From a virus, in IMG/VR virus record IMGVR_UViG_3300021356_000797, positions 1 to 64,000 of that record: a stretch of 64,000 nt of DNA. The stretch is one strand, 5' to 3'. Below, in pieces: positions 1 to 64,000 of this stretch. The notes beneath the pieces were generated by a model. It worked only from the letters and a program-made list of their open reading frames with translations, made no database searches and was not told the origin of the DNA. The number at the start of each line of letters is the position of its first letter. Position 1 is the stretch's first letter. The position numbers and the translations under genes were made by a program.

Positions 1-66
1 TAGCTCGTCAATACGTCCTTTAAGGTATTGAATTTCTAGTAGTTTATGGATTTCTTGTTCTGTCAT
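1..66 (-). CDS. Partial small protein, cut by left window edge
   Basis: An ATG on the minus strand at 66 opens a frame that stays open to base 1, giving 22 residues that begin MTEQEIHKLLEIQYLKGRID. The start lies 1 base beyond the stop codon of the upstream minus-strand gene, as in the rest of this tightly packed block, which supports it being real. The visible part looks like a helical, charged N-terminus. The rest of the gene is outside the window, so no function can be given. Confidence 0.5.
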   Translation of the reverse strand, partial: MTEQEIHKLLEIQYLKGRIDEL

Positions 67-67
67 G

Positions 68-262
68 TTAATAGTTTTTAGGTATTAGGTTTATTGAGAT
101 GAACCATCTGCCCCATCCAATCTCTATTGAATAGTATCCATTGAGATCTAGAGTATATCCTATAAGGATTGTGGGTAGTATAGAGAAGTGTCCCCAGGTT
201 TTAAGGGTTGCTACCTCCAGTATCCAGTTTTTCCTCCTGAAGTCTTTTAATTTCTTTAGCAT
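68..262 (-). CDS. Small hypothetical protein, Trp/Ile-rich (64 aa)
   Basis: The 64-residue frame has a basic N-terminus (MLKKLKDFRRKN) and then alternating hydrophobic and aromatic residues (GYYSIEIGWGRWFISI), a pattern seen in short beta-rich phage proteins of unknown role. It overlaps the preceding 53-aa gene by 62 bases, which is long for this block, so the true start may be a non-ATG codon further downstream, near the GGAGG-like stretch inside the overlap. There is no internal Met to decide this. It lies in the minus-strand block of short genes next to a thioesterase gene. I do not recognise a function. The frame is probably real; the start is uncertain. Confidence 0.5.
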   Translation of the reverse strand: MLKKLKDFRRKNWILEVATLKTWGHFSILPTILIGYTLDLNGYYSIEIGWGRWFISINLIPKNY

Positions 263-362
263 GATACATCATTCTTTTCATGTCCGTATTAATACTATAA
301 CGGGACTCTTGCCATTGTCTAATATGCCAAGCAAGATCATTACTCTGTTCTTTTGCTTTCAT
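201..362 (-). CDS. Small hypothetical helical protein (53 aa)
   Basis: An ATG at 362 on the minus strand gives 53 residues, beginning MKAKEQSNDLAWHIRQWQES and ending in TGGSNP before TAA. Composition (many K, E, R, Q, few prolines) predicts one or two amphipathic helices. It overlaps the end of the upstream thioesterase by 23 bases and the start of the downstream 64-aa gene by 62 bases, so it forms part of a compressed polycistronic block. No motif is recognised. Overlapping small helical genes are typical of accessory regions in phages of Bacteroidota. Confidence 0.55.
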   Translation of the reverse strand: MKAKEQSNDLAWHIRQWQESRYSINTDMKRMMYHAKEIKRLQEEKLDTGGSNP

Positions 363-741
363 TGTATTTTGCTTTTACTCTATCTGAGATAGGTATACTA
401 TCACCATTCTCATCTATTCTTACAAATCTTATGTTGGTAGATAGGATAACAGACTGCTGACCAGAGTATACGTTGTGTGCTCTAGCTTCCATATAGATAG
501 TCATAGAGGAATTACCTATATGCACAACGTCACCATAGATCTTAATTAGCTGTCCTTCTTTGGCAGGCTTTTTAAATATGCACTTATCTATCATTACAGT
601 CACCATCCTTGGGGTGTCACAGACCTCCATGGCATACGCTGCCCCCGCGGCATCCAGCCAGGCTAAGAGTTTGCCCCCGAAGAGATTGGCATGAAAGCCT
701 AGATCACTTTTTTTAACGGGATGTGTTGTGATTAAGTTCAT
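340..741 (-). CDS. Hotdog-fold acyl-CoA thioesterase (133 aa)
   Basis: This is a single-domain hotdog-fold protein of the YciA/BACH acyl-CoA thioesterase type, which hydrolyses acyl-CoA to free acid and CoA. Residues 15-37 carry the family signature: N19-L-F-G-G23 followed by the long helix KLLAWLDAAGAAYA, with Asp30 in it. In the family, Asn and Asp residues here contribute to catalysis. The strands MVTVMIDKCIFKKP, GQLIKIYGDVVHIG and a terminal TNIRFVRID complete the fold. Length is normal for a single-hotdog enzyme. It overlaps its downstream neighbour by 23 bases and its upstream one by 29, so it is co-transcribed with short unknown genes. It is a metabolic gene in a phage; substrate chain length cannot be read from sequence. 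Confidence 0.82.
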   Translation of the reverse strand: MNLITTHPVKKSDLGFHANLFGGKLLAWLDAAGAAYAMEVCDTPRMVTVMIDKCIFKKPAKEGQLIKIYGDVVHIGNSSMTIYMEARAHNVYSGQQSVILSTNIRFVRIDENGDSIPISDRVKAKYNESKRTE

Positions 742-880
742 TAATCTGGGTGTTGATTTCTTCTAGGTGTTGTTTTATCTCCAGTGCCTCCTTAAGAGCT
801 TCTAAACCACTGGATCTTTGGATATCATACAGTCTGTGCTGCAACCATTCACGCTCTTGTTGTAGTTTGTCTAGAGTCAT
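713..880 (-). CDS. Small coiled-coil protein (55 aa)
   Basis: An ATG at 880 on the minus strand gives 55 residues starting MTLDKLQQEREWLQHRLYDI and ending NHNTSR. Leu, Ile and charged residues are spaced like a heptad coiled coil almost throughout. The start codon overlaps the stop of the upstream 143-aa gene in an ATGA arrangement, and the end overlaps the thioesterase start by 29 bases, both signs of translational coupling. The function is unknown; short coiled-coil proteins of this kind often act as adaptors or inhibitors, but nothing here shows that. Confidence 0.6.
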   Translation of the reverse strand: MTLDKLQQEREWLQHRLYDIQRSSGLEALKEALEIKQHLEEINTQINELNHNTSR

Positions 881-1308
881 ATTACTAGTTTAAGTCCTAC
901 ATGGACATAGTTTAAGTTGGGATTTATTTGCAATATACTAAAAGTTCCATATAACTGCTTGATTATCTGGTAGTCAGCTCCTGCTCTACCAACAAGAAGG
1001 TTTGGGTTATGGTTTAACCTATATGCGGGGCCACCATAGATTCTTAATTTACGAATCTCAAACTCATACTGTAAAAAGCTATAGGTTGCACCATGATGAC
1101 CCTCACCCATTGCTAATATTCCTACAAATACATTGTCATATCCTACTTCTGCAACTACCCCTCTAGCATGAAGACAAGCTACATATCCAATTCCTCCAGA
1201 TTTCTTATCGGATAGTATAAAATCTTTTACTGGATGGTATGGGCTGCATTCTTGTGCAGTGCTATCCAGCCAAAGGATAGTCAGAAAAATCGTAAGTAGG
1301 TACTTCAC
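877..1308 (-). CDS. Predicted exported beta-rich protein, GTG start (143 aa)
   Basis: The N-terminus MKYLLTIFLTILWLDSTAQ is a typical signal peptide (basic n-region, hydrophobic core, small residues before an AQ cleavage site). The mature part is short and rich in Gly and aromatic residues with alternating strands such as YEFEIRKLRIYGGPAYRL and NLNYVHVGLKLVI. This resembles small periplasmic or outer-membrane beta proteins of Bacteroidota and may modify the cell surface during infection. The start codon is GTG at 1308; the frame upstream has no ATG before a stop, so GTG is preferred. The upstream 49-aa gene overlaps it by 47 bases. Confidence 0.65.
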   Translation of the reverse strand: MKYLLTIFLTILWLDSTAQECSPYHPVKDFILSDKKSGGIGYVACLHARGVVAEVGYDNVFVGILAMGEGHHGATYSFLQYEFEIRKLRIYGGPAYRLNHNPNLLVGRAGADYQIIKQLYGTFSILQINPNLNYVHVGLKLVI

Positions 1309-1411
1309 TGACGTAATAGTAGTTAAGAATTAAGTTAACTGGGGCTGTAGTATTCATATGCCACTCTGGGTATACCCCACTTTGATCTTGTATATATATG
1401 GTTCCACTCAT
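1262..1411 (-). CDS. Small hypothetical protein (49 aa), first gene of minus-strand block
   Basis: An ATG at 1411 on the minus strand opens 49 codons to a TAG, beginning MSGTIYIQDQSGVYPEWHMN. The peptide is rich in Tyr, Val, Pro and Thr. It is the first minus-strand gene after the divergent intergenic region, and its 3' end overlaps the signal-peptide gene by 47 bases. Gene-like composition and position support it, but the overlap is large and no homologous motif is recognised. It may instead be just the leader of the next gene. Confidence 0.45.
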   Translation of the reverse strand: MSGTIYIQDQSGVYPEWHMNTTAPVNLILNYYYVSEVPTYDFSDYPLAG

Positions 1412-1489
1412 GTCACTAAGGTAATGATAAATTTTAAATATTTAAACTTATTTTGTATATTAGTAATGTAAACTTTAAAACTAACAACA
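1412..1489. promoter_or_regulatory. Divergent intergenic region between minus- and plus-strand blocks
   Basis: This 78-base AT-rich gap separates the only minus-strand genes from the plus-strand structural block. The plus-strand side carries the phage promoter box (annotated separately). The minus-strand side does not contain that box, so the left block is probably transcribed from a different promoter class. That is an inference from absence, since the minus promoter itself cannot be pinpointed. Confidence 0.55.
1451..1462 (+). promoter_or_regulatory. Phage promoter box TTTTGTATATTA (site 1)
   Basis: An exact copy of the repeated box, followed by GTAATGTAA, 28 bases before the ATG at 1490. 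It is the first of eleven such sites and would drive the packaging genes. It only partly resembles the host Bacteroidota -7 element (TAnnTTTG). Confidence 0.75.
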
Positions 1490-1711
1490 ATGTCTGAGGA
1501 TAAGAAAGACTTGTCTCCACAGGAATACCAGGAGCGCAAAGAGAAGCTACATGAATTTTACAGTAAAGAAGTAAAATGGTTGCAGACTCAGCTGGAATAT
1601 GAGGAGCTTTTAAGAGATATATCTAAGGCTAGAGCAGAAAGATTGCAAGCAGACGCCTTTGTTTTACAAATGACTAACCCACAAGAAGGTGAGGACGATG
1701 CTGGTGAATAA
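1490..1711 (+). CDS. Small acidic coiled-coil protein (73 aa)
   Basis: This is the first gene of the plus-strand block, 28 bases after a phage promoter box. The 73 residues are mostly charged and helical (VKWLQTQLEYEELLRDISKA) with an acidic tail ending EGEDDAGE. The final codons overlap the start of the winged-helix-like gene by 14 bases. A small helical gene just before the DNA-packaging module is usual in crAss-like phages, but I do not know its function. The ATG is preceded by an A-rich leader without a Shine-Dalgarno sequence, as in most genes here. Confidence 0.7.
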   Translation: MSEDKKDLSPQEYQERKEKLHEFYSKEVKWLQTQLEYEELLRDISKARAERLQADAFVLQMTNPQEGEDDAGE

Positions 1712-2096
1712 AGTAGATAAGAGAGTTAAGCTTGATAAGCGTGAGGTTGTCAAGTATCAGATCCTTACATACTGTTTCTTAAACGGTGTACAGGTAAGTG
1801 AGTCTGATCTTAACTGTCTTACTGAGCTTGGTCTTCTGGGTGAAGATGAGCTTACTTCTTTTTGTTCTAAGGTTGCGGAGAAAAACATATTTAAGTCTCC
1901 ACAATCCGCACGTAATGCCATTACTAAAGCAGAGAAGAAGAATCTTTTGGTAAAAAACGGTAAGAACCGTAAGACTATTAAGCTGAATGAGGTATTGAAC
2001 GTTCAAGTAAACGGTACTGTCTTACTTGATTTTAAATTTGTTTCTGTTGAAGCCAAAGAAGTACAGAGAAATACTGAAGAAGATACAGAAGCATAA
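1698..2096 (+). CDS. Winged-helix/HTH-like conserved phage protein (132 aa)
   Basis: Residues about 15-95 look like a helical DNA-binding fold: ISESDLNCLTELGLLG-type helices (here VSESDLNCLTELGLLGEDEL), then SARNAITKAEKKNLLVKNGK, where a recognition-like helix is followed by a basic wing. It resembles a conserved crAss-like gene found ahead of the IHF-like gene and terminase. A GTG nine bases upstream (1689) would add three residues; the ATG at 1698 is the more ordinary start. Its end overlaps the IHF-like gene by about 50 bases. It may be a regulator or part of the packaging recognition complex; neither is shown. Confidence 0.65.
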   Translation: MLVNKVDKRVKLDKREVVKYQILTYCFLNGVQVSESDLNCLTELGLLGEDELTSFCSKVAEKNIFKSPQSARNAITKAEKKNLLVKNGKNRKTIKLNEVLNVQVNGTVLLDFKFVSVEAKEVQRNTEEDTEA

Positions 2097-2415
2097 TGAC
2101 TGGGATGAAGATCTCATGTCAGATGCGGTAAACTTTTTCTACAGTCGTGTTAGAAAAGCTATGTCTAGCTTAGAGGATACTACAATGTTTATCCCAAAGC
2201 TAGGAACCTTTAAGATTCGTAAGCATAGAATGGATAAGATGATTGCAGAAAAGGAAGAACTGATTAAGAAACTAAACCCTCATGAGTTTACTAAGTATGA
2301 TTCATACAGAAAGAACAAGGAGGATTTAGAAAAGCTATACAAAGTAAAAAATAAGTTTAATGAGCTGGATAAGAAACGTACTGAATTCCGTACAGGAACG
2401 CGTACAAAAGATTAA
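2047..2415 (+). CDS. HU/IHF-like DNA-bending protein (about 122 aa)
   Basis: Residues from about 20 on fit the HU/IHF fold: an N-terminal helical pair (DAVNFFYSRVRKAMSS) followed by the beta-signature IPKLGTFKIRKHR, equivalent to the GFGxFxxxxR strand of HU. The C-terminal half is a long charged helix instead of the usual DNA-intercalating arms, a divergent form I recall from crAss-like phages. The start is uncertain: no ATG is available. TTG at 2047 gives a homologue-like N-terminus (MKPKKYREILKKI); TTG at 2026 is also open. Encoded just before the nuclease and terminase, it probably bends DNA during packaging or replication. Confidence 0.7.
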   Translation: MKPKKYREILKKIQKHNDWDEDLMSDAVNFFYSRVRKAMSSLEDTTMFIPKLGTFKIRKHRMDKMIAEKEELIKKLNPHEFTKYDSYRKNKEDLEKLYKVKNKFNELDKKRTEFRTGTRTKD

Positions 2416-2656
2416 AGAAGCTTGGTCTAACAGGTTTCTTATTCTTGATGCAGTAAAGAACTACGTGGCTAATGATTCAGAGATTGAGACACTAGCTGCA
2501 ACTAGAATGGATATTTGTAATGAGTGTCCATTATTAGATTTAAAGGGATCTAAATGTTTTGCTCCTGGCACGCAACCTTGCTGTGGGAGTTGTGGATGTT
2601 CTTTAAAATTAAAGACAAGAAGCGTTGAAAGTTCTTGTCCAGAAGGAAAATGGTAA
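2360..2656 (+). CDS. Cys-rich zinc-ribbon-like protein (98 aa)
   Basis: The C-terminal half carries eight cysteines in zinc-ribbon spacing: C53-x2-C56, C66, C74-C75-x2-C78-x-C80 and C93, ending in the characteristic CPEGKW. The N-terminal 45 residues are helical. This short family with a PCCGSCGC-type knuckle is, as I recall, common next to terminase genes in phages of Bacteroidota. The ATG lies inside the preceding gene (56-base overlap), and the next gene starts 3 bases after its stop. It may bind DNA or protein in the packaging complex; metal binding is inferred from the Cys pattern only. Confidence 0.72.
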   Translation: MSWIRNVLNSVQERVQKIKEAWSNRFLILDAVKNYVANDSEIETLAATRMDICNECPLLDLKGSKCFAPGTQPCCGSCGCSLKLKTRSVESSCPEGKW

Positions 2657-2659
2657 ACT

Positions 2660-3472
2660 ATGTCTGTAGCATTTACAGCAAATAACCACAAGTATGTAAG
2701 TATTGATGGAGAAAATATTCTCTGGACCAGTACTACATCTTTTATATCTAAGTTTAAAAAGCCCTTTGATAGGGATGGAGTAGCTGAAAGAGTCTCTAAG
2801 AGTAAGAAATCCAAGTGGTATGGTAAGACTCCTGATGAAATTAAAGCTATTTGGGACGCTGAAGCTTCCAGAGCAATGGATCTTGGTAACTGGTATCATG
2901 ATCAAAGAGAAGCTGACCTGCTTGAATTTAACACCATTGAGCGTTACGGAAAGCAGGTTCCTATAGTAAGACCTATCACAGAAGGAGAAAAGAAGCTAGC
3001 ACCCCCTCAAAAGCTTTCAGACGGGTTGTATCCAGAGCATTTAGTCTACCTTAAGTCTGCAGGTATATCTGGTCAGTCAGATCTTGTAGAGGTTGTTGAC
3101 GGTTATGTACACATTACCGACTATAAAACCAATAAGGAGATTAAAGAAAAGTCCTATGTAAACTGGGAAGGTGTATCTCAAAAGATGTTACCCCCTGTAG
3201 ATCACCTGGATGACTGTAATTTAAACCATTATAATTTACAGTTATCACTTTACATGTACATTATCCTAAAACACAACCGTAGACTAAAGCCTGGAAACCT
3301 GGTAATACAGCATGTGAAGTTTGAAAAGGATGGTGAAGATGAAAACGGATACCCAATCAATAGCAAGAATGCACAAGGGGACTATGTTATTGAGGATATC
3401 AAATATTATGAGCTACCTTATTTAAGAGAAGAGGTAGTTAACATGCTCAAGTGGCACAAACAAAATAAGTAA
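2660..3472 (+). CDS. PD-(D/E)XK superfamily nuclease (270 aa)
   Basis: The core nuclease motif is clear: D141 in SGQSDLVEVV, then D154-Y-K156 in HITDYKTNKEI, matching the D-(X)n-(D/E)XK metal-binding site. A downstream NLQLSLYMYII helix (Q194) matches the QxxxY-type motif of Cas4/RecB/lambda-exonuclease relatives. In crAss-like phages a nuclease of this class sits just ahead of terminase and is thought to act in DNA processing, recombination or packaging. The stop overlaps the next start in TAATG, indicating translational coupling. Confidence 0.82.
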   Translation: MSVAFTANNHKYVSIDGENILWTSTTSFISKFKKPFDRDGVAERVSKSKKSKWYGKTPDEIKAIWDAEASRAMDLGNWYHDQREADLLEFNTIERYGKQVPIVRPITEGEKKLAPPQKLSDGLYPEHLVYLKSAGISGQSDLVEVVDGYVHITDYKTNKEIKEKSYVNWEGVSQKMLPPVDHLDDCNLNHYNLQLSLYMYIILKHNRRLKPGNLVIQHVKFEKDGEDENGYPINSKNAQGDYVIEDIKYYELPYLREEVVNMLKWHKQNK

Positions 3473-4005
3473 TGCTGGTAAAATTATTTGATATTCAGAA
3501 CGGAACTGTAATTCCTAGTGAACACAGTTATACATTGAACTTCCTAAAGGTGATTAGAGAAGAGTATCCTGAAGAACATTTAGACATTTATGCCTACTTA
3601 TTCTACATGACTTGCCCTAATCCGGATATGAATCCGTTCTTCAATATTCCGGATAGAGATAAAGAAGACCTTATACTCAGGGAGTTACGTACTGGTGAAG
3701 ACTTCTCTGACTTTGATACAGATGAAGAGATGATTCAAGAAGCTTTAAAGAATTGTACTCTACTATATGAGACTCCTACTTATAGAGCTTATAAAGGTAT
3801 TGCTAGTATGTTGGACCGTTTGGCAGACTATATGATGAGAACACCAATAGAACATGGTAGAGATGGTAACATTAATCAGATAGTTAATGCAGCTGCTAAA
3901 TTTGAACAGATAAGAAATTCATTTAAAGGAGCTTATTCAGATCTACAGGAAGAGCAGAAGTCTTCTGTTAGAGGAGGTCAAAACTTATCTTATGATCAAA
4001 TGTAA
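3472..4005 (+). CDS. Conserved protein upstream of TerL, candidate small terminase subunit (177 aa)
   Basis: A helical, acidic protein whose N-terminus reads MLVKLFDIQNGTVIPSEHSY. The C-terminal half (LADYMMRTPIEHGRDGNINQ, then a helix VNAAAKFEQIRNSFKG) and its place directly before TerL, coupled by TAATG on both sides, make it a candidate for the small terminase subunit or an equivalent packaging adaptor. I see no helix-turn-helix that would prove DNA recognition. It strongly resembles a gene kept in this position in crAss-like genomes. The role is inferred from position. Confidence 0.55.
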   Translation: MLVKLFDIQNGTVIPSEHSYTLNFLKVIREEYPEEHLDIYAYLFYMTCPNPDMNPFFNIPDRDKEDLILRELRTGEDFSDFDTDEEMIQEALKNCTLLYETPTYRAYKGIASMLDRLADYMMRTPIEHGRDGNINQIVNAAAKFEQIRNSFKGAYSDLQEEQKSSVRGGQNLSYDQM

Positions 4006-6209
4006 TGAGTGATATCAGTATCTCATGTTATAACTGTAAGGAGCAAGCTTGGACAGAGGCGAAGTTCAAAGAAAAAAATGAACTTGTCAAGTTTATTCAA
4101 AAACTTTTTAAAGAACCTGGTGAGTATAACTTCACTGAGGAGACTGAAATTTTTACTGCTGAAGCCACTAAATTCAATAGATATGGGGTTTATTGTACAG
4201 CTCCTTACATGTCAAAAGAATTTATTGAGTACTGGGATGATCAGAAACAAAAATGCCGCAATGGGGTAATTATCCAAGGAGAAAAAGACACCTGGTATCT
4301 TACACGTGACTACTACATGTGGTTAAACTTTCTTCCCATCTATGATAAAGAAGAAAAGAAGTATGGCTTTGCTAAGGTTAGAGATGCCCAGTATCATATG
4401 GCATTGTATGAATGGCTAGCTGAAGCTGAATACAAACACGTAGCCATTCTGAAAAAACGTCAGATTGCATCATCATACTTTCATGCAGCCAAGCTTCTAA
4501 ATACCTATTGGTTTGAAGAAGGTGCTGTACTAAAGATGGGTGCATCACTTAAATCCTATGTTAATGATGAGGGTACATGGAAATTCCTGGACGAGTACAA
4601 GAACTTTCTTAATGAACACACCGCCTGGTACAGACCAGCAAATCCTGATAAGACTCTTTTATGGGAGCAAAAGATTGAGGTTACTATCAATGGGCGTAAG
4701 CAAAATAAAGGGCTTATGTCTAAGATACAGGGGATGTCTTTTGAAAAGAATGCCACCAAAGGGGTAGGGGGTCCTGTTACTTATTTCTTCCATGAGGAAG
4801 CAGGTATTGCTCCTAAGATGGACCAAACTTATGAATACTTAAGACCTGCCATGGCGTCAGGTCAGATTACTACAGGTATGTTTATTGCAGCAGGATCTGT
4901 AGGGGATTTGGAACAATGTGAACCATTAAAGGACATGATCCTGAATCCTAAAGCCAACGATATCTATGCAGTAGAAACCAACCTGCTAGATGATAAGGGG
5001 AGTAGAGGAGAAGTGGGACTCTTCATTCCTGAACAGTGGTCTATGCCACCTCTTATAGATAATTGGGGGAACTCAATGGTAGAGGAAGCATTAGCAGCTA
5101 TTCAGGAAGAGAGGGCTACATGGAAAAGAGAATTAAGCCCTGAGCAGTATCAGCTGAGAATATCTCAGAAACCAACAAACATTGCTGAGGCTTTTGCTTA
5201 TCGTAAAGAGTCACTCTTCCCTCAAAACCTTATCTCTTCTCAAACTAAAAGAATTGAGGATAAAGAATATCCTGTAGAATATCTAGAACTAGATTGGGAT
5301 GAAGCTGGTACTGGTATTAAAGCTAGCCGTAGTAGAAAGCAACCAATTAATACTTTTCCTGTAGATAAGCGTCAAGAAGATAAGACAGGGGTGCTTTGTG
5401 TTTATGAGCGTCCTGTAGATAATCCTGAGTTTGGTATGTACTATGCAAGTATTGACCCCGTAGGAGAAGGTAAAACAACAACGTCTGAGTCACTTTGTAG
5501 CATCTATGTATACAAGAACCCTATTGAGGTAACAAAGATCACTGACGAAGGTCCTCAGAGCTTTGTAGAGGGTGATAAGATTGTAGCTGCCTGGTGTGGT
5601 AGATATGATGATATCAATAAGACTCATGAGCAGCTAGAAAAGATTATAGAATATTACAGAGCTTGGGCTCTTGTGGAAAATAACGTGTCACTATTTATCC
5701 AGTATATGATTGCTAAACGCAAACAGAAGTGGCTGGTTCCCAAGGATCAAGTGCTATTCCTGAAAGATATAGGGAGTAATAGAAGTGTATATGCAGAGTA
5801 TGGGTGGAAGAACACTGGTACTATGTTTAAGAATCACTTGATAAACTATGCTATTGAGTTCCTTAAGGAGGAGATAGATATAGAAACTGATGCTGACGGT
5901 ACCATCACTAAACGTATATTTGGTATTGAACGCATTCCTGATATTATGCTTATGAAAGAAATGCAAGCATACCAGCCAGGTGTAAACGTGGATAGACTGG
6001 TATCATTTGCAGCTCTTATAGGATTTGCCAAAGTACAACAAGCAAATAGAGGATATCAGAAACGAATTGATAATGAGTCATCTGTAAAATTGGATAATAC
6101 GCAGAAAATGACTAAATTAAATATGAGTCCCTTTAGACATATTGGAGGGGGCAACAAAGGTATTATGGGAGGTAAAGGAAAGCGTTCAGCTTTTAAAAAT
6201 TTAAAGTAA
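4005..6209 (+). CDS. terL: Terminase large subunit (734 aa)
   Basis: This is the motor and nuclease that packages DNA into the prohead. The ATPase half shows a degenerate Walker A around K150-S157 (KKRQIASS) and a Walker B with catalytic acids at E264-E265 (YFFHEEAG). The RNase-H-like nuclease half has D484 (SIDPVGEG), E558 (LVENN) and D663 (VDRLVSF), the expected acidic triad. A length of 734 aa is within the large TerL class of crAss-like phages. It is coupled to the previous gene by TAATG and followed after one base by the portal gene, the usual packaging order. Confidence 0.93.
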   Translation: MSDISISCYNCKEQAWTEAKFKEKNELVKFIQKLFKEPGEYNFTEETEIFTAEATKFNRYGVYCTAPYMSKEFIEYWDDQKQKCRNGVIIQGEKDTWYLTRDYYMWLNFLPIYDKEEKKYGFAKVRDAQYHMALYEWLAEAEYKHVAILKKRQIASSYFHAAKLLNTYWFEEGAVLKMGASLKSYVNDEGTWKFLDEYKNFLNEHTAWYRPANPDKTLLWEQKIEVTINGRKQNKGLMSKIQGMSFEKNATKGVGGPVTYFFHEEAGIAPKMDQTYEYLRPAMASGQITTGMFIAAGSVGDLEQCEPLKDMILNPKANDIYAVETNLLDDKGSRGEVGLFIPEQWSMPPLIDNWGNSMVEEALAAIQEERATWKRELSPEQYQLRISQKPTNIAEAFAYRKESLFPQNLISSQTKRIEDKEYPVEYLELDWDEAGTGIKASRSRKQPINTFPVDKRQEDKTGVLCVYERPVDNPEFGMYYASIDPVGEGKTTTSESLCSIYVYKNPIEVTKITDEGPQSFVEGDKIVAAWCGRYDDINKTHEQLEKIIEYYRAWALVENNVSLFIQYMIAKRKQKWLVPKDQVLFLKDIGSNRSVYAEYGWKNTGTMFKNHLINYAIEFLKEEIDIETDADGTITKRIFGIERIPDIMLMKEMQAYQPGVNVDRLVSFAALIGFAKVQQANRGYQKRIDNESSVKLDNTQKMTKLNMSPFRHIGGGNKGIMGGKGKRSAFKNLK

Positions 6210-6210
6210 C

Positions 6211-8976
6211 ATGCCTAAAGTTATAAATGCAATGCAGGCTAAGGCTGGTGCCAAGGTTGAAAAGAATAAGATGGGAACCTTGGAACAGCCAACTCAGTTT
6301 CTTCCTGAAAAGAAGAAGGATCAAGAGTGGGCTGCCTGGAATATAGATTGGATTGAGGTACAAGGTCAGAAGCAACTTAAGAGAAATGCTAGACGCTTGC
6401 TAAAGAACTACAAGCTTGCCAAAGGTATTATTGACAAGACTGACTACATTGTAGAAGAAGACAACCTATATGCAGATCTAGTAGATCAGCTTACTCAAGA
6501 AGATGTATCTGCACTTGAGATTAAATTTTACCCCATCATTCCTAACGTAATCAATGTTCTTATGGGAGAGTTTGCATCTAAGTATGCAAAGGTTACCTTC
6601 CGTGCTGTAGATGACACATCTTATAATGAGATGATGGAGCAGAAAAGAGCAATGATTGAAGAGACTCTTTTGGCAGATGCTGCTTCTAAGATTTTAAATA
6701 AACTGATACAGCAGGGTGCAGATCTACAAAACCCTGAAGTTCAGCAGATGTTATCTAAGCAGTCTTTAATGACGCTCCCAGAAATTGAAGACTTCTTCCG
6801 TAAAGATTACAGATCACTTGTAGAAGAGTGGGCAGATCACCAGATGAAGGTTGATGAAGAACGTTTTAAGATGTATGAGCTAGAGGAAAGAGCTTTCCGT
6901 GATATGCTTATTACTGATAGAGAGTTCTGGCATTTCCGTATGGGAGAGGATGACTATGATATTGAATTGTGGAATCCAGTTCTTACATTCTACCACAAGT
7001 CACCAGATGTACGTTATATTTCTCAGTCTAACTGGGTAGGTAAATCTGATATGATGACTGTTGCTGATGTTATTGATAAGTATGGTTACTTAATGACAGA
7101 AGATCAGATTAAAGAACTTGAGAATGTTTATCCTTCTAGAGCTGCTGGTTATGCAATTCCTGGTACTCCTAATGATGGATCTTTCTATGATGGTACTAGA
7201 TCACATGAGTGGAATAGTATTGAGAATGGATCTTTAGGTTACCGTCAGTTTGTGGCTAACTATGACCTAGGTTTTTCAGGGGGTGGTGATATTGTAGATT
7301 GGATCTTAGGAGAGTCAGAAGATTTATTTGACTTTGGTAAAACATTTATGCTTAGAGTGTCTACAGTCTACTGGAAAACTCAGAGACGTGTAGGACATCT
7401 TACTAAAGTACTAGAAGATGGTACGGTCATTCAGGATATTGTTACTGATGATTACGCTGTAATAGATAAACCCCTTTATAATACAAATGTATCTAAACAG
7501 AAGACTAAAGAGAATGTAATCTTTGGTGATCATATTGATTGGATTTGGATTAATGAAGTATGGGGTGGTATTAAGATTGGACCTAATCATCCAACATATT
7601 GGGGGATGACTAGTCCAGATGGTGTTAGTCCTATGTACTTAGGTATTGATAAGCCAGAGCCAGGTAGACTTAAGTTTCAGTTTAAAGGAGATACTACTTT
7701 ATATGGATGTAAACTTCCTGTAGAGGGTGCAGTATTCTCTGATAGAAACACTAAGTCAGTATCTCTAGTAGATATGATGAAGCCTTACCAGATTGGATAC
7801 AATATTGTAAACAACCAGATTGCAGATATCCTTGTAGATGAATTAGGTACTGTGATCATGCTAGATCAAAATGCTATTCCACGTCACTCATTGGGAGAAG
7901 ATTGGGGTAAAAACAACTTAGCTAAAGCATATGTAGCAATGAAGGATTTCCAAATGCTTCCTCTTGATACATCTATTACAAATACAGAGAATGCTCTTAA
8001 CTTTCAGCACTATCAGGTGTTGAACCTAGAGCAAACTCAACGTTTGATGTCTAGAACGCAACTTGCTAATTACTTTAAGCAACAAGCATTTGAAGCTATT
8101 GGTGTTAATGCTCAGCGTTTAGGTGGGGCTATGGAACAACAAACAGCTACTGGTGTACAGGCTTCTTTAGAAATGTCTTATGCACAAACTGAAACATACT
8201 TTATTCAGCACTCAGATCACTTGATGCCAAGAGTACATCAGATGCGTACAGACTTGGCTCAATACTACCATAGTACAAATCCTTCTGTAAGACTTCAATA
8301 CATTACATCTGAAGATGAAAAGGTTAACTTTACTATTAATGGTACTGAGTTACTCTTAAGAGACTTTAATATTTTCTGTACTACTAAAGCAAATCACAGA
8401 AGAATTCTTGAGCAACTTAAGCAGATGGCTCTTACTAATAATACTACGGGTGCTAGTATTTATGATCTTGGTAATATTATTAAGTCTGATAGTATTGGTG
8501 AGGTTACTAGTATTATGAAGGAGGCTGAACAAAAACAAATGCAACAACGTCAAGCTGAACAACAGCAGGCTATGCAAATGGAACAGCAAAAACTTCAGAT
8601 GGAAGCTCAAGAAAAAGAAATGGCTAGACAATTTGAATCTGACCAAAATGATAAAGACCGTCAGAATAGAATTATTCAGGCTGAGATCAAAGCTTCAGGA
8701 TATGGTGCTATGCAGGACATTAACCAGAATAAAGTTTCTGACTTCCAAGATGCTCTTAAAGATATTAGAGATACTGAAAGATATCAAGCTCAAACAGAAC
8801 TTAAGAGAGAGTCTGAGAATAATAAGAAAGCGTTCCAGCAGCAGAATATTGCTCTTAAGCGTGAAGAGCTTCAAAGTAAAGAACGCATTGCTAATACTCA
8901 ATTAGAGATTGCTAGAGAGAACAAAAATAAGTATGATGTTCCCCAAGCAAAGAAATCTGATAAGAAAGAGAAATAG
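6211..8976 (+). CDS. Portal protein (921 aa)
   Basis: A large protein immediately after TerL, with the size and composition of crAss-like portals. The first 700 residues are mixed alpha/beta with repeated aromatic segments (for example SQSNWVGKSDMMT). The last 190 residues are an extremely Gln/Glu/Lys-rich coiled coil (RQAEQQQAMQMEQQKLQMEA and on), likely the long helical barrel of the portal. It should form the dodecameric DNA channel and docking site for the terminase and neck. No catalytic motif is expected. Assigned by position, length and C-terminal helix. Confidence 0.85.
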   Translation: MPKVINAMQAKAGAKVEKNKMGTLEQPTQFLPEKKKDQEWAAWNIDWIEVQGQKQLKRNARRLLKNYKLAKGIIDKTDYIVEEDNLYADLVDQLTQEDVSALEIKFYPIIPNVINVLMGEFASKYAKVTFRAVDDTSYNEMMEQKRAMIEETLLADAASKILNKLIQQGADLQNPEVQQMLSKQSLMTLPEIEDFFRKDYRSLVEEWADHQMKVDEERFKMYELEERAFRDMLITDREFWHFRMGEDDYDIELWNPVLTFYHKSPDVRYISQSNWVGKSDMMTVADVIDKYGYLMTEDQIKELENVYPSRAAGYAIPGTPNDGSFYDGTRSHEWNSIENGSLGYRQFVANYDLGFSGGGDIVDWILGESEDLFDFGKTFMLRVSTVYWKTQRRVGHLTKVLEDGTVIQDIVTDDYAVIDKPLYNTNVSKQKTKENVIFGDHIDWIWINEVWGGIKIGPNHPTYWGMTSPDGVSPMYLGIDKPEPGRLKFQFKGDTTLYGCKLPVEGAVFSDRNTKSVSLVDMMKPYQIGYNIVNNQIADILVDELGTVIMLDQNAIPRHSLGEDWGKNNLAKAYVAMKDFQMLPLDTSITNTENALNFQHYQVLNLEQTQRLMSRTQLANYFKQQAFEAIGVNAQRLGGAMEQQTATGVQASLEMSYAQTETYFIQHSDHLMPRVHQMRTDLAQYYHSTNPSVRLQYITSEDEKVNFTINGTELLLRDFNIFCTTKANHRRILEQLKQMALTNNTTGASIYDLGNIIKSDSIGEVTSIMKEAEQKQMQQRQAEQQQAMQMEQQKLQMEAQEKEMARQFESDQNDKDRQNRIIQAEIKASGYGAMQDINQNKVSDFQDALKDIRDTERYQAQTELKRESENNKKAFQQQNIALKREELQSKERIANTQLEIARENKNKYDVPQAKKSDKKEK

Positions 8977-9026
8977 TACTTAGCTATATACTTCCGAAAA
9001 ACACATGTAAAAGATAATGTAAAAGC

Positions 9027-9056
9027 AAATCTCTGAGGTTTATTCCTCAGAGATTT
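9027..9056 (+). terminator. Perfect 12-bp hairpin after the portal gene, fused to a promoter box
   Basis: AAATCTCTGAGG (9027-9038) pairs perfectly with CCTCAGAGATTT (9045-9056) around a TTTATT loop. The last bases of the 3' arm are also the first bases of promoter site 2. It probably ends transcription of the packaging operon, or processes the transcript, while the next unit begins. Confidence 0.75.
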
Positions 9057-9064
9057 GTATATTA
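9053..9064 (+). promoter_or_regulatory. Phage promoter box ATTTGTATATTA (site 2)
   Basis: A box copy followed by ATAGTGAG, 25 bases before the ATG of the scaffold-like gene. It overlaps the 3' arm of the 12-bp hairpin by four bases. Confidence 0.75.
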
Positions 9065-9089
9065 ATAGTGAGAGAAAAACCAACTTAAA

Positions 9090-10355
9090 ATGAGTGAAGA
9101 AAAAACTAACAAGGTAGAGGAATCTACCAATGTATCTCAGGTAGATATTAATCTAGATGAGATCTTTGGAATGCCAGGAGCTGAGTCAGTGACTCTTCCT
9201 GCAGATGAAGAAGCAGATAAAACTGCAAACGTTCTTTCAAATAAGAAGACAGATATGTCTTTTCTTGATGATGAAGAAGCTGATACACCAGCTGCTGATT
9301 CTACAGACAGTGCTGAAGAAGGATCAGAAGATCCTGATAAAACGTCTTTTGAAGACTTGGTTACAGAAGTAGAAGGAGCAGTAGAAGAAGATGATGAAGA
9401 AGGTGATGATGCTCCTAAGAAAAGAGGCCGTAAGAAAATTGACGGTGTAGCAGATGTCTTTGGTAAGCTGATTTCAGATGAGATGTTAATCCCATTTGAT
9501 GATGATAAGCCTATTGAAGAGTACACTGCTAAAGATTTCCAGGAGTTAATTCAAGCCAACATTGAAGAAAGAGAAAGAAAAATTAGAGAGCAAACGCCTC
9601 AAGAATTTTTCCAGTCTCTTCCTGAAGAGCTTCAGTATGCTGCTAAATATGTAGCGGATGGTGGTAGAGATCTTAAGAGTTTATTTAGAGCTCTTTCTCA
9701 AGTAGAAGCTACTAGAGAATTAGATCCTTCATCAGAGCAAGGCCAAGAAATGATTGTAAGACAATACTTGTCTGCAACAGGATTTGGTGATGCTGAAGAG
9801 ATTCAAGAAGAGATTGATTCATATAAAGACATTGGTAGACTAGAGCAGCTTGCTAATAAGTTCAAACCAAAGTTGGACAGAATGCAAGAGCAGATTGTAC
9901 AACAACAGGTGGCAGAACAAGAAGCACGTAAGCAACAACAGGCTGAAGCTGCTAATGCTTATATGGAAAATGTATATGAGACTTTAAAAGCAGGAGAGCT
10001 TGGTGGTATCAAGCTAGACAAAAAGACTCAAGCAACTTTGTACCAGGGTTTGGTAGAACCTAATTACCAATCAGTATCTGGTAGACAAACAAATATGCTA
10101 GGTCACTTGCTAGAGAAGTACCAGTATGTAGAGCCTAATCATGAGTTGATTGCTGAAGCTCTTTGGTTGCTATCTGATAGAGATGGTTACCATAGTAAGA
10201 TTAAAGAAGGAGCTAAGGCAGAAACTGTAGAGAAGACTGTACGCCAGTTGAAGACAGAACAAAGTAAACGTCAGTCATCAACTGTATTAGAAGAAAAAGA
10301 AGTTAAGAAGTCTAGAGGACTACCTAGACCAAATAACATATTTAAAAGGTTTTAA
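9090..10355 (+). CDS. Acidic scaffold-like protein between portal and capsid (421 aa)
   Basis: The position between portal and major capsid and the composition point to a scaffolding protein. The first 110 residues are strongly acidic and low in complexity, then comes a short basic patch KKRGRKK near residue 110. After a folded middle there is a Gln/Glu-rich coiled coil (QQQVAEQEARKQQQ) and a basic tail ending NNIFKRF. Scaffolds typically have helical bodies and a basic capsid-binding C-terminus. It has its own promoter box and a 32-base gap before the capsid gene. A maturation-protease fusion is not visible: no Ser/His protease motif was noticed. Confidence 0.7.
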   Translation: MSEEKTNKVEESTNVSQVDINLDEIFGMPGAESVTLPADEEADKTANVLSNKKTDMSFLDDEEADTPAADSTDSAEEGSEDPDKTSFEDLVTEVEGAVEEDDEEGDDAPKKRGRKKIDGVADVFGKLISDEMLIPFDDDKPIEEYTAKDFQELIQANIEERERKIREQTPQEFFQSLPEELQYAAKYVADGGRDLKSLFRALSQVEATRELDPSSEQGQEMIVRQYLSATGFGDAEEIQEEIDSYKDIGRLEQLANKFKPKLDRMQEQIVQQQVAEQEARKQQQAEAANAYMENVYETLKAGELGGIKLDKKTQATLYQGLVEPNYQSVSGRQTNMLGHLLEKYQYVEPNHELIAEALWLLSDRDGYHSKIKEGAKAETVEKTVRQLKTEQSKRQSSTVLEEKEVKKSRGLPRPNNIFKRF

Positions 10356-10387
10356 ACAATAATTACTAATCCTAAATTTAGATAAAC

Positions 10388-12007
10388 ATGGCAACTCCTG
10401 TTTTGAACAATGGTATCTTTTTGAGAGATACTTCTTACAAGGCGTCATCTCATGTTGATTCTTACCACTTGGCAAACATGCTAGGTAGTGCAGAACCAAC
10501 TGATATGGGTCCTGTAGACCTTTGGGCTATGGCTCAAAAGGTTGAAATGCCACTATACCAGATGGCATCTTTTGGTGGTAAAAATACCATCACTGTAGAC
10601 AATGCTCGTGGTGAGTATAAATGGCAAGTTCCTGTAGCTCAGGATCTTCCTTACATCATTGAAGACATTGAAGCTGGTAATGAGCGTAAAGGTATTGATG
10701 GTACTACTTTCAAAATCAAGCTTAACAAGCGTGCTTTTGGACATGGTGACATCATTACTTATGACAAGTACAACGGTGCTGAATTGTACATCACTGCAGA
10801 AGATATTCTTCCTGCTGGTGACGGATTCATCTACACTGTACAGTTGGTAAACAATGATAGCTTGAAGTTCTTGGATAACAAGTACTTGGCTTCTGGTACT
10901 AAGATCTTCCGTAAAGGTTCTGCACGTGGTGAGTACGGTGAGCGTTTCTCTGACATGGGTGATGTTTCTACTGGTTACCGTGAATTCTACAACTACGTAG
11001 GTGGTGCAGAAGCACACGTACACTACTCTATTTCTTCACGTGCTGACATGATGATGAAAGGTGGTATGCGTGCAGACGGTACAGTTCCTGTAACTGAGAT
11101 CTGGAGAAACTTGGATAACAGCATGGATCCATCTATTACTAGCTTGGAAGACATGGTATCTAAGATGGGTAAAGATGCAGTTAAGCGTAGCATGGAGAAC
11201 GGTACATTGAGCCGTACTTTTGTTACTAACTTGGAAGCAGCACACTTGTCTAAGATTGCTAAGGATATTGAAACTTACTTGATGTGGGGTCATGGTGGCC
11301 GTGTACGTCAGGACGGACCAGATGATGTACGTCTTTCTGTAGGTTTGTGGAAGCAGTTGGATAACTCTTTCAAGAGAGTATACAACAAGTCTGGCTTCTC
11401 ACTAGATATGTTCAAAGCAGAATTGATGAACTTCTACCAAGGCCGCGTAGAGTTGGCTGGACCAGACCCACAACGTCAAATCATTGTACAAACTGGTTTG
11501 GGCGGTATGAAGCTTGTTAATGAAGCTATCAAAGCTGAAGCTAATGCTTCTGGTCTTTTGGTACGTGCTACTGACATTGGTGCAGTATCTGGTACTAACA
11601 TGGACTTGAACTTTGGTTTTGCATACACTTCTTACGTTATTCCTTTCTTGGCTAACGTTAAGTTTGTATTGAACCCAGCGTTTGATAACCTACATACTAA
11701 TGATATTGAGAACCCTCTAGTAGATGGTCACCCACTAAGCTCTTACAGCTTTGTAGTATTTGATGTTACTGAAAACGGTAATGACAACATCTACTTGTTG
11801 AAATTGTCTTGGGATAACCAATTGAAGTGGTTCTACCAAAATGGTACTATGGATTACATGGGACGTACACAAGGATTCCAGTCTTCTGGTAACTTCAACG
11901 GATACCGTGTATTCATGACACAAACAATGCCAGCTATCTGGGTTAAAGATGCTACTAAGGTATTGAAGATTGTAATGAGAAACCCTGTAACAGGAGGATC
12001 ATTCTAA
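10388..12007 (+). CDS. Major capsid protein (539 aa)
   Basis: This is the shell protein, expected to adopt the HK97 fold. Support comes from its position after portal and scaffold, its size (crAss-like capsid proteins are about 490-540 aa), and distinctive segments such as MGPVDLWAMAQKVEMPLYQM near the N-terminus and the Gly-rich LDNSMDPSITSLEDMVSKMG region. Codon use is strikingly even and C-ending (AAC, TAC, TTC, GAC), unlike the fibre genes, consistent with very high expression. A G+C-rich hairpin follows the stop. No phage promoter box precedes it, so it is probably read through from site 2. Confidence 0.88.
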   Translation: MATPVLNNGIFLRDTSYKASSHVDSYHLANMLGSAEPTDMGPVDLWAMAQKVEMPLYQMASFGGKNTITVDNARGEYKWQVPVAQDLPYIIEDIEAGNERKGIDGTTFKIKLNKRAFGHGDIITYDKYNGAELYITAEDILPAGDGFIYTVQLVNNDSLKFLDNKYLASGTKIFRKGSARGEYGERFSDMGDVSTGYREFYNYVGGAEAHVHYSISSRADMMMKGGMRADGTVPVTEIWRNLDNSMDPSITSLEDMVSKMGKDAVKRSMENGTLSRTFVTNLEAAHLSKIAKDIETYLMWGHGGRVRQDGPDDVRLSVGLWKQLDNSFKRVYNKSGFSLDMFKAELMNFYQGRVELAGPDPQRQIIVQTGLGGMKLVNEAIKAEANASGLLVRATDIGAVSGTNMDLNFGFAYTSYVIPFLANVKFVLNPAFDNLHTNDIENPLVDGHPLSSYSFVVFDVTENGNDNIYLLKLSWDNQLKWFYQNGTMDYMGRTQGFQSSGNFNGYRVFMTQTMPAIWVKDATKVLKIVMRNPVTGGSF

Positions 12008-12021
12008 GAAGAATAGTAGAA

Positions 12022-12043
12022 GGGAGAGGGTAAAACCTCTCCC
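12022..12043 (+). terminator. Hairpin after the capsid gene
   Basis: GGGAGAGG (12022-12029) pairs with CCTCTCCC (12036-12043), loop GTAAAA. Flanking AGAAGA and TCTTCT can extend it with an internal loop. Only a weak U-rich run follows, so it may act as a partial terminator or an mRNA-stabilising 3' end for the capsid message. Confidence 0.65.
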
Positions 12044-12057
12044 AATCTTCTTTAATT

Positions 12058-12105
12058 TGCTTGCTGTACACCTTACTTTATCAGGACTGGTAACCCTGGC
12101 AAGCA
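12058..12105 (+). other. Second structured element downstream of the capsid gene
   Basis: TGCTTGC (12058-12064) is an exact inverted partner of GCAAGCA (12099-12105), and inside lies CAGG (12082-12085) with CCTG (12095-12098). The two nested stems suggest a folded RNA leader for the next gene, or a processing site between capsid and connector messages. No known riboswitch is recognised. Confidence 0.4.
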
Positions 12106-12136
12106 TCAAGATTACACTAACTTAAAACCAAAAAAA

Positions 12137-13150
12137 ATGAGTGTGACTATTGTAGAGAAATACCAAATTGGAAAGTCAGGCAAGATTAGTATCAAGCCTT
12201 ACTTTGACCCAAGTATCAGTAACATGGGTCTTGAGAACTATCAGATGTCTCTAATGGATGGTGTATACCATGAAGAGCAACTTGCTTGTTTAGAGATTAA
12301 CGGGATCAAGAGATATGTAACTGGACTTAATGAATTTGCGCCAGAAGTTAAAATGCTTCCTGCAGATGAAAGAGCTGCTAAGATCCGTGAGATCCGTGAT
12401 GTGGTTGCATCACTAGAGCAAGACTTAGCTGCTAATGTTATTGATCCTGAAAGTAAAGACTTCTGGAAAGAGGTTAAGCTTTTAAGACCAGATAATGATG
12501 AGTTCTGGAGTAAGATTACTCTTAAGTGTGGTAATGACCCAGTATTTTTGGATCCTGTAAAGGACCCTTATGACTTAATTAAGTTATATGCAATTGAAGC
12601 CGGAGGGTTCTCAATTGTAACAAAAAGTTTGGAAGCTGCTAGGAGCAAACCAACCCCTCCTAAATTCTTCCTTGACAAGTTGGAGACTACGGCTGCTAAC
12701 CGTACAGAAATTTCTAAGCTGCGCAATAAAGCATTGGCAGAACTTCAGAAGATGTATGACAAGCAAGCTAACAAGATGTTCTTGGTTGCTAAGGTTGTTG
12801 ATGCTAATAGCACACAATACACTAAGAACACGCCTAATGATATCATCTACGAGAACATGGATAACTACATCAATGGTCTAGGAGTTGATAGAGATAAAAA
12901 GAAAACTGCTCAGGTATTCTTAGATGCAGCAAGACTCAGCATGGAAGTGTTGAAGCTTAAAGCAATTGTAAAGGATGCCACACAATATAGAATGATTACT
13001 ACTAAATCAGATGGTATGATTTATGATCTAGACAGCGGAACAGCTCTAGGACGTACACCTTCAGATGTAGTAGGATTCTTGCAAAATCCTCTAAATGAAG
13101 AGGTTATGATGAAGCTGATGAGCAATGTAGAAGGAATGTGGAACTCCTAA
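12137..13150 (+). CDS. Conserved head/neck structural protein (337 aa)
   Basis: A mostly helical, moderately acidic protein directly after the capsid gene. Conserved-looking features are the N-terminal strand GKSGKISIKPYFDPSIS, a charged middle (ADERAAKIREIRDVVASLEQ) and a C-terminal helical part ending VEGMWNS. It resembles a protein that follows the capsid in crAss-like genomes and is probably a virion component such as a capsid-associated or head-completion protein. No enzymatic motif is seen. It ends 12 bases before a tiny Cys-containing gene. Function is inferred from position only. Confidence 0.6.
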   Translation: MSVTIVEKYQIGKSGKISIKPYFDPSISNMGLENYQMSLMDGVYHEEQLACLEINGIKRYVTGLNEFAPEVKMLPADERAAKIREIRDVVASLEQDLAANVIDPESKDFWKEVKLLRPDNDEFWSKITLKCGNDPVFLDPVKDPYDLIKLYAIEAGGFSIVTKSLEAARSKPTPPKFFLDKLETTAANRTEISKLRNKALAELQKMYDKQANKMFLVAKVVDANSTQYTKNTPNDIIYENMDNYINGLGVDRDKKKTAQVFLDAARLSMEVLKLKAIVKDATQYRMITTKSDGMIYDLDSGTALGRTPSDVVGFLQNPLNEEVMMKLMSNVEGMWNS

Positions 13151-13162
13151 ATATATATAACC

Positions 13163-13288
13163 ATGAGTGAAGATAAAGACTTTCAGATGGATGACAGCTT
13201 TGCTGATTTTGTTAATGAGCTAGAGAAGGCCCCTCAGCCAACTTGTAATCTGGAAAATCCTGAAGATTGTGAAGCTTGTGGTAGCTAA
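13163..13288 (+). CDS. Tiny acidic protein with Cys tail (41 aa)
   Basis: An ATG at 13163 opens 41 codons: MSEDKDFQMDDSFADFVNEL, then three cysteines within the last fourteen residues, ending CEACGS. It fills the gap between two structural genes (12 bases after one stop, 5 bases before the next start), is on the same strand, and has coherent acidic composition, so it is likely real. The C-x4-C-x2-C pattern (counted from PTC) could bind metal or form disulfides. Similar short acidic genes are common in head modules; this one's function is unknown. Confidence 0.65.
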   Translation: MSEDKDFQMDDSFADFVNELEKAPQPTCNLENPEDCEACGS

Positions 13289-13293
13289 GTCCT

Positions 13294-13995
13294 ATGAACA
13301 ACACTACACTGCAAATTAAGTTTAAGCAAAGGCTAAACAAGTTAGCTAGTAACGACTATGATAATATAGAGTGCTGGCAAATAGTTGAAGCGTTTAACAA
13401 GGCTCAGATTGAGTGGTGTAGACGTCAGCTTCATGGGAACAATGTCTTTAAAGAAGGCGATGAGCAAAGTAAAATGCTCATTGATGATCTTCAAGAGTTA
13501 TTGGAAACTACATCTTTACAGGGTATAGAATCTGATAACGTTTATGTAAGTAATTCTCTTCCCAATAATTATCTCTCTTTTAAGAGGGTCAGCACTTTAG
13601 CTAAAACTGAGTGCTGCCCTCCTAGGGATATGACTACTTATTTGGTAGAAGAAGCTAACATAGACATTATCTTAAGAGATCCTTTAAAAAGACCTGATTA
13701 TGACTGGGGAGAAACTGTTTGTACTCTTTCAGGTGGAAGACTCAGAATCTATAGTAATTCTGATTTTACAATCTTCAAACCTACACTTACTTACTACAGA
13801 TCTCCTAGAAATATTGAGATTGCCGGATGTAAAGATCCTTATACTGGCAGTATCTCAAATGGAGACGTGCCCTGTGAATTTAAGGATGACATTGTGGAAA
13901 TCCTTATTGATGAGGCCGTAGCAATTATTGCTGGTGATATTATGGATGTAACAAATTACCAAAGAGAAATTGCTGCAGGACAACGTAATACGTAA
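13294..13995 (+). CDS. Neck/ring-type protein (233 aa)
   Basis: The N-terminal helices (CWQIVEAFNKAQIEWCRRQL) followed by a beta-rich middle (VSNSLPNNYLSFKRVSTLAK) and a helical C-terminus match the class of connector or ring proteins that stack between portal and tail in podovirus-like particles, including the crAss-like ring proteins. Its relatives at 41679-43213 share the same plan of short helical N-terminus, strands near a LPxxYxSL/F motif, and C-terminal helices. The gene ends just before a strong promoter box. Assignment is by architecture and synteny. Confidence 0.6.
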   Translation: MNNTTLQIKFKQRLNKLASNDYDNIECWQIVEAFNKAQIEWCRRQLHGNNVFKEGDEQSKMLIDDLQELLETTSLQGIESDNVYVSNSLPNNYLSFKRVSTLAKTECCPPRDMTTYLVEEANIDIILRDPLKRPDYDWGETVCTLSGGRLRIYSNSDFTIFKPTLTYYRSPRNIEIAGCKDPYTGSISNGDVPCEFKDDIVEILIDEAVAIIAGDIMDVTNYQREIAAGQRNT

Positions 13996-13999
13996 TAAT

Positions 14000-14011
14000 T
14001 TTTGTATATTA
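14000..14011 (+). promoter_or_regulatory. Phage promoter box TTTTGTATATTA (site 3)
   Basis: An exact box followed by TAGTGTAAG, 59 bases before the start codon at 14071, the longest leader in the set. A 10-bp hairpin begins three bases after the box. Confidence 0.78.
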
Positions 14012-14013
14012 TA

Positions 14014-14036
14014 GTGTAAGGCACGTTGCTTTACAC
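14014..14036 (+). other. 10-bp hairpin at the expected 5' end of an mRNA
   Basis: GTGTAAGGCA (14014-14023) pairs with TGCTTTACAC (14027-14036), one G-U pair, loop CGT. It starts three bases after promoter site 3, so it would sit at or near the very 5' end of the message. A T7 run follows at 14043-14049. It may be a stabilising 5' hairpin or an attenuator. Confidence 0.6.
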
Positions 14037-14070
14037 ATAATCTTTTTTTGTTAATTTAAATTTTGAAATC

Positions 14071-15168
14071 ATGGCTTATTTTCCCCATGCTTACAGAAAA
14101 GTTTTCATTGCCCGTGACGTAGACGTACAGGGTGGTGTAACTTCTGATGCTCTAGCTACTGGTCAAGTATCAGTTCTAGACAAAACCTTTACTTCAGTTG
14201 CACCTGGTGCAATTGCTACTAATGGTCTTTACATTTTGGCTCAAGGTAGCTTGCACAGTGTAGACAAAATTGGTCCTCACCACGGTGGTTACCAAGAGTC
14301 TGTTAAATCTAAAGGAATTAACCCTAAGTTTATTTCTAAGATTTGGACTAAAGATGCAGCAGCTGCTACTAACTCAACTGCTATTATTGCTTCAGCTGCT
14401 GGTACTTTTCCTGCAGGTAAGACTATCTTCTTGCGCGTAGATGTTAAAGGTTCTCCTGCTCTACGTTTCTTGGGACGTAACTCTTACTTTGTTGCTGATT
14501 ACTTGACTGATTGTGATGATGCTCAAACTCCAGTAGATGCTTCTAAAGTAATGCTAGGTTTGGCTGCATCTATTGCCGGTGATCCATTGGTAAGCCCATT
14601 CCTTGATGTTTCTGTTGAAGAAGAAACTGCTCCTGGTGTTTGGACACCAATCACTGTTGCTAATAGCAATGGTAATGTATGTAGACTAGCTATTAGAGGT
14701 GCTTATGTAGACACTCAGTTTGGTGACTGTTCTTTTGATCCTAAAGATTACTTTGAAAAAGAGCCAGTACAAATTCTATTGTCTGAGTTGAATGAGTCAG
14801 GTGACATTTGTGTTAATGACTTTGAAGATGCTATATTAAATCCAGGTGTACAGGGTTCAGGATTTGGTGAGTCTGTTATCCGTGAGTTTATTCTTTCTAA
14901 CCGTTACATGCAAGAGCCTTACAACAATGATCCACGTATTCGTGAGATTACTGATTCTATTGCTTTTGAGGTAGATAGAACTGCTTCTTACAAGGAGTAC
15001 AACTTGCTTCATAGCATTCCACGTTCTTACAACCCTTCAGGTATGCACAACAGTGATCAATACTTGTTGACTGTTTACGCTCCTGCAGGTGGTGCTCAAG
15101 CTGCTGATATGGATACTTACTGGGCTGCTTTGGCAACTGCAGCAGATCTAGTAGTAGAGGCTTACTAA
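14071..15168 (+). CDS. Probably abundant virion structural protein (365 aa)
   Basis: A single-gene unit with its own promoter box, a 5' hairpin and a strong terminator. Together with capsid-like codon use, this points to a product needed in many copies. The protein begins MAYFPHAYRKVFIARDVDVQ and is beta-rich with Ala/Thr/Ser segments, two prominent DxC motifs (TDCDDA, FGDCSFDP) and a helical C-terminus. Candidates are a capsid decoration or auxiliary head protein, or a tail tube-like subunit. I do not recognise the fold, and no contractile-tail partner genes are seen. High abundance is inference from the gene's setting. Confidence 0.55.
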   Translation: MAYFPHAYRKVFIARDVDVQGGVTSDALATGQVSVLDKTFTSVAPGAIATNGLYILAQGSLHSVDKIGPHHGGYQESVKSKGINPKFISKIWTKDAAAATNSTAIIASAAGTFPAGKTIFLRVDVKGSPALRFLGRNSYFVADYLTDCDDAQTPVDASKVMLGLAASIAGDPLVSPFLDVSVEEETAPGVWTPITVANSNGNVCRLAIRGAYVDTQFGDCSFDPKDYFEKEPVQILLSELNESGDICVNDFEDAILNPGVQGSGFGESVIREFILSNRYMQEPYNNDPRIREITDSIAFEVDRTASYKEYNLLHSIPRSYNPSGMHNSDQYLLTVYAPAGGAQAADMDTYWAALATAADLVVEAY

Positions 15169-15189
15169 CAAATAGTTAGAATTCTTAAT

Positions 15190-15225
15190 AAAAAGGGAAT
15201 GGGGTTTATACTCTGTTCCCTTTTT
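15190..15225 (+). terminator. Rho-independent terminator
   Basis: AAAAAGGGAA (15190-15199) pairs with TTCCCTTTTT (15216-15225), and the U-run continues into CTTTG. It closes the single-gene unit of the 365-aa virion protein just before promoter site 4. Confidence 0.8.
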
Positions 15226-15244
15226 CTTTGATATAAACTTATTT

Positions 15245-15256
15245 TTTAGTAAATTA
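15245..15256 (+). promoter_or_regulatory. Phage promoter box variant TTTAGTAAATTA (site 4)
   Basis: A variant with A for T before GTA and one change in the centre, 35 bases before the start at 15292 and directly after a terminator, so it probably starts the next transcript. Confidence 0.6.
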
Positions 15257-15291
15257 AATATGAGCCCCAGTGGTTAATTAATCTAATAATT

Positions 15292-15828
15292 ATGGCCTCA
15301 AAACATGAATTAAGTTTAGAGATTCCGGAAACGGCAAATGCTAAACTATTTAGAGTTATTGATACAAGTTCTTACAGCAAGGACCTGGCAGTAGAGTGCC
15401 CAACTTTGCAGATCTTGTCTCCTGGTTTCAATGAGACTAGAGATGTTGAGGCTATAGCTGGCTTCAACTATGTTCTTAATGCTTGTACATTAGGTGTACA
15501 AACGTCAGGCTGTGATACAACTTCTGCAGATTTAGGTGATGGTATCTATGTGATCCGTTATAGTGTTTCTCCTAATGAGTATGTATACGTAGAATACAAT
15601 CATTTGAGAATGACACAGGCACTTAACATGTACTATGAGAAGCTAGGAGAGATTGATTTAGGTGGTTATGATCCTACAGATACTCAACTAGAGTTGCTAG
15701 GTGAAATGAGACTAATTAAATCAATGTTTGACGCAGCTAAAGCAAAAGTAGAATACTGTCATGAACCTAAAGAGGGATATGAACTATTTGTTTATGCCCT
15801 TAAAAGACTAAAGAATCTTTGTGTTTAA
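15292..15828 (+). CDS. Conserved structural-module protein (178 aa)
   Basis: The N-terminal half is beta-like and contains the segment ETANAKLFRVIDTSSYSKD, with spaced cysteines (C36, C64, C72 by reading). The C-terminal half is helical (LLGEMRLIKSMFDAAKAKVE) and ends with another Cys. I recall similar proteins in flavophage and crAss-like structural modules, but no function is established. It is first in a unit that continues through a zinc-finger micro-protein and two fibre-associated genes, so a tail-assembly or connector role is plausible. Confidence in the gene is high; the function is open. Confidence 0.6.
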   Translation: MASKHELSLEIPETANAKLFRVIDTSSYSKDLAVECPTLQILSPGFNETRDVEAIAGFNYVLNACTLGVQTSGCDTTSADLGDGIYVIRYSVSPNEYVYVEYNHLRMTQALNMYYEKLGEIDLGGYDPTDTQLELLGEMRLIKSMFDAAKAKVEYCHEPKEGYELFVYALKRLKNLCV

Positions 15829-15847
15829 CTTAAAAATAGAAACCAAA

Positions 15848-15976
15848 ATGGCTATTTGCCCTAACTGTAAATCAAAACTAAGCTGCAGTTGTCAGAAGAG
15901 AACTGCATCAGATGGAAAACAAGTATGCTCTAACTGTATGTCATCATATCAGCAGCGCATTCTTAAGAATAAATAA
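15848..15976 (+). CDS. Micro-protein with two Cys knuckles (42 aa)
   Basis: ATG at 15848 gives 42 residues beginning MAICPNCKSKLSCSCQKRTA and ending QRILKNK. Six cysteines (4, 7, 13, 15, 27, 30) form CxxC - CxC - CxxC, a compact zinc-ribbon pattern, with the conserved-looking SCQKRTASDGKQVCSNC core. It lies neatly between two structural genes; the next ATG is one base after its stop. I recall such micro-zinc-ribbons next to fibre genes in Bacteroidota phages; their role is unknown. The Cys spacing makes a chance ORF very unlikely. Confidence 0.75.
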   Translation: MAICPNCKSKLSCSCQKRTASDGKQVCSNCMSSYQQRILKNK

Positions 15977-15977
15977 A

Positions 15978-16604
15978 ATGGCAAGCAGAAGCAAAGTAAT
16001 AAGTTTTACCGATAGTTCTGTTAAACTACAAAAGAACTACTCAGATGCGGTATACAAAGTGTTCCTAGAAGAACGCTATGGTATTGCACCTTGTGGTAAA
16101 GGTAAATCTATGGAGCAGCTAGAAGCAGAGAAAATGCTCTGTGACTGGAAAGTTTTAAAAGGTGCTGAAGATCTATCAGATACTCAGTTGAGATACTTTG
16201 CTAATCTTCCAATTTATATTGACCAGAAAGCTGGTACAGTTACTAATGACTCACACTATAGATTTGCTGGATCAGCATCTAATAGAAATGCAACAGTGAC
16301 TTACAATACCGGTTTTAACGGAGAGCAGAATATTGTAGAAATTAATGCTGGTGGTGCAGTAACAAGAATTAACCTTAACTCAATTATTAATATTGATAAC
16401 ACTGAGTTAGATAAATACACTCACTACCAAGAAACTCCTTCTACTGTATGGACTATTGTTCATAATATGGAGTTTGTACCAGGTAACGAATTAATTACAG
16501 ACCTGGATGGAAATGAAATAGAAGGTGTAACTAGAGTAATAGATCTTAATACTATTGAGATCACCTTTAGTGAAGCTATAGCAGGATATGCATACGTGAG
16601 TTAA
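15978..16604 (+). CDS. Fibre-associated protein with C-terminal beta module (208 aa)
   Basis: The start is ATG 15978, one base after the micro-protein stop; the frame is open further upstream, but only through that gene. The N-terminus is helical and lysine-rich (SVKLQKNYSDAVYKVFLEER), with a C-terminal domain of about 60 residues from PSTVWTIVHNMEFVPGNELI to ITFSEAIAGYAYVS. That closing module (W-x-I-x-H-N ... D-G-x-E-x-E-G ... I-T-F-S) is widespread at the ends of phage fibre and baseplate proteins, and the next gene carries it too. Probably a virion protein attached to the tail fibres. Confidence 0.65.
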   Translation: MASRSKVISFTDSSVKLQKNYSDAVYKVFLEERYGIAPCGKGKSMEQLEAEKMLCDWKVLKGAEDLSDTQLRYFANLPIYIDQKAGTVTNDSHYRFAGSASNRNATVTYNTGFNGEQNIVEINAGGAVTRINLNSIINIDNTELDKYTHYQETPSTVWTIVHNMEFVPGNELITDLDGNEIEGVTRVIDLNTIEITFSEAIAGYAYVS

Positions 16605-16605
16605 G

Positions 16606-17130
16606 ATGGCACAGAATAAAAAGATATTTTATAGTAACATAAGTCTTGCTAAGAATGAGCTCTTAGATGCTAGGATTCAAAACAAGACTACTGCTCAGAG
16701 ACAGGCAATGTCTTTAGGTGCTACGCATTCTGGTTTAGCTGTATGGGATTTAGACCTTGCAGCTTTATTTGTATGGCAGTATGACCATTGGGTACGTGCT
16801 GAGGCAGACCCTGGTGATGTTCTTAGATGGAATGCAGCTTATGATGATTCTGTAGTAGGTATTAACATTACTCAGGGTACTGATACTACATTTACTATTG
16901 AAAGAAGAAACAGTGAGAATCTTACTGCAGTATATAGAAGTGGTTATGAGCATAATCAAAACACACCTTCTAACACTTGGGTAATTAATCACAACTTAAA
17001 TAAAAGACCTTCAGTAACAGTTATTGATTCTGCAGGCACTGAGGTAGAGGGAGCAGTTACTGTAGACTCTCTTAATCAGATAACTATTGTTTTTTGTTCA
17101 GCCTTTTCCGGAAAGGCATTATTAAATTAA
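16606..17130 (+). CDS. Fibre-associated protein with shared C-terminal beta module (174 aa)
   Basis: The first 100 residues (FYSNISLAKNELLDARIQNK, then SGLAVWDLDLAALFVWQYDHW) resemble the N-terminal attachment region of the 634-aa fibre that follows. The last 55 residues repeat the module of the preceding gene (NTWVINHNLNKRPSVTVIDS through ITIVFCSAFSGKALLN). It is likely a short fibre or a capping protein. The gene begins two bases after the previous stop and ends 25 bases before the next start, so the three are one unit. Exact role unknown. Confidence 0.6.
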   Translation: MAQNKKIFYSNISLAKNELLDARIQNKTTAQRQAMSLGATHSGLAVWDLDLAALFVWQYDHWVRAEADPGDVLRWNAAYDDSVVGINITQGTDTTFTIERRNSENLTAVYRSGYEHNQNTPSNTWVINHNLNKRPSVTVIDSAGTEVEGAVTVDSLNQITIVFCSAFSGKALLN

Positions 17131-17155
17131 TATATATATTAAATAAAAATTAGTC

Positions 17156-19060
17156 ATGGCTAAAAAGTTTTTAACCAGCATTGACCTCTCAAAATGTGAG
17201 TTAATCAATGCTTCAATCCACAACCTGGCTACTGCCCCATCAACTCCTGCTGATGGTCAGGTGTACTTTGACACAAGTGATGCTCAAATGTACTTCTACA
17301 ATGGTAGTAGCTGGCAAGCAATGGGTGGTGATATTAGCTCTGTAGAGATTATAGCAGGTGCTGCAATGAGCGGTAGTTTGTCTGTAACTAGAGGAGCTTT
17401 TTCTACTACTCTTGATGTTAACACTGACGGTGCTACAATTGCCGTTAACGGTGAAGACAATCTTTACGTTATAAAAGATGCTGAGTACTTAGAGACGTTC
17501 TACAATACTAACGGAAGTTTGACTTCTGCACGTACTGTAACTCTAGGAGCTCATGATCTTACATTTAATGCAGGTGGTACAGGTAGTTTAACTATTGAAA
17601 GTGATCTTTACTTAGGTACTGCAGGTTCTAGCACAGGTACTCTACACTTGGGTGCACTTGCAGATGGTTCTAGTAGCCAGATCTTGTTTGAAGATGGTTC
17701 TGCTCCTCTTGGTGAAATCCGTTTTGCACACAATGTAGGTGACTTCCAATTCCGTATTTCAGATTCTACTTTCTTGCAGATTGATGGTACTGCTGGTAAT
17801 GCCGGTATCAAAGTAAACAAAGGTTCTCTTGTATCAAGTGAATTTGCTCTTGATGTTACAGGTAATGCTGGTGCAGCAGGTCCTGCACGTTTGGAAGGAA
17901 TGCTTGAGACTACTACAGAGTCTAAATTGGTTACTGTTACAGATGCTGGTGTTCTTGAATACAGAGTATTAACAGGTCTTGATGCAGATGGTACTCTTAA
18001 GAATATTGGTAGTCACGATCTTTCAACAACTGCTGCACGTACTCTTAGTGTACTAGATAATACTGTTAGTGCGTTTGCTATTAAAGAAGGTGCTAACAGC
18101 ATTCTTGATCTTACTACTACAAACGGTTCAGAAAAAATCACTCTTGGTTACAGTACTGAAGTAGGTGGTAACTTGACTGTAAACGGTAACCTTACTGTTG
18201 TAGGATCTCAAACAAATGTTTCTGTAGAATCTACTACTGTACAACTTGGTGATTCTTACTTGAGCTTGAACTCAGGATGGGATAGAGGTCTTGATGCAGT
18301 TAATGATGCTGGTTGGGTTGTTATCCGCGGTGCTGAACAAGGTAACGTATCTGTTGTATGGAAAGAAGAAGAGCGTAAATTCTACCTTGCTAATGTAGGT
18401 GATGAAGATGGTGTGACGGATCCAGCTAACGTTGGTATTGTAGACACTGTTGCTCTTCACGTAGGAGCTTTGACAGCAGATGATGCTGCTGTTATTTCTG
18501 GTAGCTTGAGCATTGGTACTATTGCAGAAGATAACGCATCTTCTATTATGGGTATTGATGGTAACGGTCTTGTTACAACTGTTAGCACGTCTTCTATTGT
18601 TGCAGGCGGTATGACCTTTAAGTACTCTGATGATGAAGGTTCTGCTACAGCTCTTGCCTCAACTTCAGAACTTACTATTAATGCTGGTGAAGGTCTTACT
18701 GCAAGTGGATCTGGATCAACTATTACTCTTGAGGGTGAAGATGCTACTGCATCTAACAAAGGTATTGTTGAGTTAGCTACAAACACTGAGACCAACGCAA
18801 TGGCTGATACTGCAAGAGCAGTAACTCCTGCAGGTCTTGCTAAGCTGCGTTTCACAGATGTTGTTCCAGGTGGTGCTACAACGGTACCTATTGGACACGG
18901 TTTGAATTCTTTGTTCTGTATTGTACAGGTAATGGAATTAGCAACTGGTGCTACAGTAGAATGTGATGTACGTAGAGTAGATCCTGATCACGTAGAACTA
19001 GACTTCTGTGTTGCTCCTGAAGAAGGTGCATTGCAGGTAATGGTTATGAAGGTAGCCTAA
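17156..19060 (+). CDS. Tail fibre protein (634 aa)
   Basis: The N-terminus KKFLTSIDLSKCELINASIH, followed by DGQVYFDTSDAQMYFYNGSS, is a typical fibre lead-in that ends in a small beta domain. The body is a low-complexity beta-rich shaft (many G-T-L-x-L, T-T-x-x-G turns, NGNLTVVGSQTNVSVESTTV-like repeats). The C-terminus (VPIGHGLNSLFCIVQVMELA onward) is a divergent form of the closing beta module of the two genes before it. It probably forms trimeric fibres for host recognition. Codon use is intermediate between capsid and the later fibres. Confidence 0.8.
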   Translation: MAKKFLTSIDLSKCELINASIHNLATAPSTPADGQVYFDTSDAQMYFYNGSSWQAMGGDISSVEIIAGAAMSGSLSVTRGAFSTTLDVNTDGATIAVNGEDNLYVIKDAEYLETFYNTNGSLTSARTVTLGAHDLTFNAGGTGSLTIESDLYLGTAGSSTGTLHLGALADGSSSQILFEDGSAPLGEIRFAHNVGDFQFRISDSTFLQIDGTAGNAGIKVNKGSLVSSEFALDVTGNAGAAGPARLEGMLETTTESKLVTVTDAGVLEYRVLTGLDADGTLKNIGSHDLSTTAARTLSVLDNTVSAFAIKEGANSILDLTTTNGSEKITLGYSTEVGGNLTVNGNLTVVGSQTNVSVESTTVQLGDSYLSLNSGWDRGLDAVNDAGWVVIRGAEQGNVSVVWKEEERKFYLANVGDEDGVTDPANVGIVDTVALHVGALTADDAAVISGSLSIGTIAEDNASSIMGIDGNGLVTTVSTSSIVAGGMTFKYSDDEGSATALASTSELTINAGEGLTASGSGSTITLEGEDATASNKGIVELATNTETNAMADTARAVTPAGLAKLRFTDVVPGGATTVPIGHGLNSLFCIVQVMELATGATVECDVRRVDPDHVELDFCVAPEEGALQVMVMKVA

Positions 19061-19104
19061 TTAAAGGTTAATCCTTAAATTTACTACTATACAAATATCT
19101 TAAG

Positions 19105-22100
19105 ATGAAGAAGTTTCTTAGTGATGTATTAGTAGATTGTAATCTAACGGTAAGCGGCACCACTTCACTTGGTGCTGCTACCGGGATTACAGCAAGTGCA
19201 GAAGATAACTCTACAGCTTTAGCTACTACAGAATGGGTTACAACTCACGTATCTACTAATGCCATATACAGTTTAAGAGTACCAACAGGTACTACCAATA
19301 TTAGACTCTCCTCTGGTGGGGTTACAGAAGATGTGACAATCTCTGCTACTGGAGCAGCAGCTGTATCTAGAGTTTCTGATTCAGAGATTAGAATTACATC
19401 TTCTAATGATGTAGATTATATTTCAGATGTATCTCTTAGTGGTTCTACCCTAAGCTTTACAGGTATTAATAATGCTTTTACAGGATCTTTAGATCTTTCA
19501 GCATTAAGTGCACAGCTTACAGATATTGAAACAGTATATGCTACTGTACGAAATGTTTCAGGTATTTTTATACCAAAGGGAACTCCACTTGCTACAGTAA
19601 TAGGTCAGACTTCAGGAAATGTTTCTGATGTTGTTCCTGCAGATGCCTCTGATCCTGCTTTTATGCCTGCATTATTTGTTGCAGATGAAGATATTGCAGA
19701 AGAAGCAGAAGGTAGAGCTGTAGCTTATGGTGAAATTAGAGGTATTGATACCTCCCTTTATCCTTCAGGTACTACAGTTTATGTAGCACCAGGGGGTGGT
19801 TGGACAGACATTAAACCAACCGGAACAGATTTAATTCAAAACCTTGGTGTAATTACCAAGCAACATAACACCAATGGTGGTGGTATTGTTACTGGTGTTG
19901 GTAGATCTAATGATGTACCTAATATTCCACAAGGATATGCTTGGGTAGGTAATGCAAATGGAGTTGCAACTCCTACATTACTTGGATCTTTAGCATACAG
20001 TTCTGCTACCTATGATAATTATGGTAGTTGGAACTTAAAGACTAACGGTGTACAGCGTACTACTGTACAATCTGGTGGTAACTTAGATATTGTTGCTGGT
20101 ACTGATATTAGCGTAAGCTATGGTGCTGGTGGTGTAGTTACTATCAACTCTACAGCAACCGGAAGTATTGATTATATTTCTGATGTTGCACTTAATGGTA
20201 ACAGTTTAGACTTTACTGCAGTAGGCAGTGGTTTTGCTGGTAGTATAGATCTATCTTCTCTTAATGCCGTATCATCTATAGCAGATTTAACTGATGTAGA
20301 TCTTACTGGTTTAGCTAATAATGCAATCCTAAAATATGATTCTGTAAATCAAGAATGGGTTGTATCAACAACTAATGACACAGCTAATGCAACAGCAACA
20401 GCTATTGTACCATTTGCAATTGCTAGTGTTAACACAACTAGTAATGGTTCTGGTATAGGAATTAGCTGGTCAAATTGGAACTCATCTAATGCTACATTAG
20501 ATTTTACTTTTACTACTGCTCAACCAAATACTGACTATATAGTAATTACAGATACAGAAATATATGATGATTTCTTTGTAGGAGTTACTAATAAAACAGT
20601 TAATGGTTTTAGAGCAGAGTTTTACGATAACTCACAAAGCAGAACTCCTAGTAGTTTTTCTGAGTTTAGCTTTATTGTTTATGCTTCTGATCCTACACAA
20701 CAGATTAAGTCTTCAGTAGGTGGAATAAATGAACTTTCAGATGTTGATACAGTAACAAGTACACCTTCTAATGGTGAAGCTCTTGTATGGGATGGTACTA
20801 ACTGGGCACCTGGAACTATATCAACTACTAATAACTACTTAACAGGATTATCATTTAATACTAGTGACGGTGTACTTACTGCAACGCGTGAGGGTCTAGG
20901 AGATCTTACTGTAGATCTAGATGGTAGATATGCTTCTTCTGGTCATAATCATGACAGTAGATATATTAGAAAAGATGTAGTTGATTCATTTACTGGATTG
21001 ACTAATGATGTATATGATGATACTCCTGGATTTTTAAAAGGTGTTATTAGCTTAAGACCTGGATCAGAAGGTGGTAATACAGGTATTGGATTCAGTACTA
21101 CTGTAAATGTAAATACAGAAACAGGTCAAGACTACGGTTACTTATGGTGGTATGATGATAATAATAACTATGCGTTTGGTAATGGATCAGGTGAGAATGC
21201 TGCACTTATATTAGGTATTCAAAATGATTCTAGTACTACGAGCTTTGGTGGTACACAGGATGCAGTTGCTATTGAATCTTCTGCTAACATTTTCTTTAAT
21301 CCTGGATTATCAGGTATAGGAACAGGTGGTGTAGGTGGTCCAGACTTTACACAAGGAAAAGTATACATTGGTAGAGCTGATGAAGCTTATGAGGTATATC
21401 ATCAAGGTAACCTTGTAAATGTATCTCAACTTACCAATGACGCTGGTTACCTAACTTCATTTAGTGAAACAGATCCTGTATTTACAGCTCACGTATCTAG
21501 TGGTATTACAGCTACTAAAATTAGTAATTGGGATACAGCACACGGCTGGGGAGATCATGCTGATGAAGGTTACATGCTTCAACCACAATGGGTTCAACCT
21601 ATTACTAGTGGTTTTGGTTTTCATGATGATTTAGGTTCTGGTGGAGATCTTAATTGGGCAATAGGAGCTACTGATAGAGGTGGTGTAGGACAACCTGGTC
21701 AGAATGCTTTTATTATTGAAAAGCGTACAGATGGTGTTGAGTTTACAGGACTAGCTCAAGGTACTGAAGTATTTACTTTAGATGACTCTGGTAATTTAGG
21801 CCTTTCTAATTCTACCCCTGACCATAGATTAGATGTTAATGGTAATATCATGACGTCTGGGTATCTTATGGTAGGTAACGATACTGCTGTAAGAATTGCT
21901 AAAGGCAGTGGTACAGGTAATCCAGTTCCTCAAGAAGTAGCTTCTTTTGGATCTTCTGTACACATAGGTGCTTTTATAGACTTTACCATTTACAATGAAA
22001 CTAAAGAGCATATGAGATCTGGTACAATGCAGTTAGCATTTAATGCAGATCAGGTGGTGTTTAATGAAGTAAGTACAATGGATATTGGTGATACAACTCC

Positions 22101-22200
22101 TTGTATTTTAAATGCAGTAAATAACGATGGTGTTGTAAGTGTGACATTTGAAACACCTGATCCAAGCTTCTATATTAAGTATCAAGTAAGAACAATATAA
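19105..22200 (+). CDS. Large tail fibre protein (1031 aa)
   Basis: Begins MKKFLSDVLVDCNLTVSGTT. Residues about 150-300 form a domain with the phrase IFIPKGTPLATVIG and a VYVAPGGGWTDIKPTG turn that I recall from many marine phage fibres. The shaft carries collagen-like Gly/Asp-rich stretches and an SSGHNHDSRYIRKD histidine motif (HNHD-type repeats bind iron in several fibre shafts). Another TKISNWDTAHGWGDHADEGY element matches repeats in the next gene. The C-terminal 70 residues look like a small beta knob. Likely host-recognition fibre; paralogous to its neighbour. Confidence 0.78.
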   Translation: MKKFLSDVLVDCNLTVSGTTSLGAATGITASAEDNSTALATTEWVTTHVSTNAIYSLRVPTGTTNIRLSSGGVTEDVTISATGAAAVSRVSDSEIRITSSNDVDYISDVSLSGSTLSFTGINNAFTGSLDLSALSAQLTDIETVYATVRNVSGIFIPKGTPLATVIGQTSGNVSDVVPADASDPAFMPALFVADEDIAEEAEGRAVAYGEIRGIDTSLYPSGTTVYVAPGGGWTDIKPTGTDLIQNLGVITKQHNTNGGGIVTGVGRSNDVPNIPQGYAWVGNANGVATPTLLGSLAYSSATYDNYGSWNLKTNGVQRTTVQSGGNLDIVAGTDISVSYGAGGVVTINSTATGSIDYISDVALNGNSLDFTAVGSGFAGSIDLSSLNAVSSIADLTDVDLTGLANNAILKYDSVNQEWVVSTTNDTANATATAIVPFAIASVNTTSNGSGIGISWSNWNSSNATLDFTFTTAQPNTDYIVITDTEIYDDFFVGVTNKTVNGFRAEFYDNSQSRTPSSFSEFSFIVYASDPTQQIKSSVGGINELSDVDTVTSTPSNGEALVWDGTNWAPGTISTTNNYLTGLSFNTSDGVLTATREGLGDLTVDLDGRYASSGHNHDSRYIRKDVVDSFTGLTNDVYDDTPGFLKGVISLRPGSEGGNTGIGFSTTVNVNTETGQDYGYLWWYDDNNNYAFGNGSGENAALILGIQNDSSTTSFGGTQDAVAIESSANIFFNPGLSGIGTGGVGGPDFTQGKVYIGRADEAYEVYHQGNLVNVSQLTNDAGYLTSFSETDPVFTAHVSSGITATKISNWDTAHGWGDHADEGYMLQPQWVQPITSGFGFHDDLGSGGDLNWAIGATDRGGVGQPGQNAFIIEKRTDGVEFTGLAQGTEVFTLDDSGNLGLSNSTPDHRLDVNGNIMTSGYLMVGNDTAVRIAKGSGTGNPVPQEVASFGSSVHIGAFIDFTIYNETKEHMRSGTMQLAFNADQVVFNEVSTMDIGDTTPCILNAVNNDGVVSVTFETPDPSFYIKYQVRTI

Positions 22201-22243
22201 CATAATGCTAACCATCTCTTTGGATAGGGAAAAAGAGTAAACA

Positions 22244-25200
22244 ATGGCAAACGAATTTAAAATTAAACATGGGTTTATTTCTACAGGCAGCGGTTCTGTA
22301 GAAGGAGAACTACGTATTACAGGAGCATCTTATGCAGATAATGGTAGTAGAATTGCTACTAGACCTTGGGTAACACAGTTTCTTTCTGATAATAGTTATG
22401 CAACAGCTGGTGACATTACTACTGCAATTAGCAATTTAGTTGATTCTGCTCCTGGTACATTAGATACTCTTAATGAGTTAGCAGCAGCAATAGGAGATGA
22501 TCCTAACTTTGCAACAAGTATTAGTACAAGTATAGCATCTAAACTTCCACTAGCTGGTGGAACAATGACGGGTAATATTACTTTTACTGATAACGCAGAA
22601 GGTATTGTATGGTCACGTAACACTGATGGAGCTTCTATTAAGTTCTATAACACAGCAGACGGTGACACAGATTCTAGATTAGAATTCCACACTAACGATA
22701 ATAACAATGAATACTTTAGATGGACTCACGGTCCTTCTGGAGGTGCTTTATATGAAGTAATGAAGCTTATGCCTACAGAGGCAGGAGGTTCAAGACTTAC
22801 AGTACAAGGAGAGGTTTTTGAAGGTTCTGAAAGAGTGGCTACACAGACTCATGTTTCTTCAAACTATCTAAGCAAGTTCCATGATATGACTATTACTCTT
22901 ACGGGTGATGCTAGTGGTACAGGTACCTTTAACAACATGGGTGATGTTAGTTTTGCCGTTACTGTTGCAAATGATTCACATACACATGACGGACGTTACT
23001 ACACTGAAACTGAAATAGATACTTTTTTAGGTGATAAAGCTGCAAAAGTACATACTCACGATGCTGCTGATATTGTAAGTGGAACATTCCCATCAGAAAG
23101 ACTTAGTGGTGTTTATACTATTGATGTAAGCGGTACATCTACATATGCTAATAATTTATATAGAGATGATAATAGAACTATAGCTCCAAGTGGAGACACT
23201 AATGGTACGCTAAGTTTTGGTTTTACATCATTCCAAAATGACAACTCAGCTCCTTGGGCAGACTACTTGCACTTAAGATCTTACACAGATTCTTCAGGCG
23301 GTAGAGATAACTTGCTTATGTTTAGTAAGTCTGATATGGAAATCAGACTATGGCAGCAAGACTTTAATAGTGCTGACAACTATGCAGACTTTAGAGACAT
23401 TGCATTTAAAGATGAGTTGCAAGTTCCTGCAATTAAGTCAAACGGGTCTACTCCTAGTTTAAATACGGGGATCACTGCTGGTGAGATTAGAACTCTTATT
23501 GGTGCAGGTACCTCTAGTTTTGATGGAGCTTATTCATCACTTAGCGGTCTTCCTACTTTAGGTACAGCTGCCGCATCTGCAGCTACAGATTTTGTAGCAG
23601 TATCGGGTGATACAATGACAGGCACACTTACAGCAAGCGGGGGTATTAATGGTTTGACTCTTGCTAATGGTATTAGCGGTACAAACTTTAATATTACAGG
23701 TGTTAACCAATTAGAAATTGCAGACCCTGGAGAAGGTATTGTATTTAAGTCAGGGTCTAGTGGTGATATGACACTTGCTATTGTAGATGATACTAGTGAT
23801 AATATTTTGAGATTTTCTGGTACAGGTGCTACACTACAAGTAGGTACTAATACTGTTTACCACACAGGTAACTTAAATATTGGAACACTTGATGGTTATA
23901 CTCAAGGAGAAGTAGATAACCTTGTTGATGCAAAAGCTGATTTATCACATACTCATACATTTGCTTCATTAACATCTAAGCCAGATTTTATAAACAACAG
24001 TTTACTTAGCAGTAGAGCAACTGGAACTCCAGATACTGTTGGGGATTCATATGGTGTGAGCGTAAACTATATGCAAGATGGAGCTACAAATTCTCCTTCT
24101 GGTGTTGACCACGCATTGCTTACAATGTCTTACAGTAATCTTTGGCAAACTCAACTTGCTCAAGACTGGAGAGAAAATGGTAGAATTTATATTCGTGGTC
24201 AAGAAAATGGTACTTGGTCTGGATGGGGACAAGTTTGGTCAAGTCATGATTTTACTTCAACTAGCATTTCTAATTGGAATACAGCATATGGTTGGGGTAA
24301 TCACGCAAGTGCTGGATACCTAACCTCACTACCTAACCATAATCACGACACATTATATGATGCTATTGGATCTGCTGATGCAGTAGGTCAACAAATTAAT
24401 GAGCGCATTGACACAGAAGTGTTTGATGCTATCACTTCGGCTCAAGACACAGCTGATGCTGCACTACCTAAAAGCGGTGGTACTTTATATAAACAAACAA
24501 ATACATCTGGTACAAGCGGTACAACTTTCTTAACAGTACACAATAATGTAGGTGGTGATATTAGTCAGCAGCAGTCTTTTGTAGACTTTATGTTTACGGA
24601 TACCAATGCTAACTTTACTCCACAAGTAAGAATAGGAGCGCAAGTAGGTAGAAACGCTGATGCTAATGCAATCTCTAAAGAAGGAGCAGGAGCATTTGTG
24701 GTTTATACAGGAGATGGTACTGATGAAAGCGGTGGTGGTGCTTTGAGTGAGGCAATGAGAATTGGCTTTGATAATAAGTTATATGTTCAAGGTGAAATTC
24801 AAGCAAGTGGTTATAATAAAACAAATTGGGATACTGCCTATGGTTGGGGTAACCACGCTTCAGCAGGATATTTAACAACGCTACCATCTCATAATCATGA
24901 TACATTATACGATTCATTAGGATCAGCAGATGCAGTTGCTACTGCTTTAAATGAGCGTATTGATACTGAGGTATTTGATGCTATTACAACTGTAAATGGT
25001 AACATTCCAACCAACAATAACCAACTTACAAACGGTGCAGGTTATATAACATCATTTGACATAACAACACAAACGGATGGTAAATATTTACGTAGCAATG
25101 CTGATGATTCATTTAGTGGAAATTTAACGTCTGCTCAAAGTAAATGGATTAAGTTCTATCATCCTACTCAAACAGATTCAAATGATGGTAAAATTGGTGC

Positions 25201-28078
25201 TGGTGTTTTTGATACTGGACTAAACATAGTAGGTGTACAAACTGTAGCCGGTACAGGCAGACAAGTTAGAGTTTGGGGAGACTTAATAACATCTACAGGA
25301 GCAAAATACGCTACTGAGTCTTATGTAAGCACAGCCGTATCTAACCTTGTAGATTCTGCACCGGCAGCACTGAATACACTTAATGAACTTGCTGCTGCAT
25401 TAGGAGATGATGCAAACTTTAGCACAACTGTAGCAAACAATATTGGTGCTATTGACACTCGTATTAATGATGAGGTTATCCCTTATATAACAGACGTAGA
25501 AACTACTGCTAACGCTGCACTTCCACAGAGTGGTGGTACAATCACAGGAAGCTTAACAATAGGTGCAGCTGTAACATTAAGTGAGTCAACAGACCGTTCA
25601 GACCTTCTATATATAAATAGCAGCACAAGTAGCTGGGGTGGTCTTCAGATAGGTAATACTTCTAATGAGTTTATTTTCTCCTTAATGGGGAATGGGAACG
25701 CTGGTGGTATTTATGATGACCAGAATGGTGATTGGATTATTTACTGGGACGAGAATGCTGGTGTAATATTGCACCATAATACAAATGAAAAACTTCGCAC
25801 TGTTTCTGACGGTGTAAATGTTACTGGTAGGTTATACGCTTCTGATGGAATTCAAGTTCCTTATGCGGCAGGTGCACATAAACCTATGATTGTTCTTAAC
25901 GGTGCAACCAACTATGGGCTTTTCCACACTGAGGCAACAAATGATAAGTTTACATTTGACTTTAACGGTGACCAGAAGTTCCAGTTTAGCCAAGATGGTA
26001 TATTCACTATTAACGGTAATACAATTACTACTGGAAAAGTAACAAACTGGGATACTGCTTACGCATGGGGTGACCACTCTGGTCTTTATGATGGAGTAGG
26101 TTCAGCATCTACTGCTGAAGCAAATGCTATTGCTCATGTAGATGAGCGTATAGATAATGAGGTATTACCTCAAATTCAAACTCCAGCAATTACTAGTAAT
26201 GGAACAGTTCCTGCTTTAAACAGTGGAATTAGTGCTGCTGAAGTTAGGTCTTTAATTGGAGCCGGTACATCTTCTAGTGATACCAACTATTATTTAAGTG
26301 GCGCTTCTTTTAATACATCTGACGGTGTTCTTACATTAACTGTAAGCGGTGCTGCAAATCAAGGTGTTGATTTAGATGGTAGATACTTACCATTAAGCGG
26401 TGGTAGTGTTAGTGGTAATATTATAATGACCAACACTAATCCTATGATCAGCTTTGTTCCTTCTGGAACTAATGACGCTGCAGGTATTAGATTTAATTAC
26501 ACTAATAATGATGGTGTAATGGAATTCTGGACATCTGATGATTACTCAGAACCATTTGTTTGGAGAGCTTATGATATAGGTCTTGTTGGTACAGGTACAT
26601 ATCAAGAGTGGATGAAACTGGAAAGTGGTAATTTAAACATCTCAGGAAACTTTACTGCTGCTGGAAACCTAACTACCAATCAGATTAACATTCAGTCTAT
26701 CACAAGTGATGGGACTATTGCTAACGACAAAGGTTCTTACCTACACTTAGGTGGTTGGGCTGTAGGTAGAACTGATGCAACTGCTGTACTTGTGAATACA
26801 GCTTATCGTGCTGACATACTTAACTCATCAAGGACTTTTACTATTGGTAATACTGGAAAGAACTTTAACGGTAGCGCAAATGTTAGCTGGACTCTTGCAG
26901 AGATTGGTGCTGAATCTGCCGGAGCTGCTGCTTCTGTAAATGATAGAATTGATAATGAAATAGTACCAGCATTAGCAACTATTCCAACAGATAATAGTCA
27001 ACTTACTAATGGAGCCGGATACATAACATCTGCTGATGGAGGTAATGCTCAAACATTAGATGGTTTAGATAGTAGTGCTTTTGTAAGAAAAGGTGTTGGA
27101 TATATGTGGACAGCTACAGGCAGTAATGCATTAAGCTTCCGTTCTCAAAACACTATTGAAAGTTCTTCTGGTGATCAAGCTGCATTAGAAGTATTTCAAG
27201 ATAATGCAGGTGAAGATGCATTTATGCAGTTCCACGTAAGTAGTGACTATGCTGTTTACTTTGGTCTTGATGGTTCTACTAATGATCTAGCTGTAGGCGG
27301 TTGGTCTATGGGTGCTAATAAGTACAGAATTTGGCATGCTGGTAATGATGGTTCTGGATCTGGATTAGATGCAGATACAGTAGATGGGGTTCATGAATCT
27401 ACGTTTATGCGTAGAAGTGCAAACAGCCATCTTGATATGAATAACTATAATATTACTGAAGTTAATCATATTACATTTAATGACTCTGGTTTTGGTGAAG
27501 GTATACAATGGCAGAACTGGTTGATTTCAGATTCCCCAGATGACTTATCTAACGGTGCTGGTAACTTACAAATATCATCTACAGCTGCTCCTGAAATTAG
27601 AGTAACCGTAGATACAAACGGTAATTTATATCCTTCAAGAGATAGACAGCATTTCCTTGGTCTTGAAACTAATAGATGGCAAATTGTATTCTGTGAGATT
27701 CTTGATTCTGCTGGACAGCATGAAAAGAATCTGCAAAACCCAGAAGGTGAGAAGTCTGTTAGTGAATATGAAACAGGTACTGTACTTGTCTGGAAAGGTG
27801 GTAAAAACGTACCGTGTGTAGAATATGCAGATCACATGAGAATGGGTATTGCAGTCAAAGGTATTGATTCTCCACTTATACAAGGTGCTGAACCTGTGTT
27901 AGTTACAGGTGTTGTTAAAGAAGGTGATTACTTAATTACCTCACGTAAAGAGGGACACGCTGAGGCTATTTCACCAGAGCTTATGCGTCAACAAGGTTTA
28001 TATGACTGTGTGTTAGGTAAAGCATTAGAAAATGGTGAAGGTGAATCTTACTTGGTAAAAACTTGGATAAACATATAA
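22244..28078 (+). CDS. Giant tail fibre protein (1944 aa)
   Basis: The longest gene in the window. A typical fibre start (MANEFKIKHGFISTGSGSVE) is followed by a modular shaft: two NLVDSAP-LNELAAA-GDD modules (near residues 65 and 1035), repeated GWGNHASAGYLT units with HNHDTLYD (near 676 and 860) and several NGxIxxG beta segments. Near residue 1790 comes the fibre-tip phrase YPSRDRQHFLGLETNRWQIV. The last 110 residues (VLVWKGGKNVPCVEYADHMR to YLVKTWINI) form a tip domain with GDYLITSRKEGHAEAIS and VLGKALENG, common in fibres. Probably the main receptor-binding fibre. Confidence 0.8.
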   Translation: MANEFKIKHGFISTGSGSVEGELRITGASYADNGSRIATRPWVTQFLSDNSYATAGDITTAISNLVDSAPGTLDTLNELAAAIGDDPNFATSISTSIASKLPLAGGTMTGNITFTDNAEGIVWSRNTDGASIKFYNTADGDTDSRLEFHTNDNNNEYFRWTHGPSGGALYEVMKLMPTEAGGSRLTVQGEVFEGSERVATQTHVSSNYLSKFHDMTITLTGDASGTGTFNNMGDVSFAVTVANDSHTHDGRYYTETEIDTFLGDKAAKVHTHDAADIVSGTFPSERLSGVYTIDVSGTSTYANNLYRDDNRTIAPSGDTNGTLSFGFTSFQNDNSAPWADYLHLRSYTDSSGGRDNLLMFSKSDMEIRLWQQDFNSADNYADFRDIAFKDELQVPAIKSNGSTPSLNTGITAGEIRTLIGAGTSSFDGAYSSLSGLPTLGTAAASAATDFVAVSGDTMTGTLTASGGINGLTLANGISGTNFNITGVNQLEIADPGEGIVFKSGSSGDMTLAIVDDTSDNILRFSGTGATLQVGTNTVYHTGNLNIGTLDGYTQGEVDNLVDAKADLSHTHTFASLTSKPDFINNSLLSSRATGTPDTVGDSYGVSVNYMQDGATNSPSGVDHALLTMSYSNLWQTQLAQDWRENGRIYIRGQENGTWSGWGQVWSSHDFTSTSISNWNTAYGWGNHASAGYLTSLPNHNHDTLYDAIGSADAVGQQINERIDTEVFDAITSAQDTADAALPKSGGTLYKQTNTSGTSGTTFLTVHNNVGGDISQQQSFVDFMFTDTNANFTPQVRIGAQVGRNADANAISKEGAGAFVVYTGDGTDESGGGALSEAMRIGFDNKLYVQGEIQASGYNKTNWDTAYGWGNHASAGYLTTLPSHNHDTLYDSLGSADAVATALNERIDTEVFDAITTVNGNIPTNNNQLTNGAGYITSFDITTQTDGKYLRSNADDSFSGNLTSAQSKWIKFYHPTQTDSNDGKIGAGVFDTGLNIVGVQTVAGTGRQVRVWGDLITSTGAKYATESYVSTAVSNLVDSAPAALNTLNELAAALGDDANFSTTVANNIGAIDTRINDEVIPYITDVETTANAALPQSGGTITGSLTIGAAVTLSESTDRSDLLYINSSTSSWGGLQIGNTSNEFIFSLMGNGNAGGIYDDQNGDWIIYWDENAGVILHHNTNEKLRTVSDGVNVTGRLYASDGIQVPYAAGAHKPMIVLNGATNYGLFHTEATNDKFTFDFNGDQKFQFSQDGIFTINGNTITTGKVTNWDTAYAWGDHSGLYDGVGSASTAEANAIAHVDERIDNEVLPQIQTPAITSNGTVPALNSGISAAEVRSLIGAGTSSSDTNYYLSGASFNTSDGVLTLTVSGAANQGVDLDGRYLPLSGGSVSGNIIMTNTNPMISFVPSGTNDAAGIRFNYTNNDGVMEFWTSDDYSEPFVWRAYDIGLVGTGTYQEWMKLESGNLNISGNFTAAGNLTTNQINIQSITSDGTIANDKGSYLHLGGWAVGRTDATAVLVNTAYRADILNSSRTFTIGNTGKNFNGSANVSWTLAEIGAESAGAAASVNDRIDNEIVPALATIPTDNSQLTNGAGYITSADGGNAQTLDGLDSSAFVRKGVGYMWTATGSNALSFRSQNTIESSSGDQAALEVFQDNAGEDAFMQFHVSSDYAVYFGLDGSTNDLAVGGWSMGANKYRIWHAGNDGSGSGLDADTVDGVHESTFMRRSANSHLDMNNYNITEVNHITFNDSGFGEGIQWQNWLISDSPDDLSNGAGNLQISSTAAPEIRVTVDTNGNLYPSRDRQHFLGLETNRWQIVFCEILDSAGQHEKNLQNPEGEKSVSEYETGTVLVWKGGKNVPCVEYADHMRMGIAVKGIDSPLIQGAEPVLVTGVVKEGDYLITSRKEGHAEAISPELMRQQGLYDCVLGKALENGEGESYLVKTWINI
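24272..24430 (+). repeat. Fibre shaft repeat, copy A
   Basis: Encodes SNWNTAYGWGNHASAGYLTS and the following HNHDTLYD...ERIDTEVFDAIT. A closely similar unit recurs at 24823-24980, with many synonymous changes, so the duplication is old or the units are exchanged and re-diverge. Confidence 0.65.
24823..24980 (+). repeat. Fibre shaft repeat, copy B
   Basis: The second GWGNHASAGYLT / HNHDTLYD / ERIDTEVFDAIT unit of the 1944-aa fibre. A degenerate third unit (NWDTAYAWGDHSGLYD) starts near 26044, and a related one lies in the 1031-aa fibre. Confidence 0.65.
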
Positions 28079-28081
28079 GTC

Positions 28082-29122
28082 ATGGCGTTTCGTATTAATA
28101 GAGGTATATTTCAATTTAAAGACGGTACAAAATTTATCAACAAATTTAAAATTGATGTTGATGGTCAATTAAAAGAAGTTGATGCTAATGGAGATCCTGT
28201 AGCTGATTATCTTAAAACAGGAGATAAAGCATCTGATGCGAATACTCTTGACGGTATTGATAGTACTGGATTTGTAAAAACAACTTATAACTCTGCTTTA
28301 AATAGTGATAGCAGAAACTCTAGAGGGGTTACTAGACTATACAGACGAGATGGTGATAGTAATTATTCTTTACAACACTATTGGACTGGTAGTTATTGGT
28401 ACTTAAAAGGATATAGCGGTGACACATATCATGCTGGAGTTCAAGTGGCATATGCAGATTATGCACAAACCGCAAATTTGCTTGACGGTATTGATAGCGG
28501 TTCTTTTTTAAGATCTGATGCAAATGATTCTTTTAGTGGTAATTTAACTGCAACTGCCAATGACTGGTACATATATGGTTTAGGTTCTAGAGGAGCTTCT
28601 TCAGGTGCTTATGGTATTGGAAACGGTGACAATGATGCTAAAAGACAGTTGACATTTCACGTTCCTAACCAAGCTGCATATTCTAGTTCAGGTACTGTTC
28701 CTTCTTTTGGTTTTTATTCCAATGGTTCTCGTGAATTAATGAAGCTAAATTCAGAGTCTGGTAATTTATGGGTTAGAGGTACAATAGAAGCAGATAATCG
28801 TATATATGCTGACAATGGTGTACATATACGTGGTGACTGGTTAAGAGTAAATGGTAATAAGGGTTTATATTTTGAATCTCACGGTGGTGGATGGTACATG
28901 AGTGATTCTTCTTGGGTACGTGTTCATAATAATAAAAACATTTACACTGCTGGTAACATTGAAGTAGGTGGTACATCTAGAGCTGATAACGGCTTTAAAG
29001 TTGGTGGAGATACTGTAATTGATTCTAGTAGAAATGTTACAGCTAATACATCTGTTCAAATTGGAGCATATGTAATTAGACACGATGCAGCTACTAACAG
29101 ATTAGAATTTGTATTAGCATGA
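28082..29122 (+). CDS. Tail fibre protein (346 aa)
   Basis: Begins MAFRINRGIFQFKDGTKFIN, four bases after the giant fibre. It has two ANTLDGIDS/NLLDGIDSGSFL units (the LDGxxS motif of fibre shafts), a Tyr/Gly/Ser-rich middle (NSDSRNSRGVTRLYRRDGDS) and a C-terminal beta series with repeated NGxxxxG turns. This is the same style as the giant fibre. Its TGA overlaps the next ATG in an ATGA junction, so it is co-translated with a 56-aa gene. Probably a short side fibre or a tip component. Confidence 0.7.
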   Translation: MAFRINRGIFQFKDGTKFINKFKIDVDGQLKEVDANGDPVADYLKTGDKASDANTLDGIDSTGFVKTTYNSALNSDSRNSRGVTRLYRRDGDSNYSLQHYWTGSYWYLKGYSGDTYHAGVQVAYADYAQTANLLDGIDSGSFLRSDANDSFSGNLTATANDWYIYGLGSRGASSGAYGIGNGDNDAKRQLTFHVPNQAAYSSSGTVPSFGFYSNGSRELMKLNSESGNLWVRGTIEADNRIYADNGVHIRGDWLRVNGNKGLYFESHGGGWYMSDSSWVRVHNNKNIYTAGNIEVGGTSRADNGFKVGGDTVIDSSRNVTANTSVQIGAYVIRHDAATNRLEFVLA

Positions 29123-29289
29123 TAGAGATATTTGAAGATATTGCTAATAATATATTTACCGTATCTGGAATAGATGGGGTTATGTATGAGTTTGAATCAG
29201 ACATAGATGCAATAAACAAAGCACAAGAGCTTTGCAATTGTAATGATGAGTTTATTATAATGCCTTTATTTGACGATGCTGAACTTTGA
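29119..29289 (+). CDS. Small acidic protein (56 aa) between fibre genes
   Basis: ATG 29119 overlaps the stop of the previous gene (ATGA). The 56 residues begin MIEIFEDIANNIFTVSGIDG and end IIMPLFDDAEL, with a CNC cluster near residue 40. Acidic and hydrophobic residues alternate. Its end overlaps the next gene by 14 bases. The tight coupling on both sides argues for a real gene; a fibre-assembly chaperone or adaptor is a reasonable guess from size and position, but no motif supports it. Confidence 0.6.
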   Translation: MIEIFEDIANNIFTVSGIDGVMYEFESDIDAINKAQELCNCNDEFIIMPLFDDAEL

Positions 29290-30385
29290 TGAGACAGGTG
29301 TTTTAAGATCACCCAATATAAATGAGACATTACATTGGGATGCAAGTTTAGGTAGAACTAATTTGTATTCTAATGGTGATTTTGAATTAGGAACTACTCA
29401 AAATTTTTGGGGAGGTTTAACTATACATTCTGATGATCCTCAATCTGGAAAGTATTATGCCCAGCAAAATGTATATGCAGGTTGGCAGAGTAATGAGTTT
29501 GTACCTGTTGATACGGGTCAAGAGTATGAAATTTCTTTATGGGTAAAAACTTTTACAAGAGGTTCAGATGGTAATCTTTCCAGAGGTCATATGGGGTTTG
29601 CATGCTATGATAAAAATAAATCATTTATAGATTTAAGAAATTGCGGGGGTTTAGGTAACACTAGGTTAAGTAGAGAGCTTAGACCAGGTGATCAATATGC
29701 TTATTTTGAAAGTAATAGCGGATGGTATAGTGGAACTTTTGAAGAAGTATCTGCTAATAGAGCTTACTATAGATGGATTTTATTTTTCCCACCTGATCAT
29801 CCTGATTATAGTCAAGAATGGTTTTACACAAGAATAAATCCTGTAGCATATCAAGAAATGATTCAAATGCCTGAAGGTGATTGGAGAGTAACTTTATCTA
29901 GTTATAGAAGTAGCGGTACTTTAGTAGATGCTCCTACAACAATGCCGGATATAGGATACCCATTACCTGCTGGTACTCCAGTATCAAGAGGTGCTGCCGG
30001 AGGTAGTTATAATTATGCGCTAGGTACAGGACCCTATCCTGAAGAATGGACTCAATTTAAAACAACAATACCAGCTAATACAGAAGTCAGAAATTCAGAC
30101 AGAAGGTTTAGACCAGGTACAAAATATATAAGATTTTTAATTTTAGGTAATTACTATGCTCGTTCTAGTAGTATTACAACTAAACCTGTTTTTGGATTAG
30201 ATAATATTGCTTTAACTTGTGTTTCTACAAATCAAGCAAACACTTTTAGTAGTTTTATAGAATTAGAAGATCAGGTTACACATGTTCAAGACATTGTAGA
30301 ATTAGGAGAAGCTCCAGTAAATAATGTATTGGGTTACATTGATGATGCAACTCTATATATTGCAAACGAAATAATAGAAGAATAA
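29276..30385 (+). CDS. Beta-sandwich, carbohydrate-binding-like virion protein (369 aa)
   Basis: The preferred start is ATG 29276 (MLNFDETGVL); a TTG two codons upstream is also open. Residues about 30-60 read NLYSNGDFELGTTQNFWGGL, the opening phrase (N-G-D-F-E ... W) of CBM4/9-like carbohydrate-binding jelly rolls. Later strands (YEISLWVKTFTRGSDG; KYIRFLILGNYYARSS) end at FGLDNIALTC, the usual last strand (x-x-D-N-I/V). It probably binds surface glycans. The C-terminal 60 residues are helical and acidic and probably attach to neighbouring fibres. Sits within the fibre cluster. Confidence 0.65.
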   Translation: MLNFDETGVLRSPNINETLHWDASLGRTNLYSNGDFELGTTQNFWGGLTIHSDDPQSGKYYAQQNVYAGWQSNEFVPVDTGQEYEISLWVKTFTRGSDGNLSRGHMGFACYDKNKSFIDLRNCGGLGNTRLSRELRPGDQYAYFESNSGWYSGTFEEVSANRAYYRWILFFPPDHPDYSQEWFYTRINPVAYQEMIQMPEGDWRVTLSSYRSSGTLVDAPTTMPDIGYPLPAGTPVSRGAAGGSYNYALGTGPYPEEWTQFKTTIPANTEVRNSDRRFRPGTKYIRFLILGNYYARSSSITTKPVFGLDNIALTCVSTNQANTFSSFIELEDQVTHVQDIVELGEAPVNNVLGYIDDATLYIANEIIEE

Positions 30386-30386
30386 A

Positions 30387-32672
30387 ATGGCACAGCTTAA
30401 AGCAGGAAGTACAGCAGGAGGTCAGGTAATAGCAACTCAAGATTGGGTTACGTCTACTATTGTAGATGGCGCTCCTTCAGCTCTTAACACATTGAATGAA
30501 TTAGCAGCAGCTATAAATGATAACTCTAGTTATGCAGCAAGTATCACTACTGCATTGGGTGGTAAATTATCTACTACAGGTAAAGCAGCTGACTCAGATA
30601 AATTAGATGGTTATCATGCATCTAGTTTTTGGAGAAATGGTGTAAATAACACTTGGACTCCTTCAACAAATATATTACTACCACAGTCAGCTAATTCACA
30701 AGAGTGGTCTTTTGATATTACACGTAATGGTTATACTGGAGGTTATTGGCAAGTATGGGATAGTGCTAATACTACTATGCTTAAGGTTGATGCTGTATCT
30801 GGTAAGGTATCTGCTCCTTATGGATTTGTAGGAAACATACAAGGTAACGTAACCGGTAACGTAACTGGTAATGTTACAGGTAGTGCAGGTACAGCAGGTA
30901 GTGCCACAACTGCAACTACAGCAACCAATTTAGGTGCTTATTATACAGCTGACGATTGGTTTAGAGCTACGGGTGATAATAACACGGTTAGGTTCTACGG
31001 TAACAGCAGAATGATGGTGTTCCGTACAGATGGTGAAGGTGGTGATGAAGGTCACACTGGTTACGCATTTAAGTGGACATACGGAGGTAATGGCACCGGA
31101 AACACGTTAATGCTTCTTGACAATAATGGAAACGTATGGACAAAGAGTTACGGATGGTTGCACAGTAGGTTTGAAACATCTGGTGCAGCAGCAGCTGTTG
31201 AAGAAAATCTAACACCTCAAATAGCAACAGCACAGACTACCGCTGATAACGCAGCAACCGCAGCAGCAAATGCACAGTCTACTGCTGATACAGCACTTGC
31301 AAGAGCAAATGGAGCAAGAGAGGACACTGTTGCCATTGGTGAAGCAGCAGTAGAAGCGCAAGCAGCGGCAGATGCAGCACAGGCTACAGCAGACAGTAAA
31401 TTAGGGGCTACAGCAAAGGCTGCGGATTCTAATCTTTTGGATGGCATTAATAGTACATCATTCTTACGTAGTGATCAGAACGATACTATGTCTGGCACAC
31501 TCACCATTACAGGAAGTAACGGTGTAAGTAGACTAAGAATAGAAGGTACTACTCCAACTATTGACCTTGATGATGCTGATGGAGATAGTTTCTACATCCA
31601 TGTAAACGCTAACAATTTCTATGTACTTAGCGATAGAAATGGAGGGGGTAACTACGGAGATTGGGAAAGTCCACATCCATTCTATCTTGAGGCTGATACA
31701 AACAGTACATACTTATGGGGCAACAAAGTAGGTACTGCTGCATATGCTAATACAGGTGCATTTGACGCAGCAGGAACAGCTGATGCTGTTAATACACGTA
31801 TAGATGAGGAGATATTACCTGCTATTGACTCTAAACAAAATGCTGGGTCTTACCTAACAACATCTGGTAAAGCTGCTGACGCAAACAAACTTGATGGTTA
31901 CGACTGGATGCAGAGTGGTAAGAATATTCGTGCAAATGATTTCTATGCAGATAATTGGTTCAGAAACTACAACTCTGGAGAGGGTATATACAATCAAGCA
32001 ACAACTCAGCACTTTTATTCTGATCATGATGATTATTGGAATGTGGCAGGTGGTTCAGGAGCAAATGGTATCCGTTTCCGTGATGAGCACGCAGGAACTA
32101 TTAGAGGATATGTTTACGCTACAAGCAGCAATGAAGTAGGTTTCTTGGATAGTGACGGTAGCTGGGCAGTAAGAGTTGTAAGAGATTCTCACGTTGAATT
32201 TAGAGACAACAATGAAGTAACATTTACTGCAGGTCAAGGGGGTCACTCCTCTAACTACGGTACAGTTTGTACTCACGGTGGTGGACGTGGTGGTTGGGAA
32301 GGATATTCTATCAACGGATGGTGGGTATGGATGTCTTCTGACGGCTCAAATTCTGGTATCTATAATGACTTAGACAATGAGTGGATGACCCGCTGGCATC
32401 GTAATGGAGGTACAGAGTTAATGCACAATGGTTCTACTAAGTTAAGTACAACAGGTAGTGGTGTAACTGTAACAGGTACTGTAACTGCAACATCTTTTAG
32501 CGGTGACGGGTCTGGATTGACTGGTGTTCCAGTAGCAGACCAAAGAACTCCTGCAACTGTAAATGGAGAACCAGCAGGTAGAGTTGTATCCATTAACTTT
32601 AACATAGACAGAGGTCTTATAGAGTTTAACCTTGATAACGGTCAAACATTTAATGGCGCATTAGCAAGATAA
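30387..32672 (+). CDS. Tail fibre protein (761 aa)
   Basis: Starts MAQLKAGSTAGGQVIATQDW and soon has GAPSALNTLNELAAAINDNS, the same LNELAAA module as the giant fibre. Residues about 255-340 are an alanine-rich coiled segment (TTADNAATAAANAQSTADTA and on). LDGYHASSFW and LDGINSTSFL motifs, and a C-terminal beta tip with GVTVTGTVTATSFSGDGSGL, complete a classic fibre. It begins one base after the previous stop. No C-terminal chaperone domain is obvious. Likely an alternative or accessory receptor-binding fibre. Confidence 0.75.
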   Translation: MAQLKAGSTAGGQVIATQDWVTSTIVDGAPSALNTLNELAAAINDNSSYAASITTALGGKLSTTGKAADSDKLDGYHASSFWRNGVNNTWTPSTNILLPQSANSQEWSFDITRNGYTGGYWQVWDSANTTMLKVDAVSGKVSAPYGFVGNIQGNVTGNVTGNVTGSAGTAGSATTATTATNLGAYYTADDWFRATGDNNTVRFYGNSRMMVFRTDGEGGDEGHTGYAFKWTYGGNGTGNTLMLLDNNGNVWTKSYGWLHSRFETSGAAAAVEENLTPQIATAQTTADNAATAAANAQSTADTALARANGAREDTVAIGEAAVEAQAAADAAQATADSKLGATAKAADSNLLDGINSTSFLRSDQNDTMSGTLTITGSNGVSRLRIEGTTPTIDLDDADGDSFYIHVNANNFYVLSDRNGGGNYGDWESPHPFYLEADTNSTYLWGNKVGTAAYANTGAFDAAGTADAVNTRIDEEILPAIDSKQNAGSYLTTSGKAADANKLDGYDWMQSGKNIRANDFYADNWFRNYNSGEGIYNQATTQHFYSDHDDYWNVAGGSGANGIRFRDEHAGTIRGYVYATSSNEVGFLDSDGSWAVRVVRDSHVEFRDNNEVTFTAGQGGHSSNYGTVCTHGGGRGGWEGYSINGWWVWMSSDGSNSGIYNDLDNEWMTRWHRNGGTELMHNGSTKLSTTGSGVTVTGTVTATSFSGDGSGLTGVPVADQRTPATVNGEPAGRVVSINFNIDRGLIEFNLDNGQTFNGALAR

Positions 32673-32709
32673 TTTTTACTAAATTTGTAACACGAAAAAC
32701 AAAACAAAA

Positions 32710-32830
32710 ATGGCTTTAACTAAATCAGTTGAAAAATTTGGCAGCACGTTTGCCAGCGCATGCCACAGAATTACAAATGTGGATTACTACTAAAGACGCT
32801 AAAGTATGATTTGCACCAGCTGAAAAATAG
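32710..32830 (+). pseudogene. Decayed small tail-type gene (27-aa ORF plus remnant)
   Basis: ATG 32710 gives MALTKSVEKFGSTFASACHR, then ITNVDYY and a stop (32791). After a one-base shift the reading continues TKDAKV, a stop, FAPAEK and another stop. The start resembles the MALTK... AYHRI family of small phage tail proteins, so this looks like a truncated remnant with a frameshift and stops. It lies after an A-rich leader just behind the fibre cluster. A genuine 27-aa peptide remains possible. Confidence 0.5.
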
Positions 32831-32842
32831 ATTTAAAATAAT

Positions 32843-32854
32843 TTTAGTATATTA
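32843..32854 (+). promoter_or_regulatory. Phage promoter box variant TTTAGTATATTA (site 5)
   Basis: A variant with A before GTA, followed by GTACTGTAAAT, 26 bases before the ATG of the H1-like gene at 32881. The tail GTACTGT recurs at site 6. Confidence 0.7.
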
Positions 32855-32880
32855 GTACTGTAAATCAATACATTAATATT

Positions 32881-33207
32881 ATGCTAAAGAGATTTTGGAA
32901 CTGGTTAGTTGGAAAATGGAACTGGTTACTTGGACAAACTACCATTGATGACAAGATCATTGATGCGGCAGAAGATGTACAAGATAAAGTAGAAGATACT
33001 GTAGAGGATATCAAAGAGGTTGTAGTTGAAGCTAAGAGACGCGCTAAGCGTGTTAAAGAAGAAGCTGCTGATGTAGTAGCTGCAGTAAAAGAAGTAGGTA
33101 AGCAAGCTAAGGATGTAGCTAATGCTGCTAAGGGTACTAAACGTAAGGGACGTAAACCAGCAGCTAAGAAAAAACCTGCTACTAAGAAAACTACTCCTAA
33201 GAAATAA
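32881..33207 (+). CDS. Histone-H1-like basic protein with amphipathic N-terminus (108 aa)
   Basis: Three parts are visible: a Trp-rich amphipathic start (FWNWLVGKWNWLLG, residues 5-18), a long charged helix (residues 22-80, repeating VKEEAADVVAAVKEV-like heptads), and a lysine/alanine/proline tail (GTKRKGRKPAAKKKPATKKT) like bacterial and viral histone H1 tails. The tail should bind DNA non-specifically and the Trp-rich segment could bind membrane or capsid. Encoded as a single gene between two promoter boxes within the late block, it may be a virion DNA-binding or ejected protein. Confidence 0.65.
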   Translation: MLKRFWNWLVGKWNWLLGQTTIDDKIIDAAEDVQDKVEDTVEDIKEVVVEAKRRAKRVKEEAADVVAAVKEVGKQAKDVANAAKGTKRKGRKPAAKKKPATKKTTPKK

Positions 33208-33218
33208 TTTGTATATTA
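33208..33218 (+). promoter_or_regulatory. Phage promoter box TTTGTATATTA (site 6)
   Basis: Begins immediately after the stop codon of the H1-like gene and ends 32 bases before the ATG at 33251. A GTTATATAAC palindrome follows at 33224-33233. Confidence 0.72.
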
Positions 33219-33250
33219 GTACTGTTATATAACTTTTAAAACTAACTATT

Positions 33251-33541
33251 ATGGCTAAGGCTAAAAAAATTAAAGCTGAAGAGCTAGAGTCTGTACAGGC
33301 TTTGGTAACTGCTTCACGTCAAGCAGAGTCAGATTTCTTTAGAGCTTCTACAGAAGCAGAGCGCATTGCAGCATTACGTACAGCTGCTTTTGAAAATATG
33401 GGATCTACCCAAGAAGCTTTGCAAGCTGAGATGAATAAGCTTAAAGAAGTATATGGTGACATCGTAGTTAACTTGGAAACAGGTGAGTACGAAGATGCAC
33501 CAGCACAAGAAGAAGCTCCAGCATTGGAAGTAGTTGAGTAA
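33251..33541 (+). CDS. Small coiled-coil protein (96 aa)
   Basis: Begins MAKAKKIKAEELESVQALVT. Residues 10-75 are a charged helix with heptad pattern, ending LKEVYGDIVVNLETGEYE, then an acidic Ala/Pro tail (APAQEEAPALEVVE). Proteins of this kind, with the YGDIxxNxxxG ending, are common in phages of Bacteroidota near tail genes; I do not know their role. It has its own promoter box upstream and a strong terminator downstream, so it forms a monocistronic unit. Probably well expressed. Confidence 0.6.
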   Translation: MAKAKKIKAEELESVQALVTASRQAESDFFRASTEAERIAALRTAAFENMGSTQEALQAEMNKLKEVYGDIVVNLETGEYEDAPAQEEAPALEVVE

Positions 33542-33564
33542 GCTTACACTCAAACAAAATCTGA

Positions 33565-33594
33565 AGCCATCCTTTGATTAGGGTGGCTTTTTTT
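33565..33594 (+). terminator. Rho-independent terminator fused to promoter site 7
   Basis: AGCCATCC (33565-33572) pairs with GGGTGGCT (33581-33588, one G-U pair) and is followed by an unbroken T-run to 33594. The last four T residues are also the first bases of promoter site 7. Transcription of one unit ends where the next begins. Confidence 0.85.
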
Positions 33595-33602
33595 GTATAT
33601 TA
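33591..33602 (+). promoter_or_regulatory. Phage promoter box TTTTGTATATTA (site 7)
   Basis: An exact box, followed by TAATATAAAG, embedded in the U-run of the preceding terminator and 36 bases before the ATG at 33639. It starts the FN3-like gene array. Confidence 0.78.
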
Positions 33603-33638
33603 TAATATAAAGAGTTTTTAAATATAACTAGATAAATT

Positions 33639-34223
33639 ATGGCAACTTCAACAACTACCACCAGTATTGTTCTTAACTGGACTCCTGCAGGTGGCTCTAA
33701 TTCAACAGGCCAAGAGGTGCAAAGAAGTCCTGCAGGTGCAGGTACATATACTACACTTGCTACTTTAGGTCCAACAATTAATACATATACAGATACTACA
33801 GCGGTAGTAGATACCGTATATGACTATCAAATTGTAAACATTTGTGCAGTAGGTGGTCCTACTAGTAGTGGTACAAGTGATATTGTAGATATTAGTTGTG
33901 TTTCTTTAACAGCAAATGTACAAGGTCTTATTGTAGATGGTGAATACGGTGAATTATTTAACGATACTAGCTGGCTATCATTTGATATTTTGGATGAGAC
34001 TGGTGCTTCTGTTATTCAAGCATTAACTGTTCCTACTGGTCAAGGTGCTGGTCTTTACACTAGTACTGATGCTGGTATGAGTTATGATACTAATTATATC
34101 TTAAGAGCTACTCTTACTGCTCCTAATGGTACTATTGAAAAATGTGATGTCCCATTCTCTACCGGTGCTCAACCAGATTGTGAGGCTCCAACTAACTTAA
34201 CAGTTTCTGTAGTACAAGCTTAG
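33639..34223 (+). CDS. FN3-like adhesin protein 1 (194 aa)
   Basis: The first of a family of neighbouring genes whose N-termini share one FN3-like domain. Here it is SIVLNWTPAGGSNSTGQEVQ and then VYDYQIVNICAVGGPTSSGT, the strand pattern of fibronectin type III (W in strand B, Y-x-Y in strand F). The C-terminal 100 residues form a second beta domain. Two Cys pairs could make disulfides. No signal peptide is seen, so export would be as a virion component, which fits the fibre-side location. Probably a decoration or adhesion protein. Confidence 0.6.
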   Translation: MATSTTTTSIVLNWTPAGGSNSTGQEVQRSPAGAGTYTTLATLGPTINTYTDTTAVVDTVYDYQIVNICAVGGPTSSGTSDIVDISCVSLTANVQGLIVDGEYGELFNDTSWLSFDILDETGASVIQALTVPTGQGAGLYTSTDAGMSYDTNYILRATLTAPNGTIEKCDVPFSTGAQPDCEAPTNLTVSVVQA

Positions 34224-34239
34224 TTTTAAAATAGTAATT

Positions 34240-34270
34240 TAGATAGGGTGGATAATTTTCACCCTATCTA
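34240..34270 (+). terminator. Hairpin between FN3-like genes 1 and 2
   Basis: TAGATAGGGTG (34240-34250) pairs perfectly with CACCCTATCTA (34260-34270), loop GATAATTTT; flanking ATAGTA and TACTAT allow partial extension. No clear U-tract follows. It could be a terminator, an mRNA end stabiliser, or a processing site that sets relative expression of the array members. Confidence 0.6.
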
Positions 34271-34308
34271 ATACTATTAGAGGAGTGTAGTATTAATATT
34301 ATTTAGAT

Positions 34309-34860
34309 ATGGCTTTAAAACTTACTTGGATCCCTGCAGGTGGGCAAAACAGTACCGGTCAAGAAATATATAGATCTGGAGATTACGTTGATTCAGTAGG
34401 TCCTACTGAGAGTACGTATCTTGATAATCCACCTATTCCAAATACTACATATGAATACACAATAGTAAATCTTTGTAGTAGTGGAGGACCTACTTCTTCA
34501 GACCCTGTAGTAGGTGTTAATTGGGAGTGTCCTTCAATTACCGTTACAGAAGTAAGCGGTGACTTGCGAGTGAATGTAGGAGAAATCCAATCTGGTTATA
34601 TAATTTCTGTAGATCTTTATAATAGTGATGGTACTACACTTATACAGTCAGGAGATTCTTTTCAACCAACAAGAAATAGTGTTATTTCTTTATTTACAAA
34701 TTTAACTGCTGGTAATACATATACTGTTGTAGTTTCCGTAGCAGCTCAAGGTTTAGATGAAAGTCCAGACCTTAACTATATTAATGACTGTACAGAGCAA
34801 GCCACTTTAAGTGCTTCATGTACTCAAGCAACTAATGTATCAGCAAACCCACAATACTAA
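34309..34860 (+). CDS. FN3-like adhesin protein 2 (183 aa)
   Basis: Paralogue of the previous gene, beginning MALKLTWIPAGGQNSTGQEI and continuing with the shared TYEYTIVNLCSSGGPTSSDP strand pair. The second half is a different beta domain (VEVSGDLRVNVGEIQSGY-like) and ends with Cys-containing text TLSASCTQATNVSANPQY. Its stop overlaps the next start as TAATG. The conserved opening and divergent ending suggest a common attachment domain with variable tips. Confidence 0.6.
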   Translation: MALKLTWIPAGGQNSTGQEIYRSGDYVDSVGPTESTYLDNPPIPNTTYEYTIVNLCSSGGPTSSDPVVGVNWECPSITVTEVSGDLRVNVGEIQSGYIISVDLYNSDGTTLIQSGDSFQPTRNSVISLFTNLTAGNTYTVVVSVAAQGLDESPDLNYINDCTEQATLSASCTQATNVSANPQY

Positions 34861-35552
34861 TGGCAACAATCGTAGTTACATGGACACCTGGTGGAGGACC
34901 TACAGCAGTTAGTCAAAAAGTGAAAAGGTCTGTTAGTGGAGCTAATAACTTTATTGAGCTTGTTGAAATAACTGATCCTACTGTTTCTACTTATACAGAT
35001 ACTCAGGCTGATGATAATACATTGTATGATTATCAGGTTGTAACTGTTTGTAGTGTTGGTCCGGACACAATTAATAGCGGAGGATTTCCTCCAACCATTT
35101 ATATTGATTGTGGTACAGCAACTTTAAATTCATATTCAGCTTCAGGTGGTGGAAACACGTTTCCTGAAATTTCTTTTACTATTCCAAGTAGAACGGGTAC
35201 AGACGTAAAAATTCAGTCTTATCAGTGGAAAGATGCTTCAGGCACTGCTATAGATTATCAATATACTGTTAATACTCAAAATGCTGTTACAGGAACAATT
35301 AGTAGTGATTCAAATGGTAATTTATTATCTTGGAGTACTCAGTATACATTGCACGTAACATTTAAGTCTACAGATGACGCTTTTACTAGAGAGTGTACAT
35401 TTGACATAACTACGGCGGCACAACCGGCTAGTTGTACAGCGGCAACAAACTTTACTGTAACAAATGAATATAGAACCGACTTTAACTATCCTGTAGATTC
35501 ATCTTCATCAGATCCTAGTGAAGGTTCAGGTGAAGGAAGTTTACCAGCTTAA
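34860..35552 (+). CDS. FN3-like adhesin protein 3 (230 aa)
   Basis: Begins MATIVVTWTPGGGPTAVSQK with the same FN3-like strands (TLYDYQVVTVCSVGPDTINS), then a second domain with QWKDASGTAIDYQYTVNTQN. The last 30 residues are a Ser/Asp/Pro/Glu-rich linker ending GEGSLPA, likely unstructured. Coupled by TAATG to the preceding gene and followed after 12 bases by the next, so the array is one operon. An extra domain is missing compared with the following 391-aa member. Confidence 0.6.
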   Translation: MATIVVTWTPGGGPTAVSQKVKRSVSGANNFIELVEITDPTVSTYTDTQADDNTLYDYQVVTVCSVGPDTINSGGFPPTIYIDCGTATLNSYSASGGGNTFPEISFTIPSRTGTDVKIQSYQWKDASGTAIDYQYTVNTQNAVTGTISSDSNGNLLSWSTQYTLHVTFKSTDDAFTRECTFDITTAAQPASCTAATNFTVTNEYRTDFNYPVDSSSSDPSEGSGEGSLPA

Positions 35553-35564
35553 AAGTAAAAAAGA

Positions 35565-36740
35565 ATGTCAGAAAATTCTAGATTTAAAATAACTTGGACA
35601 CCCAGTTCTGCAGCTGTTTCTCAAAAGCTTTATAGATCTTTGAGTAATACGGGTCCTTGGACTTTAATAGCAACCTTAGGGCCTACTGTAGATAGTTATA
35701 CAGATAGTTCTGTAGATCCTACACCTGCGGATGTTTACTATTATAAGCTTGATACTATTTGTTCTAATGGTAATTCAGAAACTGCTGTAGTATTTGATAC
35801 AGCTATTAATTGTGATTCTAATGGTAAAACTAGATTATTTGGTTTGGTTAATAATGCTACAGAAACAAATAATATTTTAGATTTTACTTATTATGATACT
35901 GCAAATTTATTTGCAAATACTTATTATTCTGCAAGTACTTCCTATCCTAAAACTATTACAGTAGATAAAACAGACCCTATTGTAGTAGTTTGTCAAAAAT
36001 GTGGACAAGATGTAACTTATTCTTTAAATGCTACTTCTGCTAGTTTTGGAGCTACTCAAACTTTAGGTGATTATAGCTATTTAAGTACGCAGGGGCATAT
36101 TATAAAATATTTACCAACTTCTCCAACTGGTTTAGGTGGAAGTAGTAATAATAATGCAGGGACCGTTCGTCAAAAACTTTACGAGGGTACTTTAGCTCCT
36201 GTGGGTGGTAGATTCCAATTAGGAGTAGGTAATACTGGTTCTAATACCTGGGTTGGTTGGGGATTTGGTTATGTGTCGGCAAATGCTAATACAAGTGTAG
36301 CCACAACTAATTTGACTTGGAATTATGGTGAAATGCCTTCTTCTACAAGTACTGCTAATGGTGGTTTTACTGGAATTAGAATTAGCAAAGCTGACTGGGA
36401 TGGTAATTCTCCAGGAACTGAAGATTTTTCGTCAGCTTTAGCACAACTGACTGGATCTAACTGGTATGTGAGTATTTTAGATTCTTCTAATCTTGTTTAT
36501 GTTGATAACACTGCTTATGGAGGATTAAGCTGTGAACATCATATATACAAACTTACAAGAAAATCAGCTTGGGATTATGTTGTAAATGGTGTAATAACTC
36601 ATTATGGATTTATTATGCAAAGGTATAGCTATGTAGATTATAATGGTTATAGAATTTATAGTAGTCCTATTAGACAGCATTATTTTCCTTATACTGCAGG
36701 TCAACAGCCTGATGCATATTTAAAAATATTTAGTCTTTAA
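35565..36740 (+). CDS. FN3-like adhesin with large unique C-terminus (391 aa)
   Basis: The N-terminal FN3-like unit (RFKITWTPSSAAVSQKLYRS, then VYYYKLDTICSNGNSETAVV) is followed by about 300 residues of a distinct domain rich in Tyr, Asn, Ser and Trp (NTWVGWGFGYVSANANTSVA; SAWDYVVNGVITHYGFIMQR), with two pairs of Cys. Such aromatic, polar, beta-rich text fits a receptor- or glycan-binding head. It ends before promoter site 8. This member is the best candidate for the specificity-determining adhesin of the array. Confidence 0.58.
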   Translation: MSENSRFKITWTPSSAAVSQKLYRSLSNTGPWTLIATLGPTVDSYTDSSVDPTPADVYYYKLDTICSNGNSETAVVFDTAINCDSNGKTRLFGLVNNATETNNILDFTYYDTANLFANTYYSASTSYPKTITVDKTDPIVVVCQKCGQDVTYSLNATSASFGATQTLGDYSYLSTQGHIIKYLPTSPTGLGGSSNNNAGTVRQKLYEGTLAPVGGRFQLGVGNTGSNTWVGWGFGYVSANANTSVATTNLTWNYGEMPSSTSTANGGFTGIRISKADWDGNSPGTEDFSSALAQLTGSNWYVSILDSSNLVYVDNTAYGGLSCEHHIYKLTRKSAWDYVVNGVITHYGFIMQRYSYVDYNGYRIYSSPIRQHYFPYTAGQQPDAYLKIFSL

Positions 36741-36767
36741 CATTAAGGCTTTTAATTAAGGGTGAAA

Positions 36768-36779
36768 TTTTGTATATTA
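36768..36779 (+). promoter_or_regulatory. Phage promoter box TTTTGTATATTA (site 8)
   Basis: An exact box followed by TAATGTAGG, 51 bases before the ATG at 36831. The leader then holds GGGT-GCAA-ACCC (36787-36798), a short stem with a GNRA-type loop close to the expected transcript start. Confidence 0.75.
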
Positions 36780-36830
36780 TAATGTAGGGTGCAAACCCAA
36801 CTTGGCTAAGTATTTACAAAATTTTAGTAT

Positions 36831-38051
36831 ATGATTCCTATATCATCAAGCAACTATCAACAAGGTTGTGACCCTATATCATCTAATTGTGTAATTTGGC
36901 AAGGACCAGATCTACCAATTATTGGTCTTTGTAAGGGAGACAGTATTAGTGATGTAATTAAAAAACTTGCAGACTCCTTAGTAGAAATTAGTGATTCAGT
37001 TTCTACTGCAGGTGTAGACTTGAGTTGTTTACAACTATCAAATCCACCTGAAACAACTGCTGATCTTTTTCAAATAATTGTAGATGAACTTTGTAGCCTA
37101 GATAGTAGATGTGATAATTTAGAAAGTGGAGGCGGTTCTACAGGAACTGCAGAAATTACAGCTACTTTACCTTTATGTCTACAATATACTAATGCTCAAA
37201 ATGATTTAGTTACCCAACTTCCTATTGATGAGTATGCTGAGCTTGTTGCAGCAAAGGTGTGTGATATTATTGCAGACATTACAATAATTAATACTCAGAT
37301 TTCAGATCATGAGACTCGCATTACTAACCTGGAAAATAATACAGGAAGTGGTGACTATACAACTCCTCAAATTACTCCCAACTGTGTTCTTCCTTCAGTA
37401 CCTACAGATATTGATGTAGTTCTAGATGAATTAGAAGATCAGTTTTGTACACTTGATACTGTACTAGGAGGTTCAACATCTTTGCTAGCTTCTACTAGTT
37501 ATCAGTGTGATTTGTTGTCTACTGATAACCAATTAGGTGGTAGCGGTACAATGAGTTCATTAGAAGGTTGGGTTACCCCAGTTAGTAGTGTAGCAGATTC
37601 ATTAACTAATATGTGGTTGACTATCTGTGATATGCGTGCAGCTATTAAAGATATTCAGACTAACTGTTGTACAGGAGCTACATGTAATGATGTAATTTTT
37701 AGTGCATTTGGTTCATACGCAAATGATACTATCACACTAAACTTTGGAGGATCAGTTATTCCTGCAGGATTTAGTGAATGTAATCCTGCAGGCAATAGCG
37801 TTACTATTACAGATGCTGCATCTAATACTTATAGCACTACTGTATCAGTAAGTGGCGCACTTGTTGGTGATGGTACAGAAACTATTGATATATCTGGATC
37901 ACAATTAAGTGACATTTCTAATTATTTTGTTACAATTACACTTTGTGTTACAGATGGTGATATTACTTGTGAAAAATTACTTTCATTTGAAGTTGTAAAT
38001 GACGCATCTTCTTGTGGAGTTCCAACAGGTATTTCAGTAACATTATCATAA
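36831..38051 (+). CDS. Adhesin-like protein with coiled-coil core (406 aa)
   Basis: Begins MIPISSSNYQQGCDPISSNC; the phrase ISSNCVIWQGPDLPIIGLCK followed by GDSISDVIKKLAD is one I recall from fibre genes of Bacteroidota phages and probably anchors the protein. Residues about 30-300 are acidic helical segments with periodic Cys and Leu (ISDHETRITNLENNTG), compatible with a trimeric shaft. The last 120 residues are a beta domain with FN3-like strands and end GVPTGISVTLS, the start motif of the next array domain. Probably a short fibre. Confidence 0.58.
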   Translation: MIPISSSNYQQGCDPISSNCVIWQGPDLPIIGLCKGDSISDVIKKLADSLVEISDSVSTAGVDLSCLQLSNPPETTADLFQIIVDELCSLDSRCDNLESGGGSTGTAEITATLPLCLQYTNAQNDLVTQLPIDEYAELVAAKVCDIIADITIINTQISDHETRITNLENNTGSGDYTTPQITPNCVLPSVPTDIDVVLDELEDQFCTLDTVLGGSTSLLASTSYQCDLLSTDNQLGGSGTMSSLEGWVTPVSSVADSLTNMWLTICDMRAAIKDIQTNCCTGATCNDVIFSAFGSYANDTITLNFGGSVIPAGFSECNPAGNSVTITDAASNTYSTTVSVSGALVGDGTETIDISGSQLSDISNYFVTITLCVTDGDITCEKLLSFEVVNDASSCGVPTGISVTLS

Positions 38052-38054
38052 AAC

Positions 38055-39191
38055 ATGGCAACATTAACAATTAATTTTAATACTACAGCCAATGCTGTTA
38101 AGTACAGGATTAAAGTAAGACAATCTGGTACCAGCACTTATGCAATCCATGAGGTTACTAGTAGTCCACTAGTTTTAGATAATATTCCTTGTGGTATTGC
38201 TTATGAGGGTACTGTTCAGGCAATTTGCTCTGAAGGTATTCCGTGTGATAGATATAACGTCTTTACTCATGGTCCAGCAGATGGTGATGTGTATTATGAT
38301 AATTGTGCTACTGGAGAGTCTGAATCTCAGGCTCTTACGGGTTGGGATAATTTTCATGTTTGTAGTAGAACAACGCCTGTTGTACAAGGGTCTTCTGGAA
38401 CTACAGTAACTAAAGTATCTCAAGGAGAATGTACCTCTCCTTCACCAGAAGAAATTAGTGGACCAGTTTACTGGTCAGCTACAGCAGCTACTTGTCCTGC
38501 TGACTCTTATGTATTTACAAACTGTGCTGATGGTACAACTGAGAAGTATATAAGTAAAGTTATTTGGACTAGTAGCAACGTTTATGGCTCAGCTCCTGCA
38601 AGCAATTTAGTATATGAAATTGATTTTGATGGTAATGGCTATAGCTGTTGGACATATAGTCGTGAAGACGATAGTACACAACATCCTTCAGGAAATACTA
38701 TTCCTTTAGATGTAAATCAATCTGTCTTTAATGATTGTCAACAGTGTGCTGGCATTTATGCTCACAAGTTTGAAAATTGTAGTAGCGGAGTTATTACTTG
38801 GATTTTACCTAGTGCTTGGAGTACAGTTTCAGGTGGTACAGCTCCTGTATTAAATACTGTATATAGAGGAAGGTTTAATCAGATAGTAGGTTGTTATAAA
38901 TATTTAGGATCTGAAAATACTAACTCAGCTGTTGGTACAGTGTCTTCTAACTTTACTTTACAGACTTATTCTAATTGTCAGACTTGTCCAGATACCTTCT
39001 ATTCTCTAAGATCTTGTGATGGTACTACAACTCAAACTGGATTTTACTATGGTGTACAGTTAAGCCCAGGGCAATCAGTAAGATTGCTAGGTCTTCCTAC
39101 ACAATGCTGGGAAGTTATGGGAACTTCTACTTCTAACAGTGGATTAGAAATTACTCAAGTGTTTAATGATTGTGATTCTTGTGCAGTTTAA
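38055..39191 (+). CDS. Cys-repeat adhesin (378 aa)
   Basis: The first 75 residues form an FN3-like domain (LTINFNTTANAVKYRIKVRQ; GIAYEGTVQAICSEG). Three successive Cys-rich units of about 75 residues follow, each containing an NCxxGxxxxY-type start and closing with NDCQQC, SNCQTC or NDCDSC at their ends. The regular Cys spacing (C, C, C-x2-C) predicts disulfide-stabilised small domains outside the cell. It follows the previous gene after three bases. Likely a stalk or binding module exposed on the particle. Confidence 0.6.
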   Translation: MATLTINFNTTANAVKYRIKVRQSGTSTYAIHEVTSSPLVLDNIPCGIAYEGTVQAICSEGIPCDRYNVFTHGPADGDVYYDNCATGESESQALTGWDNFHVCSRTTPVVQGSSGTTVTKVSQGECTSPSPEEISGPVYWSATAATCPADSYVFTNCADGTTEKYISKVIWTSSNVYGSAPASNLVYEIDFDGNGYSCWTYSREDDSTQHPSGNTIPLDVNQSVFNDCQQCAGIYAHKFENCSSGVITWILPSAWSTVSGGTAPVLNTVYRGRFNQIVGCYKYLGSENTNSAVGTVSSNFTLQTYSNCQTCPDTFYSLRSCDGTTTQTGFYYGVQLSPGQSVRLLGLPTQCWEVMGTSTSNSGLEITQVFNDCDSCAV

Positions 39192-39206
39192 AAAAAATAA
39201 ATAATT

Positions 39207-39725
39207 ATGGCTTGTAATACGTGTGGGGGAAATGGTTGTACATGTGGTCCAGTTAGGATTAACCCCGTATATCCAGAATGCCCAGGTGGAGAACCATGTG
39301 ATTCAACAATGGACTTTGCCTGTGTAAGATATAGAGGAGATGATCTAGCAGACTTTCCTTTAGCAAATGGTGATAGACTATCTAGATTTATGCAGATGCT
39401 AGTTCTTAGAGAACTAGATCCTACTGCATTTGCAGGTGTAGATTTTATTCGTGCACCTTACTGGATTGAGTCTATTGCTAAAACAGATACTACTATTGAT
39501 ATTGAGTGGGATGATACTCCTACTACTTTTGATTGGATTATTTCTTATTCTCTTGATAACAGTACTTGGACTGATATTACTGGTGTAGCAAACACTAAAA
39601 ATTCTTATCAGTTAATAAACCTAGCACCTGCTACCAAGTACTATATTAAAGTTGCTGCAGTAGGTAATGGCGGGGCTCCTGGTCCTTTCTACTCTCTTAC
39701 TATTGAGGTAACTACTAACGCATAA
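39207..39725 (+). CDS. FN3-domain protein with Cys-rich N-terminus (172 aa)
   Basis: The N-terminus MACNTCGGNGCTCGPVRINP is cysteine-rich, then CPGGEPCDSTMDFACVRYRG. The C-terminal 95 residues are the clearest FN3 domain in the window: IDIEWDDTPTTFDWIISYSL, NSYQLINLAPATKYYIKVAA and a final TIEVTTN strand, which match strands B-C, E-F (L-x-P-x-T-x-Y) and G. It is the last gene of the array and is followed by a double-hairpin terminator. It may act as a small virion decoration or capping protein. Confidence 0.68.
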   Translation: MACNTCGGNGCTCGPVRINPVYPECPGGEPCDSTMDFACVRYRGDDLADFPLANGDRLSRFMQMLVLRELDPTAFAGVDFIRAPYWIESIAKTDTTIDIEWDDTPTTFDWIISYSLDNSTWTDITGVANTKNSYQLINLAPATKYYIKVAAVGNGGAPGPFYSLTIEVTTNA

Positions 39726-39754
39726 AGTCACGGTTTTGTTGGTTTTGCGTGACT
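39726..39754 (+). other. First hairpin of a tandem terminator
   Basis: AGTCACG (39726-39732) pairs with CGTGACT (39748-39754) across a G/T-rich 15-base loop. It lies just upstream of a canonical Rho-independent hairpin, so the array ends with two stacked structures. Confidence 0.5.
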
Positions 39755-39762
39755 GACAGGGG

Positions 39763-39794
39763 AACCCTTCCATTTTGGAGGGGTTTCTTTTTTG
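39763..39794 (+). terminator. Rho-independent terminator after the adhesin array
   Basis: AACCCTTCCA (39763-39772) pairs with TGGAGGGGTT (39776-39785), one G-U pair, loop TTT, followed by TCTTTTTT. This closes the operon of FN3-like and Cys-repeat genes. Confidence 0.88.
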
Positions 39795-39836
39795 ACAAAA
39801 ATTATATATATTTAACAAACTCTAAATCAATTAACT

Positions 39837-41036
39837 ATGAGTTCATTACTGGACCGTGTAAGACAATCCCTCAAATGGAAAAAAACAGCTCAGCTTTGTG
39901 CTGACAGAATTGGCATTAGTGTAGAAGACTATCTTGCCTTGAAATCCATAGTATCAGATGATGCTATCACTGACACAGGTGTACGCACTGGTGTTATGTC
40001 TGAGAATGTAAATCTTGAAGAAGGTTCTTCTAAGATTGAAGCTATTTCAAGTACAGAACCTAAGACTCCCGAAGATATTATTGAGATCCTAGGAATTGAT
40101 ACTAATGAATGGAAACTATCACAGTATTGGAATAAACAAAAGTCTGATCACTGGGTAGTATCTGCACTAGTTACAAAGCTGAAGCCTACAGAAGTAGATA
40201 ACTTAGCTGAAGCGGTGAAGAACTATAGACCTACAAGCTATTCAGTAGTACATTGTCCCCGTATAGATATTAATAAAAATGATAGCTACTGCGGGGTTTT
40301 TAGTGTTCAAGATGTACACTTTGGTAAGGAGAATAACAATGACGTCATAGATAGATTTAGAGAAGCTATTACAGAAGTTGCATACAAGGCTTCTAAGGCT
40401 TACAATATGGACAAGCTATACTATGTGGTAGGTGGTGATTTGTTAAACGCTGATACATTCTCTAAGACTACTACTAAGGGTACTCCCGTAGAGAATGATA
40501 AGGATCCTATTCAAGCTTATATTGAAGCCTTTGATGCAGTAGTATGGTCTATTCATCAGCTTAAAGAAGTATGTACAGAACTAGTTGTTGTATATATTCC
40601 AGGTAACCATGATAGATTATCTTCTTGGCATCTGGCTCATGCACTAGAAAAGTCTGTTACTATTGAAGGTGTAACCTTTGATACAGAATACTCAGAGCGT
40701 AAGGTGCATTTATTTGGAGATAACTTTTTAGCATTTGAACATGGTGATGTTAATACTTCTAACTCTGACAGAGTATATGCTGCAGAGTTCTCAGAAGAGT
40801 GGGGAGCTACTACTTATAGAACCTTATACACTGGTCACTATCATCAGAAGAAGACTAGTGTATTTATTACTGAAAATGAAATCAATGGTTTCTCTGTAAA
40901 GATTATGCCTAGTCTTTCTAACTCAGACTATTGGCATTATCACAACAAATTTGTAGGTAGTAAGAAGGCTGCAGTACTAGAAGTACATGAGCATATTAAT
41001 GGGAAGGTTGCTGAGTTTTGTCATATAGCACGATAA
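39837..41036 (+). CDS. Calcineurin-like metallophosphoesterase (399 aa)
   Basis: All metal-binding motifs of the calcineurin-like phosphoesterase fold are present: D159-x-H161 (QDVHFGK), G-G-D201, GN257-H258-D259 (IPGNHDR), H302-G-D304 and G333-H-x-H336 (TGHYHQK). It should hydrolyse phosphomonoesters, phosphodiesters or nucleic acid. The first 150 residues are extra, with an HTH-like start (AQLCADRIGISVEDYLALKS) that could recognise DNA. It sits between adhesin and neck genes, an odd place for an enzyme, though I recall metallophosphoesterases in crAss-like structural blocks. Confidence 0.85.
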   Translation: MSSLLDRVRQSLKWKKTAQLCADRIGISVEDYLALKSIVSDDAITDTGVRTGVMSENVNLEEGSSKIEAISSTEPKTPEDIIEILGIDTNEWKLSQYWNKQKSDHWVVSALVTKLKPTEVDNLAEAVKNYRPTSYSVVHCPRIDINKNDSYCGVFSVQDVHFGKENNNDVIDRFREAITEVAYKASKAYNMDKLYYVVGGDLLNADTFSKTTTKGTPVENDKDPIQAYIEAFDAVVWSIHQLKEVCTELVVVYIPGNHDRLSSWHLAHALEKSVTIEGVTFDTEYSERKVHLFGDNFLAFEHGDVNTSNSDRVYAAEFSEEWGATTYRTLYTGHYHQKKTSVFITENEINGFSVKIMPSLSNSDYWHYHNKFVGSKKAAVLEVHEHINGKVAEFCHIAR

Positions 41037-41056
41037 TCTCTTTGATTCTTGCTCTA

Positions 41057-41070
41057 TTTTCAGTAAATTA
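41057..41070 (+). promoter_or_regulatory. Phage promoter box variant TTTTCAGTAAATTA (site 9)
   Basis: A weaker variant, followed by TAAGTAGG, only 13 bases before the ATG at 41084, the shortest spacing of the set. Possibly a weak promoter for the second neck module. Confidence 0.5.
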
Positions 41071-41083
41071 TAAGTAGGTATCT

Positions 41084-41677
41084 ATGAGTAACAAACCGTA
41101 TAAGGCACCTGATTTAAATGCCCCTAGATATAGGGAAAAAGTATTTAGTATATTAAACAGTAAACTGTTAGAAGAATTTAAAGAGAAGTATCCCCGCCAC
41201 AAAGATCTAGACATAAAACAATTTAAAGATATGATCAATACCTTTAATGAGAACGTCTGGAAAGAAGTAATAGAAAATAGAGACGGTGTAGAACTTCCTG
41301 ATGGTATTGGATTTTTGTTTATAGCAAGCACGCCAGCTTCAAAACATAAAAACAATATAGATTTCAAGCAGTCAGCTGAGCTGGGTGTTACTGTACATAA
41401 CAAGAACTGGGAGACAGATAACCGTCTAGCCAAGATTATGTATAGTAATTACCACGCCAAGTATAGGTTTGCCTTTAGAGAGATCTGGGGATTTCAAGCT
41501 GTAAGACAATTCAAGAGAACTGTTGCACAGACCTTTCCAGATAACTATAACAGGTATGTTCATCTCACAGATACTAAAAGAGTCTCAGACATCTTTAACA
41601 AGACTATTGACCGTAACAAGGCCAAGAGAACGTTTGAGAACTCTATAGATGAGTATAATGAGTTTGAACTAGATTAA
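41084..41677 (+). CDS. Neck/tail-module conserved protein (197 aa)
   Basis: A basic helical protein starting MSNKPYKAPDLNAPRYREKV. The middle has a conserved-looking phrase GVELPDGIGFLFIASTPASK, and the C-terminus ends in a charged helix (FENSIDEYNEFELD). It is one base from the next gene (TAATATG) and opens the module that continues with two ring-like proteins and the nozzle protein. I recall a similar gene here in crAss-like phages, of unknown function; a head-tail joining role is plausible. No catalytic motif is seen. Confidence 0.6.
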   Translation: MSNKPYKAPDLNAPRYREKVFSILNSKLLEEFKEKYPRHKDLDIKQFKDMINTFNENVWKEVIENRDGVELPDGIGFLFIASTPASKHKNNIDFKQSAELGVTVHNKNWETDNRLAKIMYSNYHAKYRFAFREIWGFQAVRQFKRTVAQTFPDNYNRYVHLTDTKRVSDIFNKTIDRNKAKRTFENSIDEYNEFELD

Positions 41678-41678
41678 T

Positions 41679-42350
41679 ATGGCAACCATTGGTGAAGTTG
41701 TTTCAAGAGTAAGAAACCAATTTAAAAGCTCAAGACAAGATGCCTTCCTAACGGATAGATACATCTATAGTCTGATTATTAAATACACTACAGTTTATAT
41801 GCGTAGACAAGATTCTACCAATAAGCTTATGAGATTCAACAGTGTATTTAAAACCCTTCCTTTTGTAGAGCTCATTGAAGTAGATAAGGTTGAAGCACAG
41901 TGCTCAGGTATTAAGTCTGGGTGTACTATCAAACGTACTAAAGCTAAGCTTCCAAACTTTATGCAGGGTTACTGGGGACCTATTATTAGAACTGTGAGCT
42001 CTATTGATGGTGGTATTGAGCTACAACCTACCCAGCCTGGTACATATACTTCAATGACTAAGACAAGTAGTTTCAAGTATAACAGTACTAAATACTTTTG
42101 GTTTCTGAATGGTTACCTCTATCTACCTAATGTAGACTGGGATGCTATTAAGATTGAAGGAGTATTTGAAGATGATATTACTAAATGGAACTGTGACCCA
42201 GAGGATGATTGTCTTATTAGACAGGAACAAGAGTTTAATGTTCCTGACTTTTTGTTTGCAGAAATAGAAACCCAAGTTATGAATGCATTGCTAGGAGCTG
42301 CTAGAGTACCTAGTGATGGTAAGCATGATAATCAAAATATCTCTAGATAA
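41679..42350 (+). CDS. Ring/tail-tubular-type protein (223 aa)
   Basis: N-terminal helices (MATIGEVVSRVRNQFKSSRQ, then DRYIYSLIIKYTTVYMRRQD) and a beta-rich C-terminus with four Cys (C75, C82, C166, C172 by reading) match the plan of the crAss-like neck ring and P22 gp4-like proteins, which join portal to tail. A strand phrase FWFLNGYLYLPNVDWDAIKI is typical of this group. Its TAA overlaps the next ATG (TAATG). Assigned by architecture and by its place between the 197-aa and 287-aa genes. Confidence 0.65.
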   Translation: MATIGEVVSRVRNQFKSSRQDAFLTDRYIYSLIIKYTTVYMRRQDSTNKLMRFNSVFKTLPFVELIEVDKVEAQCSGIKSGCTIKRTKAKLPNFMQGYWGPIIRTVSSIDGGIELQPTQPGTYTSMTKTSSFKYNSTKYFWFLNGYLYLPNVDWDAIKIEGVFEDDITKWNCDPEDDCLIRQEQEFNVPDFLFAEIETQVMNALLGAARVPSDGKHDNQNISR

Positions 42351-43213
42351 TGGCAGATCTAATTAAATACAGAACGTTTGATCAACTCTTAGAAGATGTT
42401 AGCGTTGATTTCTCTGCGTATGCTTTAGAAGGTATGATAGAGCCTCAGCAGCTTATTAAGGTTGCTATGAAGGTAAACTTTGATTTGGGTTTACGTATTC
42501 AGAGAACTAAGCAGGTAATTCTAGAAGTAGAAAAAGGTAAAGTAAAACTACCTTCAGATTACTACTCTCTCAACTTTGCTTACATGACCGGCACATACAG
42601 AGTAGAAACTCAAATGCCATCAGGAACTGTTATTGAAGATACTATACTAGATGCTAGTAAAGTACAATTGGATGAGAACGGTTGTCCTGTAGATGGTAGT
42701 GTATGTGTAAATGATTGTGGAGACTATTACCAACTTATTCAAAAGAGTAAGACAGATGTTAAAATCTATGAGACTTTTGGTAAGATACGGGCAGTAGGTC
42801 AGGGAGTTATGGAAAGCTGCCCTAATGGACGGTGGACTACAGAAGAAAACATTATGGAGATTCGTGATGGATTTATCTATACCAATTTTACATCTGGTAA
42901 GATTTATCTAAACTATCAATCTCAAATGGAAAATATTCATGGTGAGCTTTTAGTAATGGATCATCCATTGGTTAATGAATACTATGAGTATGCTTTGAAG
43001 CAACGTATTCTAGAGAATATGATTTTTGCAGGTGAGCAAGTATCTCAACAACTTAATTTGATTGAGGTACGTTTACGTGCTGCAAGAAACAATGCTTTAT
43101 CATTTGTCAATACTCCAAACTATGCAGAGCTGCAGAAGATTTGGAAGATGAATAGAAAAGCACAGTATGACAAGTATGTCAACATGTTTAAGAGTACACC
43201 AACCATAAGGTAA
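42350..43213 (+). CDS. Ring/tail-tubular-type protein (287 aa)
   Basis: Begins MADLIKYRTFDQLLEDVSVD with a helical start, then GKVKLPSDYYSLNFAYMTGT, the LPxxYxSL phrase also visible in the 233-aa neck protein, and a C-terminal helical bundle (EYYEYALKQRILENMIFAGE). It should form a ring in the neck or tail tube. Several Cys sit in a loop (GCPVDGSVCVNDCGDYYQL). It lies between the 223-aa ring protein (TAATG) and the large nozzle protein, one base before the latter's start. Confidence 0.65.
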   Translation: MADLIKYRTFDQLLEDVSVDFSAYALEGMIEPQQLIKVAMKVNFDLGLRIQRTKQVILEVEKGKVKLPSDYYSLNFAYMTGTYRVETQMPSGTVIEDTILDASKVQLDENGCPVDGSVCVNDCGDYYQLIQKSKTDVKIYETFGKIRAVGQGVMESCPNGRWTTEENIMEIRDGFIYTNFTSGKIYLNYQSQMENIHGELLVMDHPLVNEYYEYALKQRILENMIFAGEQVSQQLNLIEVRLRAARNNALSFVNTPNYAELQKIWKMNRKAQYDKYVNMFKSTPTIR

Positions 43214-43214
43214 G

Positions 43215-46200
43215 ATGGCAAAGAAGAAGACTACTTCACAAGCAGCTAATGCTGCTATGCAGATACATACAGACTCTTTTGTAAAAGGGATGGTACAAGA
43301 TGTCAATGAATCTTTTCAGACAGCTGGTACGTGGCCGCATGCAAGAAACGCAGTAAATAATTCTACAGAAGGAGATGTTGGTACATTAGAAAATGAAGCA
43401 TCTACTAAGCTCTGTGTTGAAGTCCCTTATGATGTAATTGGACAGATCCACCTATATGATGATAAGTGGGCAATCTTTACTACTGATGATATCAATAGTG
43501 AGATTGGTATGTTTGATGAAAGCCAGTGTTCTTATACTAAGATTGTCAATGATTCAGTACTAGCTTTTGATAGAAACCATTTAATTAAAGGTGCTGCTAA
43601 AGAAAACTATGATTGTACTTGGCAATTGTACTGGGATGATGGTAAGAACCCATCAAGAACTTTAAATATTGACGACATCCCTTACAAAGTTACTAAGACT
43701 GTAGTGGATGATTGTGTAGTAGAAACTCCTACTGATAAGTTAGATGAAGACCAGATCCGTTTAGCAAGACTAATGGACACTCCTTGTATTACTATAGAGC
43801 AGGGAGAAGTGGGTACACTACTTAATGGTACTTACCAAGTATATATTGCTTACTCTGTAAATGGTACAAGAGTTAGTGATTACATGGCAGCTTCTAATTT
43901 ACAATCTATATTCTTTCATGAGAATAGTGTAGGATCTATTGAAGTTAATATTGAGGGTTTAGATACAGAACGTTTTGATGAGTTTGAGCTTGCTGTTGTA
44001 ACCTATATTAATCAGCAGACAAGTGCTTCTACATTTGGTTATTATTCTACACAAACAAAGCGTATAACTATTGACAGTATAGATCAGCGTTTAGTAGCTA
44101 TTCCATTAAGCATGCTTCTTTTACGTAAGCCTGCTTATGAAAAGTCTGATGCTATGTACACTGTTACCAACTACTTGTTGAGAGTTGGTGTATCAGATAA
44201 GTTTGATTTTAACTACCAACCTTTAGCTAATAAGATTAAAGCTAACTGGGTTGCTGTAGAGTATGATGCAGACTATTACAGAGATGGTGGTAGCAATACT
44301 GGCTATATGCGTGATGAGCAGTATGCATTCTTTATTAGATGGATTTACAATACTGGAGAGAAGTCTAGCTCATATCACATTCCTGGTAGACAAGCTTTCT
44401 CAGGAGATAGACAGCTTTTAGCTCCAGATGGTACAGAGATTTGGGGAGATACCCTACAAGAGAAGTGGAGTGTATATAACACAGCTACAGTAACTAGCAT
44501 TCAAACTGAAAACTTACCAGACGGTGGTAAAGTAGTTAAAAGAGGTAAGATGGGTTACTGGGAGTCTAGTGAAAGATATCCTGATAATAAGCCCGTGATA
44601 TGGGAAGATCTTTGTGGTAAACCTATACGTCACCATAAGATGCCAGATGATTGTATTATTCCTAGACATAATGAGGGTGGTACAAAAATTAACGTATTAG
44701 GTGTAGAGTTTACTAATATCAAACCCCCAGTAGATAATGATGGTAATCTAATTCCTGGTATTGTAGGTTATGAGATTCTTAGAGGATCTAGAAAAGGTAA
44801 TAAGTCTATTATTGCTAAGGGTCTTCTTAACAATATGTTTGAGTACAGTATTCCAGGTAAAGATGGAATTACAGGAATGTATCCTAACTATCCATTTAAT
44901 GATCTTAGACCTGACCCATATCTGACAAAATACTTTCCTGAAGATGGTAGATTAAATCAAGTAAAACGTAATAAGAATAATGAATTTGCAATAGACACCT
45001 ATAGCAAACGTCATTTTACATTTCATTCTCCTGATACACAGTTTAAGCATCCGTTCTTATCAGGATCAGAACTACGTATATATGGAGATGCTGTAGGTTC
45101 TTCTGAGGGTCAGTTTATAGATCCTTACAAACATCCTGAGCACAAGATGTTAGGAGATAGTGTAATGCTTATTGCAGTTCTATTAGGTTTAGGAAATGTT
45201 ATTAGAGGTATGTCTGGAGAGACTACACGAAAAGTTACTTTTCCTAAAGTTGCAGGAGGAAACATTACAGGTGCTGCTGGAGCTGCTGCAGGGATAGCGG
45301 CAGCTATAACTGAAGGAGGTTTACAAGCAACTGGTGTAAACTTTTTAACTAAAATAACAAGTAGTGATGCAGCTTCTAAATTATTAAAATATGGAGCTAG
45401 TGTTGCTTTTGGAGGCGAATATGAAGAAACAACTACAGGTTCTTCATATAGTGAGTTACCTCCATTTTTAAAATTATTTTCAATTGTACCAGCCTTCTTA
45501 ACATTTACTCAGATAGGTACAGATCAAGCATTAGATCTTATTTATAATATGCTTGGTTATAAACAATATGCTTTGCAACACATTGCACACGGTAAGTATG
45601 ATAAGTTTGTATGTACTACATCTGGTAATAAAAGAAGAAAACTTGATAAAGGTATTTACCTAAAGAATCAAAACTATTCATTTGATACAGATAGAAGTAT
45701 TAATAACTTTATGCGTAGCAGAACTGTTGCGCTAGAGGTAGCTAAAAATATTGCAGATCCTATTACTCCAGATACTAGTAAGTATACATTGGGTAGTAGA
45801 CAGTTTTGGGATTTAGATCTTAAGGATGTAAAGGATGAGGTTTTTAATTCAACTATTTCGTCTAAGTATGTTGGAATTAAGATTCAGAATGAAAATCAAT
45901 ACGGTCAGTTAGATAGTATTGCTCAATCTTTAACATCATGTGCCCAGATTTTACCAAGTGTATATGGTGTAAATAGTGAGTTTAAAACTCCTGTTCTATT
46001 TGGAGGAGATATTTACATTACTAGATACACTGAGAAGAATACAATGTTCTTTTTTAATGATTGGTTGGCAGGTAAAGAATTTCAAGATGGTGAGGAATAT
46101 GATTACCGTCAACACATTAATGTACCGTATCCTAGATACTATGCTAACACTCAGAGATATAGATTTGATAATTTTGTAGAAGGGTTAAGCCAAAGTTTAT

Positions 46201-48002
46201 TTAGTCTTACAGGTATTAAAAATTTACTTACAGGATTTCAAAAAGAAGATGACGTACAAGATCAAATTGACACGTTACCTTCTGACTTTCATAACTTAGA
46301 TAGAAAGACCTCCCCTAATGGTTTATTTAGAGCTAAGGGTTGGTTCTATCTTTTTAACTCAGGTGTTAAAGATTTCTTTGTAGAATCAGAAATTAACTGT
46401 GGCTACAGAGATCATGATGATAAGCCTACTACGCGTCACTATGACGACAGAGAATACACAGACTTACAACGTATCTTCCGTGCAGATGAGATCACTGCGG
46501 GTAACCACTTTAAGTATGACTTCTCTCTATCAGCTGGATATTACTTTACTACAAATGTTACTATGGGTAATATTCAGACTAGAGATTATGATCCTGAAAT
46601 ATCAGAGACATGTCATACATACTACCCTAACAGATTGATATACTCTCTGCCACAAGAGCAAACTCTTAAAGTTGATAACTGGAGGACCTTCCTGGTAAAC
46701 AATTATCAAGATTTTAAGAGCCCCCTTACAGCAGTTAAACCTATTGGTGACGCTGGTGCATTAATCATGCTGCGTAGAGAATCTCCTATGTTCTTTGCTG
46801 GTAATGATACCATTCAATCTACAGATGGATTAGAGATTACTATTGGAGACGGAGGACTATTTGATTCACGTCAAAAGATTAGAAACGTAGTTAACACTGA
46901 TGCATCTTATGAGTATGGTAGCTGTCAAAACAGATTAGCTATTAGTGCTACTCCTGCTGGTATCTTCTATGTATCACAGAACCAAGGTAAAATCTTTGCG
47001 TATTCTAATACGCTTAAAGACTTAACTGGTGCTGGAATGAAGTGGTGGTTTGCTAAGTATCTACCATATCAGATTAAAGAAGACTTCCCTGAGTTTGATC
47101 TTGTAGATAACTCTGTAAATGGTGTAGCGGTTTCTACTATCTATGATAACAGAAATGCAATCTTATATATTACTAAAAAGGATTACAAGCTACGTTCTGA
47201 GTATAAGGGTAAAGTAGAATGGATTGAGAATAATATCTTCTCTGTAGGCAATGCAAGAGTAGAGCTTGGGGATAGTAGATTCTTTGAAGATGCTAGCTGG
47301 ACTATTAGCTATGACGTTAAGTCTGGTGCATGGATCTCATTCCATGACTGGCATCCTGATGTATTGCTACCAGGTAAGAATCTATTCATGAGTGTTAAGG
47401 ATAAGAAGATCTGGAAGCACAATAATAGATGTGATAGCTTCTGTAACTTCTACGGTAAAGACTATCCATTTGAAGTAGAACAGATTATCAACACTGGTCA
47501 AATGGTTTCTACTATTAGAAGCTTTGAGTACCAGTTAGAATGTTACCAATACAAGGAGAACTGTAAAGATGAGTTCCATATCCTAGATGCAAACTTTGAC
47601 AGAGCTGTAGTATATAACTCTGAGCAAGTATCAGGTATGCTTAATCTAAATATTTCTCCTAAGAATGACCCTCAAGGAATTTTAGGCTATCCTAAAATAA
47701 ATGTTGCAAGTATTGATATCTTGTATAGCAAAGAAGAAAATAAATACAGATTCAACCAGTTCTGGGATATTACTAAAGATAGAGGTGAGTTTAGTAATGT
47801 GACTCGTAATGTATGGGATACACAACCTAACGGTTACATTAGAACTCTTAACAACTTCAATCTAGACTACACTAAAGATGCACATGAGCATAAAAAGTTC
47901 CGTCACTATAATAACAGATTGTTCTTGAAAAAGAATGTATCAGGAAGAACTAAGATGAGACTGAGGTTAACCAACGCTAAGCTAAATATTTCCCATAGAT
48001 AA
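43215..48002 (+). CDS. Tail nozzle/stabilisation protein (1595 aa)
   Basis: The opening SFVKGMVQDVNESFQTAGTW followed by HARNAVNNSTEGDVGTLENE is the recognisable N-terminus of the crAss-like tail stabilisation (P22 gp10-like nozzle) family. The body is beta-rich with periodic aromatic residues (IFTTDDINSEIGMFDESQCS). Two hydrophobic segments, near residues 648-663 (MLIAVLLGLG) and 684-705 (Gly/Ala-rich), are unusual for a nozzle and could touch membrane. The protein ends in a basic KMRLRLTNAKLNISHR. It is probably the distal tail tube. It overlaps the next gene by TAATG. Confidence 0.75.
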   Translation: MAKKKTTSQAANAAMQIHTDSFVKGMVQDVNESFQTAGTWPHARNAVNNSTEGDVGTLENEASTKLCVEVPYDVIGQIHLYDDKWAIFTTDDINSEIGMFDESQCSYTKIVNDSVLAFDRNHLIKGAAKENYDCTWQLYWDDGKNPSRTLNIDDIPYKVTKTVVDDCVVETPTDKLDEDQIRLARLMDTPCITIEQGEVGTLLNGTYQVYIAYSVNGTRVSDYMAASNLQSIFFHENSVGSIEVNIEGLDTERFDEFELAVVTYINQQTSASTFGYYSTQTKRITIDSIDQRLVAIPLSMLLLRKPAYEKSDAMYTVTNYLLRVGVSDKFDFNYQPLANKIKANWVAVEYDADYYRDGGSNTGYMRDEQYAFFIRWIYNTGEKSSSYHIPGRQAFSGDRQLLAPDGTEIWGDTLQEKWSVYNTATVTSIQTENLPDGGKVVKRGKMGYWESSERYPDNKPVIWEDLCGKPIRHHKMPDDCIIPRHNEGGTKINVLGVEFTNIKPPVDNDGNLIPGIVGYEILRGSRKGNKSIIAKGLLNNMFEYSIPGKDGITGMYPNYPFNDLRPDPYLTKYFPEDGRLNQVKRNKNNEFAIDTYSKRHFTFHSPDTQFKHPFLSGSELRIYGDAVGSSEGQFIDPYKHPEHKMLGDSVMLIAVLLGLGNVIRGMSGETTRKVTFPKVAGGNITGAAGAAAGIAAAITEGGLQATGVNFLTKITSSDAASKLLKYGASVAFGGEYEETTTGSSYSELPPFLKLFSIVPAFLTFTQIGTDQALDLIYNMLGYKQYALQHIAHGKYDKFVCTTSGNKRRKLDKGIYLKNQNYSFDTDRSINNFMRSRTVALEVAKNIADPITPDTSKYTLGSRQFWDLDLKDVKDEVFNSTISSKYVGIKIQNENQYGQLDSIAQSLTSCAQILPSVYGVNSEFKTPVLFGGDIYITRYTEKNTMFFFNDWLAGKEFQDGEEYDYRQHINVPYPRYYANTQRYRFDNFVEGLSQSLFSLTGIKNLLTGFQKEDDVQDQIDTLPSDFHNLDRKTSPNGLFRAKGWFYLFNSGVKDFFVESEINCGYRDHDDKPTTRHYDDREYTDLQRIFRADEITAGNHFKYDFSLSAGYYFTTNVTMGNIQTRDYDPEISETCHTYYPNRLIYSLPQEQTLKVDNWRTFLVNNYQDFKSPLTAVKPIGDAGALIMLRRESPMFFAGNDTIQSTDGLEITIGDGGLFDSRQKIRNVVNTDASYEYGSCQNRLAISATPAGIFYVSQNQGKIFAYSNTLKDLTGAGMKWWFAKYLPYQIKEDFPEFDLVDNSVNGVAVSTIYDNRNAILYITKKDYKLRSEYKGKVEWIENNIFSVGNARVELGDSRFFEDASWTISYDVKSGAWISFHDWHPDVLLPGKNLFMSVKDKKIWKHNNRCDSFCNFYGKDYPFEVEQIINTGQMVSTIRSFEYQLECYQYKENCKDEFHILDANFDRAVVYNSEQVSGMLNLNISPKNDPQGILGYPKINVASIDILYSKEENKYRFNQFWDITKDRGEFSNVTRNVWDTQPNGYIRTLNNFNLDYTKDAHEHKKFRHYNNRLFLKKNVSGRTKMRLRLTNAKLNISHR

Positions 48003-51000
48003 TGAAAGGCCGGATTACTAAAACAGGGTATAGAAGAAATTCACCAGACGTGAATAATGACTTTAATATTATTCCTAGTAATAGGATTAGTATGAAAGGC
48101 GTAGACTTTCCTGTGTTGGGTATTGATAACTTGGGCAATACTCAATTAATGCATCCCGGAGGAGAGTATGAATATCAAGGAGATTATGTCACAGAGCTCC
48201 CTATGTATGGTTCTGGTGGCCTCACTCAGTGGTTTGCAGAGGAATGGGTGGACATTAAGACTGGTAAAAAATGTGGTAGATCTGGAAAAGACAAAAAGGG
48301 AAGACCTTACCCAGCGTGTAGACCAAGCAAAAGAGTAAACAAGACAACACCTAAGACAGCTTCTGAGTTATCTGCAGCTGAGAAAGCTAAGTTTAAAAGA
48401 AAGAAGAAGTCAGGTAAACGTATTGATTATAATCATAAGCGTGCTCAAGAAGGTACTGAAGTCCCATTAAATCGTAGTGAAGTATTTAACATTCCTAGAA
48501 CTCTTAGATATGAAAATGGTAATATGGTTCTTCAAGATAAACCTGTCTGGGACGGAATGCTTGACGAAGTTACTATTACTCCTTATACTCAATCTGAAAT
48601 TGCATTTCAGGAACTAATGAATAATAAAGCAACTGGAGGTTTAGAGCCTGTATATCCTGTATTTGAGGTGCTTAGTGCAGGTATAAAAACTCCTTTTACA
48701 GCAAGTGCTAAAGCTTTACAAACTGGCGTTAGAAAAGCTCCTTCTGTAATTAACCCTAGATATTTTAAACCTAACTCTAACATGTACTATAGAGGTATAG
48801 GTAAAAAAGGTATGGAAGATGCTTTACAGTCGGGGTTGTTTAGAGCTAAACCTGCTGATCAAATTCCTGCACGCATGGTAGATTTAGGATCTGTGGGTAA
48901 AGTAGACATGGCTAAACGTTTTAATAAGACTTACTATAGTCCTCGTTTTAATATTGCAGATCAATATGGTGCAGGATATATAGCAGAGGTACCTAAAGAT
49001 GCAGCTAAGTTTAGCAAACGTTATAAAAACACTGACTGGAGCATGTCTACTAGAGAACAGATTCCAGTTAGTAAAGGCCGTATACTAGAAAAAAATTGGT
49101 GGTCTGGTTATAAACCAGTTAAAAAATACGGAGGTTCACTACCTAAAGCTCAGGAAGGTAATAGTGAAGCACCATTAAACCGTGGTGAAATATTTAATAT
49201 TCCTAGGACAATGGGATATGAAGATGGTAAAATGGTTGTTCAAGACAAACCTATCTGGGATGGTATGCTTGACGAGGTTACTATTACACCTTATACGCAA
49301 GGTAATATTTTATCTGAGTATATGATGAATAACAAAGCTACAGGAGGATTAGAACCAGTATACCCTGTTTTTGATTTAATGACTTTAGGTTTAAAAGCTC
49401 CTGCAACAGCTGGGGTTAAAGCTATACAAGCGGGTATTAAAAAAGCACCTTCTAAATTAAACCCTAAGTATTATAATCCTAATATGTATGCAAAAGGGAA
49501 TCCAAACGTTATGTATAGACAGGTTGGAAAAGATGCTTATCAGGATTTTGCAAATAGTGGATTTGTGAGAACTAAAGCTGAAATTACAGATAATCCTATA
49601 TTAGGGTTACTTGAGACACAAAAAGAAATAAAAGATGTTCTACGTTATAATAAAGAGTATAGACCATCTCAATATAGACACGCTACAGACTTTAGAGCTC
49701 CTTTTTTTAGCAGAGGTAAAACAACTACAATAAAAGATGGGGGTGCTGATTACTTGATTCAAACTCGTCCTGATAAAGTTGGACCTAATAATTTTTATAG
49801 TGCACAGTGGAATATTCTTCATGGAGATCAGCCGCCCGTTGTAGGTGGGTTTGGAATAATGGATCCTATGTACAGAGCTGCGGATAACTTTGATGTATTT
49901 AAGAAAAGTTGGTGGCATGGTTATAAACCGGTTAAACAATTAGGAGGATCTTTAACCAAATATCAAGTACAAGGAGAAGTATTTCCTACAATGCTTGATG
50001 AAGTAACTGTTATTGATAAAGGAGCGCCTTCTGCATTTGGTAAAGGAAGTTCAGATAGAATGGGTACTACCTATACTATTCCAATGAATATAAAAAATGC
50101 TAGAGGGTATAGTCAAAATGGAATGCGTGTTTTATTTGACAGCCCTGGTAAATTAGCAAAAGATGCTCAAAAGGAATTTAGATCTCAATTTGGTTTTAAT
50201 GCTAATAAGTTAAAGAAGAATTTTAAAAACATATTTAGTCAAGACTTTATAACTCTTGGAGATGATCAGACTTTTCAAAATGCAGCTTATGCTGGCCCCA
50301 TGAGTTTAAGTAATTCTTATTTTATTAATGAGTCAGATAATATTATTGAGCCAAGAACTATTAGCAGGAGTAATACAAAAGTTACTACTAACCTTATTAA
50401 TAATGATAGATCTGCTTTACTTGCAGATATGGCAAGACCTGGTACTAAAGCAGACTTTTTTAATTTATTTCAACAACGTGAAGGTTTTAGACCTTATTTA
50501 GAGGCTAAGGTTAGTAATGGTAAAGTGTATGATGCTAAACTTGGTGAGGAAGATGTTACATCCAGAAGTCCTTTTGAATCTAATATGATTAACTATCTAG
50601 GTAGTGATGCATATTTTGAAAGACTTGCTGGCACTCAATATAATAATGAGATAGATGTTAATAAATGGTCTACAGATAAAGACTATAGAAAATCTTATGC
50701 AGAACGTTTAAAAGCAGATAAACCAGAATTCCTTAAAAATTATTATGAAGGTCTTTCAAAAACTCTTGCAAATCCTATAGTTGCTGAAATAGATCACAAT
50801 CTTGGATCATATGCTAGTGCAGGAACACATAACCATGGAACTTTAACAGGACAAAATGTTATAGATTACAACCCTTATAACTTTAATAATGCCTTTGGAG
50901 GAGCAGAGAAAAGAAAAGAAGCCTTGATAAAAGAGTTAGAACGTAGAGGGGCTACTCCTGCGGAAATTGATGTAACAATGGAATATGGTATAGGGCCAGG

Positions 51001-52537
51001 AATGAATGATAATTTTTCCGATGTAATGTCTCATGAGCTTGCCCATGTTTATAGTCTGGGATCTAAAGATTATATTTTAAATAATGAGTCTGCAAACGTA
51101 GCTCCTGGTATAGATAAAGAATATGAGCTTTTATGGAATATAAACAAAGACACAAAAGATCAACCTTTTTATTCATATCAAAACCATTTAAATACTGGGT
51201 CAAAACCTATTAGTTATAATACTGCTTTAAACAGTGAAATACAAAATGTTGCTGACCGTTTAAATACTAGGTACCATAACATTTCTCCTGAAGAAACTAA
51301 AGCTGATGTATATGGTATCAGAAACTATCTTCTTAGAACTCAAGGTCAAGATTATGATCAACCCTTTACTAAAGAAAATTATGATTCTTTAATGAATGAT
51401 GACAAATTTAAAGAAGGTTTGTTTTATAAGCGCATGCAAGAAAGATATGGTGATGATCAATCTAAATGGATGAAAGCTATGAATCTTATTGCTTCAAAAG
51501 AAGATGGTAAAAATTATAGAATGTATGCAGAACGTGGTGGGCAGTTGCCTAAAGCTCAAAAGGGTAATGGTGAAAAACACACTGTAGCATCAGGTGAAAC
51601 ATTCTATGGTATTGCTAATAAAAATGGTATTGCTTGGGAAGATCTTGTTAGTGCTAACCCAGGTGTTGATATAGAAAAACTTTCAGTTGGTCAGATCATT
51701 AATATCCCATCTGTTTCAAAATCAGGGGGTGTAAAAATTACATACTCAGATCCTGAACTTAACATTCTTCAGCAAGAAAGAGAGCTTGGAAATATAAAAC
51801 AATCAGAGCCAGAACAAGTAGAACAGGTTAAAATTACAAAGCAACCTGTTGAAACTAAAACTACTCAGGTATATGATGGTCCTGGTTATTTTCCAGAAGC
51901 GTTGCTACTTAAGCAAGCATATAAAGAATCTACATTTAATCCGGCTGCTCAATCTAAGATTAAAGATCCGGCTCAAGGATTTGCCCAGTTTAGACCTATT
52001 ACTGTAAGAGAATTGCAGAGACTAGGTTTTGCTGATGATACATTTGATCCTTTTGATTACACTCAGTCTATTGGTGCTCAAAGAGATTATATGAACTATT
52101 TGTATACTAGACCATGGATAGATAAGCCTAATCAATCTGAAGAGGTGAGATTAGCAAAAACATTAGCAGCATATAATTGGGGACCAGAAGTATTTAAGAC
52201 ATTCTTGACTAATAAGAAAGCAGCTGGAGTAGATATATATAACTCCTTAGATTGGGTAGATCAATTACCTGGAGAAACTGGTGATTATATTAATAAGATT
52301 TTATTAGATAGTGATGAGCAATTCCAGGCAGATTATCAAAAAGCTCTTAAAGACAGTGCTAACTTAAAGTACATTAACCTTTATAATCTAAAAGCAGGAG
52401 GAGAATCTCTACCAGTATATAATACATATAAGACTAAGAATAGAGCTTGGTTAGCAGCGCGTAAAAATTTAGGCGCTAATAAGAAGTTTATGTACGGTGG
52501 TAAAGTTTACTCTACAAGCACACCTAAAGGGCTGTAA
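48002..52537 (+). CDS. Multidomain cell-entry protein: zincin, LysM, lytic transglycosylase (1511 aa)
   Basis: Domains in order: 70-120, a Cys-containing GGLTQWFAEEWVDIKTGKKC segment of a type I recall in viral DUFs; 153-378 and 389-649, two copies of a duplicated module beginning with PLNRxExFNIPRT and including MLDEVTITPY, then an MYYRGIGKKGMEDALQSGLF-like unit, possibly ADP-ribosyltransferase-related; 664, a third MLDEVTV; 1011-1015, HELAH, a zinc-metallopeptidase motif; 1193-1237, LysM; 1300-1430, GH23-type transglycosylase with catalytic Glu1309 in AYKESTFNP. GG-LPKAQ-like linkers separate domains. Probably cuts the cell wall during DNA entry. Confidence 0.78.
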   Translation: MKGRITKTGYRRNSPDVNNDFNIIPSNRISMKGVDFPVLGIDNLGNTQLMHPGGEYEYQGDYVTELPMYGSGGLTQWFAEEWVDIKTGKKCGRSGKDKKGRPYPACRPSKRVNKTTPKTASELSAAEKAKFKRKKKSGKRIDYNHKRAQEGTEVPLNRSEVFNIPRTLRYENGNMVLQDKPVWDGMLDEVTITPYTQSEIAFQELMNNKATGGLEPVYPVFEVLSAGIKTPFTASAKALQTGVRKAPSVINPRYFKPNSNMYYRGIGKKGMEDALQSGLFRAKPADQIPARMVDLGSVGKVDMAKRFNKTYYSPRFNIADQYGAGYIAEVPKDAAKFSKRYKNTDWSMSTREQIPVSKGRILEKNWWSGYKPVKKYGGSLPKAQEGNSEAPLNRGEIFNIPRTMGYEDGKMVVQDKPIWDGMLDEVTITPYTQGNILSEYMMNNKATGGLEPVYPVFDLMTLGLKAPATAGVKAIQAGIKKAPSKLNPKYYNPNMYAKGNPNVMYRQVGKDAYQDFANSGFVRTKAEITDNPILGLLETQKEIKDVLRYNKEYRPSQYRHATDFRAPFFSRGKTTTIKDGGADYLIQTRPDKVGPNNFYSAQWNILHGDQPPVVGGFGIMDPMYRAADNFDVFKKSWWHGYKPVKQLGGSLTKYQVQGEVFPTMLDEVTVIDKGAPSAFGKGSSDRMGTTYTIPMNIKNARGYSQNGMRVLFDSPGKLAKDAQKEFRSQFGFNANKLKKNFKNIFSQDFITLGDDQTFQNAAYAGPMSLSNSYFINESDNIIEPRTISRSNTKVTTNLINNDRSALLADMARPGTKADFFNLFQQREGFRPYLEAKVSNGKVYDAKLGEEDVTSRSPFESNMINYLGSDAYFERLAGTQYNNEIDVNKWSTDKDYRKSYAERLKADKPEFLKNYYEGLSKTLANPIVAEIDHNLGSYASAGTHNHGTLTGQNVIDYNPYNFNNAFGGAEKRKEALIKELERRGATPAEIDVTMEYGIGPGMNDNFSDVMSHELAHVYSLGSKDYILNNESANVAPGIDKEYELLWNINKDTKDQPFYSYQNHLNTGSKPISYNTALNSEIQNVADRLNTRYHNISPEETKADVYGIRNYLLRTQGQDYDQPFTKENYDSLMNDDKFKEGLFYKRMQERYGDDQSKWMKAMNLIASKEDGKNYRMYAERGGQLPKAQKGNGEKHTVASGETFYGIANKNGIAWEDLVSANPGVDIEKLSVGQIINIPSVSKSGGVKITYSDPELNILQQERELGNIKQSEPEQVEQVKITKQPVETKTTQVYDGPGYFPEALLLKQAYKESTFNPAAQSKIKDPAQGFAQFRPITVRELQRLGFADDTFDPFDYTQSIGAQRDYMNYLYTRPWIDKPNQSEEVRLAKTLAAYNWGPEVFKTFLTNKKAAGVDIYNSLDWVDQLPGETGDYINKILLDSDEQFQADYQKALKDSANLKYINLYNLKAGGESLPVYNTYKTKNRAWLAARKNLGANKKFMYGGKVYSTSTPKGL
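48458..49136 (+). repeat. Internal duplication, copy 1 (aa 153-378)
   Basis: Encodes the first PLNRSEVFNIPRT - MLDEVTITPY - MYYRG module of the 1511-aa protein. DNA similarity with copy 2 is high at the start (dozens of identical codons) and falls off through the second half, suggesting an in-gene duplication followed by divergence of the tip part. Confidence 0.7.
49166..49948 (+). repeat. Internal duplication, copy 2 (aa 389-649)
   Basis: The second module, beginning PLNRGEIFNIPRT with MLDEVTITPY at residue 422 and the tip unit VMYRQVGKDAYQDFANSGFV. Both copies end in the same phrase (SWWHGYKPVK or NWWSGYKPVK) and a GG linker. Confidence 0.7.
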
Positions 52538-52557
52538 ATATGGTAGTCTGCTATAAT

Positions 52558-52569
52558 TTTTGTATATTA
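52558..52569 (+). promoter_or_regulatory. Phage promoter box TTTTGTATATTA (site 10)
   Basis: An exact box, preceded by TAATT and followed by TAAATGAGA, 23 bases before the ATG at 52593. It would drive the two following GG-linker proteins. Confidence 0.75.
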
Positions 52570-52592
52570 TAAATGAGATATCGTAACTAGTT

Positions 52593-53954
52593 ATGTCAAA
52601 AAATATTCCCACAAATAAGAAGCTTTATGCTAGAGTAAAAGCAGAAGCTAAAAAGAAATTTGATAGATGGCCTTCTGCCTATGGATCTGCCTGGCTTGTA
52701 AAAGAATACAAGAAACGTGGCGGAGGTTATAGAAAGGCAGAAGAAGGAATGGAAGTTCCTGATTATGGTTACGGTGGCGGCATGAACTATGCAGACTATG
52801 CTTACATGTATGGTGGTGAAGATGCAGACATGATGGAATATGCAAAGGGTGGTGGGATACCTGAGCGTTACAAGAACATGGGATTCACTAAAGTAGGTGT
52901 AAAGAAAAAGTCTACACGTCCTGGTAAAAAGTGGATGGTACTTGCTAAGAAAGGAGACAAGTACAAAGTGGTACACGGTGGTTTTAAAGGAATGAAAGAC
53001 TACACCCAACACGGTAGCTCTAAAAGACGTAAACGTTTTTGGGATAGAATGGGTGGTAAAGACTCTGCTAAAGCTAAAGATCCATTTAGCCCACTATACT
53101 GGCACAAGAGATTTGGTACCTGGGAAGAAGGTGGTGAAATCTTTAATGAGGATTCTATGGATTTCTACGCACAAGGTGGTGGTACAGATAACCCAGGATT
53201 TAAAGCATTACCTCCAGAAGTACAGCAAAACATTCTAGACAATATGGGTATTGGTGGTGAGTGCTATGCTTGTGGTGGTCAAAAGAAATATCAGCTTGGT
53301 GGTAAGCCTGGAAATCCATTTACTCAAGAAGAGTTGGATTATATGGAGAGCATGTATCAACAACCTGATCTAGAATATTTACCTTATCCAGATGATACTG
53401 GTAACTTGGATGTAATGTACCCAAACCCAGCCATGGGGTTAGATGTAATGCCCCCAGACTCAACTATAGAGTTAGATGAAGTGGTAGTAACAGATACTAG
53501 ACTTGGTGGTTTAAAGCCTAAGCCAATTCCAGATATGACTCCGGAAATGTTTGAGCCTGCTTTAATGCCGGTAACACTACCAGAAAGAGTGGAGTCTTAT
53601 ATAGAAGATCCAGAGAAAGAGGAAGAGCAAAAGAATAAGCCTAATAGAAGATTACAGTGGGCTATGGGTAGAATTGCTATGGCTAATGCTGCAAATCAGT
53701 TTATGGAAAACATGAATGACCGTAAACAAGAAGCTAAAATGAGACAGAATCTTCTTACTGATAACTTTGTACCAATGATTACAGGTAATGACAGAGGAGA
53801 CTATGATATAAATACAGGTATCTTTAGACCTGATGATTATGTACCTACACAGTTTCAATCTTTTATGGCAAAGGGTGGACAGATTGGTATGGTAGATGAA
53901 GACATATTACAAGAACTTATTGCAGCAGGTGCTGACATTGAAATCTTAGACTGA
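52593..53954 (+). CDS. GG-linker virion protein with two virus-type DUF regions (453 aa)
   Basis: Residues 1-50 (IPTNKKLYARVKAEAKKKFD, then WPSAYGSAWLVKEYKKRGGG) resemble DUF5872-type modules I recall from phages and large algal viruses. Residues about 95-180 (TRPGKKWMVLAKKGDKYKVV, then MKDYTQHGSSKRRKRFWDRM) resemble a second such module (DUF5754-like). Gly-Gly linkers are frequent (YAQGGGTDNPG, KYQLGGKPG). A TonB-box-like IELDEVVVTDTR lies at residues 292-303. The last third has helices and ends GGQIGMVDEDILQELIAAGA. Probably a virion or ejected protein; overlaps the next gene by TGATG. Confidence 0.65.
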   Translation: MSKNIPTNKKLYARVKAEAKKKFDRWPSAYGSAWLVKEYKKRGGGYRKAEEGMEVPDYGYGGGMNYADYAYMYGGEDADMMEYAKGGGIPERYKNMGFTKVGVKKKSTRPGKKWMVLAKKGDKYKVVHGGFKGMKDYTQHGSSKRRKRFWDRMGGKDSAKAKDPFSPLYWHKRFGTWEEGGEIFNEDSMDFYAQGGGTDNPGFKALPPEVQQNILDNMGIGGECYACGGQKKYQLGGKPGNPFTQEELDYMESMYQQPDLEYLPYPDDTGNLDVMYPNPAMGLDVMPPDSTIELDEVVVTDTRLGGLKPKPIPDMTPEMFEPALMPVTLPERVESYIEDPEKEEEQKNKPNRRLQWAMGRIAMANAANQFMENMNDRKQEAKMRQNLLTDNFVPMITGNDRGDYDINTGIFRPDDYVPTQFQSFMAKGGQIGMVDEDILQELIAAGADIEILD

Positions 53955-55906
53955 TGAAGAAGATAAAAATTAATAAACTTCCTAAAGGCTTTCACAGAAT
54001 GCCAGACGGCACAATCATGAGAGACTCAGACCACCAGAAAATGCAAGCTGGTGGTCAACCTGTTTTAGGGCCAACACCTAGAGCAGCAGCTAATCTTGAA
54101 GCAGAAAAGGGAGAAACAGTTGTTACAGATTTAGATAATAACATGATTCCTGAGCACTATAAGATTGGTGGTAAGAAGCACAGTGAAGGTGGTACACCTC
54201 TTAATCTTCCTCCCAAGTCTTTTATCTTTTCAGATCATAAGTCTATGTCAATTAAAGGTGATGACTTAAAGAAGTTTACTAACACTAGTAAAAAGTCTAT
54301 GACCCCAGCAGCTATTGCAGGGTTAAAGAAGTTTGACATTAGTGAAGAGAATAAAATTCTAAAAGATCAAGATGCAGATAAAATGGCTAAGGCTACTGCA
54401 GAGCGTAACATTCAAGCTAAGCTTGTCAAGTTAGGAGAGCTTGCTATGCTTCAAGAGTCTAAGAAAGATTTTGATAATGGTATTCCTGAAATTGCGTTGC
54501 CATATTTAAAACGTAATGGAGTAACTCCTGAACAAGTAGAGATGATTAATGCAGAGCTTGAGCAGAGAAATATGATGGAAGAAATGGCTGCTTATGGTAA
54601 AGAGATGTATGGATGGGGTGGTCAAAAGAAAATGCAGGGAGGTGGTCAGCCTAATGTATCTTATGCTCCTGATGCATTAAAAGTATTTAATCAATATGGT
54701 CTAACATTTAGTTTACCTGGTGCAACTGCATACGCAGATGTACAGGGTTATAAAGGAGATGGTCTATTCGGTGATGCTGAAACTAACCTTCCTGGGTTCT
54801 TTGAAGAGTTTACTGGAGTGTACTCTGATATTGATGCACTTAAAGAATCTTTAGATGATTATGGTGTTAATGATGTAAACCCTGAAGTTAAGAAATTCCA
54901 AGAGTGGTATACTAATACCCACATTCCTGAAGTAGCAAATCAGATTCGTGCTGAAGTAAAAGAGAAGAGAGGTTATGAGATGACTGATGATGAGTTCAAC
55001 GGTCTTGTAACTGGTCTTACTAGTGAGTTTGGTTTTCAGGATGGTAAGAAAGGATTTGGATTTGATGGTAAGATGGGTACTGTAACTTCTGGTAGAAGAA
55101 GGTTAGGTTACTCTATAGATCCTATTGAAGATACCCCGGAAATTACACCACCAGAAACTATTCCTTATGAAGGAGAGGGTAGTGATACTAATTTTTATCA
55201 GCAAGATCTTGTAAAGATTGGTGCTAAGCTTGCAGATAGAGCAAACAGATACTATGGTTATACTCAAAGATTACAACCATACTTACCTGATCCGGTATTC
55301 TTAGATCCTGAAAGAGAGTTGCAAGCTAATCAAGAGGCTTATGCTACAGCTGCAGCTACTCAAGGTCTTGTGGGCAGAGGTCAAAATTTAGCCGGCAATC
55401 TTTCTTTAATGCAAGGAAAGCTGGCGGAGCAACAAGCTAATACATTAGCTAGATATACAAACGCTAATAATCAAATAGCTAACAGCTTTGAGCTTAAGCG
55501 TGGAGATGCTATTAATGCTTTCCAAGAGTACAACGCATTGCAGAATAGACAGCAAGCTATGGATACTGCCATTGTTAACCAGCAGTATGATAACTTTAGA
55601 CGTCAGAAAAGAAATGATTTGGCTAATCTATATGCACAAGCTTTAACTAACAGAGCAGAAACAGATCTTCTTAATGATCTGTATCCTCAATATAGTATTG
55701 AACCTTTAACTGGGGGTATGGGATACTTTACCGGTAGAGGTTGGGATCCTAATTCTGATATGACTGCTTATGATAAGTTCCGTCAACAGTATTTACAAAC
55801 TACTTTAGGAGGCCCTAGAACTAAAGAAGAAGGCTCAGTACAAAAGAAATATGGTGGTTCTGCCTATAACAGAATGGGATTGAGTAAATTTATCAAGCGT
55901 AAATAA
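53954..55906 (+). CDS. GG-linker virion protein (650 aa)
   Basis: Begins MKKIKINKLPKGFHRMPDGT. Residues 40-105 (LEAEKGETVVTDLDNNMIPE; YKIGGKKHSEGGTPLNLPPK; SFIFSDHKSM) form a conserved block I recall from flavophage and crAss-like genomes. A GGQKKMQGGGQP linker follows near 225. The C-terminal 180 residues are helical (LADRANRYYGYTQRLQPYLP; LYAQALTNRAETDLLNDLYP), and the last residues NRMGLSKFIKRK are a typical conserved tail. It is probably a structural or ejected protein of the tail-core. It begins inside the last codon of the previous gene. Confidence 0.6.
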   Translation: MKKIKINKLPKGFHRMPDGTIMRDSDHQKMQAGGQPVLGPTPRAAANLEAEKGETVVTDLDNNMIPEHYKIGGKKHSEGGTPLNLPPKSFIFSDHKSMSIKGDDLKKFTNTSKKSMTPAAIAGLKKFDISEENKILKDQDADKMAKATAERNIQAKLVKLGELAMLQESKKDFDNGIPEIALPYLKRNGVTPEQVEMINAELEQRNMMEEMAAYGKEMYGWGGQKKMQGGGQPNVSYAPDALKVFNQYGLTFSLPGATAYADVQGYKGDGLFGDAETNLPGFFEEFTGVYSDIDALKESLDDYGVNDVNPEVKKFQEWYTNTHIPEVANQIRAEVKEKRGYEMTDDEFNGLVTGLTSEFGFQDGKKGFGFDGKMGTVTSGRRRLGYSIDPIEDTPEITPPETIPYEGEGSDTNFYQQDLVKIGAKLADRANRYYGYTQRLQPYLPDPVFLDPERELQANQEAYATAAATQGLVGRGQNLAGNLSLMQGKLAEQQANTLARYTNANNQIANSFELKRGDAINAFQEYNALQNRQQAMDTAIVNQQYDNFRRQKRNDLANLYAQALTNRAETDLLNDLYPQYSIEPLTGGMGYFTGRGWDPNSDMTAYDKFRQQYLQTTLGGPRTKEEGSVQKKYGGSAYNRMGLSKFIKRK

Positions 55907-55920
55907 ACCTTGAAGGTTTA
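55904..55920 (+). terminator. Hairpin overlapping the stop codon
   Basis: TAAACCT (55904-55910, its first three bases the stop codon) pairs with AGGTTTA (55914-55920), loop TGA. A weak terminator at best; a T-run only comes at 55935-55940, within promoter site 11. Confidence 0.5.
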
Positions 55921-55937
55921 CTAAACTTACCAGATTT

Positions 55938-55949
55938 TTTAGTATATTG
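55938..55949 (+). promoter_or_regulatory. Phage promoter box variant TTTAGTATATTG (site 11)
   Basis: A variant with A before GTA and a final G, 15 bases before the ATG at 55965. It would start the unit of giant proteins at the right end. Confidence 0.55.
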
Positions 55950-55964
55950 TATATATAGACTAGT

Positions 55965-58805
55965 ATGGCAACATTTATTCCAAATATAGGTGACGTAACT
56001 CCTGAAGTAGAGTACTTTAGACCTAATCTAGAACTTATGGCTGGCTACTTGGAAACAAGACAAGGCCAGTTTAATGCTGCTAGAGATGAGCTAAATACAA
56101 TGTACAATACATTGATGTCTCTAGATCTTACATTAGATGAGAATAAGAAAAGACGAGAAGAGTACTTCAAGGCTGCAGACCAGCAGATTAAAAAGTTTGC
56201 TAATGTAGATATCAGCTTACCTGAAAACATTGCTGCTGCTAAACGTGTATTCAGTCCTTTGGTAGAAGATGAAGCAATGTCTGAAGATTTCTTGTTTACT
56301 AGCAAGATTAAAAATATCATAACTACTGCAGAAAAGTTTAGAAACAGTTCTGAGGAAGAGGATAGAGCTAGATATAATCCAGAATCAATTAAGTATGCTC
56401 AGTTAAAGCAACAGGAGTACATCAATGCTTCTCCGGAAGCAAGAAAAGGTGTATCTAATTCTACTGTTAGATACGTATCTAATGTCAATCTTATGGAGAA
56501 AGCTACGGCTTTAGCTAAAGAGATGGACTTAAATGTAACTATAGATAGTATTACTGGAGGTTATAAAGTAACTAATAAGAATGGTCAGTTGATTACTCCT
56601 CAACTGCAACAGGCTTTTACTGATGCTTTTATGTCAGATCCTGAAGTTGTAGAATATTACGAGCAAAGAGCTTATGTGGATGTACAAAGTCAGATTCAAA
56701 GCTTGGCCCCTCAGCTTGGTTATCAGGGTGCTATAGATGCACTATCTCAAACACTTCAGGCTTCTAGCCAATTACTATTTGCTAAAAATGCAGAAGAGGC
56801 AAAAAAAGCTAAAGAAGTTTTAGATGCTCAGCGTAGAATTATTGAAAATAAAATTGAAACTGAAGGGATTGTTGAGGGCTCTGAAGCTCATAGAGACTAC
56901 CTTAATGTTTTAAAGAATTTAGAAACAGCTTCTAATAACCAAGAAATTGCGGCTCAAGGTTTAGGCTTGTCTTTAAATCAATTAAACTCTACAGAAGAAT
57001 TATATAGTCTGGCTTTCCGTTTATCACTTAGTGAAGATATTCAACGTGCAGCCCAGATCTTATCTGATAGAGGTATGGAGCAAACTGTTAAAGAAGATGC
57101 GTTTGCACTAGAAGCTGTTAAACAGCAGAATAGATTAGAACTTGCTTTATTTAAAGCAGAACTTGAGAATGCTGGAAGTTCTAGTTCAGGACAAAGTGGT
57201 GTTAGCTGGGATCCTGTACAAGCTGCAGTAGATGCCGGTGCTAGAAGCCGTGGTGCAGAAGGTACAGAATATGCTGGTAACTTAGATATCACTACTGCTA
57301 AATCTGCATTAAAAGGTTATGTAGATATAGAAGAAGATATGTACCGTAAATTTATTACCAACTTCTTGAGTAAAGAAAATGGTGGATATCTCAGCAGCGT
57401 AGGTGGCGGTTCTGCAAATGGTAAGGCTGCTGTAGATGCGTATCTTGCAGAGTTAGATGCTTTAGGTCCTCTAGAAAGACAGGAAAGAATTGCAGATGAT
57501 CTACTAGAGATTTCACAAAGTGGTCATAGCTATGATGCTAAAGCATTAGAAGATATGGAGGCTATGGTAAACAGCATTGCTGCAGCTAATAATGCAGTTA
57601 ATGGAACTGTTTATCAATCTCACAGGCTATTACAACAGGAATATGCAGGTCAACCAGATGAGCTAATGCTATCTGAGTTAATGTTTGATGATGCTGGTGT
57701 AATTTTATCTGAGAGCCAGTTTGTAAATCAAGCTACAGATTTTGTAAATGCTAATATAGCACGTCAAGATGGGGGTAGAGGATTTGATCAAAATAGATAT
57801 ACTAGTTATAGACAAACTTTTGATAACTATGGTAGTGCATATCCTACTTATGCAGAAGCAGATCCAAATAAGTTAAAAGAACTTTATCAGGTATATAAAA
57901 ATAATATTGATAATATCTATAAAAATAATAGTGTTAATGTTCATCAATACTTTGATCCAGATATAGTTGGGGGAGGTTCCAGCCGTGCATTTGAAGTTAA
58001 TGCTTCATATGTTGCAGATCCTATGACTTACTACAATAAAAAGAAAGCAGGTCATCAGAATTCTAAAAAAGCATTTACAGTTATAGCTGGTACTGTTATG
58101 GCTGCTAAAAATTCAGATAGCTACATCTATCCTGGTTCAATGATTGAAAATAATTATTTTGGACTAGATGCTTTTCCAGATGGGGAAGATAACAAGATGG
58201 TTATAGAAAACGCTGCAACAGAATTGCTTAATAGCTTTTTACAAACCGCTCAAAAATCTAATGATGGTAGCTCTGTAGGTAGACCTACGGCTATAGTAGA
58301 TGTTGCAAAAGGAATTACTATTGGAGATAAACGTTATGTAGCTACACAGATTACATTTGATGAAACCTATATGGCTGGATTAAAAGAAGATAATCCAGGT
58401 AAGTATAAAGATGCTCCAAGTAAATACACCATTTTTACACCTCAAGAAGCTATGCCTGTTGGCTACTTCCCTAGTGATGGATCAGGAGCTTTAATGGCTT
58501 CTATTATAGCTAGTGGTGAACGCACTACACAATTCCCTCAAGGGCTAGGATCAGTTACTTATACTTATGATGATGAGTCTGGATTGATTCAAGTCTATGG
58601 TAAAATTAAAAGCCTTAATCCAGAAAATGGAGGCTATGAAATGAGAGAGTATGTAGAGTCTGTAGATGAAGAAAACTTTGACATTGTAAGAAATTCTGTA
58701 TGGAATGTAGTTCAGGCAACTCTTGAATCTAATGAACAACGCTTAAAAGAATTAGAAGCGGCACAAGGTATTACAAGGGTTACTGATCCTAATAAATTAA
58801 AGTAA
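55965..58805 (+). CDS. Large conserved, probably ejected/cargo protein (946 aa)
   Basis: Mostly helical, starting MATFIPNIGDVTPEVEYFRP with a Leu/Glu/Arg-rich body of coiled-coil character. The middle has a conspicuous LGYQGAIDALSQTLQASSQL stretch; the C-terminal half is mixed, with a beta region (GERTTQFPQGLGSVTYTYDD). No catalytic motif was noticed. In crAss-like phages the genes after the tail module encode large proteins packed in the head or tail and injected with the genome. The stop is two bases before the next start. Assignment rests on size and synteny. Confidence 0.6.
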   Translation: MATFIPNIGDVTPEVEYFRPNLELMAGYLETRQGQFNAARDELNTMYNTLMSLDLTLDENKKRREEYFKAADQQIKKFANVDISLPENIAAAKRVFSPLVEDEAMSEDFLFTSKIKNIITTAEKFRNSSEEEDRARYNPESIKYAQLKQQEYINASPEARKGVSNSTVRYVSNVNLMEKATALAKEMDLNVTIDSITGGYKVTNKNGQLITPQLQQAFTDAFMSDPEVVEYYEQRAYVDVQSQIQSLAPQLGYQGAIDALSQTLQASSQLLFAKNAEEAKKAKEVLDAQRRIIENKIETEGIVEGSEAHRDYLNVLKNLETASNNQEIAAQGLGLSLNQLNSTEELYSLAFRLSLSEDIQRAAQILSDRGMEQTVKEDAFALEAVKQQNRLELALFKAELENAGSSSSGQSGVSWDPVQAAVDAGARSRGAEGTEYAGNLDITTAKSALKGYVDIEEDMYRKFITNFLSKENGGYLSSVGGGSANGKAAVDAYLAELDALGPLERQERIADDLLEISQSGHSYDAKALEDMEAMVNSIAAANNAVNGTVYQSHRLLQQEYAGQPDELMLSELMFDDAGVILSESQFVNQATDFVNANIARQDGGRGFDQNRYTSYRQTFDNYGSAYPTYAEADPNKLKELYQVYKNNIDNIYKNNSVNVHQYFDPDIVGGGSSRAFEVNASYVADPMTYYNKKKAGHQNSKKAFTVIAGTVMAAKNSDSYIYPGSMIENNYFGLDAFPDGEDNKMVIENAATELLNSFLQTAQKSNDGSSVGRPTAIVDVAKGITIGDKRYVATQITFDETYMAGLKEDNPGKYKDAPSKYTIFTPQEAMPVGYFPSDGSGALMASIIASGERTTQFPQGLGSVTYTYDDESGLIQVYGKIKSLNPENGGYEMREYVESVDEENFDIVRNSVWNVVQATLESNEQRLKELEAAQGITRVTDPNKLK

Positions 58806-58807
58806 CT

Positions 58808-61800
58808 ATGGGTGTTCTGCCTACATGGTCATCAGCTGCTGCTGATAAAGCTAGAGAAACTTATAAAGCTCCTCAAGGTGGGGGCTTTTCTGCTAATTTA
58901 AATTCTCGTTTGTCTACTTATCAACAAGCAGAAATTCCTCAGCCTTTTAAATCTCCAGGTGCAGATTTATTTGATACGCAATCAGATATAGCATTTAGTG
59001 GAAAGCAGTTAAATGTAAAACGTTTTTATGAACATCCTGCATATAGCCGTTTAGGATTTTCAGCTTTTAGAGATAATGATTCTTACTATAATAGTAAGGC
59101 TAGCTGGGTAGGAGATTTTAAAAGAGCCTTTAAACATTTTGGGCCAGGGTTTAGAGACGGATTTGTTTCTAATTATGCTGGCTTTGAAAGTTTAGTTGGA
59201 GGTCAGGCATTAACCCCTAGTCTATTAGATTATTCTAAGGGTAGAGAAGCTGAAGAAGCGGCATCTATTGCTATGTCTACAAGAGGTGGATGGAAACAGT
59301 CAGCCGTTAATATTCCTTACAACCTTAATTATACTGCAGGTATTATAAGCAGCATTGCCTTAGAGGATTTAGCACTTGTTGCAGCAGCACCTGGTACAGG
59401 CGGTACATCTTTAACTGGATTGCTTTTTAAAACAGGTAGAGATGTTGCTAGAGTAGGTAGTGCAATTGGTCAAGTAGCTAGAGGTGCAAGAGCTTTAGAT
59501 AAAGTAGCCGATGCTAAGAAAGTGTACAATATGGTAAAAGGTACTGCTGTGCAAACTAGTAGACTTTTAATACCTGAAACAGCTACACAATTTGGTAAGT
59601 TCTATACCACTGCTAATGCTGTAGGAAGAGCCGGTAAGATTGGAGAATCAACTCTTAATATGATAAGTACTGCTAAAGGTTTTGGTAGTATGTATCGTGA
59701 TTTAAGAATGATTAACATGGCTATTGATGAGTCAAGTGTAGAAGCAGTTGGTGTACGCAATGGTCTAATGGATAGATATGTATCTGAGTTTAGTCAAAAG
59801 AATGGTAGATTGCCAAATGCTTCTGAGTATGCAGATATGAAAAAGAATGCAGATGAGGCATTAACTGCAGACTATTGGGCTAACCTTCCTGTAATTTATC
59901 TAACTAATAAACTAACTTTTGGTAATGCATCATTAGCTCCAAGGTTTATTAGAAACTATGCAGCTCCCATTAAAAACCAAGCGGGTAGATTAATTAGAAC
60001 TGCTACTAAAGGTAAAGTTACTAGTGAGATTGTTGAAAGAACAATGAACCCTATTAAGTATATTAAAAGGGCTGTTACTAATAGACAACTTGCTAAGGCT
60101 AATTTGTACGCAACTGCTAGATACTTTAAAGCAAACTTAGGTGAAGGTGTTCAAGAACTTTACCAAACTGGTGCGGCTACTACCTTTGAAGATTACTACT
60201 ATAATCTATATAATAATCCAGCAATGAATGGATTTAAGTACTATAAAGAATCTGCTAAAAGAGGAATTGGTACTTTATATAGTCAAGAAGGTTTAGAGGC
60301 ATTTGCTGGAGGTTTACTTGGTGGTGGTTTATCTAATGTTGTAGGTGCAGGTACCAGGTTAGGTAGTGAGTTCTTTATGATGACTACTAACCCTGAGCAG
60401 TATGAAAAAGTTAAAAAGAATCAGAAGGAGCAATTAAAGTTTTTGAATGACTTTATTAATGAAGAGGGTAAGGATCCTCTAAAGTTTTTAGCTCCTGACT
60501 TAACAACTCTTGTAGATCTTATAAATCAGAATGGTACAGCATATCAGTTTGCAGATGCTATGAATTTTAAAGGGGTGGAAGATATTAGAACTACCTCTTT
60601 ATATCAAAAGATCCAGCAGCTACAAGCAAGTGGTTCTACAGAAACCTTTATAGATGCTATAGAGCAAATGAAATCTATGGAGGCTGAAGAAAAGATGGAG
60701 GCCTTGGGTGTAGATACTGTAGAGAAAGCTGATAAACTATTAGATGTTATTAGTGAGCGTTCTAGAAACATGAAGTCTAATATTGAATATGTCAATAAGA
60801 CTTATGAGAATCCTTACAATCCTAATCAGTTTAAAGTTGGTACTCCAGAAAGAAATGAAGAGATCTTAAAGCAGTTTGCATGGGAGCAGGCTAAGAAAGA
60901 TTTGGCATTCAACTTTAGTCAGTTTAAAATTACAGCAGATAGACTGGGTGAAATCTATAACTCAGCTGTAGAAGATGAAGCTGTTGCGGGCATGCTTAAC
61001 AAGGATTTTTCTGTGCTGTTTAATACTACATTAGCTCAATCTAAGAAAAGTGGTGTGCAGTTTGAAACCAGTTTAGAAAATGAAATTGGTTTTTTAGATA
61101 CAGAGAAGTCTAATGCCCAAGCGGAGATTGCTAACATAGATGAACAACTTACTACAGCAGATGAAGCGGGTAAGGAGCAATTAAAAACTCGTAAGAAACA
61201 GCTTCAAGAAAAGCTTAAGAGTATAGAAGGCAGATCTAAAATACTTACTAAGTATGCTGGAGCAATAGAAAGAGTTAAGGCTGCAAGAGCTACTGTAGAA
61301 GAAGGAAAAGAACGTCCTTCAGAAGAAGCTGCTCTTAAAGATATGTATGATGCTTTTAGAGAGTACATGCTATTTGTAGGTGAAGAAAATAACTCTCCTG
61401 TAGATGCTGTTAAATTGCAAGACACTTTTGGAAAGCTGTTAGATTTTATAGATGTAGCTGAAGACAATAGATTAGCAACTAATGCTATCACCATACTCTC
61501 AGATCCAAATGCAATACAAAGACTTAGTGATGCTCATTTTAATGGTATCAAGAAGCGTTTTGAATTACATGGTTCTTTGTCTAAACTGTTAGCTTTAGGC
61601 GTAGTAGAAAACAAGAGAACTAATGAGTTTATTGAAGCATTAGAAGAGCTTGGGGTTGTTATTCCTTATGATCAAATGCAAGCATTGGTTCTTGAAGGAA
61701 AGACCCCCACTCAATATATTTCTGTTAACGAAGAAGATACAGATGCTAATGGTTTTGTTATTGAGGGTAGCCCGTTATGGGAAAGAATCCAAGAAATAGC

Positions 61801-62587
61801 TGACCAATATGAAATGGGTAAAGCTGAAGCAGTAGAAGATGTTGAAGAAGTTTCTCCTGCAGAGTCTGAAGAAGCTATGAAAGCTGAAGGAGAAGCTGAG
61901 GCTGAGGCTGCTGAAGAGGTTAAAGAGAAGAAGCCTTCTATGACTGAGCAAGCTGCTAAGTCACAAAAAGCTACCAAGGAAGCTCAAGAGAAGCAAACTA
62001 AACGTAAGAAGACTACACGTACTCCTGCTAAGTATCAAGAGGTAAGCCTAAGAAAAGAATTAGGCGGGACTAAAGTTCTTGAGAAACTTGATGAAGACTT
62101 TGCTAAAGAGAATGAGAGAAGAAAAGAAGCTGGTGAAAGACAGCAGACCTTTACTCAATTCATAAATGGTTTATCTAATATTGATAGTCTTGTAAAACAG
62201 GGTAGAAACCAAGCAAGTAAGATTAAAGAAAAACAAGCTTCAGAAAAGACTGTAGAAAGATATCAGAAACGTTTGGATAACGCTAAGACTATTGAGGATG
62301 TAGACCTTATAGAAATAGATATTCAGACTCTACCTATTATGCCAGAGGATCTTCTTAAATTAGATTTCCAGAAAAGAAGAAATGAGATTATGGCTGAAGA
62401 AGCTAAGAAGAGAGGTGTTGAAAATGTACCAGAACCTACACCTAAAGTAGAAGCACCTCAAGGAGAAAACCTAGAGCAAGCAACAGAAACTGTAGAAAGT
62501 ATTGACTTCAACAAGATTAATACTGCAGAAGCTAGTGAGAAAGGTGGGGAAGTTACTGACGATGATATAAACAATATACTTTGTTAA
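58808..62587 (+). CDS. Giant probable cargo/ejected protein (1259 aa)
   Basis: Starts MGVLPTWSSAAADKARETYK. Two Gly/Ala-rich amphiphilic stretches (near residues 175-200, TAGIISSIALEDLALVAAAP, and 494-525, AFAGGLLGGGLSNVVGAG) could insert in membranes. A coiled coil lies near 765-825 (IDEQLTTADEAGKEQLKTRK). The C-terminal 240 residues are low in complexity: acidic Ala/Glu-rich (EGEAEAEAAEEVKEKKP), then basic, then acidic. This composition fits an inner-membrane-crossing ejection protein. No enzyme motif, including RNA polymerase signatures, was found in it. Confidence 0.6.
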   Translation: MGVLPTWSSAAADKARETYKAPQGGGFSANLNSRLSTYQQAEIPQPFKSPGADLFDTQSDIAFSGKQLNVKRFYEHPAYSRLGFSAFRDNDSYYNSKASWVGDFKRAFKHFGPGFRDGFVSNYAGFESLVGGQALTPSLLDYSKGREAEEAASIAMSTRGGWKQSAVNIPYNLNYTAGIISSIALEDLALVAAAPGTGGTSLTGLLFKTGRDVARVGSAIGQVARGARALDKVADAKKVYNMVKGTAVQTSRLLIPETATQFGKFYTTANAVGRAGKIGESTLNMISTAKGFGSMYRDLRMINMAIDESSVEAVGVRNGLMDRYVSEFSQKNGRLPNASEYADMKKNADEALTADYWANLPVIYLTNKLTFGNASLAPRFIRNYAAPIKNQAGRLIRTATKGKVTSEIVERTMNPIKYIKRAVTNRQLAKANLYATARYFKANLGEGVQELYQTGAATTFEDYYYNLYNNPAMNGFKYYKESAKRGIGTLYSQEGLEAFAGGLLGGGLSNVVGAGTRLGSEFFMMTTNPEQYEKVKKNQKEQLKFLNDFINEEGKDPLKFLAPDLTTLVDLINQNGTAYQFADAMNFKGVEDIRTTSLYQKIQQLQASGSTETFIDAIEQMKSMEAEEKMEALGVDTVEKADKLLDVISERSRNMKSNIEYVNKTYENPYNPNQFKVGTPERNEEILKQFAWEQAKKDLAFNFSQFKITADRLGEIYNSAVEDEAVAGMLNKDFSVLFNTTLAQSKKSGVQFETSLENEIGFLDTEKSNAQAEIANIDEQLTTADEAGKEQLKTRKKQLQEKLKSIEGRSKILTKYAGAIERVKAARATVEEGKERPSEEAALKDMYDAFREYMLFVGEENNSPVDAVKLQDTFGKLLDFIDVAEDNRLATNAITILSDPNAIQRLSDAHFNGIKKRFELHGSLSKLLALGVVENKRTNEFIEALEELGVVIPYDQMQALVLEGKTPTQYISVNEEDTDANGFVIEGSPLWERIQEIADQYEMGKAEAVEDVEEVSPAESEEAMKAEGEAEAEAAEEVKEKKPSMTEQAAKSQKATKEAQEKQTKRKKTTRTPAKYQEVSLRKELGGTKVLEKLDEDFAKENERRKEAGERQQTFTQFINGLSNIDSLVKQGRNQASKIKEKQASEKTVERYQKRLDNAKTIEDVDLIEIDIQTLPIMPEDLLKLDFQKRRNEIMAEEAKKRGVENVPEPTPKVEAPQGENLEQATETVESIDFNKINTAEASEKGGEVTDDDINNILC

Positions 62588-62588
62588 T

Positions 62589-64000
62589 ATGGCTTTTTGT
62601 AATATAAAGACTAAACAGGCTCAAGGACTTGCAAACATTATTGCAAAAGATGTAGCAAACAAAAGAAACGCAGGCACTCCTTACAATGTAGAGGAGGCTA
62701 TGCGTAATGTCTACAATCTAATGATTGAGAATGGCCAAGACAAAGATAGAGCTGTAACCATGGCAGCCTTAGTACCCAAAGCTGTAATTGCACAAGTTGG
62801 TCAGTATGCTCCTAACGGTGCCTACTTAGCTCCTATTCTAGGTAAAGTGGGTGAGCTGGTAAGTAAAGCCACAGACTTTAATTCTGTCATAGAAGTAATG
62901 GGTCTACAAGAAGAGTTTGCTGAAAAGTTAAATGATGTAGAACAAGCTCAAAATAATGAGATAGATGTAGAGTCTCAACCTCAGTCAGTTGAATTACCTA
63001 AAGTAGAATTAGTAGGTGGTATTCCACTTGTAGATTCAGGATTAAGTACTACGGTATTAGAAATAGGTGACGCTGAAGGAGATCCAGCAGTAAAAGCTAA
63101 TGGAGAATTTATTAGAAAGTTTATTCGCCTTGGTCAATTGCAGAGTAAAAACTTTTCTGAAGCTTATGTCTTAGATAAGATTTCTACTTACAAACTAGCA
63201 TTGGTATCTTCAACTAAGATTCCTCAAGAGTCTAGAGTAAAAGCAGACGTTTATGGTCCTGTAGTATATGCATTTATTGATAGTCAGGGTAGAATTGTAA
63301 CTGATGAAAACGGTCACACTCCTCACGCATTTGTAAGACCTGTTGAAAAAACTGAAGATGGTTATGTATTTAGAAAAGAGAAAAGTACCAGCAGACTTCA
63401 GATTAATAAGACAAACGCTAATAATTTAGGCCTTACTTTAGAACAGTTTGAAAAGAAAATTAAAGCTGAGGCTAGTTTCTTAAATAATGCTGCTAGAAGA
63501 ATATCATCTTCTCCAGATACTATTATTCCACTAGAAGCTGTAAGAGGTACGCTTGGTGTAATAGCTAATGCTAAATCAGTTCCACTTAAAAGTATTCCTG
63601 ATTTCCAACAGGAGTTTTTATTACCTGAAGGTATTGGATCTGGTACTGGTAGAATTGCTAACGTTAGCACTTTAAATAAAGATGGTAAGGTTAACGTTTA
63701 TCAGGCGTTTGTATTTCAGTATCCTGGATATGATTATACACTTCAAGCAAACGGTTTGTTACTCCGTGACACGGAATATGCCCCAGCAATCAAAGAGATT
63801 TTATTATCAAATGATTACACCCCTCTTCAGAAGAAGAACTTACTTTTTAATATTCTACAAAAGAACGTCCTTGATTTTGCAGATACTGGTGTAAAGATCC
63901 CATACTATGGTCCTAATAGTAAGGGTATCATGGTTGTTAAGGGTAAGAAAGCTATAGACTTGTCTAAGCCAGAAGAAGCTGCAAAACTTGTTGATGACTA
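62589..64000 (+). CDS. Partial large protein, cut by right window edge (at least 470 aa)
   Basis: ATG 62589 follows the previous stop by one base, and the frame is open to the end of the window. The N-terminus (MAFCNIKTKQAQGLANIIAK) and a helical section (AVTMAALVPKAVIAQVGQYA) lead into mixed alpha/beta text such as KVNVYQAFVFQYPGYDYTLQ and FRKEKSTSRLQINKTNANNL. No RNA-polymerase motif (DFDGD-like) occurs in the visible part. In crAss-like phages the virion RNA polymerase is encoded after the tail proteins, so the missing remainder could be that; the visible part does not prove it. Confidence 0.6.
   Translation, partial: MAFCNIKTKQAQGLANIIAKDVANKRNAGTPYNVEEAMRNVYNLMIENGQDKDRAVTMAALVPKAVIAQVGQYAPNGAYLAPILGKVGELVSKATDFNSVIEVMGLQEEFAEKLNDVEQAQNNEIDVESQPQSVELPKVELVGGIPLVDSGLSTTVLEIGDAEGDPAVKANGEFIRKFIRLGQLQSKNFSEAYVLDKISTYKLALVSSTKIPQESRVKADVYGPVVYAFIDSQGRIVTDENGHTPHAFVRPVEKTEDGYVFRKEKSTSRLQINKTNANNLGLTLEQFEKKIKAEASFLNNAARRISSSPDTIIPLEAVRGTLGVIANAKSVPLKSIPDFQQEFLLPEGIGSGTGRIANVSTLNKDGKVNVYQAFVFQYPGYDYTLQANGLLLRDTEYAPAIKEILLSNDYTPLQKKNLLFNILQKNVLDFADTGVKIPYYGPNSKGIMVVKGKKAIDLSKPEEAAKLVDD

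What the first reader, a model, noticed from the sequence alone, without database searches (positions are those of the whole stretch)
33639..39725. A tandem family of FN3-like adhesin genes
Seven neighbouring genes have FN3-like or Cys-rich beta domains. Four share an opening of W-T-P, S/T-x-Q-x-x-x-R-S and a closing D-Y-Q-I/V-V-x-x-C pair, with different C-termini. This looks like repeated duplication of an attachment domain with tip exchange, which would widen host range. A hairpin and promoter boxes divide the array into units.
Basis: partly seen in the sequence, partly recalled or inferred. Interest (0 to 1): 0.6.

Follow-up and report, generated by a model that had tools for sequence, protein, structure and literature searches.

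The report
Phage fibre with split FN3 domains
A row of virus genes that looks like copied adhesins turns out to cut fibronectin-type domains in two at the gene boundaries, so each protein probably hands a strand to the next like links of a bacterial pilus, a way of building a fibre that I did not find described for tailed phages.

Summary
The array is real: seven genes (33639-39725) in the structural cassette of a crAss-like phage carry FN3-like, Cys-bearing domains. Four (g1-g4) are lineage-specific duplicates, and promoter boxes and hairpins divide the array. Each of g1, g2, g3 and g5 ends right after a strand that aligns with FN3 strand A. The gene next downstream (g2, g3, g4, g6) starts directly at strand B. 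The FN3 domain is therefore split across gene boundaries. In relatives that pass Pfam's cut-off, acceptor domains start at protein residue 3-4 against fn3 profile position 15-16, so exactly strand A is missing. Other relatives (L010, L012, L019 and others) have both halves in one polypeptide. Across 125 related genomes, all 53 with a free A-strand on g5 also have a separate acceptor gene; 60 of 72 without it have none. Reading frames vary and a gene often lies between the halves, so read-through cannot join them. Best explanation: donor-strand complementation in trans, with g5 as anchor, g1-g3 as links and g4/g6 as caps, topologically like type V pili (C-terminal donor, missing N-terminal strand). 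Strand insertion and virion location are inferred, not shown. 'Attachment' is plausible; 'tip exchange' is unproven.

The parts
33639..34223 (+). g1, 194 aa: link subunit (N-terminal FN3 acceptor, full FN3, C-terminal donor strand)
34179..34220 (+). g1 donor strand A: CEAPTNLTVSVVQA
   Evidence: modelled as a strand (residues 185-193)
34309..34860 (+). g2, 183 aa: link subunit; starts at FN3 strand B (MALKLTWIPAGG)
34819..34857 (+). g2 donor strand A: CTQATNVSANPQY
34860..35552 (+). g3, 230 aa: link subunit; starts at strand B (MATIVVTWTPGGG); overlaps the g2 stop (TAATG)
35433..35549 (+). g3 donor strand A and tail: CTAATNFTVTNEYRTDFNYPV...; the DFNYP tail recurs in the equivalent gene of L027/L028, also just before the g4-like gene
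35565..36740 (+). g4, 391 aa: cap; FN3 acceptor plus about 300 aa of its own; no donor strand
36831..38051 (+). g5, 406 aa: anchor; conserved N-terminal module (SSNCVIWQGPD...GDSISDV), ends in a donor strand; 19 Cys
38013..38048 (+). g5 donor strand A: CGVPTGISVTLS
   Evidence: A2/A4 alignments; A-B hairpin in the read-through model
38055..39191 (+). g6, 378 aa: cap; starts at strand B (MATLTINFNTT); no donor strand; Cys-rich
39207..39725 (+). g7, 172 aa: N-terminal module homologous to that of g5, plus a complete FN3
   Evidence: Pfam fn3 29.4 bits; hhalign with g5 module 95.9%, E 6e-9
33563..33590 (+). terminator-like hairpin before g1
33591..33609 (+). promoter-like box TTTTGTATATTATAATATA upstream of g1
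34224..34308 (+). strong hairpin without T-tail between g1 and g2
   Evidence: z -5.15
36768..36786 (+). promoter-like box TTTTGTATATTATAATGTA upstream of g5
   Evidence: box with up to 3 mismatches upstream of 68/142 g5 relatives against 235/2530 other ORFs
39765..39782 (+). terminator-like hairpin after g7

Best explanation
The genes encode a modular FN3 fibre or appendage of a crAss-like phage whose subunits are joined by donor-strand complementation. g5 is the virion-side anchor and ends in a free FN3 strand A. g1, g2 and g3 are links: an N-terminal FN3 that lacks strand A, a complete FN3, then a C-terminal strand A. g4 and g6 are caps that accept a strand but give none. The C-terminal strand of one protein fills the missing-strand site of the next, in gene order g1-g2-g3-g4 and g5-g6 (g5 to g1 possible), giving a non-covalent chain, perhaps latched by a disulphide between the Cys that opens each donor strand and the invariant strand-F Cys of the acceptor. 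Shown by sequence: FN3 homology, missing strand A, donor-like ends, order, fused relatives, co-occurrence. Inferred: insertion in trans, disulphide latch, presence on the virion, surface binding. I put about 0.9 on the split domain and 0.6 on the full mechanism.
For: (1) Acceptors lack exactly strand A: where relatives pass the curated Pfam fn3 cut-off, residue 3-4 aligns to profile position 15-16 (L044, L054, L073, L076, L078, L084, L091, L096), while the complete FN3 of g7-type proteins starts at position 2-3. (2) Donor ends align with strand A: in alignment A2 the split g5 proteins stop where L010, L012, L019, L023, L088 and others run on into strand B; the A2 profile matches solved FN3 domains from residue 5 on, starting at that strand (Tenascin-R E 0.0027, monobodies 0.1-1). 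(3) A model of the g5 C-terminus plus g6 N-terminus (read through the stop) gives strands 115-122 and 127-133 and matches tandem fibronectin FN3 (pLDDT 84; 3t1w TM 0.54, 5.7 A). (4) Adjacency: 32 of 80 acceptor genes against 40 of 971 other genes follow a gene with a donor end (p 8e-20); in the window 4 of 4 donors directly precede an acceptor. (5) Co-occurrence in 125 genomes: g5 donor implies acceptor 53/53; no donor, no acceptor 60/72; in two exceptions the donor is on the g7-like gene just before the acceptor. (6) g5 length is quantised: about 405-418 aa ending after one strand A, about 487-526 aa often ending after the next strand A, or more than 550 aa continuous. (7) In L010, where the g5 strand is already used by a fused FN3, the separate g1-g4 and g6 genes are absent.
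Against: Orphan acceptors exist: ten genomes have an acceptor gene without a donor recognised on g5 or elsewhere, and many g6-type acceptors follow a gene with no donor end. The association is clustered on the tree: about 10 changes, 5 supported independent pairs, 3.6 concordant and 0 discordant on average, not significant alone. Motif rules and profiles were set after seeing data, so p-values are descriptive. For the window's own pairs, adding the donor does not clearly raise FN3 scores (ranks 27-111 of 200) nor Pfam hits; the signal is strong in relatives (16 of 36 pairs rank 2/200 or better). No complex could be modelled and no coordinates were visible. No virion data.
Confidence: 0.6

Rival explanations
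1. Ordinary gene fission and duplication of a tandem-FN3 adhesin: the break between strands A and B is a tolerated leftover, the A-less FN3 folds alone, and the free C-terminal strand does nothing.
For: Strand A is peripheral in FN3; orphan acceptors without a donor exist; continuous and split versions both occur.
Against: Donor ends persist when the acceptor gene is not adjacent and never occur without an acceptor (53/53). The break returns to the same place after the number of FN3 domains changes by one. A useless strand should decay, yet VTATL-type ends stay conserved among g5 proteins only about 35-65% identical to the window's.
Confidence: 0.27
2. Self-complementation: each protein's C-terminal strand folds back into its own N-terminal FN3, as in a circular permutant; no chain forms.
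For: In the g1 monomer model the C-terminal strand (185-193) is in a sheet at pLDDT about 75-88, and its domain layout fits a linear tandem poorly (TM 0.37).
Against: The anchor g5 has a donor but no N-terminal acceptor, and caps g4 and g6 have acceptors but no donor. One-domain links (L028 gene of 103 aa, L070 gene of 93 aa) have a donor only a few residues after strand G, too short to reach back (geometry from FN3 knowledge).
Confidence: 0.08
3. The halves are joined during translation by stop read-through or frameshift, so the domain is intact in a fusion protein.
For: g5/g6 and g3/g4 are in one frame with short gaps.
Against: Frames vary in relatives (0:10, 1:17, 2:5); two stops lie between g3 and g4; in many genomes the whole g7-like gene lies between donor and acceptor.
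Confidence: 0.03

Closest known systems
Type V pili of Bacteroidetes (FimA of Porphyromonas gingivalis)
   Same: An N-terminal strand is missing from the acceptor, and the C-terminal strand of the neighbouring subunit is the proposed donor (PMC5954841, citing Xu et al. 2016); anchor, stalk and tip subunits.
   Different: There the strand is removed by a protease, here it is absent from the gene; fimbrillin fold against FN3; secreted bacterial surface proteins against phage proteins; exchange is experimentally supported for FimA, inferred here.
Chaperone-usher pili (type 1, P)
   Same: Incomplete Ig-like fold completed by a strand of the next subunit (PMC5954841).
   Different: Donor is N-terminal there, C-terminal here; no usher or chaperone genes recognised here.
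FN3-bearing tail and fibre proteins of Caudoviricetes (lambda J-like, minor tail proteins, 'Fibronectin type III' proteins)
   Same: Tandem FN3 domains in phage structural proteins; Foldseek hits of g1.
   Different: In the ones known to me the domains are complete within one polypeptide.
crAss001 tail hub THA/THB (gp38/gp39), head fibres gp21/gp29 and tail fibre gp22
   Same: Similar place in the cassette just before ring proteins; interlocking Cys-linked hub as attachment point of fibres (PMC10172136).
   Different: No sequence match of g7 to gp39 or g5 to gp38; PDB profile matches of g5 and g7 that could be interpreted were FN3 proteins.

Membership tests
Fibronectin type III domain (Pfam PF00041) | Match above the curated cut-off | tested here: met
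   Window g7 29.4 bits; g1 and g2 only 14.9 and 13.4, but related acceptor proteins 28-45 bits
Fibronectin type III domain (Pfam PF00041) | All seven strands A-G in one chain | tested here: not met
   Acceptor domains start at profile position 15-16, residue 3-4 of the protein
Donor-strand complementation system | Acceptor domain lacks one strand | tested here: met
Donor-strand complementation system | A partner carries the matching free terminal strand | tested here: met
   weak for the window's own pairs taken singly
Donor-strand complementation system | Strand inserted in trans in the assembled chain | not testable with these tools
   No complex prediction; needs structure or binding assay
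Type V pilus fimbrillins | Match to a fimbrillin family | tested here: not met
   No fimbrillin family in Pfam scan of g1-g7; Fimbrillin_C at E 0.09 in one relative is below the curated cut-off
Crassvirales tail hub proteins THA/THB | Sequence relation to crAss001 gp38/gp39 | tested here: not met
   hhalign probabilities 0.1-0.2%
crAss-like phages (Crassvirales and kin) | TerL, portal, MCP and multiple ring proteins in the conserved order | tested here: inconclusive
   phrog_6681, 6547, 11589, 9863, 34036 found in order; ring protein closest to Cellulophaga phi17:2/phi4:1, Flavobacterium Fpv and csAssE-Sib; no formal phylogeny made

The most novel reading that the evidence does not exclude
Tailed phages of this crAss-like group build an appendage as a heteropolymer by donor-strand complementation of genetically split FN3 domains, with anchor, link and cap subunits, so links and caps can be gained or lost as separate genes.
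Probability: 0.5. Interest if true: 0.82.

Novelty: new variant of a known kind. Interest (0 to 1): 0.66.

Why it matters
If true, phages assemble fibres by the principle thought typical of bacterial pili, with the strand missing in the gene itself, and gene order predicts assembly order. It gives a simple, testable grammar (anchor, link, cap) for a large uncultured phage group: 560 candidate loci in one search and none in the cultured phage collection. It would also explain how fibre parts vary between such phages as whole genes.

Tried and rejected
Single-protein scan of viral contigs with g1: no relatives; anchoring on the neighbouring exonuclease and ring genes worked. DNA similarity to known phages: none. 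g5/g7 as crAss001 tail hub THA/THB: no support; the conserved protein at 15292 as THA: no support. Read-through or frameshift joining: rejected. Pfam fn3 score gain on read-through pairs of the window and L028: none, a negative result. Scoring donor plus acceptor with a profile of complete FN3 domains: strong for most CP-type donors of relatives, uninformative for the window's pairs. An earlier loose donor pattern counted strand G ends as donors; replaced by a two-Cys rule. Host from genome contigs: four MAG contigs from unrelated groups, probably mis-binned phage, so no host claim. Rfam: no RNA family in the region. Literature search for donor-strand exchange in tailed phages: nothing relevant in this library, which is not proof of absence.

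Full report
WHAT WAS CLAIMED AND WHAT IS THERE. The window is bases 1-64000 of a 103,840-base IMG/VR virus record. Around the finding lies a crAss-like structural cassette: TerL (4005-6209), portal, major capsid protein, several fibre genes, then the seven genes of the finding, an exonuclease-like gene, ring proteins and a 1595-aa protein in the place of the muzzle. The seven ORFs are real and adjacent. g1-g4 are paralogues by sequence. Of the seven, only g7 passes Pfam's fn3 cut-off, but g1-like proteins of relatives pass it with 32-45 bits, and g1 models as two FN3 domains with fibronectin as best structural match. The hairpins and promoter boxes are also real, and the box is a family feature: it lies upstream of 68 of 142 g5 relatives with up to 3 mismatches, against 235 of 2530 other ORFs.

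Reading the ends of the proteins together shows a pattern. g1 ends CEAPTNLTVSVVQA, g2 CTQATNVSANPQY, g3 CTAATNFTVTNEY plus a tail, g5 CGVPTGISVTLS: each resembles the first strand (A) of an FN3 domain, opened by a Cys. The next genes start without that strand, directly at strand B: g2 MALKLTWIPAGG, g3 MATIVVTWTPGGG, g4 MSENSRFKITWTPSS, g6 MATLTINFNTT. In the window all four donors directly precede an acceptor.

TESTS OF THE SPLIT. (a) Pfam coordinates: in relatives above the cut-off the fn3 match starts at residue 3-4 of the protein and profile position 15-16, whereas the complete FN3 of g7-type proteins starts at position 2-3. (b) Natural fusions: in alignment A2 split g5 proteins stop at one column, and L010, L012, L017, L019, L023, L065, L088, L095 and L096 run on from that column into strand B and the rest of an FN3. 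The profile matches solved FN3 domains beginning at this strand (single E-values are modest). (c) A model of the g5 C-terminal domain read through into g6 gives strand A (115-122) and strand B (127-133) of a second FN3 behind a first one, and matches tandem fibronectin domains. The read-through is only a device for modelling.

TESTS OF FUNCTION BY COMPARISON. Relatives came from viral-contig scans. Gene pairs: 32 of 80 acceptor genes follow a gene with a donor end against 40 of 971 other genes. Many of those 40 are g1- or g5-like donors followed by a g7-like gene, with the acceptor further down. Genomes: with a two-Cys donor rule and separate acceptor profiles, 53 of 53 genomes with a donor on g5 have an acceptor gene between g5 and the conserved gene upstream of the ring proteins; 60 of 72 without it have none. 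Two of the 12 exceptions carry the donor on the g7-like gene instead, directly before the acceptor; the other ten are orphan acceptors as far as I can see. g5 length is quantised: about 405-418 aa, ending after strand A; about 487-526 aa, one FN3 longer and often ending after the next strand A; or more than 550 aa, continuous. These counts are not independent: the g5 tree needs about 10 changes of donor state, with 5 well-supported independent pairs, concordant in 3.6 and discordant in none on average. That agrees with the model but is not significant alone. Rules and profiles were tuned on the data, so p-values are descriptive.

WHY NOT READ-THROUGH OR SELF-CLOSURE. Donor stop and acceptor start stand in all three frames, g3 and g4 are separated by two stop codons, and a whole gene lies between donor and acceptor in many genomes. 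Self-closure cannot serve g5 (donor only) or g4 and g6 (acceptor only), and one-domain links (103 aa in L028, 93 aa in L070) have the donor only a few residues after their last strand.

MECHANISM PROPOSED. g5 would be the anchor: its N-terminal module is shared with g7 (hhalign 95.9%) and is the most conserved part of the family. Its C-terminal strand accepts g6, or the chain g1-g2-g3-g4. Close relatives differ in link number and length: 194/183/230/391 aa here, 189/103/335 in L028, at least two genes in L011. L010, where the g5 strand is used by a fused FN3, lacks g1-g4 and g6. Cys positions fit a latch: each of g1-g3 has four Cys, two for its complete FN3 and two left over, one at the start of the donor strand and one at the end of strand F of the acceptor domain, the latter invariant in the 27 aligned proteins. 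This disulphide is inference. A virion position near the tail is inference from gene order; no homology to the crAss001 hub proteins was found.

ORIGIN OF THE ARRAY. The N-terminal domains of g1-g4 and of their counterparts in L011, L027 and L028 form one clade (100/97), separate from single-copy g1-like genes of other relatives; the g6 type is a second clade (100/100).

COMPARISON WITH KNOWN SYSTEMS. By topology the nearest is the type V pilus, where the N-terminal strand of FimA is removed and a C-terminal strand of the neighbour takes its place (PMC5954841). Here the strand is absent from the gene and the fold is FN3; no fimbrillin family matches. It works like donor-strand complementation on this evidence, but it is not a member of the pilus families.

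VERDICT. Split FN3 domains at gene boundaries: about 0.9. Complementation in trans building a phage appendage: about 0.6. Host-range widening by tip exchange: unsupported.

Noticed in passing
window 14000-14018, 33591-33609, 36768-36786, 52558-52576: Recurrent promoter-like box TTTTGTATATTATAATRTA, probably the structural-gene promoter of this phage group; also conserved upstream of g5 in many relatives.
   Followed up: partly
window 36831-37010 and 39288-39413: g5 and g7 share an N-terminal module of about 41 aa (C-V-x-[WY]-x-G-[PD]...G-D-x-[LIV]-S); possible common docking module (hhalign 95.9%).
   Followed up: partly
window 39837-41036: An SbcD-like exonuclease gene (phrog_704) sits inside the structural cassette; kept in many relatives but absent in others such as L119, L125 and L129.
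   Followed up: no
window 34224-34308: Very stable hairpin (z -5.15) without a T-tail between g1 and g2; could be a processing site or partial terminator that sets link stoichiometry.
   Followed up: no
L213, L215, L225, L226, L229, L232: Genomes with acceptor genes but no donor strand on g5 and an enlarged g7-like gene (403-418 aa): orphan acceptors that the model does not explain.
   Followed up: partly
L078:3687-6275: An 862-aa acceptor-type protein carries Ig_3-like domains behind its FN3 pair, an example of a long alternative cap.
   Followed up: no
L007:6077-8142 (phage csAssE-Sib): The record annotates variable and template repeats and a reverse transcriptase next to a tail fibre gene upstream of the ring protein, i.e. 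a diversity-generating retroelement in the equivalent fibre region of a relative.
   Followed up: no
window 15912-17130: Two neighbouring fibre-like ORFs have similar-looking C-termini (LNTIEITFSEAIAGYAYVS and LNQITIVFCSAFSGKALLN), perhaps a duplicated pair.
   Followed up: no
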